Source of the DNA: Arthrobacter sp. H14
GTDB lineage: Bacteria; Actinomycetota; Actinomycetes; Actinomycetales; Micrococcaceae
Assembly: GCF_000520495.1 (NCBI RefSeq)
Contig: NZ_KI914666.1
Location: forward strand, 79,239 to 129,991
Direction: 5' to 3'
DNA length: 50,753 nucleotides
Under the pieces are notes generated by a model, which worked only from the letters and a program-made list of their open reading frames with translations, ran no database searches and had not been told where the DNA came from. The position numbers were made by a program, and so were the translations under genes. Every line of letters starts with the position of its first letter. Positions within the stretch are counted from its first letter, which is position 1. Of the stretch, positions 1 to 50,753 are shown piece by piece.

Positions 1-22
1 GCGCACGGCCGGCGGGCCTTTC

Positions 23-985
23 TCATGCCGGTTTTCGTGCTTTCCCGCGATCCTGATGGCGCACTGACCGGTCAGGCGAGATATTGAGCTTTTCCAGAAT
101 CTCTGCCAACAAATCGATAAAGACGCCAACCTCCGCCGTCTGCTTGTCGCTGATGAGCAGCGCGAAAAGGTTTCTGGCCAACCTTATTTCCGGGACGTCC
201 AAAACAACGACCCCGGAAGGCCGGTTCAACAACGCCAGTTCAGGAACCAGCGACGCACCGATGCCGGCCGACGTCATCTGCAGGCTGGCGTTGAAGTCGT
301 CGCACAACGCCGTCACCCGCGGATGGAGATTGCAGCTGGCGAAGAGCCGCTCGATAACGGCGGCGTCACTCGTTCCAGGATGGTGGACTATCCACGGCAT
401 ATCGGAGAGCTGCGACGCGCTCACTTCCGAGCCCGGGCCGATGCCCCAGGATTCAGGCAGGACGACGCGGAAATCGTCATCACCAATCCACTGCTTATTG
501 ATGGTCGAAGGCCAGGCCAGACCGGTCTGGCCCACCTGGTAGACCAGTGCCACATCGAGTTCACCGCCGGCGCGCAGGTCCTGGATGGTCTCCGCCGGTT
601 CCGCAACTGAAACTTTCAGGCTGATGCCCAGATCGTGCCACGCCGGCATCTGCATCAGCCGGGGGAGCACGTGCGTGGCAAGGCTGGGAAAGATGCCCAG
701 CCGCAGTTCCTGGGTGGTGTTCTTATGTGTCCGGGCCGTTGCGGCCAATAGGGCGTCGATGTCGGACAGCACCTTGGTGGCGTGCCTGGACATTACGACT
801 GCGGCCTCGGTGGGCAGAACGTTTCGTGCCGAACGGTGGAAGAGCTCAACCCCCGTTTCCCTTTCCAACGTCGACATCTGTTGGGACACTGCCGAGGCCG
901 TGTATCCCAGACGGTTGGCAGCAGCCGCGAACGAACCCAACCGTGTGACCTCCAGAAGAGTCCGGAGATGAATCGGATTTACCAT
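23..985 (-). CDS. LysR-family transcriptional regulator
   Basis: A 320-residue protein with the LysR plan. An N-terminal winged helix-turn-helix occupies about residues 1-60 (LGSFAAAANRLGYTASAVSQQ is the recognition-helix region, followed by the LERETGVELFHRS wing). A periplasmic-binding-like effector domain covers about 90-300. It starts at ATG 985. No Shine-Dalgarno sequence is obvious in front of it. The gene is divergent from the secreted subtilase that starts near 1200, so the 214-bp spacer may carry a shared operator, but no convincing T-N11-A palindrome stood out. The effector cannot be read from sequence. The charged tail rich in Arg and Lys is ordinary. The family call is firm; the target gene is inference. 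Confidence 0.9.
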   Translation of the reverse strand: MVNPIHLRTLLEVTRLGSFAAAANRLGYTASAVSQQMSTLERETGVELFHRSARNVLPTEAAVVMSRHATKVLSDIDALLAATARTHKNTTQELRLGIFPSLATHVLPRLMQMPAWHDLGISLKVSVAEPAETIQDLRAGGELDVALVYQVGQTGLAWPSTINKQWIGDDDFRVVLPESWGIGPGSEVSASQLSDMPWIVHHPGTSDAAVIERLFASCNLHPRVTALCDDFNASLQMTSAGIGASLVPELALLNRPSGVVVLDVPEIRLARNLFALLISDKQTAEVGVFIDLLAEILEKLNISPDRSVRHQDRGKARKPA

Positions 986-1199
986 AAGGAAAACTTTAGC
1001 TCAGCGACTTACAATAATGAGGTCAGAGTGACTCCCGTGGCCGCTGTGATTTTGTCGCCCCGCGGCGGGCCTTGGCTTTAAAGCGTGGCGGAAGCCAGTA
1101 GGATTGATCCGTTGTGCCCGACGTCACAGATGTGGACACGATGGCAATATCGCTGAGGCATCCGCAACGTGCCTCCACCTTCCGAACCATTGGAGAGTT

Positions 1200-4100
1200 G
1201 TGAATAAGAAGAGATCCAGGAATTCCGCGCGTTCGTTCAGCCGAACCAGCGGGCGGTTTTTGGCCGCAACTGCCGCCATTTCGTTGGCCGCGACGGCGGC
1301 GGGTGGAACCGCATACGCGCAGCCGTCGGATACATCTCCGTCGCTGCCGGAGCGCCAGGCCATTGATACGTCCAACTTTGTGGATGGTGCCACATACATC
1401 GTGACGCTGGCGCAGGATGCCGCCAGTTCTTATGAGGGCGGCGTGAATGGCATTCCCGCGACGGCACCCGGCAATGGCAAGCAGCTTAACGCCAACTCCC
1501 AGGCAGTCAAGCAGTACCAGGGGCATCTGAAGAAGCAGCACAAGGAAGTCGCTGCCGAAGTTGAGGCGGAACCGACCCGGAACTATACGCTGACTGTCAA
1601 CGCCTTCGCTGCAGAGATGACGGCGCTTCAGGCCAAGAAGCTGGCAGCCGACAAGGACGTCATCAGCGTCGAAAAGAACCAGCTGCACAAGATCCAGCAA
1701 AGCACTACAGACTTCCTCGGGCTCGGCAGCGAGGCCGACGGTTCGGGCGGCGTCTGGCAAGAGATCGGCGGCCCGGATGAAGCAGGCAAGGGCATCGTCG
1801 TCGGTGTTATCGATACCGGAATCGCTCCAGAGAACCCCTCCTTCGCCGGCGCAGACCTCACCGATGAGGTCTCCGCCGACACTCCCTATCTGAGTGGTGA
1901 AGCCATCACCTTCAACAGGGCCGACGGCGGCACATTCACCGGTACCTGCCAGGCGGGCGCGGAATTTACCGCGGACGACTGCAGCACCAAGCTGATCGGT
2001 GCGAAGTATTTCGTGGAAGGATTTGGCGCCGCAAATATCGGTACTCCGATAACCGACGGCGAGTACGGTTCGCCGCGCGACGGGCATGGCCACGGTTCGC
2101 ACACTGCCAGTACAGCAGCAGGAAAATTCGGTGTCGAAGCCGACTTGGACGGCATCGACATGGGAACCATCTCGGGTGTCGCACCGGCCGCCAAAATAGC
2201 TGCCTACAAGGCGTGCTGGACCGGCAATGATCCCGGCGTCACCACCGACGACGGCTGCGCCACGACAGACCTGCTGGCAGCCATCGAAGCCGCCACCAAC
2301 GACGGCGTGGATGTCATCAACTACTCCATCGGCGGCGGAGCGGCACAGTCCACCGTGTCGCCGATTGACCAATCCTTCCTGGGCGCAGCCGAGGCCGGAA
2401 TTTTTGTCGCCGCCTCTGCCGGCAACTCCGGACCGGGTGCTTCGACACTGGATAACGCCTCGCCGTGGATCACCACAGTCGGAAACAGCACCTACGACAC
2501 CCCGCAGTCCACCGTGGTCCTTGGGAACGACGCCAAACTGACCGGTGCATCATTGAGCATTTCCGACGCCGGGCTGGATGAAGCCCCATTGATCCTGGCG
2601 GAAGATGCCGCCTTGGAAGGTGCGGCAGAGGCGCCGCTCTGCGGGCCAGGATCCCTCGACCCGGCAAAAGTTGGCGGCAAGGTTGTCGTATGCGACCGTG
2701 GCCAATTTGCCTTGATTGAAAAGGCCACGGAGGTCGCGGACGCCGGCGGTGCCGGCATGGTCCTGGTCAATAAGCCGGGCGAAAGCAGCAGCGTTCTCTC
2801 TCTCCAGTACCCCGTTCCCACCGTTCACCTCACGGCGGAACACCGGGATGAACTGCGGGCATACGCGGCCACCGAGGGCGCCACCGCATCCATGATCCGG
2901 GAAGCAGTTAACCCGATGGTCATTCCGGCGCCGCAGATCGCCGAATCATCGAGTCGAGGACCGGTACTGGCAGATGGTTCCAATATTTTGAAGCCGGACG
3001 TTACGGCACCGGGAACAGGGATCCTGGCGGCCGGCGCCAATGCCGAAGGTGAAGATCCTCAGCAGGTATTGATGTCCGGTACATCCATGGCTTCACCGCA
3101 TGTTGCCGGTCTGGCGGCCCTGTACCTGGGCGAACAACCGGATGCCAGCCCAGCGGAGGTTAAGTCGGCACTCATGACGACTGCCTACAATCTTGTCGAC
3201 AGTTCCGGCGAGCCGGTGAAGGACGTATTCACTCAGGGAGCCGGACATGTAGATCCGACGCGTTACCTGCAGCCCGGCATGTATTTCCCGGCCGGTTCTG
3301 ATGACTGGTTCGGCTATATTCAAGGCCTTGGCTACGACCTTGGCGCGGATGTTCCCGACGTCGAGGGCAGTGAATTGAACCAGCCGTCGATCGCCATTGG
3401 TTCAATGGCAGGACCGCGCACCGTGTCACGCACAGTCGTCTCAACAGAGGCAGGCACGTATACGGCGGACGTGGACATGCCCGGATTTGACGTCACCGTC
3501 TCTCAGCCGACGCTGACTTTTGAGAAGGCGGGGGAGTCCAAGACCTTCGATGTGACGTTCAAGCGCACAGATGCGGAAATGGATACGTTCTCAGACGGCT
3601 ATCTGACGTGGACCTCCGGCAATGGCAACACCGTTCGGATGCCGCTGGCGGCCGCACCCGCGAGCATGCTGGCTCCGGCCACCGTTTCCGGCGAAGGCAC
3701 CGAAGGAAGCATCGACATGACCGTGACGCCTGGCCTTGACGGTTCCGTGGCGGTCGATACATTCGGGCTTGCCAAAGGACATCTCTTTACACCTGAGGAG
3801 GGCCAGTTCATCAACGGATACCTTGGTGCTCCTGTTGACGGCACCGTGCGCAGCAAGGAGCACAGTGGTGAAGGAACCGCGGGACAGACGATCAGTTATG
3901 AGATGGATGTCGCTGAAGGAACACGTTTGGCCACCTTCGACCTGGACTCCGTCGACGATACGGCTGATCTGGATCTTGTCGTTGTCCATTTGAATGCGGC
4001 AGGCGTTCCGGACACCCTGTGGCAATCCGCCTCAGCATCTGCCGATGAAAAGGTGCAGATCAGCACTCCGGTTGCTGGAAAGTATTTGGTGCAGGCCAAT

Positions 4101-4463
4101 ATTTACTCCACCCCGGAAAAGGCGAAGCGCGCGTCGTTCGACCTTACCGGGTTTGCTGTTCCGTCCGGTTCCACCGATACGCCGTTGGTTTCATCGCCAT
4201 CGGCGCTCGATGCACAACAAGGCGTTGAGACAAATATCGAGTTGTCCTGGGAAGGGCTGGATCACAATGCGGTCTACATGGGGCTGATTGGCTACGGTGT
4301 TTCCGCGGTCAACACCGTTGTCACCGTTAGTACCGGAGATGTTCCTTGCCAGGCGCCAGGTAAACCTCACGACGGTCAGCAGGCCAAGCCCAGCCACTCC
4401 GGTGAGCAGGGCCAGCCCGCTCATTCGAAGCTGGAGCATTGCAAGCCCGGCATGTCCTCGTAA
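1200..4463 (+). CDS. Secreted subtilisin-like serine protease (S8, with PA insert)
   Basis: About 1087 residues from the GTG at 1200, chosen because a twin-Lys/Arg N-terminus, a hydrophobic Ala-rich segment and an AYAQ-type cleavage site follow directly, which is a secretory signal peptide. An open frame runs back to ATG 1104, but that extension does not look like a leader. GGAGAG at 1192-1197 is only 2 nt from the GTG, so the start is not certain. An I9-like propeptide covers about residues 60-165. The catalytic triad is visible as Asp205 (VIDTGIAP), His298 (GHGHGSHTAS) and Ser629 (GTSMASPHVAGLAAL). A protease-associated domain is inserted between His and Ser (about 455-570), as in lactocepin-like and plant-type subtilases. 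Fn3-like beta domains follow (about 720-1040). The last 40 residues are hydrophilic, rich in Gln, His, Lys and Pro, with two Cys. No LPXTG anchor or terminal membrane helix is seen, so the protein is probably released. Confidence 0.92.
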   Translation: MNKKRSRNSARSFSRTSGRFLAATAAISLAATAAGGTAYAQPSDTSPSLPERQAIDTSNFVDGATYIVTLAQDAASSYEGGVNGIPATAPGNGKQLNANSQAVKQYQGHLKKQHKEVAAEVEAEPTRNYTLTVNAFAAEMTALQAKKLAADKDVISVEKNQLHKIQQSTTDFLGLGSEADGSGGVWQEIGGPDEAGKGIVVGVIDTGIAPENPSFAGADLTDEVSADTPYLSGEAITFNRADGGTFTGTCQAGAEFTADDCSTKLIGAKYFVEGFGAANIGTPITDGEYGSPRDGHGHGSHTASTAAGKFGVEADLDGIDMGTISGVAPAAKIAAYKACWTGNDPGVTTDDGCATTDLLAAIEAATNDGVDVINYSIGGGAAQSTVSPIDQSFLGAAEAGIFVAASAGNSGPGASTLDNASPWITTVGNSTYDTPQSTVVLGNDAKLTGASLSISDAGLDEAPLILAEDAALEGAAEAPLCGPGSLDPAKVGGKVVVCDRGQFALIEKATEVADAGGAGMVLVNKPGESSSVLSLQYPVPTVHLTAEHRDELRAYAATEGATASMIREAVNPMVIPAPQIAESSSRGPVLADGSNILKPDVTAPGTGILAAGANAEGEDPQQVLMSGTSMASPHVAGLAALYLGEQPDASPAEVKSALMTTAYNLVDSSGEPVKDVFTQGAGHVDPTRYLQPGMYFPAGSDDWFGYIQGLGYDLGADVPDVEGSELNQPSIAIGSMAGPRTVSRTVVSTEAGTYTADVDMPGFDVTVSQPTLTFEKAGESKTFDVTFKRTDAEMDTFSDGYLTWTSGNGNTVRMPLAAAPASMLAPATVSGEGTEGSIDMTVTPGLDGSVAVDTFGLAKGHLFTPEEGQFINGYLGAPVDGTVRSKEHSGEGTAGQTISYEMDVAEGTRLATFDLDSVDDTADLDLVVVHLNAAGVPDTLWQSASASADEKVQISTPVAGKYLVQANIYSTPEKAKRASFDLTGFAVPSGSTDTPLVSSPSALDAQQGVETNIELSWEGLDHNAVYMGLIGYGVSAVNTVVTVSTGDVPCQAPGKPHDGQQAKPSHSGEQGQPAHSKLEHCKPGMSS

Positions 4464-4537
4464 CACTGTTCCAGACCGCTATCGATAAGGGCATCTGAAT
4501 GACGTGATTCCCTGCCACCGGCAGGTTGGATCGGGAA

Positions 4538-4584
4538 CAGAAAATGCGGTGTGGTGGTTATATCCACTGCACCGCATTTTTCTG
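4538..4584 (+). terminator. Rho-independent terminator after the subtilase
   Basis: The left arm CAGAAAATGCGGTG (4538-4551) pairs with CACCGCATTTTTCTG (4570-4584) with one bulged base. An inner GTGG/CCAC pair extends the stem. The right arm carries five T residues and the left arm four A residues, so it could stop transcription from either side. A second perfect 6-bp hairpin (CCTGCC/GGCAGG, 4511-4525) lies just upstream. Confidence 0.8.
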
Positions 4585-4759
4585 TCCTGGTGCATTTCCG
4601 ACACGCCGAAGTTGCGGCGACACGGCACTTTTTCACTTGTGGGTTTCTCCTCCACAGACTGTGGACAGAACCTCGTGGAAAGCCTCAAAGACGGGCTTTT
4701 AAGTTGAAGATTCGACGCTGGGACTGTGGACTATCAGCCGTTGGAATGACATACTTGTA
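4585..4759. other. Non-coding leader region upstream of nrdH with DnaA-box-like motifs
   Basis: No gene is seen here. TGTGGACAG (4660-4668) and TGTGGACTA (4725-4733) each match 8 of 9 bases of the actinobacterial DnaA box complement TGTGGACAA. The first forms half of a perfect 15-bp palindrome, TCCACAGACTGTGGA (4651-4665). DnaA control of nrd genes is established in E. coli; here it is only a suggestion. Confidence 0.35.
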
Positions 4760-4807
4760 ATACATCATGTTGGGGTGCCTTTCATGAAGGCGCACTAGAT
4801 GTAGTAT
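4760..4807 (+). promoter_or_regulatory. Pair of NrdR-box-like operators upstream of nrdHIEF
   Basis: Box 2, GCACTAGATGTAGTAT (4792-4807), fits the NrdR consensus acaCwAtATaTwGtgt closely. Box 1, ATACATCATGTTGGGG (4760-4775), is weaker but shares the core CwnnATnTwG. The two starts are 32 bp apart, three helical turns, which is the usual arrangement of paired NrdR boxes. TAGTAT inside box 2 (4802-4807) could be the -10, so bound repressor would block RNA polymerase. The nrdR gene itself is not in the window. Known: NrdR is an ATP-cone/zinc-ribbon repressor of nrd operons. Confidence 0.7.
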
Positions 4808-4943
4808 CGAAGAACAAACACCAGTGGTGGTGGGGTGTACGCCAAAGATCGACAATCAACGCCTTGAAGATGAGGCCGATGTGGTCGCTTCAGCAGTCAC
4901 CGCCACGACGTAGTTAGAGACACTTCTGAAGGGGAGAGGGACC

Positions 4944-5189
4944 ATGACCGTAACGGTATACACCAAACCAGCGTGCGTTCAGTGCAACGCAACTTACCGG
5001 GCTCTGGATAAGAAGGGCATCACCTACCAGAGCGTGGATATGTCCCAGGATCCCGAAGCCCTCGATCGGGTCCGGTCCCTCGGCTACATGCAGGCACCGG
5101 TTGTCGTCACTGAGAAGGATCACTGGTCCGGGTTCCGTCCGGACAAGATCAATGAACTTGCTCAGTCCTCAGCAACATCGGTGGCCTGA
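4944..5189 (+). CDS. nrdH: Glutaredoxin-like NrdH redoxin
   Basis: An 81-residue thioredoxin-fold protein with the redox motif C-V-Q-C at residues 11-14 (KPACVQCNATYRALD) and the NrdH signature WSGFRPDKI near the C-terminus, which distinguishes it from glutathione-dependent glutaredoxins. It donates electrons to the class Ib ribonucleotide reductase NrdE and is itself reduced by thioredoxin reductase. A purine-rich ribosome binding site (GAAGGGGAGAGGG) precedes ATG 4944. It is first in the nrdHIEF operon; nrdI follows after 35 nt. Length and order are typical of actinobacteria. Confidence 0.97.
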   Translation: MTVTVYTKPACVQCNATYRALDKKGITYQSVDMSQDPEALDRVRSLGYMQAPVVVTEKDHWSGFRPDKINELAQSSATSVA

Positions 5190-5224
5190 TTTTCCGAAGC
5201 TATTGACGCTAAGGAGCAGTGCCC

Positions 5225-5716
5225 ATGTCATCGCAGGCCATGGCAGAGCTGAAAGATGCAGCCGCCGGAGCCCAGGACAATCAGGCGGGCAACTTCACCG
5301 ACGCGCAGTTGATCTACTTTTCTTCCATATCGGCGAATACGCACCGGTTTGTTGAAAAGCTGGGCGGGCAGGCGGGAAGAATTCCGCTTCGCACCCAAGA
5401 AGAAACCCTTCACGCACGAGCACCTTACGTACTGATTCTGCCCACCTACGGTGGAGTCTCAGGTAAGGGAGCCGTGCCGAAGCAAGTAATCAAATTCCTC
5501 AATTGCAAGGAAAACCGATTACTGATCCGCGGCGTTATCGGCGCGGGCAACACAAATTTCGGGGAAACATACTGTTTGGCCGGCGACGTCGTCGCAGCCA
5601 AGTGCCAGGTTCCCCACCTGTATAGATTCGAACTAATGGGTACGCCGGAAGACGTCGCCAAGGTTCATGAGGGATTGGAAGAGTTTTGGACACGACAGTT
5701 GCAGAGCCGGAAGTAG
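5225..5716 (+). CDS. nrdI: Ribonucleotide reductase flavodoxin NrdI
   Basis: 163 residues from ATG 5225, which has AAGGAG (5211-5216) at good spacing; a GTG six bases earlier is less likely. The flavodoxin-like phosphate-binding loop is seen in [13 protein letters not shown] (about residues 30-42), with the NrdI-typical ILPTYGG and [15 protein letters not shown] segments later. NrdI supplies the oxidant that builds the Mn(III)2-tyrosyl radical cofactor in NrdF. The 3' end overlaps the proposed nrdE start by about 31 nt if the TTG at 5686 is used, which would couple translation of the two genes. Confidence 0.96.
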
Positions 5717-7857
5717 CAGAAGAGAAGCCAATGCCGGCGGCGTTTGAAGGTCTGGGCTACCACGAGCTCAACGCGATGCTGAACCTCTACGGAGCGGACG
5801 GCAAGATCCAGTTTGAAGCCGACCGCGAAGCAGCACACCAGTACTTCCTGCAACACGTGAACCAGAATACCGTGTTCTTCCATGATCTGGAGGAGCGCCT
5901 CGACTATCTGGTCAAGCATGACTACTACGAGCGCGGTGTCCTCGACCAGTACACGATGAACTTCATACGCGACCTGTATGACCGCGCGTACAAGAAGAAG
6001 TTCCGGTTCGAAACCTTCCTCGGTGCCTTCAAGTTCTACACCTCCTACACGCTGAAGACTTTTGACGGCAAGCGCTTCCTCGAACGGTATGAGGACCGCG
6101 TTTGCATGGTCGCACTGGCCCTTGCCGGCGGTGATGAGAACCTGGCCACGCATCTGATGAACGAGATTATCGACGGCCGCTTCCAGCCGGCGACACCCAC
6201 TTTCCTCAACTCCGGCAAGAAGCAGCGCGGAGAGCTCGTCTCGTGCTTCCTGCTGCGCATTGAGGACAATATGGAGTCGATTGGCCGCTCCATCAACTCT
6301 GCACTGCAGCTGTCCAAACGCGGCGGCGGTGTCGCTTTCGCTTTGACGAATATCCGGGAAGTCGGAGCACCGATCAAGCACATCGAAAACCAGTCCTCCG
6401 GCGTCATCCCCGTCATGAAGCTGCTGGAAGATTCCTTCTCCTACGCCAACCAGCTCGGTGCCCGCCAGGGTGCCGGTGCCGTTTACCTGCACGCACACCA
6501 TCCCGACATCTACCGGTTCCTCGATACCAAGCGCGAAAACGCCGACGAAAAGATCCGCATAAAGACGCTCTCGCTCGGCGTCGTCATTCCGGATATAACC
6601 TTTGAACTGGCCAAGAAGGACGAGGACATGTACCTGTTCTCACCCTATGACGTTGAGCGCGTCTACGGCATGCCGTTCTCTGATATTTCGGTGACCGAAA
6701 AGTACTACGAAATGGTCGACGATTCACGAATCAAGAAGTCCAAGATCAAAGCCCGCGACTTTTTCCAGACACTGGCGGAGATCCAGTTCGAATCGGGTTA
6801 CCCGTACGTGATGTTCGAAGACACCGTGAACCGGGCCAACCCGATTGACGGCAAAATCATCATGAGCAACCTCTGCTCCGAGATCCTTCAGGTTTCCCAG
6901 CCGACGACCTACAACGATGATCTGTCGTACAACGAGGTCGGCAAAGACATCTCCTGCAACCTGGGTTCGCTCAACATTGCCAAGACGATGGATTCACCGG
7001 ATTTCGGTGCCACCATTGAAACCGCTATCCGGGGTCTCTCCGCAGTCTCCGATATGAGCCACATTTCATCTGTGCCTTCGATCGAGAAAGGCAACGACCA
7101 GTCACACGCGATAGGCCTGGGACAGATGAACCTGCACGGCTACCTCGCACGGCAACGGGTCTATTATGGCTCCGAAGAGGGCCTGGACTTCACCAACATG
7201 TACTTCTACTCAGTGGTTTACCACGCGCTGCGCGCCTCAAACAGGATCGCGATGGAACGCGGTGAAACTTTCGGCGGCTTCGAGAAGTCGGATTATGCCA
7301 ATGGGAGCTACTTCGACAAGTACACCGACCAGGTCTGGGAACCGAAGACCGAACGCGTCCGTGAACTCTTCGAGGAAGCCGGCGTAAACATCCCGAGCCA
7401 GGAGGACTGGCGGGAGCTGAAGGCGTCGGTCATGGAGCACGGGATCTACAACCAGAACCTGCAGGCGGTTCCGCCGACAGGATCGATCTCCTACATCAAC
7501 AACTCGACGTCGTCGATCCATCCGGTGGCGTCCAAGGTGGAAATCCGCAAGGAAGGCAAGCTCGGTCGTGTTTACTACCCGGCCCCTTACCTGACTAACC
7601 ACAACCTGGACTACTATCAGGATGCTTATGAGATCGGCTACGAGAAGATCATCGATACGTACGCCGAGGCCACCCAGCACGTGGACCAAGGGCTGTCGCT
7701 GACCTTGTTCTTCAAGGACACCGCCACCACCCGAGAGATCAATAAAGCCCAGATCTACGCTTGGCGCAAGGGCATCAAGACGCTCTATTACATCCGCCTG
7801 CGCCAGCAGGCCCTTGAAGGCACTGAGGTGGAGAATTGCGTCAGCTGTATGTTGTGA
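5686..7857 (+). CDS. nrdE: Class Ib ribonucleoside-diphosphate reductase, alpha subunit
   Basis: The catalytic subunit, which reduces NDPs to dNDPs. Visible features: [12 protein letters not shown] near the start, the substrate-loop cysteines in [11 protein letters not shown] and SNLCSEILQ, the [12 protein letters not shown] active-site segment, [18 protein letters not shown], and the terminal ENCVSCML with the CxxC pair that NrdH reduces. There is no N-terminal ATP cone, as expected for class Ib. The start is uncertain: TTG 5686 gives 723 residues, ATG 5731 gives 708; both fit the family. It is third in the operon, followed by a perfect 15-bp hairpin before nrdF. Confidence 0.96.
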
Positions 7858-7858
7858 C

Positions 7859-7894
7859 GGTGTACGACGGCGGCAGGTTCCGCCGTCGTACACC
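7859..7894 (+). other. Perfect 15-bp stem-loop between nrdE and nrdF
   Basis: GGTGTACGACGGCGG (7859-7873) is fully complementary to CCGCCGTCGTACACC (7880-7894) with a 6-nt loop. No T-run follows, and nrdF lies 35 nt downstream on the same strand. A role as an mRNA stability or processing element, or a partial attenuator that sets the NrdE:NrdF ratio, is more likely than full termination. The stem motif TACGACGGCGG recurs in the hairpin at 10981-11022. Confidence 0.75.
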
Positions 7895-7920
7895 CTCGCC
7901 ACAGCCCATCAACGAATTAA

Positions 7921-8904
<984 letters not shown>

Positions 8905-9007
8905 CCACCTAAGACTACTGCGCGATCAATTCACCATCTTTGTTAGCTGTGATGATGTGGGAGCCAAAGGGAGCGCTGGTCGCGTTGAATCTTTCGCACA
9001 TCCACTC

Positions 9008-9048
9008 CACGTCAGCTGTGGCGGCCCGATGCAGCCGCAGCTGACGTG
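9008..9048 (+). terminator. Stem-loop downstream of nrdF
   Basis: CACGTCAGCTGTGGC (9008-9022) pairs with GCCGCAGCTGACGTG (9034-9048), 15 bp with one G-U wobble and an 11-nt loop. There is no strong T-run. It probably ends the nrd transcript, and it also borders the capA-like remnant on the other strand. Confidence 0.55.
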
Positions 9049-9053
9049 TCTGC

Positions 9054-9216
9054 ATCGTTGATCAGATCACCACAACCGTTGAAAATCGGCTTGTCTCGGT
9101 AGAATCTCGATCGGCCGCGGGTGGTGTGAAGAATGCCCGTGGACGATGTCGATGCCCGCGTCCACGAGTTGGTGGGCAAACTGTACCTGGTCGTCAGAGA
9201 TTCGGTAGCCCCAATT
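9054..9216 (-). pseudogene. Remnant of a CapA/PgsA-type (poly-gamma-glutamate capsule) protein
   Basis: On the minus strand, codons from 9216 down read NWGYRISDDQVQFAHQLVD then AGIDIVHGHSSHHPRPIEI, a close match to the metallophosphatase-like CapA family (family pattern NWGY..Q..FAH.LIDAG.D.VHGHSSHHP..IEV). After IEI one extra base shifts the frame. In the next frame the similarity resumes as YRDKPIFNGCGDLIND, the family's next block. Both ends then dissolve, leaving about 55 of the usual 350 or more residues, so this is a dead fragment. It fills most of the 456-bp gap between nrdF and the thioesterase gene. Confidence 0.75.
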
Positions 9217-9360
9217 CGTCCGAGCGGTACAGCGGGCCTGGCAAAGAGTGCAGGTCATTGGCGGGGCGTATCGCGCTGACCGCTGGCATGCGAAATGCAG
9301 AAGTTCATCGAAGTGGGGAATAATGAGGTGCGGACCTGTCCCGACCACATTAAAGGCACC

Positions 9361-10146
9361 ATGACTGACTCGTATTACCGCCAACTGGGCAACGGCCGAT
9401 TTGAATCGACGATCCTTGCACAGGGCGCCTGGAATCCGGCAGAGCAGCACATGGCTCCTGTCTCCGGGCTGATCGCGCATTGCCTTGAGCAGCACGAGCC
9501 CAGGCCGGACATGCGGATGGCCCGGCTCAGTTACGAGATCCTGGGGATGATTCCGGGCGGCGAATTCGATGTTACGACGACAACCATCCGCCCCGGCCGG
9601 ACTATCGAACTGATCCAGGCGGAGATGTCCGCTGGCGGGAGAACCGCGGTAAGGGCCACCGCGTGGCGGTTAGTCAAGAGCGACACCGCTGCGGTGGCTG
9701 CATTCGAAGATAAGGCCATGCCTGGCGTGGAACAAGCTGTCCACTGGGACGGCATGGATGAGTGGCCAGGTGGTTACATCGCCTCATTGGACATCAGGGT
9801 GATCCCAGGCCACCGGCGGGGCAGTGGACAGGCATGGATCCGCTCGCCCTACAGGATGATCGAAGGTTTCGAAACCACCGACTTCGTCCACCTGTTGGGC
9901 TTGGTCGATACGGCCAACGGAGTTTCGTCCAGGGTTCCACCGGGGCCTGGAAGCTTCATGTTTCCGAATCTCGACCTGCAAATGCACTTGTACCGCCAGC
10001 CATCCGGTGAGTTGCTGGGGTTGGATACGAGCGTCACCTTCGCATCCGACGGCGTCGGGCTTACATCAACAATCCTCAACGATGCGGATGGTCCCTTTGG
10101 CCGCGCCGAGCAAATACTTACCGTCCGCCAGCTCCCCGCTGACTGA
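9361..10146 (+). CDS. Thioesterase-family protein (acyl-CoA thioesterase-like)
   Basis: 261 residues from ATG 9361. The frame is open back to 9295, but similarity begins at MTDSYYRQLGNGRFEST. It looks like the actinobacterial double-hotdog thioesterase family: APVSGLIAHCLEQH in the first hotdog, then RMARLSYEILGMIPGG and TTIRPGRTIELIQAEM, and a second repeat containing WIRSPYRMIEGFE, TANGVSS and LDLQMHLYRQPSGELLGLDTS. The likely reaction is hydrolysis of acyl-CoA; the substrate is unknown. The ribosome binding site is weak (AAAGG). The lipoate-ligase-like gene follows after 18 nt, so the two are probably co-transcribed. Confidence 0.8.
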   Translation: MTDSYYRQLGNGRFESTILAQGAWNPAEQHMAPVSGLIAHCLEQHEPRPDMRMARLSYEILGMIPGGEFDVTTTTIRPGRTIELIQAEMSAGGRTAVRATAWRLVKSDTAAVAAFEDKAMPGVEQAVHWDGMDEWPGGYIASLDIRVIPGHRRGSGQAWIRSPYRMIEGFETTDFVHLLGLVDTANGVSSRVPPGPGSFMFPNLDLQMHLYRQPSGELLGLDTSVTFASDGVGLTSTILNDADGPFGRAEQILTVRQLPAD

Positions 10147-10164
10147 CTGCCGCCCTACAACCCT

Positions 10165-11007
10165 ATGGATTCCTCATCTCAACTGCCGCCCACAATAGCG
10201 GACAGGTTATCCGTGATCCAGCAAGAGTCCACGCTTGGCGCCGCCGCCGATCTGGAGCACGGCATCAGGTTGCTCCAGGCCGCCCGGAATGGACAGTTGA
10301 GTCCTTCACTACGGTTCTACCTGCCGCAGCCGACGGTGGCTTTCGGGCAGCGGGATACGCGGCTGCCTGGTTTTGAAACAGCCCGTCAAGCTTGTCTGGA
10401 CCATGGCTTCACCCCATTGGTCCGCCGGGCGGGAGGACGGGCTGCGGCTTACCATCAAGGCTGCCTCGTCGTCGACCACGTCGAACCCTCCGGTGATTCC
10501 ATCGCCGGGACAAAGCAACGCTTCGCCTTTTTCTCGGATTTGCTGACTGAGGCTCTGAGGTCGACCGGTGTGAATGCCGGCGTGGGTGAAATTCCCGGGG
10601 AGTATTGCCCCGGCGAATACACCGTGCACGGAATTCCCAACGGTCCAAATGAGTCCCTGGTAGCGGACGCCGGCGAAAATCCTCAAGAATTGGATGTTCC
10701 ACCGACAGCCGTCAAGCTCGTCGGTACGGCCCAGCGGGTGGTGTCCGGTGCCTGGTTGTTTTCTTCCTCAGTCGTCGTTGAGGGTTCGGCTTCGATTCGC
10801 GCGGTCTTGATCGATGTCTATGCCGCATTGGACTTGGAGTGGAATCCAGCTACGGCAGGAGCGGCCGAAGACCTGGTGCCGGGGCTGACGGTCGACAAGG
10901 TACAAACCGCCATACTAACTTCATACTCTACACAGGCCACACTGCAACCTGGATCGTTCGAGCACTTTGCTTCACACACAACGACGGCGGCAAACCCACC
11001 TCGGTGA
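10165..11007 (+). CDS. Biotin/lipoate A/B protein ligase family protein
   Basis: A 280-residue member of the LplA/LipB/BirA fold. Supporting blocks are FGQRDTRLPGF, the nucleotide/substrate loop VRRAGGRAAAYHQGCLVVD (family pattern RxxGGxxvyhxxg), a GEYCPGEYTVH block, and KLVGTAQRVVSGAWLFSSSV, whose Lys matches the conserved lysine that contacts the lipoyl-AMP carbonyl. The residue after the W is not the usual His-Gly, so the activity may be octanoyl transfer, lipoylation of an unusual acceptor, or none. Lipoyl acceptor genes are not nearby. The tail is Thr/Ala-rich and runs into the hairpin at 10981-11022. Confidence 0.78.
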   Translation: MDSSSQLPPTIADRLSVIQQESTLGAAADLEHGIRLLQAARNGQLSPSLRFYLPQPTVAFGQRDTRLPGFETARQACLDHGFTPLVRRAGGRAAAYHQGCLVVDHVEPSGDSIAGTKQRFAFFSDLLTEALRSTGVNAGVGEIPGEYCPGEYTVHGIPNGPNESLVADAGENPQELDVPPTAVKLVGTAQRVVSGAWLFSSSVVVEGSASIRAVLIDVYAALDLEWNPATAGAAEDLVPGLTVDKVQTAILTSYSTQATLQPGSFEHFASHTTTAANPPR

Positions 11008-11022
11008 GCTCGCCGCCGTCGT
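10981..11022. terminator. Stem-loop between converging genes
   Basis: ACGACGGCGGC (10981-10991) pairs with GCCGCCGTCGT (11012-11022). A small CTC/GAG stem sits inside the 20-nt loop. The stop codon at 11007 of the ligase-like gene lies within it and the MBL gene ends at 11064 from the other side, so it probably serves both. No T-run. A third copy of the right arm, GCCGCCGTCGTCG, lies near 11043. Confidence 0.55.
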
Positions 11023-11063
11023 ACGCTGCCAGAGGCCTTACGCCGCCGTCGTCGTAGCCGCGC

Positions 11064-11714
11064 TTATTCTCCGCGTGCCAGCCATTCATCCAAGTGCGGA
11101 GCCTCGGCCCCGATGGTGGTTGAGTCGCCGTGGCCGGTGTGGACGACGGTCTCAGGCGGCAGGGTGAAGAGCCGGTCGCGGATCGACTCCATAATGACCT
11201 CGAAATCGCTGAATGAACGACCGGTCGCACCGGGCCCGCCCTGGAAGAGCGTGTCTCCCGTGAAGACCACACCTTGACTGGCCAAATAAAAGCACGTGGA
11301 ACCGGGGGAGTGGCCAGGGGTATGGAGTGCCTTGATCCGCTGCCCCGCAATTTCGAAGATGTCCCGGTCCTGAATCTCGTGGCTTGGATCCACGCTCGGG
11401 AAGACGCGTTCCCACAGCATCCAGTCCGAGGAATGAAGGTAGATCGGAGCGACCACGGTATCGGCGAGTTCCAGCACCGCCTTGATGTGGTCGTCATGGC
11501 CATGAGTCAGCAGAATCGCGACAACCTTCCGGTCGTCAACCGCATTGATGATCGCATTGGCATCGTGCGGGGCGTCGATGATGATGCATTCCTCATCGTT
11601 GCCTACGAGCCAGACGTTGTTCTCGACTTCCCAAGTACCGCCGTCGAGGGAAAAAGTTCCCGCGGTTTCGAGGTGGTCAATTCGAAGGGCGGAGCTGTTT
11701 GCAGTCTCAGTCAT
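11064..11714 (-). CDS. MBL-fold metallo-hydrolase (glyoxalase II-like), partner of the mycothiol dehydrogenase
   Basis: A 216-residue metallo-beta-lactamase-fold hydrolase. Zinc-binding motif THGHDDHIKAV (about residues 75-85), later His in HTPGHSPGSTCF, Asp in GDTLFQGGPG, and a terminal HTGHGDSTTIG. Its ATG (11714) overlaps the TAA stop of the upstream mycothiol dehydrogenase gene (TAATG), so the two are translationally coupled. That pairing, common in actinobacteria, suggests it hydrolyses the thioester product (S-formylmycothiol or a related species); the substrate is inference. Confidence 0.88.
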   Translation of the reverse strand: MTETANSSALRIDHLETAGTFSLDGGTWEVENNVWLVGNDEECIIIDAPHDANAIINAVDDRKVVAILLTHGHDDHIKAVLELADTVVAPIYLHSSDWMLWERVFPSVDPSHEIQDRDIFEIAGQRIKALHTPGHSPGSTCFYLASQGVVFTGDTLFQGGPGATGRSFSDFEVIMESIRDRLFTLPPETVVHTGHGDSTTIGAEAPHLDEWLARGE

Positions 11715-12799
11715 TAGAGTTCCACCACCGATCGAAGAACCTTGCCTTCTTCCATTTTCCTGAACGCCTCCTCGATCTGGTCCAATTTAATGCGCTCGGA
11801 CACGAAGGCACCCAGGTCCAGCCTGCCCAGCCGGTACTGGTCGACCAGCATTGGGAAATCGCGTGAGGGCAGGCAGTCGCCATACCAGGACGATTTGAGC
11901 GCGCCACCGCGGCCGAAAACGTCCAGCAACGGCAACTCGATTTTCATATCCGGCGTGGGAACTCCGACCAGTACCACCGTGCCGGCCAGATCGCGGGCGT
12001 AGAACGCTTGGGTGTAGGTTTCGGGACGGCCCACGGCATCAATAACGACGTCGGCTCCGTTGCCTCCGGTGAGTTCCCGGATGGCCTCCACCGGATCGGT
12101 CTCCTTGGAGTTAACGGTGTGCGTTGCGCCCATTGACTTGGCCTTCTCCAGCTTGCTGGGGTCAATGTCGACGGCGATAATCGTCGTCGCACCCGCCAGC
12201 TGCGAGCCCGCAATAGAGGCCGTACCGACGCCGCCGCAACCAATGACCGCCACCGAATCACCACGGCTGACATTGCCGGTGTTCATTGCGGCGCCGATGC
12301 CTGCCATTACGCCGCAACCGAGCAGGCCCACTGCCGCAGCATCAGCATCCGGGTCCACCTTGGTGCACTGCCCGGCCGCCACGAGTGTCTTGTCCGCGAA
12401 AGCACCGATGCCGAGGGCGGGGGAGAGCTCCGTGCCGTCTTCGAGTGTCATCTTCTGCGTCGCATTGGCGGTGTCAAAGCAGTATTGCGGTTCGCCGCGG
12501 CTGCACGCCCGGCACTGTCCGCAGACTGCCCTCCAGTTCAGGATCACTTTGTCGCCCGGGGCAACCTCGGTGACGTCGTCACCAACGGCATTGACGACGC
12601 CGGTGGCCTCGTGTCCCAGCAGGAAGGGGAAGTCATCGTTGATTCCGCCCTGTTTGTAATGCAGGTCCGTGTGGCAGACGCCGCAGGTGATGATATCCAC
12701 CAGGGCCTCACCCGGCCCTGGATCAGGAACGAGGATGGTCTCCACGGTCACGTCTGCATCTTTAGCGCGGGCAATGACTCCACGTACTTTATGAACCAC
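11714..12799 (-). CDS. mscR: S-(hydroxymethyl)mycothiol dehydrogenase (formaldehyde detoxification)
   Basis: 361 residues from GTG 12799, chosen because GGAGAGG lies about 9 nt upstream and the product then has the normal family length. It is a zinc-dependent class III alcohol dehydrogenase relative: [14 protein letters not shown] and GHEATGVV hold the catalytic zinc ligands, the four-Cys structural zinc loop is [15 protein letters not shown], and the NAD fold shows [14 protein letters not shown] and VDIDPSK. It oxidises the mycothiol adduct of formaldehyde (and possibly nitrosomycothiol) with NAD. It is divergent from the DUF1684 gene across a palindromic promoter region and coupled to the downstream MBL gene. 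Confidence 0.93.
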
Positions 12800-12865
12800 G
12801 TTGGTTATCCTCTCCGACGGCCGAAAAATCTGATTGGCCGCATGTTTGGTAAAGCGTCGTTCCCC

Positions 12866-12901
12866 CATCATAGGAAAAACCCTTCGGCGGTTCCTATGAT
12901 G
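12866..12901. promoter_or_regulatory. Divergent palindromic promoter between mscR and the DUF1684 gene
   Basis: CATCATAGGAA (12866-12876) and TTCCTATGATG (12891-12901) are perfect inverted copies 14 bp apart. Each arm contains a TATGAT -10-like hexamer facing outward: 12895-12900 on the plus strand and 12867-12872 on the minus strand. The plus-strand hexamer ends 6 nt before the ATG of the DUF1684 gene, which implies a leaderless mRNA. The symmetry could also be an operator for one regulator acting on both genes. Confidence 0.6.
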
Positions 12902-12906
12902 AAGTC

Positions 12907-13716
12907 ATGAGTGAACCCGCCGCTTCCGTTCCAACAATCGATCAGCGGACCTTTATCAAGGAATGGAAAGCATGGCACTTGACCCGTGAGGCGAAGCTGT
13001 CGGACCCATTTGGCTGGCTTTCCGTCACGGCGATGCACTGGCTGAGTAGTGATTCACAGAGGTACGACGGCGTCCCGGGAACCTGGTCGAGTGACCGCAG
13101 CGGGATCGTGGTGAAGCTGGAGAAAGGGGAGGAGCTCTTCGTCGAAGGAGAACCGGTTTCGGGCCGCTACGGATTTGGAACGCTCCACGAACGGGAGTCC
13201 ATAACGATGCGGACTGAGGACTTCGCAGTGGAAATTGCACGTCGCGGCGGCCATGACTTCCTGCGGCCACGGCACCCGGACGCCCCGGCTCTGGCGGCGT
13301 TCAAGGGTGTGCCGACGTTTGACCCGGATACGCGCTGGCGGTTTGCCGGCCGGTTCCGGGCCGACCGGCATTCCGTCACTGTGGGCTCGGTGGTGCGGGC
13401 GGTGCACCACGAGTACTTATCCCCGGGGACGATTGAATTCACGGCCTACGGGCAGATCCACAGGCTGACCGCGTTCCCCGGCACAGAACCGGATTCATTC
13501 CAGGTGCTGTTCACCGACGAAACGTCCGGAGCCAGCACGTCCGGCCTGTGCAGGGCGCTGTATATTCCGGCACCGGACGACGACGGCACCGTCGTGTTGG
13601 ATTTCAACCGGGCTGTGAATATGCCATGCTCATTCACCGAGCATGCCACCTGCCCGCTCCCGCCGTCGGAAAACCGGCTGCCCTTTGCGGTGGAGGCGGG
13701 GGAGAAAGAGTACTAG
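12907..13716 (+). CDS. DUF1684 domain protein
   Basis: A 269-residue protein of the DUF1684 family, recognised by the opening EWKAWHLTREAKLSDPFGWLSVTAMHWL, the central RFRADRHSVTVG region and the ending LDFNRAVNMPCSFTEHATCPLPPSENRLP, which is the family's best-conserved stretch. The biochemical role is unknown. It is cytosolic, with no signal peptide or membrane helix. There is no ribosome binding site; a TATGAT hexamer ends 6 nt before ATG 12907. The stop codon overlaps that of the convergent mycoredoxin gene by 4 nt. The shared promoter with mscR hints at a joint stress role (inference). Confidence 0.88.
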   Translation: MSEPAASVPTIDQRTFIKEWKAWHLTREAKLSDPFGWLSVTAMHWLSSDSQRYDGVPGTWSSDRSGIVVKLEKGEELFVEGEPVSGRYGFGTLHERESITMRTEDFAVEIARRGGHDFLRPRHPDAPALAAFKGVPTFDPDTRWRFAGRFRADRHSVTVGSVVRAVHHEYLSPGTIEFTAYGQIHRLTAFPGTEPDSFQVLFTDETSGASTSGLCRALYIPAPDDDGTVVLDFNRAVNMPCSFTEHATCPLPPSENRLPFAVEAGEKEY

Positions 13717-13970
13717 GCAGCGAGACGGCTCTGAACCTCGGCCAACGACGGGTTCGTTGCACTTGAACCATCAGGGAAGAGAACGGTAGGTACGGTTTGG
13801 TTGCCGCCGTTGATGGATTCCACCAGAGCGGCTGTTCCCTCGACCTCTTCAATATTGATTTCCTGGTAGCCAATACCCTTTGCGTCCAGCTGCGACTTGA
13901 GTCGGCGGCAGTATCCGCACCAGGTGGTCGAGAACATGGTGATGTTGCCGGCGTCCGGGGTGTACTCCAC
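13713..13970 (-). CDS. mrx1: Mycoredoxin (glutaredoxin-like)
   Basis: 85 residues from GTG 13970, with AAGGAG about 8 nt upstream. The thioredoxin-fold active site is CGYC (FSTTWCGYCRRLKSQL), the cis-Pro segment is QTVPTVLF and the GG-containing helix follows INGGNQ. The CGYC motif and size match actinobacterial mycoredoxin-1, which reduces protein-mycothiol mixed disulfides. The nearby mycothiol dehydrogenase supports a mycothiol-producing host. It ends in a 4-nt overlap with the DUF1684 gene. Confidence 0.85.
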   Translation of the reverse strand: MEYTPDAGNITMFSTTWCGYCRRLKSQLDAKGIGYQEINIEEVEGTAALVESINGGNQTVPTVLFPDGSSATNPSLAEVQSRLAA

Positions 13971-14083
13971 GGTTTAGCTCCTTGGTTCAGGCTTAGTGCC
14001 GCATTTTCGGCGGCGGTGTCATTGTCACTGGTCTAAACACTTGTTGATTGCCAGTCATTCCCGGGCAAGCCGGTGATGACCAT

Positions 14084-14099
14084 AAGGCATAGCCTTTTT
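14084..14099 (+). terminator. Short stem-loop with T-run in the mrx1-SRAP spacer
   Basis: AAGGC-ATA-GCCTT followed by TTT within the 166-bp non-coding gap. Genes on both sides are on the minus strand, so a plus-strand terminator here has no obvious client; it may limit antisense transcription or be chance. Confidence 0.25.
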
Positions 14100-14136
14100 G
14101 TTGCGGTTTGGATCGCGACCGCGCTTGCGGTGTGGT

Positions 14137-14841
14137 TCAGCTTGCGGCCTCAATCAGTTCCGGACCATTGTTGCGGACACTGTTTACTTTTGAGCTGACC
14201 ACTCGCGGGGTGAGCTTGGGTTCCGGCATCGCGTCCAGAAGCTGTTGCACGTCGGCAGGGTTCCTGACGGCCGTATCCAACCAGTCGGAATAGAGGCCGG
14301 GAGGGACGACCAGGGGCGTCCTGTCATGGATGTGGCCGAGCGCATCTGTTGCGCTGGTGGTGATGATTGTGCAGGTCCGCAGCCATTTTTCCGGGTGGCC
14401 TTCCGGCAGAGCGGGATCCGGCCAATACTCGTAAAGACCAGCGAAGGCCAGAATGCCGCCGTCGTCCCCATGGAGGTACGTCGGTATTTTCCCGTCGGCG
14501 GTTTTCTGCCATTCGAAATATCCGTCGGCCGCCACCAGCGCCCGCCGTCGTGAAGCGGCCTGCCGGAATGAGGGTTTCTCAGTGACGGTTTCCATCCGTG
14601 CATTTATGAGGCGGGCGGCAGACTTCCGGTCCTTTGACCAGGACGGAACGAGACCCCACCGTGCTGTTGCCAACTGCCGGGTTTGTTCCGTGCTTCCGGC
14701 ATGGCGTTCGATGACGAGAGGGACTTCGTCGGTCGGTGCAATGTTGTAGGAAGGGGCGATCTCCCCTTCGAAGGATTCGTCGACATTGAACGAGGCAACA
14801 AGATCACCAGTGCTTCGTGCCATCACATATCTGCCACACAT
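14137..14841 (-). CDS. SOS response-associated peptidase (SRAP/YedK/HMCES family)
   Basis: A 234-residue SRAP protein. After Met removal Cys2 (MCGRYV) forms a thiazolidine crosslink with abasic sites in single-stranded DNA. The other family residues are visible: the Asn in NIAPTDEVP, RWGLVPSW, NARMETVTEKPSF, ADGYFEWQ (Glu) and GHIHDRTPLVV (His). It shields abasic sites at replication forks. There is no ribosome binding site; a CATAAT hexamer on the minus strand ends 6 nt before the ATG, so the transcript is probably leaderless. No LexA box was found next to it. Confidence 0.94.
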   Translation of the reverse strand: MCGRYVMARSTGDLVASFNVDESFEGEIAPSYNIAPTDEVPLVIERHAGSTEQTRQLATARWGLVPSWSKDRKSAARLINARMETVTEKPSFRQAASRRRALVAADGYFEWQKTADGKIPTYLHGDDGGILAFAGLYEYWPDPALPEGHPEKWLRTCTIITTSATDALGHIHDRTPLVVPPGLYSDWLDTAVRNPADVQQLLDAMPEPKLTPRVVSSKVNSVRNNGPELIEAAS

Positions 14842-14847
14842 GGTTCC

Positions 14848-14853
14848 ATTATG
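14848..14853 (-). promoter_or_regulatory. -10 hexamer CATAAT of the SRAP gene
   Basis: CATAAT on the minus strand, separated from ATG 14841 by exactly six bases (GGAACC). Transcription would begin at or beside the start codon. Confidence 0.5.
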
Positions 14854-14907
14854 GGTCAGTCACCGTGATTCCGCTTCGCACGCTTTTCGGGTCACCTGCT
14901 GATGCGG

Positions 14908-15345
14908 TTACGCGGCAGACCCGATGCGGACAGTGCCGTCCGCATCCACGATTAGTCCTGGATTGTAGACGACCTCCCAGCGAAAACCATCCGGGTCGGC
15001 GAAGTAGCCGGAGTATCCGCCCCAGCTCATCTTCCGACCGGGTGCGATGATGCTTCCGCCGGCTGTCCCGGCCTGGGCCAGGACAGCGTCGACTTCTTCC
15101 TCGCTGTGTACGTTGTGTCCCAGCGAGATCGGGGGAACGGCTCCGGACTGATAATCCGCATCGGCTTCGGCCTCAAGTTTTTCGATGTCGTACAGGGCCA
15201 GCAGCAGGCCATGTCCAACCTGGATAAAGACCACTTCGGAGGCGACATCCAGTGTCGCCGCCCATTTCAGGCCATCCAGGTAGAACCGCCGGGACACTTC
15301 CAGGTCACGGACACCAAGGGTCAGAACGTCGACATGAGGCTGCAT
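14908..15345 (-). CDS. VOC family protein (glyoxalase/bleomycin-resistance fold)
   Basis: A 145-residue vicinal-oxygen-chelate protein with two beta-alpha-beta-beta-beta modules: DVLTLGVRDLEVSRRFYLDGLKW at the start, then LGHNVHSEEEVDAVLAQA and the typical ending YSGYFADPDGFRWEVVYNP. The family covers lyases, dioxygenases and drug-binding proteins; the substrate cannot be told. It starts at ATG 15345, 19 bp from the divergently transcribed chorismate mutase gene, so the promoters overlap. Confidence 0.88.
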   Translation of the reverse strand: MQPHVDVLTLGVRDLEVSRRFYLDGLKWAATLDVASEVVFIQVGHGLLLALYDIEKLEAEADADYQSGAVPPISLGHNVHSEEEVDAVLAQAGTAGGSIIAPGRKMSWGGYSGYFADPDGFRWEVVYNPGLIVDADGTVRIGSAA

Positions 15346-15352
15346 ACATCGA

Positions 15353-15358
15353 TATTCT
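15353..15358 (+). promoter_or_regulatory. -10 hexamer TATTCT of the chorismate mutase gene
   Basis: TATTCT ends six bases before ATG 15365 and no ribosome binding site is present (CACTAA precedes the ATG), consistent with a leaderless mRNA. Confidence 0.45.
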
Positions 15359-15364
15359 CACTAA

Positions 15365-15670
15365 ATGGTCACCGATGACGAGAATGCCCATAGACAGCAA
15401 CTGGCCGACGTCCGCACTGCCATCGACGAGATAGATGAAGAAATGGTGGCATTGATGGCCCGGCGTGAACGGCTGGTGCGGATCGCCGGCACGCTGAAGG
15501 AGGATGCAGCCGCCGTCCGTTCACCCCAGCGCGTCGAGCAGGTGATCTCCACTGTCCGGTCGCTCGCCGTCGAATCGAAGGTCAGCCCGGAAGTGGTTGA
15601 GGCAACGTACCGTTCCATGATCGAAGCTTTCATTGAGCTTGAGCTGAAGGTTCAGCGCAGCAGTTTCTGA
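15365..15670 (+). CDS. Chorismate mutase, AroQ type
   Basis: A 101-residue all-helical chorismate mutase of the AroQ class, which converts chorismate to prephenate for Phe and Tyr synthesis. Signature positions are visible: the first helix VRTAIDEIDEEMVALMARR with its Arg, then VRIAGTLKED (Lys), RVEQVISTVRSLA, and the third helix VEATYRSMIEAFIELE with a Glu near the end. It is a stand-alone domain without prephenate dehydratase or a signal peptide, so it is the intracellular form. It is followed by about 190 bp without a gene, containing a 6-bp inverted repeat (GGACGG 15697-15702, CCGTCC 15718-15723) and then the LexA box. Confidence 0.9.
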   Translation: MVTDDENAHRQQLADVRTAIDEIDEEMVALMARRERLVRIAGTLKEDAAAVRSPQRVEQVISTVRSLAVESKVSPEVVEATYRSMIEAFIELELKVQRSSF

Positions 15671-15805
15671 AGGATTTCCCGAACATTTTTCACACCGGAC
15701 GGTCCTGTCATTGCGGTCCGTCCCAGGGGGGAGCGCATGCCCTCTCACCTGCGGTTTAAAGGACATCTGTGTTTTGTCAGTGCACAGGCGTAAACTTGAA
15801 CTTAC

Positions 15806-15821
15806 TCGAACAAATATTCGA
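15806..15821 (+). promoter_or_regulatory. LexA (SOS) box upstream of DUF6504-dnaE2
   Basis: TCGAACAAATATTCGA matches the actinobacterial SOS operator TCGAAC-N4-GTTCGA at 11 of 12 fixed bases. It lies 36 bp before the proposed DUF6504 start. A TTGAAC hexamer just upstream (15796-15801) could be the -35, so LexA would cover the promoter. Confidence 0.8.
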
Positions 15822-15856
15822 GAACGGTGTGGGATTGCGTTGGGAGGTGGCTGGAG

Positions 15857-16171
15857 TTGGGTGTCTTCAGCGAGTCGGTGGAAGTGGTGTGTTCGTCTGC
15901 GGGGCAGCCTCTAAGCCTGGTCTGGCAGAACCGGACATACGAGATCGAAGCGGAACCGTTGCGCTGGTATCAACGGCGCAAATGGTGGGAAGAGGAGTTG
16001 CGGGCGGAGCGGGGCCGCGGCGCTGGGCTGGTGGACCATGAGATCTGGCGGGTACAAGCCAGAGTCAATGACCGGTCGGAGCTGCGGACGCTGGACATAG
16101 TGCATCAGGTGGATACGGGGCGCTGGCGGCTATTGAAAATTCACGACGCCGTACAGGACCTGAGTGCATAG
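15857..16171 (+). CDS. DUF6504 family protein, dnaE2-linked
   Basis: About 104 residues from TTG 15857, which has GGGAGG at 15842-15847 (9-nt spacing) and begins the conserved block GVFSESVEVVCSSAGQPLS; GTG 15827 is an alternative in the same frame. Later conserved blocks are EPLRWYQRRKWWEE, DHEIWRVQAR and HQVDTGRWRLLKIHDA. The function is not known. Family members sit beside error-prone polymerase genes, often between imuB and dnaE2. Here the LexA box lies in front and dnaE2 begins 30 nt after the stop, so it is very likely co-expressed in the SOS response. Confidence 0.78.
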   Translation: MGVFSESVEVVCSSAGQPLSLVWQNRTYEIEAEPLRWYQRRKWWEEELRAERGRGAGLVDHEIWRVQARVNDRSELRTLDIVHQVDTGRWRLLKIHDAVQDLSA

Positions 16172-16201
16172 GACTGCGCGGAAACTTCTCCCCGGACATA
16201 T

Positions 16202-19200
16202 ATGAGCTTCACCCATCTACACGTTTCAACCGCCTTCAGTGCACACTATGGCGTCTCCTGGCCCGAAGATTTGGCCGGGACGGCTGCCGGTGACGGGGCG
16301 GACGCTTTAGCCTGCACGGACCGCGACGGTCTTTATGGCACGGTCAAACACCTCAAAGCCTGCATGGCGGCCGGTATCGATCCAATTGTGGGTGTCGATC
16401 TGGCCGTGCTGCGCGACGGCCAGGTGAGCGGCCGCGTCGTCGTACTGGCCCATGGCGAATTGCAGGGAGCAGGCTACCGGGCACTGTGCCGGCTGATCTC
16501 CGATGCCCATGCGAATACCGGCGCGCATTCCCGTAAGCCTGTCGGTGTCACTCTGGAGGAGCTGGCCTCGCGCTGCCTGGATCCAGTCACTCTCGCTCCT
16601 GTGCTGACAGTACTGATTGGCCCGCATTCCGATGTCGGCCAAGCGTTGCGGACCCGCAGTTATTCCACCGCCCGATCGTTGTTTACACGGTGGCTGGCGG
16701 TGCTTCCGGCCGGTTCGGTGACAGCCGAAGTGGTTACACACCTGAGTCCGCCGGGCGAGGCTTTGAGCACCGCCCATGGGGTGCGGCTGTTCAAGCTGGC
16801 GCGGGAGCGCAATGTTCCAGCTGTGCTGACCAATGCAGTGCGGTACTGCGGAATTGACGGCGCAGCCACCGCTGATGTGCTTGATTCTGCCCGGGCGCTG
16901 ACCGCACTGGGGAAGCTGACCGACCTGCAGCCGAACGGGCAGGGATGGCTGAAGACGCCGGCACAGATGGAGTCGCTGGCCAGGGAGATCGCCAAGGCTG
17001 CGGATCTTGGTGCGCCCGGCGCCGCCGACCTGCTGTCAGCAACCGGGAAGTTGGCCGACCGGTGCAGGATGGATCCGGCGGCGGATATGGGATGGAAGCA
17101 GCCTGTAGTTCCTGAAGCATCGGTGATCGGTATCGACCAGGACCCGGTGACCGAACTCTGGCAGCGCTGCGAGGCGGGCATCGGCCGCAGATTCGGCGCC
17201 ATATCCGGTTCGGACGAGCGAAAACTCCGGGAACGGTTAAACCACGAAATGCAGATCATTGACCGGCTCGGGTTTTCTTCCTATTTCCTGACCGTGGCCG
17301 AGGTTTCGAAGATGATCATCGAGATGGGTATCCGGGCGGCGGCCAGGGGATCGGGCGCCTCATCCCTGGTGAACTATCTGATCAACGTCAGCCAGGTGAA
17401 CCCGCTCAACCATGACCTGATCTTTGAACGTTTCCTCTCACAGGACCGCTCCACACTGCCGGATATCGACATCGATGTTGAAAGCGCCGAGCGGCACAAT
17501 GTTTACCACCGGATTTTCGAACGGTTCGGTGCTGAACGCGTCACGCTAATGAGCATGCAGAATGGCTACCGGGCCCGGGGCGCAGTGCGTGATGCCGGGC
17601 TTGCGCTGGGGATGAATGAGGACGACGTCGGCACCATCGCCAAACAGCTGTGGCGGTTTTCGGCTGCCAAGTTCCGCGAAGCCATGGCGGAAAAACCTGA
17701 ACTGCGTGACTTTTCCTCCCGGGTGGAACAAAACCAGCAACTGGATCTGCTGGTGGATCTGACCGAACGGCTGGACCGGCTGCCGCGGCATATTTCAATG
17801 CACCCTTGCGGCGTGATTCTGGGGGACAAGAACCTGCTGGACCGCACCCCGGTCCAGCCCAGTGGACTGGGACTGCCGATGTCGCAGTTCGATAAGCACG
17901 ATATGGATCCGATGGGCATGCTGAAGCTGGATGTGCTGGGTGTGCGAATGCAAAGCGCAATGGCCTATGCGCTGAAAGAAATTATCCGGATCCACCCTTC
18001 CCGCCAGGAGGTTGCTCAAGCCGGCCGGCACCGGAACGTGACAGGGGGCGTTCCTGATTACATCGCCGGGGACGGCCGGATTAATCTGGAGGCGGTGCCG
18101 TTCGATGATGAGCCGACGTACGAGTTGATCCGCAGCACGCATACATTGGGATGTTTCCAGATTGAGTCGCCGGGGCAACGGGAGCTGATTGGCAAACTTG
18201 CGCCACGCGAATTCAACGACCTGATTATCGATATTTCGCTTTTCCGCCCGGGGCCGATGAAGTCCGATATGGTCCGCCCATTCCTGGAGCACCGGCATGG
18301 GTGGGCTCCCGAGAGCTACCCGCACCCGGACCTCAAACCGGCGCTCGCCGAAACCCACGGGGTGACGGTCTTCCATGAACAGGTGCTGCGGACTTTCGAC
18401 GTCTTCACCGGCTGCGGCATGGCCAAGGCTGACGAGCTCCGGCGGCTGCTTGGCAGAGGGGAGGCCGAACCCGGGGTGGAGGACTTTTTCCGAAAGGAAT
18501 CGGCAGCGAGAGGTTATCCACCCGCAGTGGTGGACAAGGTCTGGAATACGCTCAAAGCCTTCGGCAGCTTTGGCTTCTGCAAGGCCCACGGGGCCGCATT
18601 TGCCGTACCAACCTACCAGTCAGCCTGGCTCAAGGCACATCATCCAGAAGCTTTCCTGGCCGGGATCTGGGAACACGACCCAGGTATGTATCCGCGCCGC
18701 TTGCTGGTGGCCGAGGCCCGGCGGATGGGCATACCGATCCTGCCATTGGACATTAACCGCAGCACTGGTGAATACCGGGTGGAACGTATTGATGGCGGGA
18801 AACTGGGCATCAGGCTGAGTCTGGCCGGAATCTACGGACTTTCCCATACCGAACTCAAACGTATTGTGGCCGGCCAACCATACGATTCGCTCGCAGATCT
18901 GCGGACCCGGGCCAGAGTCGGCAGGGCCAGCATGAAGCGGCTTGCCCAGCTGGGCGCATTCGATTCTTTGAATCAACACGTGCATGGCCCCGGCAACCGT
19001 GCGGATTTAATCCACCACCTCAACAGTTCCCCTTCCCGTCCGGCACAACGCAGGCATGAACCTATTGAGGGGCAGTTATCGCTGCCGCTCGGCGATCTTG
19101 AACTGGCCAATTTGAAACCCGGGCTGCCGGAGCCACCGATGGAGGAGAAAGTCCGGACGGAGCTGGATCTGCTGGCCCTGGATGTCAGCGCCCATCTAAT

Positions 19201-19576
19201 GGACAGCTACCGCCCAATCCTGGAGGAGCTGGGAGTGACGGAGTCAGCGAAACTGCTGGACCTGCGTAACGGCACCGAAGTGATAGTGGCCGGAATCCGT
19301 GTGGCGACCCAGACTCCACCGATGCGGGGAGGACGCCGGGTGGTTTTTATCAGTATCGACGACGGCACCGGCTGTGTGGATTGCACCTTCTTCCACGAAG
19401 CACAGGAGCAGGCCGGCCCGTTGCTCTTCTGCACCCGGCTGCTGTTGATCAAGGGACTGACGCGCCGCACCGGGCCCAGAGGAATGAGTCTGCAGGCCAC
19501 GAACGCCTGGGATCTATCCAATACGGAAACCTTGCCGTTGGCGCGAAACCGCAAACCTCTTGCCCTTGGACGGTAA
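16202..19576 (+). CDS. dnaE2: Error-prone DNA polymerase III alpha subunit DnaE2 (ImuC)
   Basis: 1124 residues. An N-terminal PHP domain ([29 protein letters not shown]) is followed by the C-family polymerase core. [12 protein letters not shown] and PDIDIDVES (two of the catalytic Asp), [22 protein letters not shown] (third Asp), [18 protein letters not shown] and [19 protein letters not shown] follow, then helix-hairpin-helix and OB domains ([19 protein letters not shown]). The short length, lack of tau-binding features and the HPCGVIL block fit DnaE2 rather than the replicative DnaE1. It acts in SOS translesion synthesis, normally with ImuA' and ImuB, which are not found next to it here. 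The ribosome binding site is weak. Confidence 0.93.
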
Positions 19577-19748
19577 CCCTTCCGCCGGCGGAGATACTGG
19601 CGGTGAAGCACCCGGCGGATCCCGACTGACTCGGCGAACCTCAAAATTGGTAGCGCCGACGCTATGGGCGATAACATCGATGGAGGCTGACAGTGGCCCC
19701 GGTATGCTGCTGTTTCTATGGCCCACGACCCGATTTCAGGAGACCGAC

Positions 19749-21779
19749 GTGCCCAACAACATCACCCTCATCGTCAACGGCGAAGAGAATAAGGTGACCA
19801 CGGGCACTACCGGTGCTGAACTGTTCGCGGGACAGCGGGACATCGTCGTCGTACGTGTCAATGGCGAGTTGAAAGACCTCGACGCACCAATCCACGACGA
19901 CGGCGCGCAGGTCGATGGTGTCGAGATCGGTTCCGAAGACGGGCTCAACGTACTGCGGCATTCCGCCGCACATGTCATGGCACAGGCTGTTCAGCAACTG
20001 CGGGACGACGCGGAACTGGGGATCGGCCCCTACATCACCGATGGTTTCTACTTTGACTTCGACGTCGACGAGCCCTTCACCCCCGAGGACCTGAAGAAGC
20101 TGGAAAAGATGATGCTCAAGATCGTCAACAGCAATCAGCTCTTCCGGCGACGGGTGGTGTCGGAGGAAGAAGCCAGAGAGGAAATGGCTGATGAGCCCTA
20201 CAAGCTCGAGTTAATTGGACTGAAGGGCGAATCGGCCGAGGCTGAGCTCGACGCCGAACTGGACGGTGCCGAAGGTGCTTCCGTTGAGGTCGGCGCCGGG
20301 GAACTCACCATTTACGACAACGTCGACCGTAAGAGCGGCGAGACGGTTTGGAAAGATCTGTGCCGCGGCCCGCACCTGCCGAATACCAAGTTGATCTCCA
20401 ATGCCTACGCATTGACCCGTTCGGCTGCGGCCTACTGGCGCGGCAGCGAGAAGAACAAGCAACTGCAGCGGATTTACGGCACCGCCTGGCCGACCAAGGA
20501 CGATCTGAAGGCCTACCAGGAGCGCATCGTCGAAGCCGAACGACGCGATCACCGCAAACTCGGCAGCGAACTGGACCTGTTTTCCTTTCCCGACGAGCTT
20601 GGCTCCGGCCTGCCGGTGTTCCATCCCAAGGGCGGCATTATCCGTAAGGTGATGGAGGACTATTCCCGGCAACGTCACGTCGAGGCCGGCTACGACTTCG
20701 TCTATACGCCGCATATCACCAAGGGAAAACTGTACGAAGTTTCCGGGCACCTGGACTGGTACCGGGACGGAATGTTCCCGCCGATGCACGTCGACGAGGA
20801 ACTGAACGACGACGGAACTGTGCGCAAGCCCGGCCAGGACTACTACCTCAAGCCGATGAACTGCCCAATGCACTGCCTGATCTTCCGTTCGCGCGGACGT
20901 TCCTACCGTGAACTGCCGTTGAGGATGTTCGAGTTCGGCTCGGTATACCGCTACGAAAAGTCCGGTGTGGTTCACGGACTTACGCGGGTGCGTGGAATGA
21001 CACAGGATGACGCCCACCTCTTTTGTGCACGTGAGCAGATGAAGGACGAGCTGACAAAGACGCTGGAATTCGTTCTCGGACTCCTGAAGGACTATGGACT
21101 GGAGGACTTCTACCTGGAGCTTTCCACTAAGAACGAGGAAAAATTCGTCGGTTCCGATGAGATCTGGGACGAGTCCACGAAAACGCTCGCCGAAGTGGGT
21201 GAAGCTTCCGGGCTGGAACTGGTTCCGGATCCAGGCGGAGCCGCATTCTACGGCCCGAAAATCTCCGTTCAGGCCCGTGACGCCATCGGGCGGACGTGGC
21301 AGATGTCCACCATTCAGCTGGACTTCAACACGCCGGAAAGGTTTGAACTCGAGTACCAGGCCGCCGACGGCTCACGTCAGCGGCCGGTGATGATCCACCG
21401 TGCCCTGTTCGGCTCCATCGAACGGTTCATGGGCGTACTGACCGAACACTACGCGGGTGCCTTCCCGGCCTGGCTGGCCCCCGTGCAGGTAGTCGGCATC
21501 CCGGTGGCGGACGCCTTCAATGACTACATGTTCGACGTCGTCGACAGGCTCAAGGCTGAAGGCATCAGGGCCGAAGTGGATATCAGCTCTGACCGCTTCC
21601 CGAAAAAGATCCGCACCGCCAGCAAGGATAAAGTTCCCTTCGTGCTGATCGCCGGTGGCGAGGACGCGGACGCCGGTGCAGTCTCCTTCCGCTTCCGCGA
21701 CGGCAGCCAGGATAACGGCGTCCCGGTCGATGAAGCCGTCAGCCGCATTGTCGAAGCGGTACGAAACCGGGCAGGGTAG
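19749..21779 (+). CDS. thrS: Threonyl-tRNA synthetase
   Basis: 676 residues from GTG 19749, with AGGAGA at 19739-19744. An upstream in-frame extension to 19560 lacks family similarity. An N-terminal TGS domain ([16 protein letters not shown]) is followed by the editing domain ([14 protein letters not shown] and the later [11 protein letters not shown] region), the class II core with zinc ligands (MNCPMHC, with later His), motif 2 around [27 protein letters not shown], and a C-terminal anticodon-binding domain. It charges tRNA-Thr. The 172-bp leader was checked for a T-box (AGGGTGG-type sequence) and none was seen. First gene of thrS-HIT-pgsA. Confidence 0.97.
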
Positions 21780-21784
21780 TACGG

Positions 21785-22390
21785 GTGGCCACAGGAAAGC
21801 AGGCAGCTGAGGAAATGGGCGCCGACGGCGGAATCACCGACGACTTCACGATCCCGGGTGTGCCCGACAGCTTCCAGCGCCTGTGGACCCCGCACCGCAT
21901 GGCCTACATCAAGGGTGGGCAGGACCAATTCAAACATCAGGATGACTGCCCATTCTGTGCGGCGCCAACCCGCTCCGATGCAGAATCGCTGATCGTGCAC
22001 CGCGGCGTCCACGCCTTTGTCGTTCTAAACCTGTTTCCTTACAACCCCGGTCATCTGCTGATTTGCCCGTACCGCCATGTACCTGACTACACCGACATCA
22101 CCGTGGCTGAAACGGCCGAAATAGCGGAATTGTCCCAGACCGCCATGCGCGTACTGCGGGAGGTGGCCAAACCGACCGGCTTCAACCTCGGTATGAACCA
22201 GGGGAATACCGGCGGCGCTGGTATTGCCGCGCACCTGCACCAGCACATCGTCCCACGATGGGGCGGAGACGGGAACTTCCTGCCGATTATTGCGCAGACA
22301 AAGGCCATCACGCAGACGCTCGACGAAGTACGCGAGCTTGTTTCCGAGGCATGGCCGTCCGGCGCCGGCGCAAACGGCGACAGGGACTAA
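21785..22390 (+). CDS. HIT family hydrolase (Ap4A phosphorylase-like)
   Basis: A 201-residue histidine-triad protein. The catalytic motif is HLHQHIVPRW (about residue 150); CPFC near residue 58 is a zinc-ligand pair seen in the actinobacterial subgroup, and NPGHLLICPYRHV is typical of the HIT core. The orthologue at this position in mycobacteria acts on diadenosine tetraphosphate (family knowledge). GTG 21785 starts 6 nt after the thrS stop; a later ATG near 21815 is possible. pgsA follows after 11 nt, so all three genes form one operon. Confidence 0.9.
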   Translation: MATGKQAAEEMGADGGITDDFTIPGVPDSFQRLWTPHRMAYIKGGQDQFKHQDDCPFCAAPTRSDAESLIVHRGVHAFVVLNLFPYNPGHLLICPYRHVPDYTDITVAETAEIAELSQTAMRVLREVAKPTGFNLGMNQGNTGGAGIAAHLHQHIVPRWGGDGNFLPIIAQTKAITQTLDEVRELVSEAWPSGAGANGDRD

Positions 22391-22401
22391 AGGCACAGCG
22401 G

Positions 22402-23025
22402 ATGCTCAACAAATATGCGCGCGCGTTTTTCGCCGGAATCTTCACTCCACTGGCACGGATGCTGATCCGGATGAAGATTTCCCCCGATGCCGTCACCCTG
22501 ACCGGAACCCTGGGAGTATCGGCCGGGGCACTGGTTTTTTACCCCCTGGGGGAGCTGTTCTGGGGAACAGTATTCATTACCGTGTTTGTATTCTCGGACA
22601 TTGTTGACGGGCTGATGGCCCGGATGCTCGGGCGGACCGGTACCTGGGGAGCATTCCTCGATTCAACCTTGGACCGTTTCGGCGACGCTGCGGTGTTCAG
22701 CGGTCTGATCATTTGGTTCTTCACCGGCGGGAACAATCCCACCATTGCCGTGCTGGCGCTGGCCTGCCTCATCCTCGGCAGCCTCGTCTCCTATGCCAGA
22801 GCCCGCGCCGAAGGACTGGGCATGACCGCCAATGTGGGCATTGCAGAACGCTCGGAACGCTTGGTGGCTGTACTGGTTACTACCGGATTCACCGGTCTTG
22901 GACTGCCTGAGCCAATCCTGCTGGTAGTACTCGTCCTGCTGGCCATTGCCAGCCTCATTACGGTGCTGCAACGCATCCTCACTGTGCGGCGGCAGGCGCT
23001 GGAGCCACGCTCCACCGTGGACTAA
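22402..23025 (+). CDS. pgsA: CDP-alcohol phosphatidyltransferase (PgsA1/PIP-synthase position)
   Basis: 207 residues from ATG 22402, with about six membrane helices. The family signature DGxxAR(x)8Gx3Dx3D is complete in DGLMARMLGRTGTWGAFLDS followed by TLDRFGD. It transfers a phospho-alcohol onto CDP-diacylglycerol in the membrane. By position after thrS-HIT it corresponds to mycobacterial pgsA1, which makes phosphatidylinositol phosphate; phosphatidylglycerophosphate cannot be excluded from sequence alone. The acyltransferase and mannosyltransferase genes that normally follow are absent. Confidence 0.9.
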   Translation: MLNKYARAFFAGIFTPLARMLIRMKISPDAVTLTGTLGVSAGALVFYPLGELFWGTVFITVFVFSDIVDGLMARMLGRTGTWGAFLDSTLDRFGDAAVFSGLIIWFFTGGNNPTIAVLALACLILGSLVSYARARAEGLGMTANVGIAERSERLVAVLVTTGFTGLGLPEPILLVVLVLLAIASLITVLQRILTVRRQALEPRSTVD

Positions 23026-23131
23026 ACCCTCATCCGAGGCGCGTTTCGTTCACCGGAGTAACCTTGTACGCCGGACCTTGGCGGTCGGCATAGAATTAGG
23101 GGACATCTTTCTCGATTCTTAGGGGCTCTCT

Positions 23132-24043
23132 GTGTCCATTACTGAAACATCGACGCCGGTTCCGGTCACCGGCAGCAGCCGCGTCAAGCGCGGCATGGCG
23201 GAAATGCTCAAGGGCGGCGTCATCATGGACGTCGTCACCGCGGAACAGGCACGGATCGCCGAAGATTCAGGTGCTGTTGCCGTGATGGCGCTTGAGCGCG
23301 TTCCTGCCGACATCCGTGCCCAAGGCGGCGTCTCCCGCATGAGCGATCCGGACATGATCGACAGCATCGTCAATTCGGTTTCCATCCCCGTAATGGCTAA
23401 AGCCCGGATCGGCCACTTCGTTGAAGCCCAGATCCTGCAGTCACTCGGCGTGGACTACATTGACGAGTCTGAGGTACTGACTCCGGCCGACTACACCAAC
23501 CACATCGACAAGTGGAACTTCAAGGTTCCCTTTGTGTGTGGTGCCACGAACCTCGGTGAAGCATTGCGCCGGCTCAATGAGGGTGCAGCCATGATCCGTT
23601 CCAAGGGCGAGGCCGGAACGGGTGACGTCTCGAACGCCACGACGCACATGCGCCAGATCCGTGCCCAGATCAAGCGTCTCTCCTCCATGCCTGAGGACGA
23701 GTTGTACGTTGCGGCAAAGGAACTGCAGGCGCCGTACGAACTGGTCAAAGAAGTAGCCACTGCAGGCAAGCTTCCCGTTGTCCTCTTCACCGCTGGTGGA
23801 ATCGCGACGCCGGCTGATGCTGCCATGATGATGCAGCTCGGTGCCGACGGTGTCTTTGTTGGATCCGGAATCTTCAAGTCCGGGAATCCGGCCGCCCGGG
23901 CTGCTGCCGTCGTCAAGGCAACAACATTCTACGACGACGCCGATGTTCTGGCCGACGTTTCCCGTGGTCTTGGCGAGGCGATGGTTGGCCTCAATGTGGA
24001 CCAGATTCCCGAGCCGCACCGGCTGGCCGAACGCGGTTGGTAA
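23132..24043 (+). CDS. pdxS: Pyridoxal 5'-phosphate synthase subunit PdxS
   Basis: A 303-residue TIM-barrel synthase that builds PLP from ribose 5-phosphate, glyceraldehyde 3-phosphate and ammonia. Catalytic features are GGVIMDVV (Asp), [14 protein letters not shown] (Lys for the first imine) and [19 protein letters not shown] (second Lys), with the phosphate loop [16 protein letters not shown] 23132 follows AGGGG at 8-nt spacing. A TAGAAT hexamer at 23091-23096 is a candidate -10. The glutaminase partner PdxT is encoded 5.6 kb downstream instead of next door. Confidence 0.97.
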
Positions 24044-24079
24044 ACCACAGTATTAACCAGTGACAGCTGAAGTACTGGT

Positions 24080-24127
24080 AAAAAGCCGAGGGTGAGCGGT
24101 CCATTGGCCGCTCACCCTCAGCTTTTT
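24080..24127. terminator. Strong bidirectional terminator between pdxS and the M3 peptidase gene
   Basis: GAGGGTGAGCGG (24088-24099) and CCGCTCACCCTC (24108-24119) form a perfect 12-bp stem. AAAAAGC (24080-24086) and GCTTTTT (24121-24127) extend it around one mismatch, giving a T-run on both strands. It serves both converging genes. Confidence 0.92.
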
Positions 24128-24162
24128 AGTTCTGGAGGAAATTGCACCTGCCCAGTTGGTTG

Positions 24163-26178
24163 TTACTCGAGTCCGCGCCGCTTCAGCAAAGGTGCGATCT
24201 CGGCGTCGCGTCCGCGGAAGTTGCGGAACGCCTCCAGCGGATCAATACTGAACCCTGTTGACAGCAGTTCCTTTCGGAAATGGTCTCCGTTCCCGCGGGT
24301 CAGTCCGCCATTGGCTTTGAACCACTCCACCGTGTCGGCATCCATGACTTCGCTCCAAATGTAGGAGTAGTAACCGGCGGCATAACCGCCGGCGAAAATG
24401 TGCTTGAAATATCCGGTACGGTAGCGCGGCGGAATCAGGTTCAAGGCCACGCCCGCCCGCTCCAGTGCTTCGGCTTCAAACGCCAATGAATCTGTGATTT
24501 CCGTGCCAGGGGCCAACTCATGCCATGCCAAATCCAACAACGCGGCGCCAAGATACTCGGTGGTCGCAAAACCTTCGCCCCATTGCTGCGCGGCCACCAG
24601 CTTATCGATCGACTCCTGGGGGAGCGCTTCACCCGTCCTATAGTGCTTGGCGTAATTGGCGAGGATTTCCGGCCACAGTATCCACATTTCGTTCACTTGC
24701 GAGGGATACTCGACGAAGTCTCTCGGAACGCTCGTGCCCGAGAACTTCGGATAGCTGACGTCCGAGAACAGCCCATGCAGGGCGTGCCCGAATTCGTGGA
24801 ACATGGTTGTGACCTGGTCATAGGTCATTAGTGTTGGTTCGCCGGCGGGTGGCTTAGGAATATTCAGGTTATTGACGACGACGGCCCGCGTGCCAAAGAG
24901 CGCGGACTGCTCGACGAGCGGATTCATCCAGGCCCCGCCATTTTTCGTGTCCCGCGTGTAGTAGTCGCCGAGGAAGAGACCGAGCGCGGTTCCGTCTTCC
25001 TCCTTAACTTCCCAGATGCGGACGTCCGGGTGATATCCCGGCAAGTCCTTCCATTCTTCGAAGGTCAGGCCGTAAAGCCGATTCGCCGCATAGAAAACGC
25101 CGTCCTGCAGGACACGCTCCAGCTCGAAATACGGACGCAAGGCGGCAAGGTCGACGTCGTACTTATCCCTGCGCACCTGCTCTGAATAGAAAGCCCAATC
25201 CCACGGCTCAAGATCGTGGCCCGCAACATCGGCGAGAATGCCGGCTTCCGCCTTGGCGTTATGGACCGCGGCAGGCGCCAACCGGTCCATCATCGTGTGG
25301 ATGGCTGCCAACGACGGTGCTGTCTGATCGTTGGCGGCGTAGGATGCATGGTTTTCGAACCCCAGCAACTCGGCCCGCTCGGCACGCAGTTGGGCCATGG
25401 TTTTAGCGATGCCGAGCGAGTTGAACTCATCGTCGCGGGTTCCCCGACGGACTGAAGCATCAAAGAGACGACGGCGGGTTTCCCTGTTGGCAAGTGAGGC
25501 CATGGCGGGCTGATTGGTGGGCAGCACGAGGCTTAACATATATTTGCCCTCGTGTCCGCCTGTTCTGGCCGCTTCGGCGGCGGAGGCAATATCGTCTCCG
25601 GAGAGGCCCTCGAGTTCTGCTTCTTTTTCCACCAGCAGCGCTGAGGCGTTGGCGCCATTCATTACCAGTTGGGAGAACTGAGTGCTGAGCCGCGATAACT
25701 GACTGTTCAGCTCCCGCAACCGCTGCTTAGCACGGTCCTGAAGTTGTGCTCCAGAGCGGGTGAAAGCCCTCAGGTACTCCTCAAAGAGCCGGCGCGACTC
25801 GGCGTCAAGGTTCTCTAAATCCGGATCAACAAGGGTAAAGCGCTGGTAGAGCTCCTTATTGAGGTAGATGCTGTCCTGGTGCTCCGCCAGCCGTGGAGAG
25901 ATCTCACTCTGGATCTGTTGGATGTTCCCGGTCGCATGGGAACTGGCGAGATTGAAGAACACCGCCGATACCCGTTGCAGTGTCCTTCCGGACTTCTCCA
26001 ACGCGGCGACGGTATTGGCGAAGCCGGCCGGTTCTGTGTTGGAGACGATCGCTTCGACCTCTGCCTGATGTTCACCGATTCCTGCCTCGAACGCGGGCAG
26101 GAAGTGCTCGTCATGGATCTGGTCAAAAGGCGGAAGCTGGTACGGGAGCGGGCTCTCGCCGATAAAGGGATTTGTCAT
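24163..26178 (-). CDS. dcp: M3 family zinc metallopeptidase (peptidyl-dipeptidase Dcp-like)
   Basis: A 671-residue cytosolic metallopeptidase, the normal length for Dcp. The zinc motif HEFGHALHGLFSD gives His, Glu and His, and the third ligand Glu lies in the following FVEYPSQVNEMW helix. The N-terminus NPFIGESPLPYQLPPFDQI and the late GYAAGYYSYIWSEVMDADT are characteristic of the Dcp subgroup rather than oligopeptidase F. It removes C-terminal dipeptides from peptides. It starts at ATG 26178 without a clear ribosome binding site and converges on pdxS. Confidence 0.92.
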   Translation of the reverse strand: MTNPFIGESPLPYQLPPFDQIHDEHFLPAFEAGIGEHQAEVEAIVSNTEPAGFANTVAALEKSGRTLQRVSAVFFNLASSHATGNIQQIQSEISPRLAEHQDSIYLNKELYQRFTLVDPDLENLDAESRRLFEEYLRAFTRSGAQLQDRAKQRLRELNSQLSRLSTQFSQLVMNGANASALLVEKEAELEGLSGDDIASAAEAARTGGHEGKYMLSLVLPTNQPAMASLANRETRRRLFDASVRRGTRDDEFNSLGIAKTMAQLRAERAELLGFENHASYAANDQTAPSLAAIHTMMDRLAPAAVHNAKAEAGILADVAGHDLEPWDWAFYSEQVRRDKYDVDLAALRPYFELERVLQDGVFYAANRLYGLTFEEWKDLPGYHPDVRIWEVKEEDGTALGLFLGDYYTRDTKNGGAWMNPLVEQSALFGTRAVVVNNLNIPKPPAGEPTLMTYDQVTTMFHEFGHALHGLFSDVSYPKFSGTSVPRDFVEYPSQVNEMWILWPEILANYAKHYRTGEALPQESIDKLVAAQQWGEGFATTEYLGAALLDLAWHELAPGTEITDSLAFEAEALERAGVALNLIPPRYRTGYFKHIFAGGYAAGYYSYIWSEVMDADTVEWFKANGGLTRGNGDHFRKELLSTGFSIDPLEAFRNFRGRDAEIAPLLKRRGLE

Positions 26179-26314
26179 GGGTCAACAATTTCACACCAGT
26201 CGGCAAGTCCGGAGCCTACCCCACACGGATCAGCCAGGCGACGACAGTTATTGTCGGTGCCGGCCGGCATGCTGAAGACACACACAAACACAACAAATCG
26301 ATCGGGAGGAAATT

Positions 26315-26773
26315 ATGTGTCTTCAATGCGATGGGATGTCGCGACGCCAAGTATTGGAAAGTTTTAAAGACGTTATTCGTCGGGACGGATGGTCCATACA
26401 GTTCGTCGGGGGAGATCTGGACAATATCCCCCGTGGCTATACCGTGGGCCTGACGGAGGTGAACCATCCGGAAATTCTCGTGACCGGACGAAACATAGAG
26501 GAAACCTGCGCAATCCTCCTCGAACTCGCGTTGATGGTCGTCGATCATGGACATGTCCTGGACCCCGGCATGGAGCTTGGTTTGCACAGCCGGACGGTTT
26601 TCCTGGCCCCAATGATGGAACCGGCCAAAGTCCTGCTCACGGCCAGAGCCCTGTACGGACCCAGGCTGTCGGCTGTACAAGCCGTATGGGTCGACGACGA
26701 GGGCCGATTCCCTTGGCAACAGGCAGTTCCGGATGTGCTCACCCAGCCGATTTATGGGATGTTCACCGTCTGA
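26315..26773 (+). CDS. DUF4262 domain protein
   Basis: A 152-residue protein of unknown function. The start MCLQCDG gives a CxxC pair, followed by GWSIQFVGGDLDNIPRGYTVGLTEVNHPEILVTG, the DUF4262 core, and VQAVWVDDEGRFPWQQAV near the end. ATG 26315 has GGGAGGAAA in front. It converges on the asparagine synthetase fusion gene and the two overlap by 11 bp at their 3' ends (26763-26773). The 136-bp spacer to the divergent M3 peptidase contains a small inverted repeat, CGACA/TGTCG (26242-26256). Confidence 0.78.
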   Translation: MCLQCDGMSRRQVLESFKDVIRRDGWSIQFVGGDLDNIPRGYTVGLTEVNHPEILVTGRNIEETCAILLELALMVVDHGHVLDPGMELGLHSRTVFLAPMMEPAKVLLTARALYGPRLSAVQAVWVDDEGRFPWQQAVPDVLTQPIYGMFTV

Positions 26774-29498
26774 ACACGATGGACATCGGCGTGGTTTCCG
26801 TGGTTTGGCCCTGGGGGTTGTCACGGAAGACCGATTCGAGGGTCGCCTTGGACAGATCCGTATCGTCACCGAGGGCAACACAGCCCAGATCGTTGGCATC
26901 CATGATGGCGGTACCGGCGAAATTCTTCGCGTGCTCAGCGGGAAGTTGTTCACGGAGCAGGCCGCTGAGCCGTGCGGCAACACCTTCGGGATCCGTCGGA
27001 GCAAGCTTCACGGAGTGCGTAGAGGTGCCCACCTGGTACCCGGCGGCGCCATCAATGGCGTTGATGTTATGGCCCACAACCTCGTAGAAAACACCCTTTT
27101 TGCCTTGCAGCTTTCCGAGCACGCTGCGGCCGGATGCGTAGAGGATCCGGGAAAGGCCGACTTCATCGATTGCCAATTGCATGGACCACGGGCTGGCCAG
27201 TCCGATGCCTCCGGGATTGCGGCTGACGAAACGGCTGAGCAGCCGTGCCGCACTGGAAACCTTGATGTCCCAGACCGGAATGGACCGGCCCTGGGTCATC
27301 GCAACGATCTTCTCGCTGACGAATAGATACCAGGGAACATCATTCACGACGCCGGCATGGTCGCCGCCTGCGTCCGACAAGCCTCCAAAGAACCGCTGCA
27401 CGTAGCTCAGGACAGCTGGCTCGAAATCTGTGTCACGGTAGAAGACCTCCGTGCGCAGCGGGTAGCGCCGGAAGGTTGATTCAACCGCACCATCCGTCTT
27501 TCCTCCGCTTCCCGCGACGGCAGGTGCGGTGCCCACGCCGGCCGCCGTGCCGTCGTCGTGCTTCACCGTGATGTCCAACGCCTTGGTGGGGTTGGACTCA
27601 TAATCGGTCTTCGGCTCACTGCCGACCTTGACTTCGGGCTCGTCGAAGTACTCACGCAGCCACAACTCAGTATTGAGCAACCGCCAAAACACCATGGTCG
27701 ATGCACTGTTCTTGTCCTGGAGGTATTCCTCGAACGCATACAGCACGGCGTCCTGATCCCAGTAGGGACGGTACTCGAAGGAGGAGGAGAGGAAAATCTC
27801 GTAGATCTTCTCCTTCATGAGCTTGAACCATTCGGCCTCCGGCGTCGTGAAGCCAATCTTGTTTCGGCGGTTGCTGATCAACTCCGGCAGCAGACCGCGT
27901 GTGGCATCCCGCAGAATGCGTTTGTTCCAACCACCCTTGATGATCGACTCGTCGTCGAGGCTGAAGAGGTACTTGACCACTTCCTTGTCCAAAAACGGAA
28001 CGCGTCCCTCGAGTGAGAACCGCATGGTGTTCTTGTCCTCGTAACGCAGCACGGCAGGCAAGGACTTGTAGAACAAATCGTCAATCAGGCGAAGCTTGAG
28101 GTTGTCCGGGATATTGGAAAACTTCTCGTTGGCGTACTTGCCCGTAAACTCCTTGCGCAGGAGCGAGGAGATGGACAGACCCTTACGGTTCGTAACCATG
28201 CCCCGGAGGCGGAAGCGGCCCAAGCGGTAGAAGATATCGAGTGCGGAAGTGACCTCTTTGGCCAGCTTGCGGTACTCGCCCCGGGTCTTAAGCTGGCGCA
28301 GATAGGCAAAGTAATACGGAACATAGCCGGCCATCATCTCGTCAGCGCCCTGACCATCGAGCAGCACGGTCACATGCTTGGACGCCTCCTGCATTACCCG
28401 GTACTGGGCGTATGGTCCCGAGGAAATGATCGGTTCTTCCTGGGTGCGGACGAAATCCTCAAGATCGATGGCGAATTCGTCAGCCCTCGGGAGGATCTTG
28501 TGCGCGGTGACATTGCCTTGGCAAGTGTCCAGGACGGCGTCAGCGTAGTTTTCCTCATCATTAATCGAGTTCGGAAACACCGCGGAGAATGTCTGCTGGG
28601 TCGCACCGAGTGAGTCGGTGGCAGCGGCATGTTCCTGCATCAGCTTATTAATAGTGACGACGACGGCGGAGGAATCCAGCCCGCCGGACAATGCGGTGCC
28701 GACTGGAACCTCGGACTGCAGACGCAGTCGTACTCCTTCGGTGAAGCGGCGGCGGTATTCGTTGATGACCTCGCGGCTGTACGGCGTCTCCACCGAGGCG
28801 AGCTCCGCGAGTTCCTCCTTGAGCCGGGTGTAGGAACTGACCTCGAACTCACCGGTGGCCGTATCGATGACCATCTTTTCGCCCGGCATCAATTTCCGGA
28901 TGCCGGCAAAGAAGGTTTCCGGTTCGTCGTCGTGGATCCGGAACTGGAGGTAGCGGTAGAGGATGCGCTCATTCGGCCGGCGTTCGATCTTGTCGGCTGC
29001 AAGGATCGACTTGATCTCGGAGCCGAAGAGGATCTGCGGCTTATCGTCCGTGCCGGCGTTGGCGTAATACAAAGGCTTAATACCGAAGTGATCACGTGCC
29101 AGTACGACCCGGGAACGCTTCTTGTCGTAGATGGCAAAGCCGAACATGCCGTTAAAGCGGTCAAACGCCTCATCGCCCCACTCTTCGTAGGACTGCAGCA
29201 GCACTTCCGTGTCGGAGACGGTGCGGAACGTGCGGCCCAGGGCTTCGAGCTCCGCCTTGAGCTCCAGGTAGTTGTAGATTTCGCCGTTGTAGATCAGCAC
29301 GACGTCGCCGTCGGCGCTGTACATCGGCTCCTGCCCATGCGCGACGTCGATAATCGACAACCGCCGGTGGGACAGTCCAACTGTGTCCTCGTTGAAATAG
29401 CCCTCGCCGTCGGGGCCACGGTGCTGAATGCACTCGTTCATTGCTTCAAGAAGGGAGTTGTCCTCCGTGAAGCCACAGTATCCGGCGATTCCGCACAT
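26763..29498 (-). CDS. asnB: Asparagine synthetase B fused to a CofE-like (F420 gamma-glutamyl ligase) domain
   Basis: 911 residues from ATG 29498, chosen because the next codon is the nucleophile Cys (MCGIAGYCGF) and GAGGT lies 8 nt upstream. Residues 1 to about 215 are the class II glutaminase (SHRRLSIIDVAHG, YNGEIYNYLELK, GMFGFAIYD). About 225-621 is the AsnB synthetase with the PP-loop ALSGGLDSSAVV and GQGADEMMAGY. A Gly/Ala/Thr-rich linker covers about 622-675. Residues 676-911 resemble the F420-0:gamma-glutamyl ligase family (VSEKIVAMTQGRSIP, GKKGVFYEVVGHNINAIDG, AIMDANDLGCVALG). AsnB alone is about 620-650 residues, so the tail is an added module. Which amide or glutamyl product the fusion makes is unknown. 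It overlaps DUF4262 by 11 bp at the 3' end and sits between pdxS and pdxT. Confidence 0.85.
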   Translation of the reverse strand: MCGIAGYCGFTEDNSLLEAMNECIQHRGPDGEGYFNEDTVGLSHRRLSIIDVAHGQEPMYSADGDVVLIYNGEIYNYLELKAELEALGRTFRTVSDTEVLLQSYEEWGDEAFDRFNGMFGFAIYDKKRSRVVLARDHFGIKPLYYANAGTDDKPQILFGSEIKSILAADKIERRPNERILYRYLQFRIHDDEPETFFAGIRKLMPGEKMVIDTATGEFEVSSYTRLKEELAELASVETPYSREVINEYRRRFTEGVRLRLQSEVPVGTALSGGLDSSAVVVTINKLMQEHAAATDSLGATQQTFSAVFPNSINDEENYADAVLDTCQGNVTAHKILPRADEFAIDLEDFVRTQEEPIISSGPYAQYRVMQEASKHVTVLLDGQGADEMMAGYVPYYFAYLRQLKTRGEYRKLAKEVTSALDIFYRLGRFRLRGMVTNRKGLSISSLLRKEFTGKYANEKFSNIPDNLKLRLIDDLFYKSLPAVLRYEDKNTMRFSLEGRVPFLDKEVVKYLFSLDDESIIKGGWNKRILRDATRGLLPELISNRRNKIGFTTPEAEWFKLMKEKIYEIFLSSSFEYRPYWDQDAVLYAFEEYLQDKNSASTMVFWRLLNTELWLREYFDEPEVKVGSEPKTDYESNPTKALDITVKHDDGTAAGVGTAPAVAGSGGKTDGAVESTFRRYPLRTEVFYRDTDFEPAVLSYVQRFFGGLSDAGGDHAGVVNDVPWYLFVSEKIVAMTQGRSIPVWDIKVSSAARLLSRFVSRNPGGIGLASPWSMQLAIDEVGLSRILYASGRSVLGKLQGKKGVFYEVVGHNINAIDGAAGYQVGTSTHSVKLAPTDPEGVAARLSGLLREQLPAEHAKNFAGTAIMDANDLGCVALGDDTDLSKATLESVFRDNPQGQTTETTPMSIVFRR

Positions 29499-29596
29499 AG
29501 TGCCTACCTCATCTATTGCTGATCGGTCTCCCGTCAATGCTAATGGCTCTGGCCGACAGAAACTGACCCAACCGACACGACGCCGGAAGGGCCGCC

Positions 29597-29602
29597 TATG
29601 AT
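29597..29602 (+). promoter_or_regulatory. -10 hexamer TATGAT of pdxT
   Basis: TATGAT ends six bases before GTG 29609 and no Shine-Dalgarno sequence is present, consistent with leaderless transcription of the pdxT-yebC unit. Confidence 0.5.
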
Positions 29603-29608
29603 GTCTGG

Positions 29609-30295
29609 GTGACTAATTCAACCGGAACCGCCGACGGGCGGGGACTGCACGTCGGCGTGCTCGCACTGCAGGGAGATGTCCGGGAGCACCTTTATGCGCT
29701 GGAAGCCAGCGGTGCAACGGCCGGTTTGGTACGCCGGCCCGCCGATCTCGACTCCCTCGATGGGCTGATAATCCCCGGCGGGGAATCAACAACGATCGAT
29801 AAGCTCAGCCGGATTTTCGGACTGGCCGGGCCGCTGAAGGAGCGTATCTCCGCTGGACTGCCGGTCTATGGTTCATGCGCTGGAATGATCCTGCTGGCCG
29901 ACGGTATTGCCAATCCCGCCTATGACAGTGCCGGGAATCCGCAGCAGACCTTCGGTGGCCTGGACATCACTGTGCGGCGCAACGTCTTCGGCCGGCAGCG
30001 TGAATCGTTCGAGGCAGATCTTCAATTCGCGCAGCTTCCGTCCGGCGGCGGCGAGCCGGCCCCTGTCCACGCCGTCTTCATCCGGGCACCATCGGTCGAA
30101 CGCGCCGGTGCCGGCGTCGACGTGCTGGCCAGCGTGGAGGCCACAGGCCCAGGTCATACGGAGCCATTGGAAGGGACGGCTAGAATTGTGGCAGTACGTT
30201 CAGGCACTAAGCTGGCGACCTCGTTCCATCCTGAGGTTACGGGGGAGCGCCGCATTCACGAACTTTTCATTCGTATGATCAGAGGAGAAGCGTAA
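29609..30295 (+). CDS. pdxT: Pyridoxal 5'-phosphate synthase glutaminase subunit PdxT
   Basis: A 228-residue class I glutaminase that delivers ammonia to Pdx[13 protein letters not shown] opens the protein, IIPGGESTT is the oxyanion region, the nucleophile Cys lies in [12 protein letters not shown], and the catalytic His and Glu lie in SFHPEVTGE. It starts at GTG 29609. It is 5 nt from yebC, so they are co-transcribed. It is separated from pdxS by an opposite-strand block, unlike the adjacent arrangement common in other bacteria. Confidence 0.96.
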
Positions 30296-30299
30296 AAGT

Positions 30300-31058
30300 A
30301 TGTCGGGCCACTCCAAATGGGCAACCACCAAGCACAAGAAGGCGGTCATTGATGCCCGCCGCGCGAAGTCGTTCGCCAAACTGATCAAGAACATCGAAGT
30401 CGCGGCCCGGGCCGGAGGCGCCGACACGGCCGGAAATCCCGCGCTGGTGGAAGCCATCGCGAAAGCGAAAAAAACGTCCGTGCCCAACGACAACATTGAT
30501 CGTGCAGTTAAGCGTGGCGCCGGTCTGCTCGGCGAAGCAGTCGAGTATCAGACGATTATCTATGAAGGCTATGGTCCCAGCGGTGCTGCGCTGCTGATCG
30601 AATGCCTTACCGACAATAAGAACCGTGCCGCATCCGAAGTGCGGTTGGCGGTTAACCGCAACGCTGGAAACATGGGTGATCCGGGTTCCGTCTCCTACAT
30701 GTTCACCCGCAAGGGCGTCATCTCCCTGCCCAAGAACGACCTTTCCGAAGACGACGTCCTGCTGGCCGTCCTGGAGGCCGGCGCTGAACAGGTCAACGAC
30801 GAGGGCGATTCCTTTGAGGTGATCTCTGAGGCGACGGACCTGCTGGAGGTCCGCACCGCGCTTGAGGAAGCCGGAATCGAGTATGAAACGGATGAAGCTG
30901 CTTTCGTCCCCTCGGTAAAGGTTGAACTCGAACTGGCTGACGCGCGCAAATTCATGCGGCTGGTGGACGCATTGGAGGAGTTGGACGACGTGCAGAACGT
31001 TTACTCCAATGCGGACATCAGCGACGACGTCCGTGACCAGTTGAACGAAGAAGACTAG
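30300..31058 (+). CDS. YebC/PmpR family regulator (TACO1-like)
   Basis: A 252-residue protein with the invariant start [32 protein letters not shown] and internal [27 protein letters not shown] and [12 protein letters not shown] blocks. Members act as DNA-binding regulators or, as shown for some, as translation factors that relieve ribosome stalling; which applies here is open. AGAGGAG precedes ATG 30300. It lies upstream of ruvC, a linkage widely conserved in bacteria. Confidence 0.95.
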
Positions 31059-31156
31059 ATTTCCGTGCTGGAGCGCGGACCGTATCCGGATGCGCAGGTG
31101 CCGTTCTCAAGTGCGTGGCGGCCGGACAACCGGTGTCGGCGGTCAGGCTGCCTCCT

Positions 31157-31738
31157 GTGACGCTCCGTGTTCTCGGCGTCGACCCCGGTCTGACCCGCTG
31201 CGGATTTGGGGTGGTCGATGTTGAGCCCAACCGGCGGGCCACACTCGTAGCTGTGGGGGTCGCCGGTACGGAGCCTGCCGAACGTCTTGACCTGCGGTTG
31301 CTGGCAATTGCCCGGGCGGCGGATGAGTGGCTGGACACGCACAAACCGCAGATCGTCGCCGTCGAACGGGTCTTCAGCCAGCTCAATGTCAGCACCGTCA
31401 TGGGAACAGCTCAGGCGTCAGGAGTCGTTATCGCAGCCGCGGCCCGCCGGGGGATTCCCGTTGCTTTGCACACGCCAACCGAGGTGAAAGCCGCAGTCAC
31501 AGGGCACGGTTCCGCTGATAAAGCCTCGGTGACGAAGATGGTGACCAAGATTCTCCGGCTCAGCGACCCGCCCAAACCTGCCGACGCCGCCGACGCGCTT
31601 GCTTTGGCCATCACCCATGCGTGGCGTTCCGGTCCAAACGCTGCCGGCCCAGAACAGGGAGCTTCGATGACGGCCGCGCAGAAAGCGTGGGCCGACGCCG
31701 AATCGAAGGCAAAGTCAGGAACGGGACGCGGCCGTTAA
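31157..31738 (+). CDS. ruvC: Holliday junction resolvase RuvC
   Basis: 193 residues from GTG 31157, chosen because the family begins [15 protein letters not shown] there; the frame is open back to 31115. Catalytic acidic residues are visible: Asp in [12 protein letters not shown], Glu in [11 protein letters not shown], and the [12 protein letters not shown] pair near the C-terminus. The dimeric endonuclease cuts Holliday junctions loaded by RuvAB. It has an Ala/Lys-rich tail common in actinobacteria. ruvA follows after 103 nt. Confidence 0.95.
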
Positions 31739-31841
31739 GATGGGGCGGCGGTGTGGCGGCACGCTAATTGTCGGAGCCCCACGTTAGGGTTAGTAAATAT
31801 GTTCGGTATACAGCCTGGACGCTAATAAGGAGGCCACTGCC

Positions 31842-32486
31842 ATGATCAGTTCACTGCGCGGAACAGTTGCCCATGTCGGCTTGAACTCCGCAATCATCGA
31901 CGTCAACGGCTTCGGCATGCTGGTTCAGGCGACGCCACAGACTTTGAGCAGCCTGCAAACCGGCCGGGAGGCAAGCGTCTGCACCGCGATGGTCGTCCGT
32001 GAGGATTCAATGACACTGTACGGCTTTGAAGACGCTCAGCAGCGGGAGGTTTTCGAGACTCTGATCGGTGTCAGCGGGGTAGGCCCCCGGCTGGCCCTGG
32101 CAGTGCTCGCGGTTCACGATCCGGAGGCAATCCGGGTGGCTGCATCCTCTGGTGATGACAAAGCGTTCAGCAAGGTACCCGGCATTGGTCCCAAGGGTGC
32201 ACGCCGGATCGTTCTTGAACTGGCCGGTAAACTCGTTCCGCTCGAAGATAAGGCCGCACCCGCCTCGGGATCGGGCTGGAAGCCAAAGGTGCTCGAGGCG
32301 ATGACAGGTCTTGGTTGGTCTGAAAAAGATGCCTCTGCCGCCATAGACGCGGCCACAGAGGAGGCCCCTGAAGTGGCGGCACGGGGCAATGTCGCGGAAA
32401 TCCTGCGCCTGACCCTTCGCCGGCTCGGCCAGGACGGTGCACGGAGTTCCCGGGCATCTTCGGACAAAGTGACTGCAGGTTCCTGA
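31842..32486 (+). CDS. ruvA: Holliday junction DNA helicase subunit RuvA
   Basis: A 214-residue junction-binding tetramer subunit. [25 protein letters not shown] is the OB domain. Helix-hairpin-helix motifs are [17 protein letters not shown] and [19 protein letters not shown]. The C-terminal domain III ([18 protein letters not shown]) binds RuvB. AAGGAGG gives a strong ribosome binding site for ATG 31842. The stop overlaps the ruvB start by 1 nt (TGATG). Confidence 0.97.
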
Positions 32487-33580
32487 TGGAGCCAGGATCA
32501 GAGCAGGAGAATCCACTAATCTCGTCCAACAGCGAACCGGAGGAGAGGGCCATGGAGGCTGCCCTCCGCCCCCGGAACCTTGACGACTTCGTGGGCCAGC
32601 AACGGGTCCGCCAGCAACTCTCGCTGTTGCTGGAAGCGTCCCGATTGCGGGACCGCAGCGCCGACCATGTGCTGCTTTCCGGTCCGCCAGGCCTGGGCAA
32701 GACCACGTTGGCGATGATTATCGCTTCAGAGATGAACGCGCCGTTGCGGATCAGCTCAGGTCCGGCCATCCAACATGCCGGTGATCTTGCGGCCATACTG
32801 TCCTCGTTGGCCGAGGGAGAAGTCCTGTTCCTCGACGAAATCCACCGGATGTCCCGTCCCGCTGAAGAAATGCTCTACATGGCAATGGAGGACTTCCGCG
32901 TCGACATTGTTGTTGGGAAAGGCCCAGGGGCAACAGCCATTCCGTTGGATCTTCCGCCATTCACGCTGGTGGGCGCCACCACCCGTGCCGGACTGTTGCC
33001 GGGTCCGCTGCGCGACAGATTCGGATTCACCGGACATTTGGAATTTTATTCGGTGGAAGAGCTCGAACTAGTGCTCAGACGCTCGGCGATGCTAATGGAT
33101 CTCAAGGTGAATTCGGCTGCCTTCAGTGAGGTGGCGGGCCGTTCCCGCGGCACACCACGTATTGCCAACCGTCTTCTGCGTCGTGTCCGTGATTGGGCGC
33201 TGGTCCATGGGATCGAGCAAATTGACTCGCGGGCAGCCTCGGCTGCGCTGGACATGTATGAAGTTGATGAAAAGGGTCTGGACCGCTTGGACAGGGCTGT
33301 CCTGCTGGCGTTGATTAACAAATTCCGCGGCGGGCCGGTTGGTCTTTCCACTCTGGCCATTGCTGTGGGGGAGGAGCCGGAAACCGTGGAGACGGTTGCC
33401 GAGCCTTATTTGGTCCGGGAGGGACTGCTCGGTCGTACTCCGCGCGGACGGATTGCCATGCCGTCGGCATGGGAACACCTCGATCTGCCTCTGCCCGCCC
33501 ACATGTCGGCGGCCGGACAGGACGAATTGTTCGGAATTGGAACCGAAAATGTTCCGGAATGGCTACAAAACTCACGTTAA
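32486..33580 (+). CDS. ruvB: Holliday junction branch migration ATPase RuvB
   Basis: A 364-residue AAA+ motor. Walker [10 protein letters not shown], Walker [10 protein letters not shown], sensor 1 VGATTRAG and the arginine-finger region PLRDRFGF are all present, as is the C-terminal winged helix ([17 protein letters not shown]). It opens with the RuvB-typical [14 protein letters not shown]. It is translationally coupled to ruvA through TGATG. Confidence 0.98.
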
Positions 33581-33729
33581 AACAGCATTTGGCGACTTCT
33601 CCGACTAGACTGGTATGACATCCGGCACGATCGTGCCCAACCACTGTTGTGCGAACCGCCGGATCTGTGTGTCCAACGGCACGTTGGCGCATCCCATAGA
33701 CCGCAGATGAAGAGGAACGGAACATAACT

Positions 33730-34209
33730 TTGTTCGTAAATGTTTTGGCCGAAATCACCCAAGGCTCCGGGGACGCACCAGCGTTTGACCCTTTCCTGCT
33801 GATCATGTTGGCCATCTTCGGCGTCTTCATCTTCATGATGTTCCGCAAGAATAAGAAGGCCCAGAAGAAGACGCAGGAGCAACAGTCACAAATGGCACCC
33901 GGCGTGGAGGTGATGACCAGTTATGGTCTCTTCGGTACCGTCGTCGCCCTGGACGAGGCTGAGAACAAGGTAGTCCTCGAACTGTCTCCGGGTAACCAGG
34001 CCACGGTTCACCGTCAGTCGGTCACCAAAATTGTGACGCCTGTTGAAGAGGACGACGACGACGCCGTTCCGGATGATGCCTCGTCACTGACCGGCACTGA
34101 TGCCTCCGGACCCACCGGTGCTGCGGGGTCACATGCTGACGACACCGTTGATTCCACGGAGGAAACTGTTCACCGTCCCGGCAAGGATGAAAACGACAAG
34201 GACCGCTAG
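33730..34209 (+). CDS. yajC: Preprotein translocase subunit YajC
   Basis: A 159-residue protein that starts with TTG 33730, behind a GAGGAACGGA purine tract. One membrane helix (PFLLIMLAIFGVFIFMMF, about residues 22-39) is followed by the YajC cytosolic domain with GVEVMTSYGLFGTVVAL. The C-terminal half is a long acidic, low-complexity tail, common in actinobacterial YajC. It is an accessory of SecDF. The 149-bp spacer after ruvB has no gene; TTGGCG and TATGAC about 19 bp apart near 33590-33620 may be its promoter. Confidence 0.93.
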   Translation: MFVNVLAEITQGSGDAPAFDPFLLIMLAIFGVFIFMMFRKNKKAQKKTQEQQSQMAPGVEVMTSYGLFGTVVALDEAENKVVLELSPGNQATVHRQSVTKIVTPVEEDDDDAVPDDASSLTGTDASGPTGAAGSHADDTVDSTEETVHRPGKDENDKDR

Positions 34210-34214
34210 TCGCG

Positions 34215-35936
34215 ATGCCACGTACCGGTACAACCGCCGTAGCCAGACGGGTCCTCGTCTGGCTCGGCGTAATTACTGCGCTGCTCACCGCTTTACTGGC
34301 AGGGGGCACAAACTGGGGCAATGCCAGCTGGGTCCCCAAGCTTGCCCTCGACCTGGAGGGCGGTACGCAGATGATTCTGTCGCCGGAAGTGACCGGCGAC
34401 GCTGAAATAACTGACGAGCAGCTGCAGCAGGCTGTCCAGATTATCCGCCAACGTGTTGACGGGTCCGGAGTCTCCGAAGCCGAGATCACTACCCAATCGG
34501 GCGACAACGTCGTCGTCAGCCTTCCCGGCATTCCCTCGGCTGAGACTCGCCAGCTGATTCAGACCTCGGCCGAACTCCAGTTCCGTCCGGTTCTGGAGGT
34601 AGCAAATGGTGCACCTGTTCCCAAGGATCAGCGAACCCCAGAGGACCAGCTGCCGACGCCTTCGGCCGAACCGGCTGGCGCCAGTGACCCAAACTGGATC
34701 GACGCGGAACTTCAGAAAGAATTCGAGGCCCTCAACTGCACGGGCAAGGCTGCAAACGCGCCTGTTGAAGACAAACCATTGGACCAGGCCGTAGTTGCCT
34801 GTGACCCGGATACCGGCGCGAAGTACATTTTGGGGCCGGTGGAAGTACAAGGCGACCAGATCACTGACGCCGGTTTCGGGCAAGTCCAGAGCACCACCGG
34901 CTCCACACTGAACCAGTGGGCCGTCAATATCGAGTTCAACGACGACGGAACTCAAGAGTTCGAAGACGTGACAACACGTCTCTTTAGCCTCGACGGCGCG
35001 CGGAACCAGTTCGCCATCGTCCTCGACGGCAAGGTGATTTCGGCTCCCACCACGAATGCTGTGATCTCCGACGGCCGGCCACAGATTACCGGTAACTTTA
35101 CGGAGGATTCTGCCCGGGCGCTGTCTGAGCAGCTGAAGTACGGTGCCCTGCCGATCAGTTTTGAGATACAGAGCGAAAACCAGATTTCCGCCACGCTCGG
35201 TGAAGATCAGCTTCGTTCGGGAGTGCTGGCCGGTGTTATCGGACTACTCCTGGTCGTTGTTTACTCACTGTTCCAGTACCGCGCTCTGGGATTCGTCACC
35301 GTCGCGTCCTTGGTTGTGGCCGGCGTCCTGACGTATTTAGCAATCTGTATCCTGGGCTGGACCGAGAACTATCGATTGTCCCTGGCCGGTGTAGCGGGTC
35401 TGATTGTGGCCATTGGCCAGACGGCGGACTCTTTCATCGTCTACTTTGAACGCATCAGAGATGAACTCCGCGATGGGCGCGGTCTCGTTTCAGCGGTGGA
35501 GAACGGCTGGCGACGCGCTAAACGTACCGTTCTCGCCTCGAAGGCCGTCAACCTACTGGCCGCCATCGTGCTCTACTTTGTCGCGGTAGGGAACGTGCGT
35601 GGATTTGCTTTCACCTTGGGCTTGACGGCCATTGCGGACCTGATCGTGGTCTTCATGTTCACCCACCCAACTCTGCAGCTCCTCGCACGTACAAAGTTCT
35701 TTGGCGGGGGCCACAAACTCTCCGGCCTTGACCCTGCCGGACTCGGGGTGCTGCCGCTCTACCGGGGCGGCGGCCGGCTGCGTCAGACCATCGACCGCAC
35801 GCCGCCCAAGACGGGAAAGAACGCGGTCGCTTCAGGGGAAGCGGGCAGACGGCAAACCATCGCCGAGCGGAGGCTTGCGGAGAAACAGGATTCCATGGCC
35901 GGTCCTTCCAAGAGCCAGGACGAGGAGACCAAGTAA
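34215..35936 (+). CDS. secD: Protein translocase subunit SecD
   Basis: A 573-residue RND-type Sec accessory. The first membrane helix (about 15-35) is followed by LDLEGGTQMIL, the large extracytoplasmic P1 domain with RVDGSGVSEAEITTQ, then five more helices beginning near QLRSGVLAGVIGLLLVV. The proton-relay region GLIVAIGQTADSFIVYFERIRDE is present. It uses the proton motive force to complete protein export with SecF. The start ATG 34215 is 5 nt after yajC, and the end overlaps secF (TAATG). Confidence 0.97.
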   Translation: MPRTGTTAVARRVLVWLGVITALLTALLAGGTNWGNASWVPKLALDLEGGTQMILSPEVTGDAEITDEQLQQAVQIIRQRVDGSGVSEAEITTQSGDNVVVSLPGIPSAETRQLIQTSAELQFRPVLEVANGAPVPKDQRTPEDQLPTPSAEPAGASDPNWIDAELQKEFEALNCTGKAANAPVEDKPLDQAVVACDPDTGAKYILGPVEVQGDQITDAGFGQVQSTTGSTLNQWAVNIEFNDDGTQEFEDVTTRLFSLDGARNQFAIVLDGKVISAPTTNAVISDGRPQITGNFTEDSARALSEQLKYGALPISFEIQSENQISATLGEDQLRSGVLAGVIGLLLVVVYSLFQYRALGFVTVASLVVAGVLTYLAICILGWTENYRLSLAGVAGLIVAIGQTADSFIVYFERIRDELRDGRGLVSAVENGWRRAKRTVLASKAVNLLAAIVLYFVAVGNVRGFAFTLGLTAIADLIVVFMFTHPTLQLLARTKFFGGGHKLSGLDPAGLGVLPLYRGGGRLRQTIDRTPPKTGKNAVASGEAGRRQTIAERRLAEKQDSMAGPSKSQDEETK

Positions 35937-36949
35937 TGCCTAGTTTTTCAACGTTCGGCAATGAGCTCTACACGGGCAAGCGATCCTACGACTTTGTGGG
36001 CAAGCGAAAGCTTTGGTTCTCCATCACGCTGGTCCTGATTGTTGTTTCGATCATCATTCCGGTGGTCAAAGGTGGGTTCAACCTCGGGATCGATTTCCGC
36101 GGCGGGTCCCAGTTCACCGTGTCCAACGTCGTTGAAGAGGACATTGCCGCCGGCGAGGAAGCTGTGACCTCCGTGGTGGCGGAAGCCGAACCACGGGTGA
36201 CGAATATTTCCAACAACACCATGCGCGTCCAGACTGATCAGTTGAGTGACGAACAGACGCTCGACGTCCGGGATGCACTGCGGGAAGCGTACGGGGTCTC
36301 CCAACAGGAGGTAACGTCCACCTATATCGGTCCTGCCTGGGGACAGGACGTCACCCGGCAGGCGATTCAGGGGCTGATTATCTTCGTGGCCCTGGCCGCC
36401 GTGATGATGGCGATCTACTTCCGCACTTGGAAGATGTCGCTGGCTGCGGTCAGCGGTATGGTCACCGTGCTGGTCACTTCGGCTGGATTGTATTCGTTGA
36501 GCGATTTCGAAATCACGCCTTCGGCTGTCATCGGATTCCTGACGATCCTCGGCTACTCGCTCTATGACACGGTGGTCGTTTTCGACAAGATCCGGGAGAA
36601 CACGCTCGACATCGATAAGTCGACTAAGAGGACTTTCGCCGAGCAGGTGAATCTCGCCACCAACCAGACACTGGTGCGCTCAATTAACACATCGGTGGTT
36701 GCTGTATTGCCGGTGGCATCAATCCTGTTTATTGGCGTCTACCTGCTTGGTGCCGGTACGCTCCGCGATCTGGCCCTCGCCCTGTTTGTCGGCATCATTA
36801 TTGGAGCGGCAACGACTATCTTCGTCGCGGCCCCGATGTATTCTATGCTCCGGGAAGGCGAACCTGAACTTCAGCGGCAGGCAAAACGCGTCCGGCAGCG
36901 GCGTGCCCAGGAGGAAGCCGAAGCATCGCGGGAAACCGCAACAGCCTAG
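35936..36949 (+). CDS. secF: Protein translocase subunit SecF
   Basis: A 337-residue partner of SecD with six membrane helices. GINLGIDFRGG-type sequence appears as FNLGIDFRGGSQFTV, the P4 domain follows, and then ILGYSLYDTVVVFDKIREN and LVRSINTSVVAVLPV, which are family signatures. The charged C-terminal tail (RQAKRVRQRRAQEEAE) is cytosolic. Translation is coupled to secD by a 1-nt overlap. A perfect stem-loop terminator follows. Confidence 0.97.
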   Translation: MPSFSTFGNELYTGKRSYDFVGKRKLWFSITLVLIVVSIIIPVVKGGFNLGIDFRGGSQFTVSNVVEEDIAAGEEAVTSVVAEAEPRVTNISNNTMRVQTDQLSDEQTLDVRDALREAYGVSQQEVTSTYIGPAWGQDVTRQAIQGLIIFVALAAVMMAIYFRTWKMSLAAVSGMVTVLVTSAGLYSLSDFEITPSAVIGFLTILGYSLYDTVVVFDKIRENTLDIDKSTKRTFAEQVNLATNQTLVRSINTSVVAVLPVASILFIGVYLLGAGTLRDLALALFVGIIIGAATTIFVAAPMYSMLREGEPELQRQAKRVRQRRAQEEAEASRETATA

Positions 36950-36958
36950 GCAACTGAC

Positions 36959-37006
36959 AACAGAACCGGCCGGTGACCCTGAACGGGGACGCTGGCCGGT
37001 TCTGTT
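36959..37006 (+). terminator. Terminator of the yajC-secD-secF operon
   Basis: AACAGAACCGGCC (36959-36971) and GGCCGGTTCTGTT (36994-37006) form a perfect 13-bp stem ending in T residues, with a CCC/GGG pairing inside the 22-nt loop. Confidence 0.85.
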
Positions 37007-37110
37007 TATGTCCATGCCGTTGCGGGCATAGACTAGGAATAGTCCGTGAGCCAAGAGGTTGGAAACGGGGCAATGCACGGCGGCTTCCGCCCGTCGGCGG
37101 AGGGAGAAGA

Positions 37111-39555
37111 GTGGAGGATCGCAGTCCGGCCAGCGGCCACTCAAGCCAGCAGGCCGACGTCGGCACCGGCGCACTTCAGGACGTGCGTAATGAGTCGCGC
37201 GCCCCAATGGCCCCTGCCCCGGACACTCCGGTGGAAACCGGAACGCGGGCCGGAACGGCAGAACGTCCCGACAGCAGCGACGGAGCCGCGGCCGAGTCCC
37301 GGCCCACCTTCCCCGGCCGGCGGGAACGTACGCGCGCCAGGATTGCCCGCCTTACCGGCCGGGGACCCAGTGGGTACTCGCCCATTCTCGAACCGCTGCT
37401 TCGCACCGTCCGGGCCAACAATCCCAAAGAGGACTTCGACCTCATTCAGCGTGCTTTCGTGGTCGCCGAACGCAGCCACGAAGGGCAAAAGCGGAAGAGC
37501 GGCGATCCCTACATCACCCATCCGGTTGCAGTAGCGACCATTCTTGCCGAACTGGGCATGACCGGCACAACCTTGGCAGCGGCTCTGCTGCACGACACCG
37601 TCGAAGATACCGAATACACGTTGGACCAGCTCCGCGCGGAATTCGGTCCTGAGGTGGCCATGCTGGTCGACGGCGTCACGAAGCTGGACAAGGTGACCTT
37701 CGGTGAAGCGGCCCAAGCCGAAACGGTCCGGAAAATGGTCGTGGCGATGGCCAAGGACATTCGTGTGCTGGTGATCAAGCTCGCCGATAGACTGCACAAC
37801 GCCCGGACGTGGCGCTTCGTTTCGGCGGAGTCCTCGGCGCGCAAGGCCCACGAAACGCTGGAGATCTTCGCCCCGCTGGCACACCGATTGGGCATGAATG
37901 CGATTAAGTGGGAGCTGGAGGACTTATCGTTCGCCGCCCTGCACGCAAAGGTGTACGAAGAGATCGTACGGATGGTGGGGGAGAGGACGCCCGAACGCGA
38001 GAAGTACCTCTCGACCGTCCGGAACCAGATCTCCGAGGATTTGAAGGCCGTCAAGATCAAGGCAACGATCACTGGACGCCCCAAGCACTACTACTCCATC
38101 TACCAGAAGATGATTGTCCGCGGTAAGGACTTCGACGACATCCACGATCTGATGGGCGTTCGGGTTCTCGTGGATTCGGTCCGCGACTGCTATGCGACTC
38201 TGGGCTCACTCCATTCCAGGTGGAATCCGCTGCCGGGACGTTTCAAAGACTACATCGCGATGCCGAAGTTCAACATGTACCAGTCGCTGCACACGACAGT
38301 CATTGGCCCAGGCGGCAAACCGGTGGAGATCCAAATCCGCACGCATGACATGCACCGCCGCGCAGAATACGGTGTGGCGGCTCACTGGAAGTACAAGAAC
38401 CAGGGCCATACCGGCACGGAACACAAAGACGGCGACATGGACTGGCTGCGGTCACTGGCCGACTGGCAACAGGAGACCGCTGACCCTGACGAGTTCCTCG
38501 ACTCGCTGCGGTTCGAAATCAATGCCCAGGAAGTCTTCGTTTTCACTCCCAAGGGTGAGGTGATGGCCCTGCCCTCCGGATCCACCCCAGTGGACTTCGC
38601 CTACGCCGTCCATACCGAAGTGGGGCACCGCACGATTGGTGCCAGGGTTAACGGCAAACTTGTGCCCCTGAACAGTGTCCTTAACCATGGTGACTGGGTG
38701 GAGGTCTTCACGTCCAAGGCGGAGGGTGCCGGACCGAGCCAGGATTGGCAGGGCTTCGTCAAGAGCCCCCGGGCACGCAACAAGATCCGCCAGTGGTTCA
38801 CCAAAGAGCGCCGCGAAGAAGCCATTGAGAAGGGTAAGGACCAGCTCACGCGGGCAATGCGTAAACAGAACCTGCCGCTGCAGCGGATGATGACGCACGA
38901 CGCGCTGACTGCCGTTGCCCAGGAAATGCGGTACGTCGACATTTCAGGGCTTTACGCTGCGGTCGGGGATAGCCACGTCTCGGCGGCCAGTGTGATCGAT
39001 AAGCTGGTGGAGTCCCTCGGCGGCCACGAACCGGCTGAAGAGGAATTCCCGGAAGTCGCGGTTCCTCCCGGCCACGGTCGCTCGAAGGCCACTGATTCGG
39101 GCGTGATGGTCAGGGGAGTCGAAGACGTTTGGGTGAAGCTGGCGCGTTGCTGCACACCGGTACCCCCGGACGCCATCCTTGGATTTGTCACCCGCGGCTC
39201 CGGTATTTCGGTGCACCGCAGTGATTGCCGGAATGCCCAGCAATTGCTCGACCAGCCGGACCGGATCGTCGAAGTTGAATGGGCGCCTACTCAGGCCAGC
39301 GTCTTCCTGGTGGAAATTCAGGTCGAGGCACTGGACCGCAAGAGCCTGCTGTCGGACGTCACGCGCGTCTTGTCGGAAAGCCACGTCAACATCCTCGCTG
39401 CAAGCGTCAGCATCTCCAGAAACCGCGTCGCTCTATCGAAATTCGCTTTCGAGATGGTCGATCCCAAATACCTCAGTCATGTGCTGGGTGCGGTCCGGCG
39501 CATTGATGGCGTCTTCGACGTCTACCGGACTACGGATTCCCAGCGCCGCAGCTAG
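37111..39555 (+). CDS. rel: Bifunctional (p)ppGpp synthetase/hydrolase Rel
   Basis: 814 residues from GTG 37111, preceded by GGAGGGAGAAGA; upstream in-frame sequence is not conserved-looking. The N-terminal extension is disordered. The HD hydrolase domain shows the [12 protein letters not shown] and [13 protein letters not shown] motifs, so hydrolysis is intact. The synthetase shows [39 protein letters not shown] and [19 protein letters not shown] ([24 protein letters not shown]), a Cys-containing zinc-finger-like region ([16 protein letters not shown]) and ACT domains follow. It sets (p)ppGpp levels in amino-acid starvation. Its stop overlaps the convergent gene by 3-4 nt. Confidence 0.95.
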
Positions 39556-40190
39556 TCTTCCCTGGCACTCTCCATCAACTCATCCACCAGGGTGAGTGCA
39601 GCACGTTTGCGGGGAACCCGGACCAGGACGTCCAGCGCGTTTTTAACATCGTCCAGCGTGCAGGCCAGTGCGGGGTTGGCGGTCAACGCCTTGACCCAAG
39701 CCGCGGACTGCGCTTCCGGAGAATACAGTGCGAGATCCCGGGCGGTGCGTACCGGCGTGGTGACGGTGGTACCGGCCAATGTCAGCGTATCGGAAGCGGG
39801 CAGTTGAACTTCATGAAGCAGGCTGCCGCTGAAAGGACCGACCGAAGTCGTGCGCCGGTTGCGGTCGATCAACAGACTGATCCTGGCAGGAGCGGGAGCG
39901 CAACCGTAGATCCAGGCTGCACTTTGGCGCCCGATTACGGCCTTCTTAAGCAGTCCTGCCGTCACCTCATCGGCCATGGCGCCAGCCCGCAGAGCCGGAC
40001 CGGCCCGAGTCCCTGGCCGGACGTATGTCGATCCGAACACGTGGGTCAGGAGTCCGTCCAACGCCATTGATTGCAACTCCGCTGCGGAAAACGGATTGTC
40101 CGCCTGGAACACCCTCGCTGATGACGTCGGAACCAACGCCGGCACTGTGGCACGGTGTGCGGTCGGTGCTGTAGGCGGGGCAGAGGGCAT
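39552..40190 (-). CDS. Conserved hypothetical protein convergent with rel (AbiEi-like?)
   Basis: A 212-residue protein I do not firmly recognise. Visible: [26 protein letters not shown] at the start, then [30 protein letters not shown], and [24 protein letters not shown]. This order (short winged-helix-like segment, AAW..G, then a rules-for-target loop) recalls AbiEi-type/DUF559-associated proteins of actinobacteria, but no partner toxin gene is adjacent. Cytosolic, no membrane helix. The start at ATG 40190 has only a weak GGCAGG upstream. It shares 4 bp (CTAG) with the rel stop. Confidence 0.55.
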
Positions 40191-40220
40191 GGTTCAAGCC
40201 TGCCGTGTGTGGGCCCGGAT

Positions 40221-40265
40221 GCAAAAGCCCCGCGGCCCCGACTGTGGATAAGCCAGTGCCGCGGG
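40221..40265 (-). terminator. Terminator of the DUF349 gene (minus strand)
   Basis: CCCGCGG (40229-40235) and CCGCGGG (40259-40265) pair, with CAG/CTG pairing inside; read on the minus strand the stem is followed by GGGGCTTTTGC. It lies just past the end of the DUF349 gene. Confidence 0.65.
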
Positions 40266-40281
40266 TCTCAAGATGCGCGTC

Positions 40282-41931
40282 CTAGTGAAGGTCCTTGGCG
40301 GATTTCTGGATCTGGTCCAGCCACTGCTGGCGGGCTGCCAAGGCTTCCTCGGCCGCAGCAATTTTCTTCTGGTCGCCGGCTTTCCGGGCAGTCTCCAAGT
40401 CGTCCTGGAGTCCGGCAATGGTGGATTCCAGTTGATTCATGGCACTGTTGGTCCGCGCCTTCGTTTCCGGGTCACTCTTGCGCCAATGTTCCTCATCAGC
40501 CTTGCGCACGGCTTCGTCGACTTCGCGGAGACCGGCTTCTACACGCGCCATATCGGAACGCGGAACCTTGCCGGCCTGCTCCCAGCGTGCATGGATGGAC
40601 TGCAGCGACTTCTTTGCGCTGGACAGGTCCTTGACCGGGAGCAGCGCCCGGGCCTCGACAAGGAGTTCCTCCTTCACGACCAAATTGGCAGAAAACTCCT
40701 GGTCGATCTCTTCGTTCGCTGCCTGCCGAGCGGAGAAGAATTTATCCTGGGCGGCACGGAAGCGAGCCCAAAGGGCGTCGTCGTCCTTCCTGCTGGCACG
40801 TTTGGATGCTTTCCACTGGTCCATGAGCTTCCGGTATTCCCCGGCAGTGCGGCCCCAGTCCGTTGAATCGGAAAGTGCTTCCGCTTCTTTGATCAGCTCT
40901 TCTTTGGCCTCCTTCGCGGCGGCGTTCTCGCTGTCCAGCCGCGAGAAATAGGCCCGGCGGTGACGGTCGAACAGCGTGCGGGCAGACCGGAAGCGCTTCC
41001 ACAGTGCATCCTCGGTTCCGCGCCCAAGCCGCATTCCGTTCTTCTGCGCCGATTTCCATGACTCAAACAGTTCATTCATGCGGGCACTGCTGTGCTTCCA
41101 CTGAATGGTGGCAGGATCCGCGCCGGCAATCTGTTCAGCTTCAACGACAATGGCCTCGCGCGCGGCGGTTTCCGCGGATTTGGCCGCTTCGTGCTCGGCA
41201 CGCTCAGTCTCCTTCAAATCCGCAATATCGGTGCGGAGCTTCCCGAGCCGGGACTCAAGGGCGAGAACGTCTCCCACCATGGACCGCTCGGCGACCTGGG
41301 CCTCAAGATGTTCGACGGTCTTGATCATGTCGGTGGTCGGTGCCTTCACCGCCACCCGCTGCTCCAGCAGCCCAACCTGGCCGGCGACGTCGTCGTACTT
41401 GCGTGCGAAATAGGCCAGAGCATCATCGGAGGATGCATCGGGGTACTGGCCGACGCTTTGCTCATTGCCGTCTACCATCAGGAAGACATGGCCCTCGTCG
41501 TCAACGCGTGCCCATTTGGACGCCTCAGCAACAGAGGTGCTGTGCACCGGTGGAGCGGCAACCGCGGACTGAGCCTTCCCCTGGCGGACCTTGGGAGCAA
41601 TGGCGGCTGGAGTGGGCCGGGGGCCCGGACGCGGGGACGGTTTTGGGCTGGCCGCCAGCTTCGGCGCCGCGGTCTCGTTTGGAGCAACGGTCCCGGATGC
41701 TGCTGCATCGCTCGCCGGTTCAGAGTTGCCGGCCGGTGCATCCCCGCCGTGCTCTGGTACGTCCGTGCCCGTGTCGGCGCCCAGTTCGGAACTGGCTTCG
41801 CCCGTCCCGTTCGTCTGCTGCAGTTCGGCCGCCGAAGGGTCCTTCACCGCGTCATCACCGCTTCCGGTCTCAACCGGTTCGTCGTGCTGCTGGGCTTGGC
41901 CTGTTTCATCGGGTTTCTGACTATCTGTCAC
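40282..41931 (-). CDS. DUF349 domain protein
   Basis: 549 residues from GTG 41931 (TDSQKPDETG...), preceded only by a weak GAAAGAC. The first 150 residues are Pro/Ala/Glu-rich and disordered. A short beta segment, WARVDDEGHVFLMVDGNEQSVGQYP, follows. The rest is a long alpha-helical array of DUF349 repeats, each with a Trp and a W.RF or W.KFR core (ALWKRFRSARTLFDRHRRAYF; DALWARFRAAQDKFFSARQ; HWRKSDPETKARTN). It is likely coiled-coil and soluble. The function is unknown; the actinobacterial copy is commonly found near rel. Confidence 0.85.
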   Translation of the reverse strand: MTDSQKPDETGQAQQHDEPVETGSGDDAVKDPSAAELQQTNGTGEASSELGADTGTDVPEHGGDAPAGNSEPASDAAASGTVAPNETAAPKLAASPKPSPRPGPRPTPAAIAPKVRQGKAQSAVAAPPVHSTSVAEASKWARVDDEGHVFLMVDGNEQSVGQYPDASSDDALAYFARKYDDVAGQVGLLEQRVAVKAPTTDMIKTVEHLEAQVAERSMVGDVLALESRLGKLRTDIADLKETERAEHEAAKSAETAAREAIVVEAEQIAGADPATIQWKHSSARMNELFESWKSAQKNGMRLGRGTEDALWKRFRSARTLFDRHRRAYFSRLDSENAAAKEAKEELIKEAEALSDSTDWGRTAGEYRKLMDQWKASKRASRKDDDALWARFRAAQDKFFSARQAANEEIDQEFSANLVVKEELLVEARALLPVKDLSSAKKSLQSIHARWEQAGKVPRSDMARVEAGLREVDEAVRKADEEHWRKSDPETKARTNSAMNQLESTIAGLQDDLETARKAGDQKKIAAAEEALAARQQWLDQIQKSAKDLH

Positions 41932-41982
41932 CGCTAAAAGTCTTTCGCTTGGGGGTCGCCCGGCGCTTGCAGCGCAGGGCAT

Positions 41983-42174
41983 TTAATTCAATGTGAACGA
42001 GTCTATCGTCACAGGATCTTTAGGCGTGCCGTCGTTGGAACTGGTTCCGGATGACTTTAACCCATTGGCGGCGATTTCCTTCACCACGTCAAGGCCTTCC
42101 GTAACCTGGCCCATGATGGTGCAGGTTACGGAGCTGCGCGGAATGGTGCTGTCCTCATACACCAGAAAGACAGT
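41983..42174 (-). pseudogene. 3' remnant of a peptidyl-prolyl cis-trans isomerase (cyclophilin) gene
   Basis: On the minus strand, from about 42171 down to the TAA at 41983-41985, the frame reads TVFLVYEDSTIP, then TIMGQVTEGLDVVKEIA, then GTPKDPVTIDSF, which is the C-terminal third of an actinobacterial cyclophilin (family pattern GSQFFLVYEDSTIP...G.V.EGLDVI..IA). The substrate-binding N-terminal two thirds, including the GSQFF segment, are missing and upstream sequence is unrelated. ppiB normally sits between rel and hisS in actinobacteria, so this is the original locus after a deletion. It fills most of the 386-bp gap upstream of hisS. Confidence 0.8.
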
Positions 42175-42317
42175 GTGTACACACCCTCGTCCTTGCTGCG
42201 TTTAACGTTCGGGAGTGTCCAGCACATAAAATGAACCCGCCGGATCCAGTCCTAGTAATTCTCCCGTTGGTTTTGGCCGGGAGCTCATTCACCGCAGTAA
42301 AAAGGAGTCAGTCTTCA

Positions 42318-43664
42318 ATGGCACGCACCGCTTCCCTGTCAGGTTTCCCGGAGTTGCTTCCGCAGGAACGGATGGTGGAGTTGCATGTGCTCGACACGCT
42401 GCGCCGCATCTTCGAACTGCATGGGTTCTCTTCGATCGAAACCCGCGCAGTTGAAACCATGGGCCAGCTGCTGCGCAAGGGTGAGATCGACAAAGAGGTC
42501 TACGCGGTCTCCAGGCTTCAGGCCGACGACGACGGCGGCGGCCCGGGCGCATCCGATACCGACCAGCTGGCACTGCACTTCGACCTGACTGTTCCGTTCG
42601 CCCGCTACGTGGTGGAAAACGCCGGTCACCTGGCCTTTCCGTTCCGGCGCTACCAGATCCAGAAGGCCTGGCGCGGAGAACGGCCGCAGGAGGGCCGTGC
42701 GCGCGAATTCACGCAAGCGGATATCGACGTCGTTGGTGAGGGAGAGCTTCCGTTCCGGTACGACGTCGAACTGGCCCTCGTCGTCGTCGATGCCCTCAGC
42801 GCATTGCCCATCCCCGACTTTCAGCTGCGGATCAACAACCGCAAACTGGCCGAAGGGTTCTACCGGGGGATAGGACTCAAAGACACCGCCGGCGTGCTGC
42901 GCAGCATCGACAAGCTCGACAAGATCGGCCCGGAGAAGGTTTCGGAACTGTTGCAGTCGGAGCTCGGCGCGGACCAGGAGCAGGCTGCGGCAGCGCTGAA
43001 GCTGGCGTCGATCCGCACGGAGGACACCTCGTTCGTCGATCAAGTCCGGGCACTGGGCGTGACCGACCCGTTGCTGGACGAAGGCCTTGCCGAACTGGAG
43101 CAGGTCATTGCCGAGGCGACCCGGCGCGCTCCCGGCCGGGTGCTTGCGGACTTGAGTATCGCCCGCGGTCTGGACTACTACACCGGCACCGTATACGAGA
43201 CGGTTCTGCTCGGGCACGAGGGCCTCGGGTCCATCTGCTCAGGCGGGCGCTACGATTCGCTGGCGAGCAAGGGCAATAAGAAGTATCCCGGCGTCGGGCT
43301 GTCCATTGGTGTTACCCGGATGGTGGCCCGCATTCTGAGCCAGCAGCTGGCCACAGCCTCCCGCCCGGTTCCGACCGCCGTTTTGGTGACACTGGTCGAC
43401 GAGGAAAGCTGGTCCGCGGCCCAGGATGTGGCCAATCAGCTCCGCCAGCGGGGGATTGCGGCTGAGGTTGCCACAGCTGCAAGCAAATTCGGCAAGCAGA
43501 TCAAGTACGCGGACCGGCGCGGCATTCCCTTTGTCTGGTTTACCAACGACGACGGCACGCATGCGGTCAAGGACATCCGCAGCGGCGAACAAGTCGAGGC
43601 CGATCCGGAACTATGGACGCCACCGGCTGCTGATTTGACCCCGACAGTCACCGCGGCACCGTAG
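42318..43664 (+). CDS. hisS: Histidyl-tRNA synthetase
   Basis: 448 residues from ATG 42318, with AAGGAG about 10 nt upstream; the in-frame ATG 42231 lies directly after a TAAAAT hexamer (42225-42230) and is more likely the transcript leader. Class II features: LPQERMVELHVLDTL, TVPFARYVVEN, motif 2 FRRYQIQKAWRGERPQEGRAREF, then SIARGLDYYTGTVYE and GSICSGGRYDSL (HisA/HisB signatures), and a C-terminal anticodon domain (QLRQRGIAAEV). It charges tRNA-His. The leader contains a CTCCCG/CGGGAG hairpin (42261-42283). The stop abuts that of the convergent permease gene. Confidence 0.96.
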   Translation: MARTASLSGFPELLPQERMVELHVLDTLRRIFELHGFSSIETRAVETMGQLLRKGEIDKEVYAVSRLQADDDGGGPGASDTDQLALHFDLTVPFARYVVENAGHLAFPFRRYQIQKAWRGERPQEGRAREFTQADIDVVGEGELPFRYDVELALVVVDALSALPIPDFQLRINNRKLAEGFYRGIGLKDTAGVLRSIDKLDKIGPEKVSELLQSELGADQEQAAAALKLASIRTEDTSFVDQVRALGVTDPLLDEGLAELEQVIAEATRRAPGRVLADLSIARGLDYYTGTVYETVLLGHEGLGSICSGGRYDSLASKGNKKYPGVGLSIGVTRMVARILSQQLATASRPVPTAVLVTLVDEESWSAAQDVANQLRQRGIAAEVATAASKFGKQIKYADRRGIPFVWFTNDDGTHAVKDIRSGEQVEADPELWTPPAADLTPTVTAAP

Positions 43665-44915
43665 TCATCGATTCTCCCGGTCACCGGAGTACTGCACCGC
43701 GGCCCTGCCTGCCAGCCCTGCCAGCAGGACCGCGAGCATGGTCAGCACCGAAAGCAACGGCAGGGTAAAGGCGAGCAGCAGGCACCCGATGAAGCCAACC
43801 GCGTTCAGCACTTTAGGCCAGTACCACGGCCGCTCCTCCAGCGTGAAAGCGGACATGTTCGCGATGGCGTAATAGATCAGCACACCAAAGCTGGAAAACC
43901 CGACGACGGTGAGCACGTCCGTTGTCAGCAACAGCAGGATGACGACGGCGGCAACGGTGAGATCGGCGATGAAGGGAACCTGGAACCGTGAACTGATGCG
44001 GGCCAATGGACGGGGAAGATCTCCTCCGCGTGCCATCGCCAGGCTGGTCCGTCCAACTCCGGCGATCAGCGCCAGCAATGCGCCCAGGCTGGCCAGCGCG
44101 GCAGCCACAGTGACTGCCCCGGTGCCCACGGAATCACCGATATCCTGCGCCAGGGCCAGCAGCGGTGCTTCCGTTTCCGCAAGAGTTTCGGCTCCCAGTG
44201 CCTCCAGCAGTCCCAGGGCAAGCAACATATACAGGATCAGCACGACGGCGAGGGACGCCAGAATCGCCCGCGGAATGTTCCGCTCCGGCTCACGGACCTC
44301 TTCGCCCATGGTGGCGATCCGGGCGTAGCCGGCGAAGGCAAAAAACAGCACTGCGGCGGCCTGCAGCACCCCCAGCGGCGAGGCCAGGTCAGGGGCCTCA
44401 GCGGCGGGCGCCGGGCTGGTGCTGAAGGCGACCACCAGCAGGAACGCGAGGATGGCCACCACCAGCGATACTATGATCCGGCTGGCCATCGCCGTCCGGG
44501 TGATCCCGAGCAGATTCACGGTTGTCAGCAGCACGACGGCGGCAATGCCGGCAGCGGTTTCGTAGCCGGGAAAGGCATAGAGGCCAAACGTGAACGCCAT
44601 CGCGGCGCAGGATGCGGCCTTGCCCGTGACAAAGGACCAGCCGGCGATGAAACCGGCCCAGGGACCCAGGCGTTTCCGTCCGTAGACGTAGGTTCCGCCA
44701 CTGGTTGGATAGATCCTCGCGAGCTGGGCCGAGGCGGAGGCATTACAGTACGCGACGAAACCTGCGATGGCCACGGCGAGCGGCAACCAGGAGCCCGCGG
44801 CCGCAGCGGCCGGCGCGAAGACGACGAAAACACCCGCGCCGATCATCGAGCCAATTCCGACGGTTGTGGCGTCGAATCCGCCCAATTGCCGTTGCAGTCC
44901 TGCAGAGCCGCTCAT
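43665..44915 (-). CDS. APC superfamily amino acid permease
   Basis: A 416-residue integral membrane protein with about 11-12 helices. The first helix carries the APC substrate motif GIGSMIGAGVFVVFAPA. PTSGGTYVYGRKRLGPWAGFIAGW and the FFAFAGYARIATMGEEVREPERNIPRAI stretch are typical of the APA/CAT families. It imports or exchanges an amino acid or amine; the substrate is unknown. GGAGG precedes ATG 44915. It is divergent from aspS and ends next to hisS. Confidence 0.9.
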   Translation of the reverse strand: MSGSAGLQRQLGGFDATTVGIGSMIGAGVFVVFAPAAAAAGSWLPLAVAIAGFVAYCNASASAQLARIYPTSGGTYVYGRKRLGPWAGFIAGWSFVTGKAASCAAMAFTFGLYAFPGYETAAGIAAVVLLTTVNLLGITRTAMASRIIVSLVVAILAFLLVVAFSTSPAPAAEAPDLASPLGVLQAAAVLFFAFAGYARIATMGEEVREPERNIPRAILASLAVVLILYMLLALGLLEALGAETLAETEAPLLALAQDIGDSVGTGAVTVAAALASLGALLALIAGVGRTSLAMARGGDLPRPLARISSRFQVPFIADLTVAAVVILLLLTTDVLTVVGFSSFGVLIYYAIANMSAFTLEERPWYWPKVLNAVGFIGCLLLAFTLPLLSVLTMLAVLLAGLAGRAAVQYSGDRENR

Positions 44916-45014
44916 GGGAACCTCCGACCGATACCGCCAGTGGCATCAGGCCGGCTGCCATCAACGGTAAACTCGAACACGATTGCCTGATTAACCTTAC
45001 GCGAAGGGATTCTT

Positions 45015-46778
45015 GTGCTGCGCACACACGAGCTTGGATCATTACGGTCCGAACACATTGGACAGACTGTGACGCTGACCGGCTGGGTCGCACGGCGCCG
45101 CGATCATGGCGGGGTTGCGTTCCTGGACCTCCGCGATGCGTCCGGTGTGGCGCAGGTCGTGGTCCGCGAGGAGGAAGTCTTCCACTCGCTGCGTAACGAG
45201 TATGTCCTGCAGGTGACCGGCAGCGTGGAGAAGCGTCCCGCAGGCAACGAAAACACCTCGCTCGCCACTGGTGATATCGAAGTAATCGCCGAAACCGTGA
45301 AGGTGCTCAGCACCTCCGAGCCGCTCCCGTTCCAGATTGACGAGCATGTCGAGGTGGGCGAGGAAGCCAGGCTGAAGCACCGGTACCTGGACCTGCGCCG
45401 GCCTGGCCCCGCAGCAAACATCCGGCTGCGCAGCGAGGCCAACCGCGTGGCCCGCGAGCTGCTCCACGGAGTTGGCTATGTCGAAATAGAAACCCCGACG
45501 CTGACCCGCTCGACGCCGGAGGGCGCCAGGGACTTCGTCGTTCCCGCACGGCTGGCACCCGGCTCCTGGTACGCACTTCCGCAGTCTCCGCAGCTCTTTA
45601 AGCAGCTGCTGCAGGTCGGTGGGTTCGAGAAGTACTACCAGATTGCCCGCTGCTACCGGGATGAGGACTTCCGGGCGGACCGCCAGCCTGAGTTCACCCA
45701 GTTGGACATCGAAGCCAGTTTCGTCGAACAGGACGACATCATCGAGCTCGGCGAACAACTGATCAAGGCACTCTGGGCGCTGATCGGCGTCGAAATCAAG
45801 ACTCCCATCCAGCGGATGACGTACTGGGACGCCATGGCGCGGTACGGATCGGACAAGCCCGATCTGCGCTTCGGCCTGGAACTGTCCGAACTCACTGAAT
45901 TTTTCAAGGACACCACCTTCCGGGTCTTCCAGGCCCCGTATGTGGGAGCCGTCGTCATGCCCGGCGGTGGTTCGCAGCCGCGCCGCCAGCTTGACGCCTG
46001 GCAGGAGTGGGCGAAGCAGCGCGGGGCAAAGGGACTGGCCTACGTTCTGGTCGGCGAAGACGGTACTCTCTCCGGTCCAGTGGCCAAGAACCTTACCGAC
46101 GCCGAGCGAGCAGGGCTGGCTGACGCCGTCGGCGCGAAGGGTGGCGACTGCATCTTCTTTGCCGCCGGAGACATCGCCTCTTCGCGCGCACTGCTGGGTG
46201 CGGCACGGGTGGAAATCGGCCACCGCACCGGGCTGATCAATCCTGAGGACTGGGCCTTCGTCTGGATCGTGGACGCACCCATGTTTGAATCCGCGGAAAC
46301 GGCGGAAGCTTCGGGCGACGTCGCCATTGCCGGTGGGCAGTGGACCGCCGTGCACCACGCCTTCACTTCTCCCAAGCCGGAGTTCATGGACACCTTCGAG
46401 CAGGACCCCGAATCGGCACTGGCGTACGCCTACGACATTGTCTGCAACGGCAACGAGATTGGCGGCGGATCCATCCGTATCCACCAGCGGGATGTGCAGG
46501 AGCGCGTCTTTAAGGTGATGGGTCTGGGCGAGGAGGAAGCCGGGGAGAAGTTCGGCTTCCTGCTTGAGGGTTTCAAATACGGAGCACCGCCGCACGGCGG
46601 CATCGCTTTGGGCTGGGACCGGGTGGTTGCGCTGCTCGCCGGGGTGGATTCAATCCGCGATGTGATTGCCTTCCCGAAGTCCGGCGGTGGCTACGATCCG
46701 CTCACGGGCGCACCTGCCCCGATCACCGTGCAGCAGCGCAAGGAAGCCGGCGTTGATGCGAAGGCGGCGCAGGAATAG
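45015..46778 (+). CDS. aspS: Aspartyl-tRNA synthetase (bacterial type)
   Basis: 587 residues from GTG 45015, behind GAAGGGA. The N-terminal OB anticodon domain ([23 protein letters not shown]) is followed by class II motif 1, then [30 protein letters not shown] (motif 2), an inserted GAD domain, and [15 protein letters not shown] (motif 3). It may be non-discriminating and also make Asp-tRNA-Asn, as is usual where no asparaginyl-tRNA synthetase exists; sequence alone does not decide. Linked with hisS as in other actinobacteria. Confidence 0.96.
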
Positions 46779-47207
46779 CTACCCGTCGAACTTGGTAAAA
46801 GCCCTGATCGGCGGATCCATGTCGTTGGCTTCGCTGAATCCGAGGGACTCGTAAAAGGCATGCTGGCCCTCGTCGGCGTCGGTAATCAACACCTTCTGCC
46901 GGACATCTCCATAGTGGCCCAGGATGTTTTCCAACATTTGCCGGCCGAGGCCTGATCGCTGGTGCTCCGGGTCTACGAGGATGTCCTGGATGTAGCAGAT
47001 CGTCGCGTTGTCCGAGATGGCCCGCGCCAACCCGATCAACCGTCCATCCAGCCGTGCGGTGATGACGAAGGAGGATCCTCCGATCGCGGCAGCCAGTGAC
47101 TCGGGTGCTTTGGTGTACGCAGTCCAGCCAACAGCTTCGTAGAGGCGGATCAGATCATCCAGTGGTACGGAAGTGGCCGGGGCAAGCCGTATCCGGGAGT
47201 CTTTCAT
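46779..47207 (-). CDS. GNAT family N-acetyltransferase
   Basis: A 142-residue acetyltransferase with the acetyl-CoA pyrophosphate loop QRSGLGRQML (motif A), preceded by the ILVDPEHQ strand, and followed by DADEGQHAFYESLGF (motif B). The substrate is unknown; small GNATs of this type acetylate amines or peptides. No ribosome binding site; TATGCT on the minus strand ends 6 nt before the ATG. It converges directly with aspS, whose stop is the adjacent base. Confidence 0.88.
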   Translation of the reverse strand: MKDSRIRLAPATSVPLDDLIRLYEAVGWTAYTKAPESLAAAIGGSSFVITARLDGRLIGLARAISDNATICYIQDILVDPEHQRSGLGRQMLENILGHYGDVRQKVLITDADEGQHAFYESLGFSEANDMDPPIRAFTKFDG

Positions 47208-47213
47208 GGCATC

Positions 47214-47219
47214 AGCATA
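47214..47219 (-). promoter_or_regulatory. -10 hexamer TATGCT of the GNAT gene
   Basis: TATGCT on the minus strand is separated from ATG 47207 by exactly six bases (GATGCC), consistent with a leaderless mRNA. Confidence 0.45.
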
Positions 47220-47276
47220 CGCGCGCCTATGGTCATGGGGAATGGTCAGTTAGTTCCGCCGGGATAGTCAGCATGC

Positions 47277-47282
47277 TTAGAT
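47277..47282 (+). promoter_or_regulatory. Candidate -10 hexamer TTAGAT of the PKS operon
   Basis: TTAGAT ends six bases before ATG 47289, and no Shine-Dalgarno sequence is seen. It is a weaker -10 than the others but shares their spacing. Confidence 0.35.
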
Positions 47283-47288
47283 GAATAC

Positions 47289-48431
47289 ATGTCGGTTTTC
47301 CTGCGTGCCATTGAAACTTCCTTGCCGCCCACCGTGCTGGAGCAGTCAGCAACGAGGGACCGCTTCGCCTCCCAGCCGGGAATAACCCGGCTGGGAGGGC
47401 GGCTTCTGCACGCGGCCTTCGACCAGTCGGGGATCGACCGTCGCTACACGGTCATAGAGGGGTTGGATGCTGCCGACGACGACGGCAACGCCTCGGACTT
47501 CTACGAACCTGGCGAGGGGCGGCTCCTTATGCCCGGCACACGGGTGCGCAACGAGCTTTACATCGAAGCGGCGACCAAACTCTATGTCGACGCCGCTGCT
47601 AAGGTGCTGTCGGCGTCGGACGGGATAGAGCCGGAGGACATTACGCACGTTGTTACCGTCTCCTGCACCGGTTTTTACCAACCCGGACCGGATTACAAGA
47701 TCGTCCGGGCACTCGATCTGAATCCGCACGTGCAGCGCTACCATCTGGGCTTTATGGGCTGCTACGCATCCTTTCCTGCCTTGCGGGCGGCGAAGGCATT
47801 CTGCGAGGCCGAGCCCGACGCCGTAGTCCTCGTCGTCAGCGCCGAACTCTGTTCGCTGCATGTCCGTTCGTCGAACGACCCGGACCAGATTATTGCTTCT
47901 TCCGTATTCGGTGACGGCGCTGCGGCAGCTATCGTAACGGGACAGGAACCCGGGCCGGAGGCGACGGCGCTGCGGCTCGACCATTTCGAAACATCGCTGA
48001 CACCCGTCGGTGAAGATGACATGGCCTGGAAGATCGGCGATGAGGGCTTCGAAATGGTGTTGAGCAGTTATGTTCCCAAGATCATTGACGAGCACATCCG
48101 CGGTGCGCTGGAGCCGCTGTTGGCCCGTGAGCCCGAACTGGCAGAACGTCCGTATAAAGAGATCCAACGCTGGGCCATCCACCCCGGCGGCCGCAGCATC
48201 TTGGACAAGGTGGAATCCAAACTAGAGCTTCTCCCTGATCAGCTCACACCATCGCGGGAAACGCTGCGCCAATACGGGAACATGAGCAGTGCGACCATCC
48301 TGTTCGTGCTCAAGCACATCCTCGAAAGTTCTTCCACCGAATCGGAAGAGCGCGTCTGCGCCATGGCTTTTGGTCCAGGCTTGACGGTGGAAACAGCGTT
48401 GATGACCAAGGTATCGCCGGAGGCGCATTGA
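47289..48431 (+). CDS. Type III polyketide synthase
   Basis: A 380-residue thiolase-fold synthase. The catalytic triad is visible: Cys in LGFMGCYASFPALRAAKAF (about residue 158), His in WAIHPGGRSILDKVE, and Asn in YGNMSSATILFVLKH. The cyclisation-pocket loop GDGAAAAIVTG and the terminal AFGPGLTVETAL are typical. It condenses an acyl-CoA starter with malonyl units into an alkylresorcinol, alkylpyrone or similar phenol; which one cannot be read from sequence. The methyltransferase and monooxygenase genes that follow without a gap make a tailoring pathway likely. Confidence 0.93.
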   Translation: MSVFLRAIETSLPPTVLEQSATRDRFASQPGITRLGGRLLHAAFDQSGIDRRYTVIEGLDAADDDGNASDFYEPGEGRLLMPGTRVRNELYIEAATKLYVDAAAKVLSASDGIEPEDITHVVTVSCTGFYQPGPDYKIVRALDLNPHVQRYHLGFMGCYASFPALRAAKAFCEAEPDAVVLVVSAELCSLHVRSSNDPDQIIASSVFGDGAAAAIVTGQEPGPEATALRLDHFETSLTPVGEDDMAWKIGDEGFEMVLSSYVPKIIDEHIRGALEPLLAREPELAERPYKEIQRWAIHPGGRSILDKVESKLELLPDQLTPSRETLRQYGNMSSATILFVLKHILESSSTESEERVCAMAFGPGLTVETALMTKVSPEAH

Positions 48432-49171
48432 TGGCGCCTGCTCCGTGGCCTCCCCGGCTGGACCAACGGGTTATCAACGGGCAGGAGCGGATGGATGATC
48501 CCGCTGCAGACCCTGTAATGCTCAGCCGCACGTACCACCAGTTCAAATACGTCAATGCCGCGATCGCAGGCTGGCATCGGATCTACCGTTCCCGGATCCG
48601 GCCGGTGCTGCGCCGGGAACGGACCAACTCCATCGCCGATATCGGATCCGGCGGTGGAGACATCACGCGTGCCTTGGCTCACTGGGCACAGCGGGACGGC
48701 TTTCAGATCACCGTCCTTGGTGTCGATCCCGACGAGCGGGCGCACGCCTACGCCCTCGCACAACCCGCCGTCGACGGCGTTTCCTTCCGCACCGCCTATA
48801 GCCATGACCTGGTGCACGAGGGTGCGGCATTTGACATCGTCGTTTCCAACTTCATGCTGCACCACCTCACCAGCGTCGAGTTGCAGGCCCTGCTGGCCGA
48901 CAGCGAACGACTTTGCACGGCAAGGACCATCCACGCCGACATCGAGCGAAGCCGCTTGGCCTATGCATTGTTTTCGGCCGGAACTTCGCCGTTCTTCCAC
49001 AACTCGTTCATCCGTGAAGATGGCCTGACGTCAATTCGCCGCAGCTATACGCATTCTGAATTGACGGCGGAGGCACCGCAAGGCTGGCGTGTCGAGCTTC
49101 AAATCCCGTACCGGAATCTGCTGATTTTCGACGTCGGGCAGCGCCCCGGCGGCCCATCCGGAGACAGGTGA
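48431..49171 (+). CDS. Class I SAM-dependent methyltransferase in the PKS operon
   Basis: 246 residues from ATG 48431, whose A overlaps the PKS stop (TGATG), so translation is coupled. The SAM-binding motif I is SIADIGSGGGDITRALAHW; VLGVDPDERAHAYA is motif II; and FDIVVSNFMLHHL is the post-I/motif III region. A soluble UbiE/Coq-like methyltransferase, unlike the membrane ICMT-type enzyme of the Streptomyces srs pathway. Inferred to methylate the phenolic or quinone product. Confidence 0.88.
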   Translation: MAPAPWPPRLDQRVINGQERMDDPAADPVMLSRTYHQFKYVNAAIAGWHRIYRSRIRPVLRRERTNSIADIGSGGGDITRALAHWAQRDGFQITVLGVDPDERAHAYALAQPAVDGVSFRTAYSHDLVHEGAAFDIVVSNFMLHHLTSVELQALLADSERLCTARTIHADIERSRLAYALFSAGTSPFFHNSFIREDGLTSIRRSYTHSELTAEAPQGWRVELQIPYRNLLIFDVGQRPGGPSGDR

Positions 49172-49177
49172 CGGGAA

Positions 49178-50329
49178 GTGGCATCGAAGCTTCTGGATGC
49201 AGCGGTGGTCGGCGGAGGACCCGTCGGAGTCTATTTGGGAGCCCTGTTGGCCCACGGCGGACTCGATGTCCAGGTCCTGGAACGGCGGGCCGCTCCGGTG
49301 GGGCACTCCCGGGCAATCGGCATCCATCCGCCGGCACTGGAGTCGTTCGACCGCATCGGTGTCACCCCCTCCATCCTCGCCGAAGGCGTCAGAATCGACC
49401 GCGGATTCCTGCGAAGTGAGGGTCGTACTTTCGGCGGCTTGTCCTTCAACTCCGTATCTGACCGGCATCCCTATATAGTTTCGCTGCCGCAACACCGTAC
49501 CGAGTCACTGCTGGCCGCGCGGCTGGAGGCACTTCGTCCCGGTGCCTTACGCAGGGGAGTCGACGTCGAAGGGCTCAAGGATGAAGGTGGCTCCGTACGA
49601 CTGCGCGCGCATACCGCTTCCGGGACTGAAGAGGTAAGAGCCCGGATGGTTATCGGGGCCGACGGCGGCAACAGTTTTGTGCGCACCGCGGTGGGTATTG
49701 GCGTGCGTAGACACATGCACCGGGACACCTATTTGATGGGAGATTTCACCGATACCACGGAAGATGGCACCGCTGCCGTAATTTGGCTGGAGCCAGGCGG
49801 CGTCGTCGAATCGTTTCCCCTGCCAGGCCGATTGCGCCGCTGGGTGGTCCATCTGAACCGTCCAGCCCAGGAACCTACTGCCGAGGAACTTTCAGGCCTG
49901 ATCGAGGAGCGGACAGGAATTGCAGTGGATCCGGCGGGTAACACTATGATCAGTGGCTTCGGCGTACGGACCCAGTCCGCGGACCGGATGGTTGCGGCAC
50001 GAACAATCCTTGTTGGAGACGCGGCACACCAAGTCAGTCCCATCGGCGGGCAGGGGATGAACCTTGGCTGGCTCGATGCCGCCGCTTTGGCGCCCATCCT
50101 GATCCAAACCGCCCGGACTGGAGATACTGATGAGTCAGCCTTGGCACGCTTTGAACGGCGGCGGATGCGCTCTGCCGCTGTTGCGGCCAATATGGCCAGG
50201 ATCAATATGGCCATGGGCCGTCCCGTGAGCGGTTTTGGCCTTCGGGCCCGTGACCTGTTGCTTCAAGCCCTGCTGACGCGTCCCGTTCGCGGAGTTCTCG
50301 CCCGCGCGTACTCCATGCGATGGCTTTGA
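49178..50329 (+). CDS. FAD-dependent aromatic monooxygenase/oxidoreductase in the PKS operon
   Basis: A 383-residue flavoprotein. The Rossmann FAD motif VVGGGPVGVYLGALLAHGG is near the N-terminus, the DG motif is GADGGNSFVRTAVG, and the second FAD motif is LVGDAAHQVSPIGGQGMNLGW. This is the p-hydroxybenzoate-hydroxylase-like family. GTG 49178 lies 6 nt after the methyltransferase stop, behind GACGGGAA. In analogous srsABC-type operons the flavoprotein hydroxylates the ring to a hydroquinone; here that is inference. Confidence 0.88.
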   Translation: MASKLLDAAVVGGGPVGVYLGALLAHGGLDVQVLERRAAPVGHSRAIGIHPPALESFDRIGVTPSILAEGVRIDRGFLRSEGRTFGGLSFNSVSDRHPYIVSLPQHRTESLLAARLEALRPGALRRGVDVEGLKDEGGSVRLRAHTASGTEEVRARMVIGADGGNSFVRTAVGIGVRRHMHRDTYLMGDFTDTTEDGTAAVIWLEPGGVVESFPLPGRLRRWVVHLNRPAQEPTAEELSGLIEERTGIAVDPAGNTMISGFGVRTQSADRMVAARTILVGDAAHQVSPIGGQGMNLGWLDAAALAPILIQTARTGDTDESALARFERRRMRSAAVAANMARINMAMGRPVSGFGLRARDLLLQALLTRPVRGVLARAYSMRWL

Positions 50330-50488
50330 ACTTTCCCATCCTGAAGCCTCAGTTCCTCGAGCGGGTGGTCTTGTCCTCCACAGGGGCTGGGGTGGGGTTG
50401 GTTGTTCACATTGGTGGTTGGCCCATGGAGTGGTTGGGTTGGGGCCGGTAGTGTCGAATACATGTATTAGGTATCTGCTTAGCTGAAG
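50330..50488. other. Spacer before the transposase, G/T-rich, likely IS left end
   Basis: No gene is seen in this stretch. It is rich in GGGT/GGTT tracts (about 50385-50450), unlike the coding flanks, and contains the direct repeat TAGGTATCT/TAGTATCT near 50468-50496. The IS terminal repeat probably lies here, but with only one end in the window it cannot be defined. Confidence 0.35.
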
Positions 50489-50494
50489 TAGTAT
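50489..50494 (+). promoter_or_regulatory. -10 hexamer TAGTAT of the transposase gene
   Basis: TAGTAT ends six bases before ATG 50501, and no Shine-Dalgarno sequence is visible. Confidence 0.4.
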
Positions 50495-50500
50495 CTATTC

Positions 50501-50753
50501 ATGGAAGATCCGCAGCCAGCAACGCCGGTGGGCGGAGTCGATTATCCGGTGACCTTCGGGCAGTTTCAGGACTGGTTTTCCACCGATGAGGCCTGTTTGG
50601 ACTATTTGGCCAGACTGCGCTGGCCCGAAGGGTTCATCTGTCCCAAGTGTGGAAGTATCGACCATTGGCGCACGGGGGCCGGTCTGTGGATGTGCAAGGC
50701 CTGCACCCGTCGCACGTCAGTGACAGCTGGCACAATTTTCGCCCGGACCCGGA
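50501..50753 (+). mobile_element. IS1595-family transposase, 5' part (cut by the window end)
   Basis: 84 codons from ATG 50501 remain open at the window edge. The sequence shows FGQFQDWFSTDEACLDYL, then RWPEGFICPKCGS and WMCKACTRRTSVTAGTIF, which is the zinc ribbon (two CxxC pairs) and following segment of IS1595/ISXO2-like transposases. The catalytic domain lies outside the window, so intactness is unknown. It borders the PKS operon. Confidence 0.85.

Follow-up and report, generated by a model that had tools for sequence, protein, structure and literature searches.

An AsnB-type amidotransferase fused to a CofE-like domain in Arthrobacter sp. H14 and other bacteria

The window, by which we mean the whole stretch of 50,753 nucleotides analyzed from Arthrobacter sp. 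H14 (NZ_KI914666.1, positions 79,239 to 129,991), contains a gene whose product joins an amidotransferase of the asparagine synthetase B (AsnB) type to a domain resembling CofE, the F420-0:gamma-glutamyl ligase (Table 1). A single open frame for both parts had been proposed in the original prediction, and the frame of 911 aa indeed runs without interruption on the minus strand, its ATG lying at 29498 and its stop at 26763, with a plausible GAGG-type ribosome site preceding the ATG. A DUF4262 gene (26315-26773, plus strand) is convergent with the fusion gene, whose 3' end it overlaps over 11 bases. The 54 residues between the two halves, previously read as a low-complexity linker, fit that description at residues ~647-674 only. 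Residues ~633-646 carry a conserved N-x-G-K-x-L-x-I motif and form a predicted strand in the model of the whole protein; as stand-alone relatives of the CofE-like half (e.g. L082 and L083) begin at this strand, the CofE-like module was taken to start at ~633, with the insert placed after its first strand. The corresponding stretch is 28-30 residues long in relatives, 24 residues shorter than here.

Table 1. Features of the fusion gene and its product (coordinates are those of the window)
Feature	Coordinates	Strand	Residues	Remarks
Whole gene	26763..29498	-	911 aa	AsnB-type amidotransferase plus CofE-like ligase domain
AsnB half	27639..29498	-	1-620	Class II glutamine amidotransferase (Cys2) plus AsnB-type ATP-pyrophosphatase synthetase domain
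Acceptor-site signature EEPIISSGPYAQ	28404..28439	-	354-365	Conserved columns of the fused clade; replaces E. coli YDVTTIRAS
First strand of CofE-like module (..SNPTKALDITV)	27561..27602	-	633-646	Corresponds to the N-terminus of stand-alone relatives
Low-complexity insert	27477..27560	-	647-674	Mostly in this genome only; pLDDT 30-40
CofE/F420-ligase-fold domain	26766..27476	-	675-911	
Lys730 in SEKIVAMTQGR	27309..27311	-	730	Matches TSKIVSKAEGR of FbiB/CofE; invariant in 59/59
Asp816 (IDG)	27051..27053	-	816	Matches the GVD Asp of FbiB/CofE; invariant
Asp867 (DANDLG)	26898..26900	-	867	Matches the TDTxGR Asp of FbiB/CofE; invariant
Gln898 (NPxGQxxxxTP)	26805..26807	-	898	Proposed match of the CofE metal-binding Gln, motif by eye; invariant

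The AsnB half scored 421 bits against TIGR01536, 216 bits against PF00733 and 154 bits against PF13537 (GATase_7), and the catalytic motifs of both of its domains are in place (Cys2, NGEIYN, SDTE, SGGLDSS, GQGADE and NKRILR). In structural alignment by VIA, its nearest solved structure was the hydroxyamidotransferase TsnB9 (7ylz, Z 37.8), and E. coli AsnB (1ct9) was matched at Z 36.4. The claim that all AsnB motifs are intact was correct for catalysis but not for the acceptor-site segment, where the Asp-recognition sequence of the E. coli and human asparagine synthetases (YDVTTIRAS / YDITTVRAS) is absent and EEPIISSGPYAQ stands instead. The pattern EEPxxS(S/T)GPYAQ was found in nearly all members of the fused clade, including those from candidate phyla and the split ones. 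The D and R of the Asp-recognition segment mark Asn-making enzymes (PMC8554201), and our placement of these Asp-binding residues within the present alignment is putative.

Another AsnB of the genome, L230, has an E. coli-like motif including the arginine. No asparaginyl-tRNA synthetase (AsnRS) was found above cut-off in this genome, so free Asn would not be required for tRNA charging and, given L230, the fused AsnB is dispensable for this purpose. As no AsnRS scored above cut-off in 33 of 34 genomes, there was no correlation to draw, and Asn supply for tRNA was dropped as an explanation. With a different acceptor-site motif and a genome lacking AsnRS, the fused protein is probably not a plain asparagine synthetase. 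We built a tree from 25 fused halves together with 12 unfused AsnB of relatives, a tandem AsnB and the split protein of L082. The split protein grouped with the fused halves in a single clade (100/100 support), apart from the unfused proteins, which were few (12). Among 59 relatives, every AsnB of at least 73% identity was fused, full-length unfused AsnB had 29-37% identity, and shorter AsnB pieces reached at most 40% over ~150 residues, hits below 30 bits being left aside.

For the C-terminal part, a PF01996 profile comparison had been suggested, and its outcome was divided: the domain matched at E 5e-4, and 58 of 59 aligned relatives also matched (E up to 1), the best at 3.9e-11, but its own score of 20.1 bits lies under the Pfam cut-off of 25 bits, so that a genome search with PF01996 reports nothing. 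An AlphaFold model of residues 675-911 built from 59 sequences (pLDDT 86, pTM 0.83) returned, at E below 0.001, only CofE chains from the PDB in Foldseek (2phn, 4.5e-7), and aligned with CofE in VIA at Z 13.5 and 3.5 A over 180 residues with about 18% identity, the next unrelated fold reaching Z 4.9. In the whole-protein model (pLDDT 87, pTM 0.80), residues 676-911 matched CofE at Z 13.2. Comparison of FbiB domains with the CofE-like family by hhalign aligned the expected motifs but gave a low probability of 15.7, and the structure thus carries the weight of the assignment. In the PDB sequence set, CofE was matched by a more diverse profile (A2) at E 1e-5 and was not found by a larger family profile (A3); two rows of A2 contain minor errors in their first residues, and these rows served for searching only. 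We conclude from the relatives and the predicted structure that the C-terminal ~236 residues are CofE-like, in agreement with the original prediction.

The motifs of the CofE-like half pair with those of CofE as SEKIVAxTQGR/TSKIVSKAEGR, IDG/GVD, LAPxDP/LLPxDP and DANDxG/DTxGR, plus the proposed GQ, all of them invariant or nearly so across the 59 sequences. K730, R738, D816, D867 and Q898, at the nucleotide-metal motif positions of FbiB/CofE, are invariant in 59/59, including proteins with a dead AsnB half. The Asp residues of FbiB/CofE that match Asp816 and Asp867 are metal ligands in the annotation of the A. fulgidus enzyme, as is the Gln. A further CofE ligand, Thr151, is Ala in the CofE-like half.

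A stop codon lost through sequencing error between two separate genes had been named as a possible source of the fusion. The fusion was present in 12 of 59 relatives with the own genome counted, and none of the other 11 (of 58) had an internal stop; it was therefore not made by sequencing error. At least 75 of the 80 nearest relatives, among at least 520 relatives of the CofE-like domain in a scan of named genomes, were fused to AsnB, which likewise rejects an assembly artefact. In profile searches that include stand-alone copies, the C-terminal domain was found in 55 of 396 genomes of the order and 25 of 396 genomes of the phylum. The fused hosts among the 80 nearest relatives were Actinomycetota (Micrococcaceae, Intrasporangiaceae, Dermacoccaceae, Dermabacteraceae, Actinomycetaceae, Catenulispora, Salinispora and Actinomadura) and also candidate-phylum bacteria, e.g. 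Roizmanbacteria. The AsnB-CofE pairing is real, old and present in hundreds of genomes.

Other arrangements of the two domains were also found. Other lineages carry stand-alone CofE-like copies of about 220-350 aa, and L082 has a two-gene version in which a separate asnB gene is directly followed by a separate cofE-like gene. In three loci from other actinobacterial lineages (L090, L091 and L092), an N-terminal TPR-like repeat region is fused to the CofE-like domain, and in L157 a separate AsnB gene (4185-6062) lies in tandem immediately upstream of the fused gene. Terrabacter aerolatus (L153 and L172) and Terracoccus sp. 273MFTsu3.1 (L152 and L186) each encode two fused paralogues, one with an altered and one with an intact AsnB. 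Metagenome bins assigned to Coriobacteriales, Saccharibacteria, Patescibacteria and Nomurabacteria (L157, L160, L165 and L167) formed one clade within actinobacterial sequences, reflecting recent transfer or a binning error. A record titled Sporosarcina beigongshangi (L131) contains an Arthrobacter-type locus and is probably a mislabelled or contaminated assembly. The plasmid collection gave no match.

The two halves have had different fates. The AsnB catalytic motifs were lost in nine sampled fused proteins. Mapped by parsimony on one tree of the CofE-like domain, this takes 7 changes, 6 of which are forced by well-supported branches. For two such proteins (L116 and L023) compared with close intact relatives, dN/dS was 0.53-1.17 in the dead AsnB halves and 0.12-0.24 in the CofE-like halves, as simple Nei-Gojobori estimates at high divergence that show a contrast and not exact rates. 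Decay of the AsnB half at least six times, with the CofE-like half under purifying selection, indicates that the latter has work of its own. No AsnB scored above the family cut-off in G301, G046 and G203, three genomes whose AsnB half is dead. In the lineage of the present gene, dN/dS of the two halves was 0.06 and 0.10 against L013 and 0.16 and 0.14 against L016; both halves are constrained, indicating that both work here.

The fusion protein is not an F420 enzyme, since its own genome contained neither a PF01996 protein (FbiB/CofE) nor a TIGR03550 match (CofG/FbiC) above cut-off, and identity as the F420 ligase was accordingly rejected. CofG (TIGR03550) was also not found above cut-off in 10 Micrococcaceae carrying the fusion, while FbiB/CofE was present by PF01996 above cut-off in 53 of 60 members of the class. 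The structural alignment to CofE extends to residue 221 of the latter and does not reach Arg234, the residue that stacks on F420 in the A. fulgidus enzyme (PMC10861534). One genome with a stand-alone CofE-like copy (G115) has CofG, so the stand-alone branch is not cleared of F420 in general. As PF01996 genes are usually taken as a sign of F420, it matters that many checked hosts of the CofE-like family have no F420 genes.

We propose, at about even confidence, that the protein is a bifunctional enzyme forming amide bonds in a pathway not yet described, with the ligase half as its core and amidation as an optional step. AsnB-type enzymes adenylate a carboxylate, which is then attacked by glutamine-derived ammonia; the N-terminal half would likewise release ammonia from glutamine and amidate a carboxylate, its target probably being the same small molecule or peptide on which the C-terminal half acts and not free aspartate. 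The C-terminal half, with its CofE fold, would activate a carboxylate with GTP (or ATP) and a divalent metal and join it to an amino acid (glutamate or a relative), as in CofE, where GTP phosphorylates the carboxylate and glutamate attacks (PMC10861534, PMC8498797). Ligation would be the core activity, and the amidation step would have been lost several times. Both activities in one inherited protein suggest two tailoring steps, ligation and amidation, on one molecule. The fusion, the fold, their conservation, the separate AsnB clade, the repeated decay of the AsnB half and the lack of F420 genes are results of the analysis; that the C-terminal half is catalytic, what its substrates are, which step comes first and any channelling between the steps are inferred. 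Against the proposal speak the low sequence identity to CofE, the Ala in place of the ligand Thr151, the match of Gln898 by motif only, the small number of unfused AsnB compared and the lack of a partner gene conserved beyond single lineages.

Among the alternatives, it is conceivable but rather unlikely that the AsnB half supplies the CofE-like half with asparagine, or with glutamate or ammonia from glutamine, for ligation to an acceptor, the AsnB half being lost where the amino acid comes from elsewhere. That the AsnB half was lost repeatedly and the ligase half retained is consistent with such a supply, and Glu and Asn, products of AsnB, are of the nucleophile type used by CofE (mechanism in PMC10861534), but the acceptor-site motif lacks the Asp-recognition residues of the E. 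coli/human type, L230 with its E. coli-like motif is already present in the genome, and any cell is rich in Glu.

A cell-envelope precursor (a peptidoglycan peptide or similar) as the target would be a special case of the bifunctional enzyme proposed above with its substrate named, and the genomic context bears on it. With neighbours outside the window named by eye from sequence and not by profile search, the gene order in Micrococcaceae was pdxS, M3 peptidase, fusion gene, pdxT, yebC and ruvC. The placement between the two halves of PLP biosynthesis noted originally is thus real; it was seen in Micrococcaceae only, other lineages placing the fusion gene elsewhere, so that a link to PLP was rejected and the pdxS-pdxT position carries no clear functional message. 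Envelope-related neighbours occur in scattered lineages: dapB and dapA flank the fusion gene in Brachybacterium, yggT and divIVA flank the asnB and cofE-like genes of L082, dapF lies two genes from the fusion gene in L157, and murJ (MurJ/MviN-like flippase) adjoins the CofE-like gene in distant lineages, both stand-alone (L094, L096 and L097) and AsnB-fused (L190). Neighbours at most loci are nevertheless unrelated to the envelope, including pdxT/yebC, guaA near the fusion gene in Intrasporangiaceae, and gatCAB, which follows it in the Roizmanbacteria group only (lemA, htpX, fusion gene, gatC, gatA and gatB), and the hosts of the fusion differ in peptidoglycan type. The list of envelope neighbours was compiled with the loci already in view and therefore carries little weight. 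In C. glutamicum and Listeria, AsnB homologues do amidate mDAP (PMC7920481, PMC8554201), but on balance we consider an envelope target unlikely. No operon partner conserved across lineages was found, partners recurring within single lineages only, and the context therefore names no pathway.

A C-terminal half that is no enzyme itself and only regulates AsnB by sensing a nucleotide or ligand, an option left open in the original prediction, would suit the intact state of the fused enzyme in most members and the end of the CofE alignment before the F420-ring-binding part, but the domain also exists alone, was kept through at least six destructions of the AsnB half and has invariant putative catalytic residues, which weakens this option to the least likely of the alternatives and makes it improbable.

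For the bifunctional amide-bond-forming enzyme that we prefer, the product may be, with somewhat less than even confidence, an amidated compound of aminoacyl or glutamyl type that has not been described (a small peptide, a cofactor-like molecule or an envelope precursor), made in Actinomycetota and candidate-phylum bacteria through a CofE-type ligase that has departed from F420 metabolism. A CofE-like family of at least 520 relatives, standing alone or joined with an AsnB clade of its own, points to an undescribed amide metabolite, and the lineages that kept the ligase and lost the amidotransferase are natural experiments. Each of the two folds is known. Their union appears to be undescribed, since no account of it was found in the searchable, open-access literature.

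Among known systems, CofE and the N-terminal domain of FbiB (F420-0:gamma-glutamyl ligase, PF01996) have the same fold and the same motif order (SK..GR, GVD, LPxDP, DTxGR) as the CofE-like half and likely the metal and nucleotide site in common. They differ from it in the low sequence identity given above, in their association with F420, absent from the present host, and in lacking its long middle insert with conserved motifs of its own; moreover, the CofE domain of FbiB is fused to a nitroreductase, whereas the present domain is fused to AsnB. Asparagine synthetase B (TIGR01536; 1ct9) shares the glutaminase and ATP-pyrophosphatase domains with their catalytic motifs, whereas the fused protein belongs to its own clade with EEPxxSTGPYAQ in place of YDVTTIRAS and a C-terminal CofE-like domain. 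TsnB9 differs from the AsnB half in its acceptor motif and is not fused. LtsA/AsnB, which amidates meso-DAP in peptidoglycan (PMC7920481, PMC8554201), is likewise of the AsnB type. The AsnB half may resemble it in acting on something other than free Asp. LtsA/AsnB is not known to carry a CofE domain. The N-acetylglutaminylglutamine amide pathway (asnO plus ngg), in which an AsnB-type amidotransferase and an amide ligase make a small amidated peptide, offers by analogy an amidotransferase-plus-ligase working mode like that proposed for the fused protein, although its ligase is an ATP-grasp enzyme with an acetyltransferase and not of the CofE fold, and the two are encoded by separate genes.

Follow-up and report, generated by a model that had tools for sequence, protein, structure and literature searches.

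A compact type III PKS, methyltransferase and flavoprotein operon in Arthrobacter sp. H14 with a putative alkyl-(hydro)quinone lipid product

Three closely spaced genes in Arthrobacter sp. H14 encode a type III polyketide synthase (PKS), a methyltransferase (MT) and a flavoprotein, which raises the question of what they make together and which known operon they resemble most. They lie near the end of the window, by which we mean the whole stretch of DNA that was analysed (50,753 nucleotides). The genes are:

47289..48431, plus strand: type III PKS, probable alkylresorcinol synthase, 380 aa (Chal_sti_synt_N/C, Cys-His-Asn triad, fold model)
48431..49171, plus strand: class I SAM-dependent MT, 246 aa (NCBIfam NF004851, PRK06202)
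49178..50329, plus strand: FAD_binding_3 flavoprotein monooxygenase, UbiH/aromatic-hydroxylase-like, 383 aa (PF01494)

The PKS starts with ATG at 47289 and stops with TGA at 48429-48431. The MT starts with ATG at 48431, inside that stop codon, for a one-base overlap (TGATG), and ends at 49171; an alternative in-frame start, TTG at 48428, appears in the ORF listing too. After 6 nt the flavoprotein starts with GTG at 49178 and runs to 50329. The first-pass annotation had described the same coordinates, overlap and gap, which an ORF check bore out, and it had read the same three functions in the same compact layout, with which the Pfam and NCBIfam matches agree. A signal scan of 46700-50753 found no convincing promoter or terminator, with counts at the level of shuffled sequence, and no promoter-like sites on the plus strand. 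Because these signals are not above shuffles, the case for co-transcription is made from the overlap, the spacing and conservation. Two genes were noted upstream of the operon: one for a GNAT acetyltransferase, encoded on the opposite strand, and one that presumably encodes an aspartyl-tRNA synthetase. Just past the operon, positions 50501-50752 encode the first part of an IS1595-family transposase (zinc-ribbon domain, 57 bits), which is cut at the end of contig C93; an IS1595-type repeat probably caused the assembly break there.

The first-pass annotation had suggested comparing neighbouring genes in relatives. This was done with 80 loci fetched by PKS similarity, a sample that gauges gene linkage and not gene frequency. 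The MT and the flavoprotein lie downstream of the PKS on the same strand in 78 of the 80, which excludes a chance arrangement, and the two exceptions (L089 and L101) are at contig edges, 539 and 154 bases past the PKS. Gap lengths were taken from 67 of the 80 loci, those with three complete ORFs under naive start choice. The operon is common in Micrococcaceae and is not peculiar to the H14 genome: a PKS match was found in 22 of the 36 other genomes of the family that were sampled, and none in 14. The closest named locus is that of Arthrobacter castelli (PKS 75%, MT 59% and FAD 67% identity).

Some of these loci are irregular. Within the 78, the flavoprotein match of L048 and L072 spans 55 residues only, as if the gene were decaying, and strains H41 and Br18 have two PKS-MT loci each, one per strain with such a 55-residue match. 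Arthrobacter-like operons (L066 and L082, PKS 64-66% identical) were found in records titled Vibrio cholerae 35D and Acidobacteria bacterium G2_11, which are probably mislabelled records or contaminating contigs.

Loci with a single tailoring gene were also found. Among L005-L028 (24 loci, 22 from the same family and 2 from other families), both partners are present in 19, the MT is missing in L019 and L021, and the FAD gene is missing in L025-L027. Longer stretches around these five loci bear this out: L152 and L153 have a PKS-FAD pair with no MT labelled adjoining, and in L154-L156 none of the tested types of FAD gene is labelled next to the PKS-MT pair. With only two genes each, these variants show that either tailoring step is dispensable, and their gene content suggests two separable, independent modifications. 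L152-L156, which lost or never had the MT or the flavoprotein, may make simpler versions of the lipid.

The PKS matches Chal_sti_synt_N and Chal_sti_synt_C at 94 and 99 bits, above the curated cut-offs. All 36 rows of an alignment share its Cys158, His298 and Asn331, in keeping with the earlier claim that its catalytic residues are intact, and the triad, the Pfam scores and family-wide fold matches together make it a type III PKS. Its structure was predicted with AlphaFold2 (pLDDT 81.7, pTM 0.87), and the top PDB fold match of the model is PKS18, an enzyme for long chains, which suggests a long-chain tunnel. PKS18 is an alkylpyrone synthase and makes pyrones. Trp295 of the window PKS is taken to be the counterpart of Trp281 in ArsB, a protein outside the alignment. 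The role of ArsB Trp281 is treated in PMC6274091. The 36-row alignment has Trp at this place in the pyrone makers PKS18 and PKS11 too, which ruled out Trp295 as proof of resorcinol formation; at most it leans toward an aldol preference. The same alignment shows that Cys126 and His191 are common to the PKSs adjoining PRK06202 methyltransferases, while the srs-type rows have Val/Thr and Thr/Ser there.

PKS trees were made from the 36 rows and from 27 of them. The nine rows absent from the smaller tree are PKS18, Azospirillum, THN synthase, a paralogue and five Micrococcaceae, and they include the three longest. The window-type PKSs of Micrococcales and Deinococcus form one group in both trees, with support of 100/99 (36 rows) and 99/99 (27 rows). 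The window PKS is on the same side as those of Paludisphaera, Methylobacterium, Roseomonas and Psychrobacter, four rows that do not form one resolved group. Long branches were flagged for PKS18, Azospirillum, THN synthase, Psychrobacter and Paludisphaera, and the branching of the hid-like rows among themselves is left open for this reason.

The paralogue is a second type III PKS in the H14 genome. It is split across two contigs (L148, C155, 3-515, minus strand; L147, C25, 3-770) whose ends share 154 identical bases, and its two parts are 72% and 57% identical to the window PKS. No MT or FAD gene is visible adjoining it on these contigs. The tree puts it with the mainstream Arthrobacter PKSs rather than next to the window PKS, and it could conceivably be a stray contig from a different strain.

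The MT matches Methyltransf_11 and Methyltransf_25 (45 and 44 bits, above the curated cut-offs) and scores 302 bits against NF004851 (PRK06202), whose curated cut-off is 243. It is a soluble class I enzyme and not an ICMT, as the first-pass annotation had it. Foldseek matches of its AlphaFold2 model (pLDDT 94.2) are class I enzymes of both the C- and the O-methylating kinds, with TM of about 0.4-0.6, and no sequence relative was found among solved structures at E 0.01. Assigning its function from solved structures was dropped on these grounds, and since the fold matches include both kinds, the methyl position is left undecided. PRK06202 was found above the curated cut-off in 2 of 149 Actinomycetota genomes sampled phylum-wide and in none of 14 control genomes. 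The two are H14 and G009, and in the latter the MT is about 100 bases past the PKS match. The curated cut-off is the informative one here, as a search at E 0.001 was too permissive (138/149 genomes and 13/14 controls).

The flavoprotein matches PF01494 (FAD_binding_3) at 180 bits, above the curated cut-off, and has what we take to be the GxGxxG, DG (GADGGNSFVR) and GD (GDAAHQVSPIGGQG) motifs. Among solved structures, polyketide oxygenases and rifampin monooxygenase come closest to it, followed by VisC/UbiH-like proteins (UbiI/VisC-like) and phenol hydroxylases. The solved relatives presumably include PgaE, CabE and MtmOIV-like enzymes, which act on polycyclic polyketides. As a rule, FAD_binding_3 hydroxylases take a phenol as substrate. 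Against the same model the D. radiodurans flavoprotein scores 169 bits, the Streptomyces srs-type one (L151) 65, and those of Paludisphaera, Roseomonas and Methylobacterium 56, 37 and 29, and the Psychrobacter flavoprotein has no match at 0.001. Judged by sequence, then, the flavoprotein sets the window's version of the operon apart from both the srs-type and the planctomycetal or hid-like versions. The DG motif is found in 21 of 66 Micrococcaceae flavoproteins with a strict pattern and in 65 of 66 with a relaxed one (3 short ORFs omitted). As evidence against the srs type it was dropped, since the Streptomyces srs-type flavoprotein also has it.

The same trio in the same order is present on Deinococcus megaplasmids, as found by tblastn of plasmids in D. 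radiodurans (L134) and D. psychrotolerans (L135). Although they belong to a different phylum, these loci have the same three subfamilies as the window, with 55-60% identity for the PKS, 48-50% for the MT and 47-51% for the FAD protein. A literature search of titles and abstract openings found no product for the Deinococcus PKS-MT-FAD operon. More distant trios have the PKS-MT-FAD order in Methylobacterium and Roseomonas, the FAD and MT genes on the opposite strand in Psychrobacter, and the order MT-FAD-PKS in the planctomycete Paludisphaera. PRK06202 is the top NCBIfam model of the MT in D. radiodurans (334 bits), Paludisphaera (232), Methylobacterium (143), Roseomonas (136) and Psychrobacter (108), and among the six MTs compared only those of the window and D. 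radiodurans pass its cut-off. In the trees, the two Deinococcus PKSs group with the PKS of another Micrococcales family (L025, G044), with support of 95/93 (36 rows) and 94/84 (27 rows), and this grouping hints at inter-phylum transfer.

How might the three enzymes work together? The PKS would load a long-chain fatty acyl thioester, extend it with three malonyl-CoA, perhaps one of them methylmalonyl-CoA, and close the tetraketide by aldol condensation to give a 5-alkylresorcinol. The FAD_binding_3 monooxygenase would hydroxylate the ring at the expense of NAD(P)H and O2, and the resulting hydroxyhydroquinone would turn easily into a quinone. The PRK06202-type MT would add one methyl, to a ring carbon or a phenolic oxygen, and either the hydroxylation or the methylation could come before the other. 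The expected product is a hydroquinone or quinone that dissolves in the membrane and bears an alkyl chain and a methyl or methoxy group. We infer the alkylresorcinol, its ring hydroxylation and its single methylation from analogy with the planctomycetal, hierridin and srs/pkq operons. The data show the enzyme families, the gene layout, its conservation and the kinship of the proteins; the starter length, a resorcinol in preference to a pyrone, the methyl position and the redox role are predictions. For this path from acyl thioester to a ring-hydroxylated, methylated alkyl-(hydro)quinone lipid, we see the chances as about even.

The PKS could instead make alkyl-alpha-pyrones which the MT would O-methylate, with the monooxygenase hydroxylating the pyrone or the chain, and no quinone would form. 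The top fold match is the alkylpyrone synthase PKS18, and Trp at 295 is compatible with such a product, as PKS18 and PKS11 have it too. However, FAD_binding_3 hydroxylases generally act on a phenol. In the related three-gene operon of planctomycetes, the PKSs are also reported to have made alkylresorcinols (PMC10896814), and pyrones seem unlikely. A PKS with a short or malonyl starter might give a small aromatic or naphthol (THN- or orsellinate-like), which hydroxylation and methylation would turn into a soluble pigment. Cys126 is equal to the cysteine of THN synthase at the same place, and some of the closest solved flavoprotein relatives work on polycyclic polyketides. But residue 191 is His in the window PKS and Cys in THN synthase, and in the tree THN synthase is on the srs side, away from the window PKS, though its long branch calls for caution; we regard a soluble pigment as quite unlikely. 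That the three genes are mere neighbours with no common product is barely credible: the signals no better than shuffles and the lone PKS copy in the same genome would fit it, but not the fact that they stay together in 78 of 80 loci and again in another phylum.

The first-pass annotation had likened the operon to srsABC. This stands as far as the two seem to work alike: srsABC of Streptomyces griseus and pkqABC of Mycobacterium smegmatis have a PKS, a methyltransferase and a flavoprotein in the same order, and the alkyl or polyketide quinones from such operons are described as electron carriers in Streptomyces and mycobacteria (PMC9927152). It does not extend to the PKS, which is outside the srs-type group, or to the flavoprotein, which is of a different subfamily. 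A Streptomyces plasmid and other families within the same order carry loci of the srs kind. Those compared here (L151, L144, L141) differ from the window in their ICMT (shown by Pfam in Streptomyces L151 and in L142), a reductase-like flavoprotein, another PKS group and an adjoining UbiA gene (a Pfam match in L151). The srs group of the trees consists of L151, L144 and PKS11, without SrsA and PkqA themselves, and the window PKS is split from it with support of 100/99 (36 rows) and 100/100 (27 rows). The window flavoprotein is 28% identical to that of L151 (E 3e-6) and stands apart from the Streptomyces and Paludisphaera types alike, which are more like each other than either is like it; the top NCBIfam model of both the Paludisphaera flavoprotein and a stretch of the L144 one is a geranylgeranyl-reductase family. 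An srsABC assignment was ruled out by the PKS group, the non-ICMT MT and the flavoprotein subfamily, and it is very improbable that the operon belongs to srsABC/pkqABC by descent, despite the shared activities and gene order.

The alkyl-(hydro)quinone reading is a concrete prediction and easy to test. The three genes can be tried in one expression experiment, and the natural loci with one tailoring gene let each step be checked apart. The enzymes come from known families, with no unusual mechanism shown. This kind of operon is already known, and the PRK06202 MT with a UbiH/aromatic-hydroxylase-like flavoprotein is a variant of it common to Micrococcaceae and Deinococcus. A literature search of titles and abstract openings for Arthrobacter and Deinococcus found no earlier description of this combination. 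Many genomes of this soil family have been sequenced and the operon is common among them, yet in a genome paper on the related genus Pseudarthrobacter the type III PKS cluster is reported to resemble no known cluster (PMC12025171). If the product is indeed a redox quinone, polyketide quinones would reach beyond mycobacteria and Streptomyces to Micrococcaceae and Deinococcus by way of a different hydroxylase. More speculatively, and in our view doubtfully, Micrococcaceae and Deinococcus would have in common a third operon version, with a UbiH-like aromatic hydroxylase replacing the reductase-like flavoprotein, for a dedicated lipid quinone. That quinone would carry electrons in an auxiliary role or act as a membrane antioxidant when cells face desiccation, oxidative stress or low oxygen, and would correspond to the mycobacterial and Streptomyces polyketide quinones.

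The planctomycetal alkylresorcinol operon and the cyanobacterial hidABC are closer published comparisons than srsABC, and the former is the firmest analogy for a possible mechanism. The planctomycetal operon of Gimesia maris and Rhodopirellula baltica has the same three gene functions as the window. Paludisphaera borealis (L138), which has the gene order of that operon and a PRK06202 MT, was used as a stand-in. Its PKS is 39% identical to the window PKS and has the same Cys126/His191 pair, and the best family of its MT is PRK06202, just below the cut-off. It differs in its MT-FAD-PKS order and in its geranylgeranyl-reductase-like flavoprotein, which matches that of the window over 50 residues only (36%, E 0.003). 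In C. glutamicum, planctomycetal PKSs are reported to give 5-pentadecyl- and 5-heptadecylresorcinol from C16 and C18 starters, and with the G. maris tailoring genes added, the host made a methylated resorcinol, presumably with the methyl on carbon (PMC10896814). For the oxidoreductase, which is of a different subfamily from that of the window, the same paper's account gives no defined activity and leaves the role open. The hierridin operon hidABC, likened here by its description and not by the Hid protein sequences, also combines one type III PKS with a methyltransferase and an oxidoreductase, and the order hidC>hidA>hidB is known among hierridin-like clusters (PMC8086630). According to PMC10896814, HidA O-methylates both hydroxyls, of which the window MT gives no sign. 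The MT family would fit hidABC, but the flavoprotein rules out plain membership.
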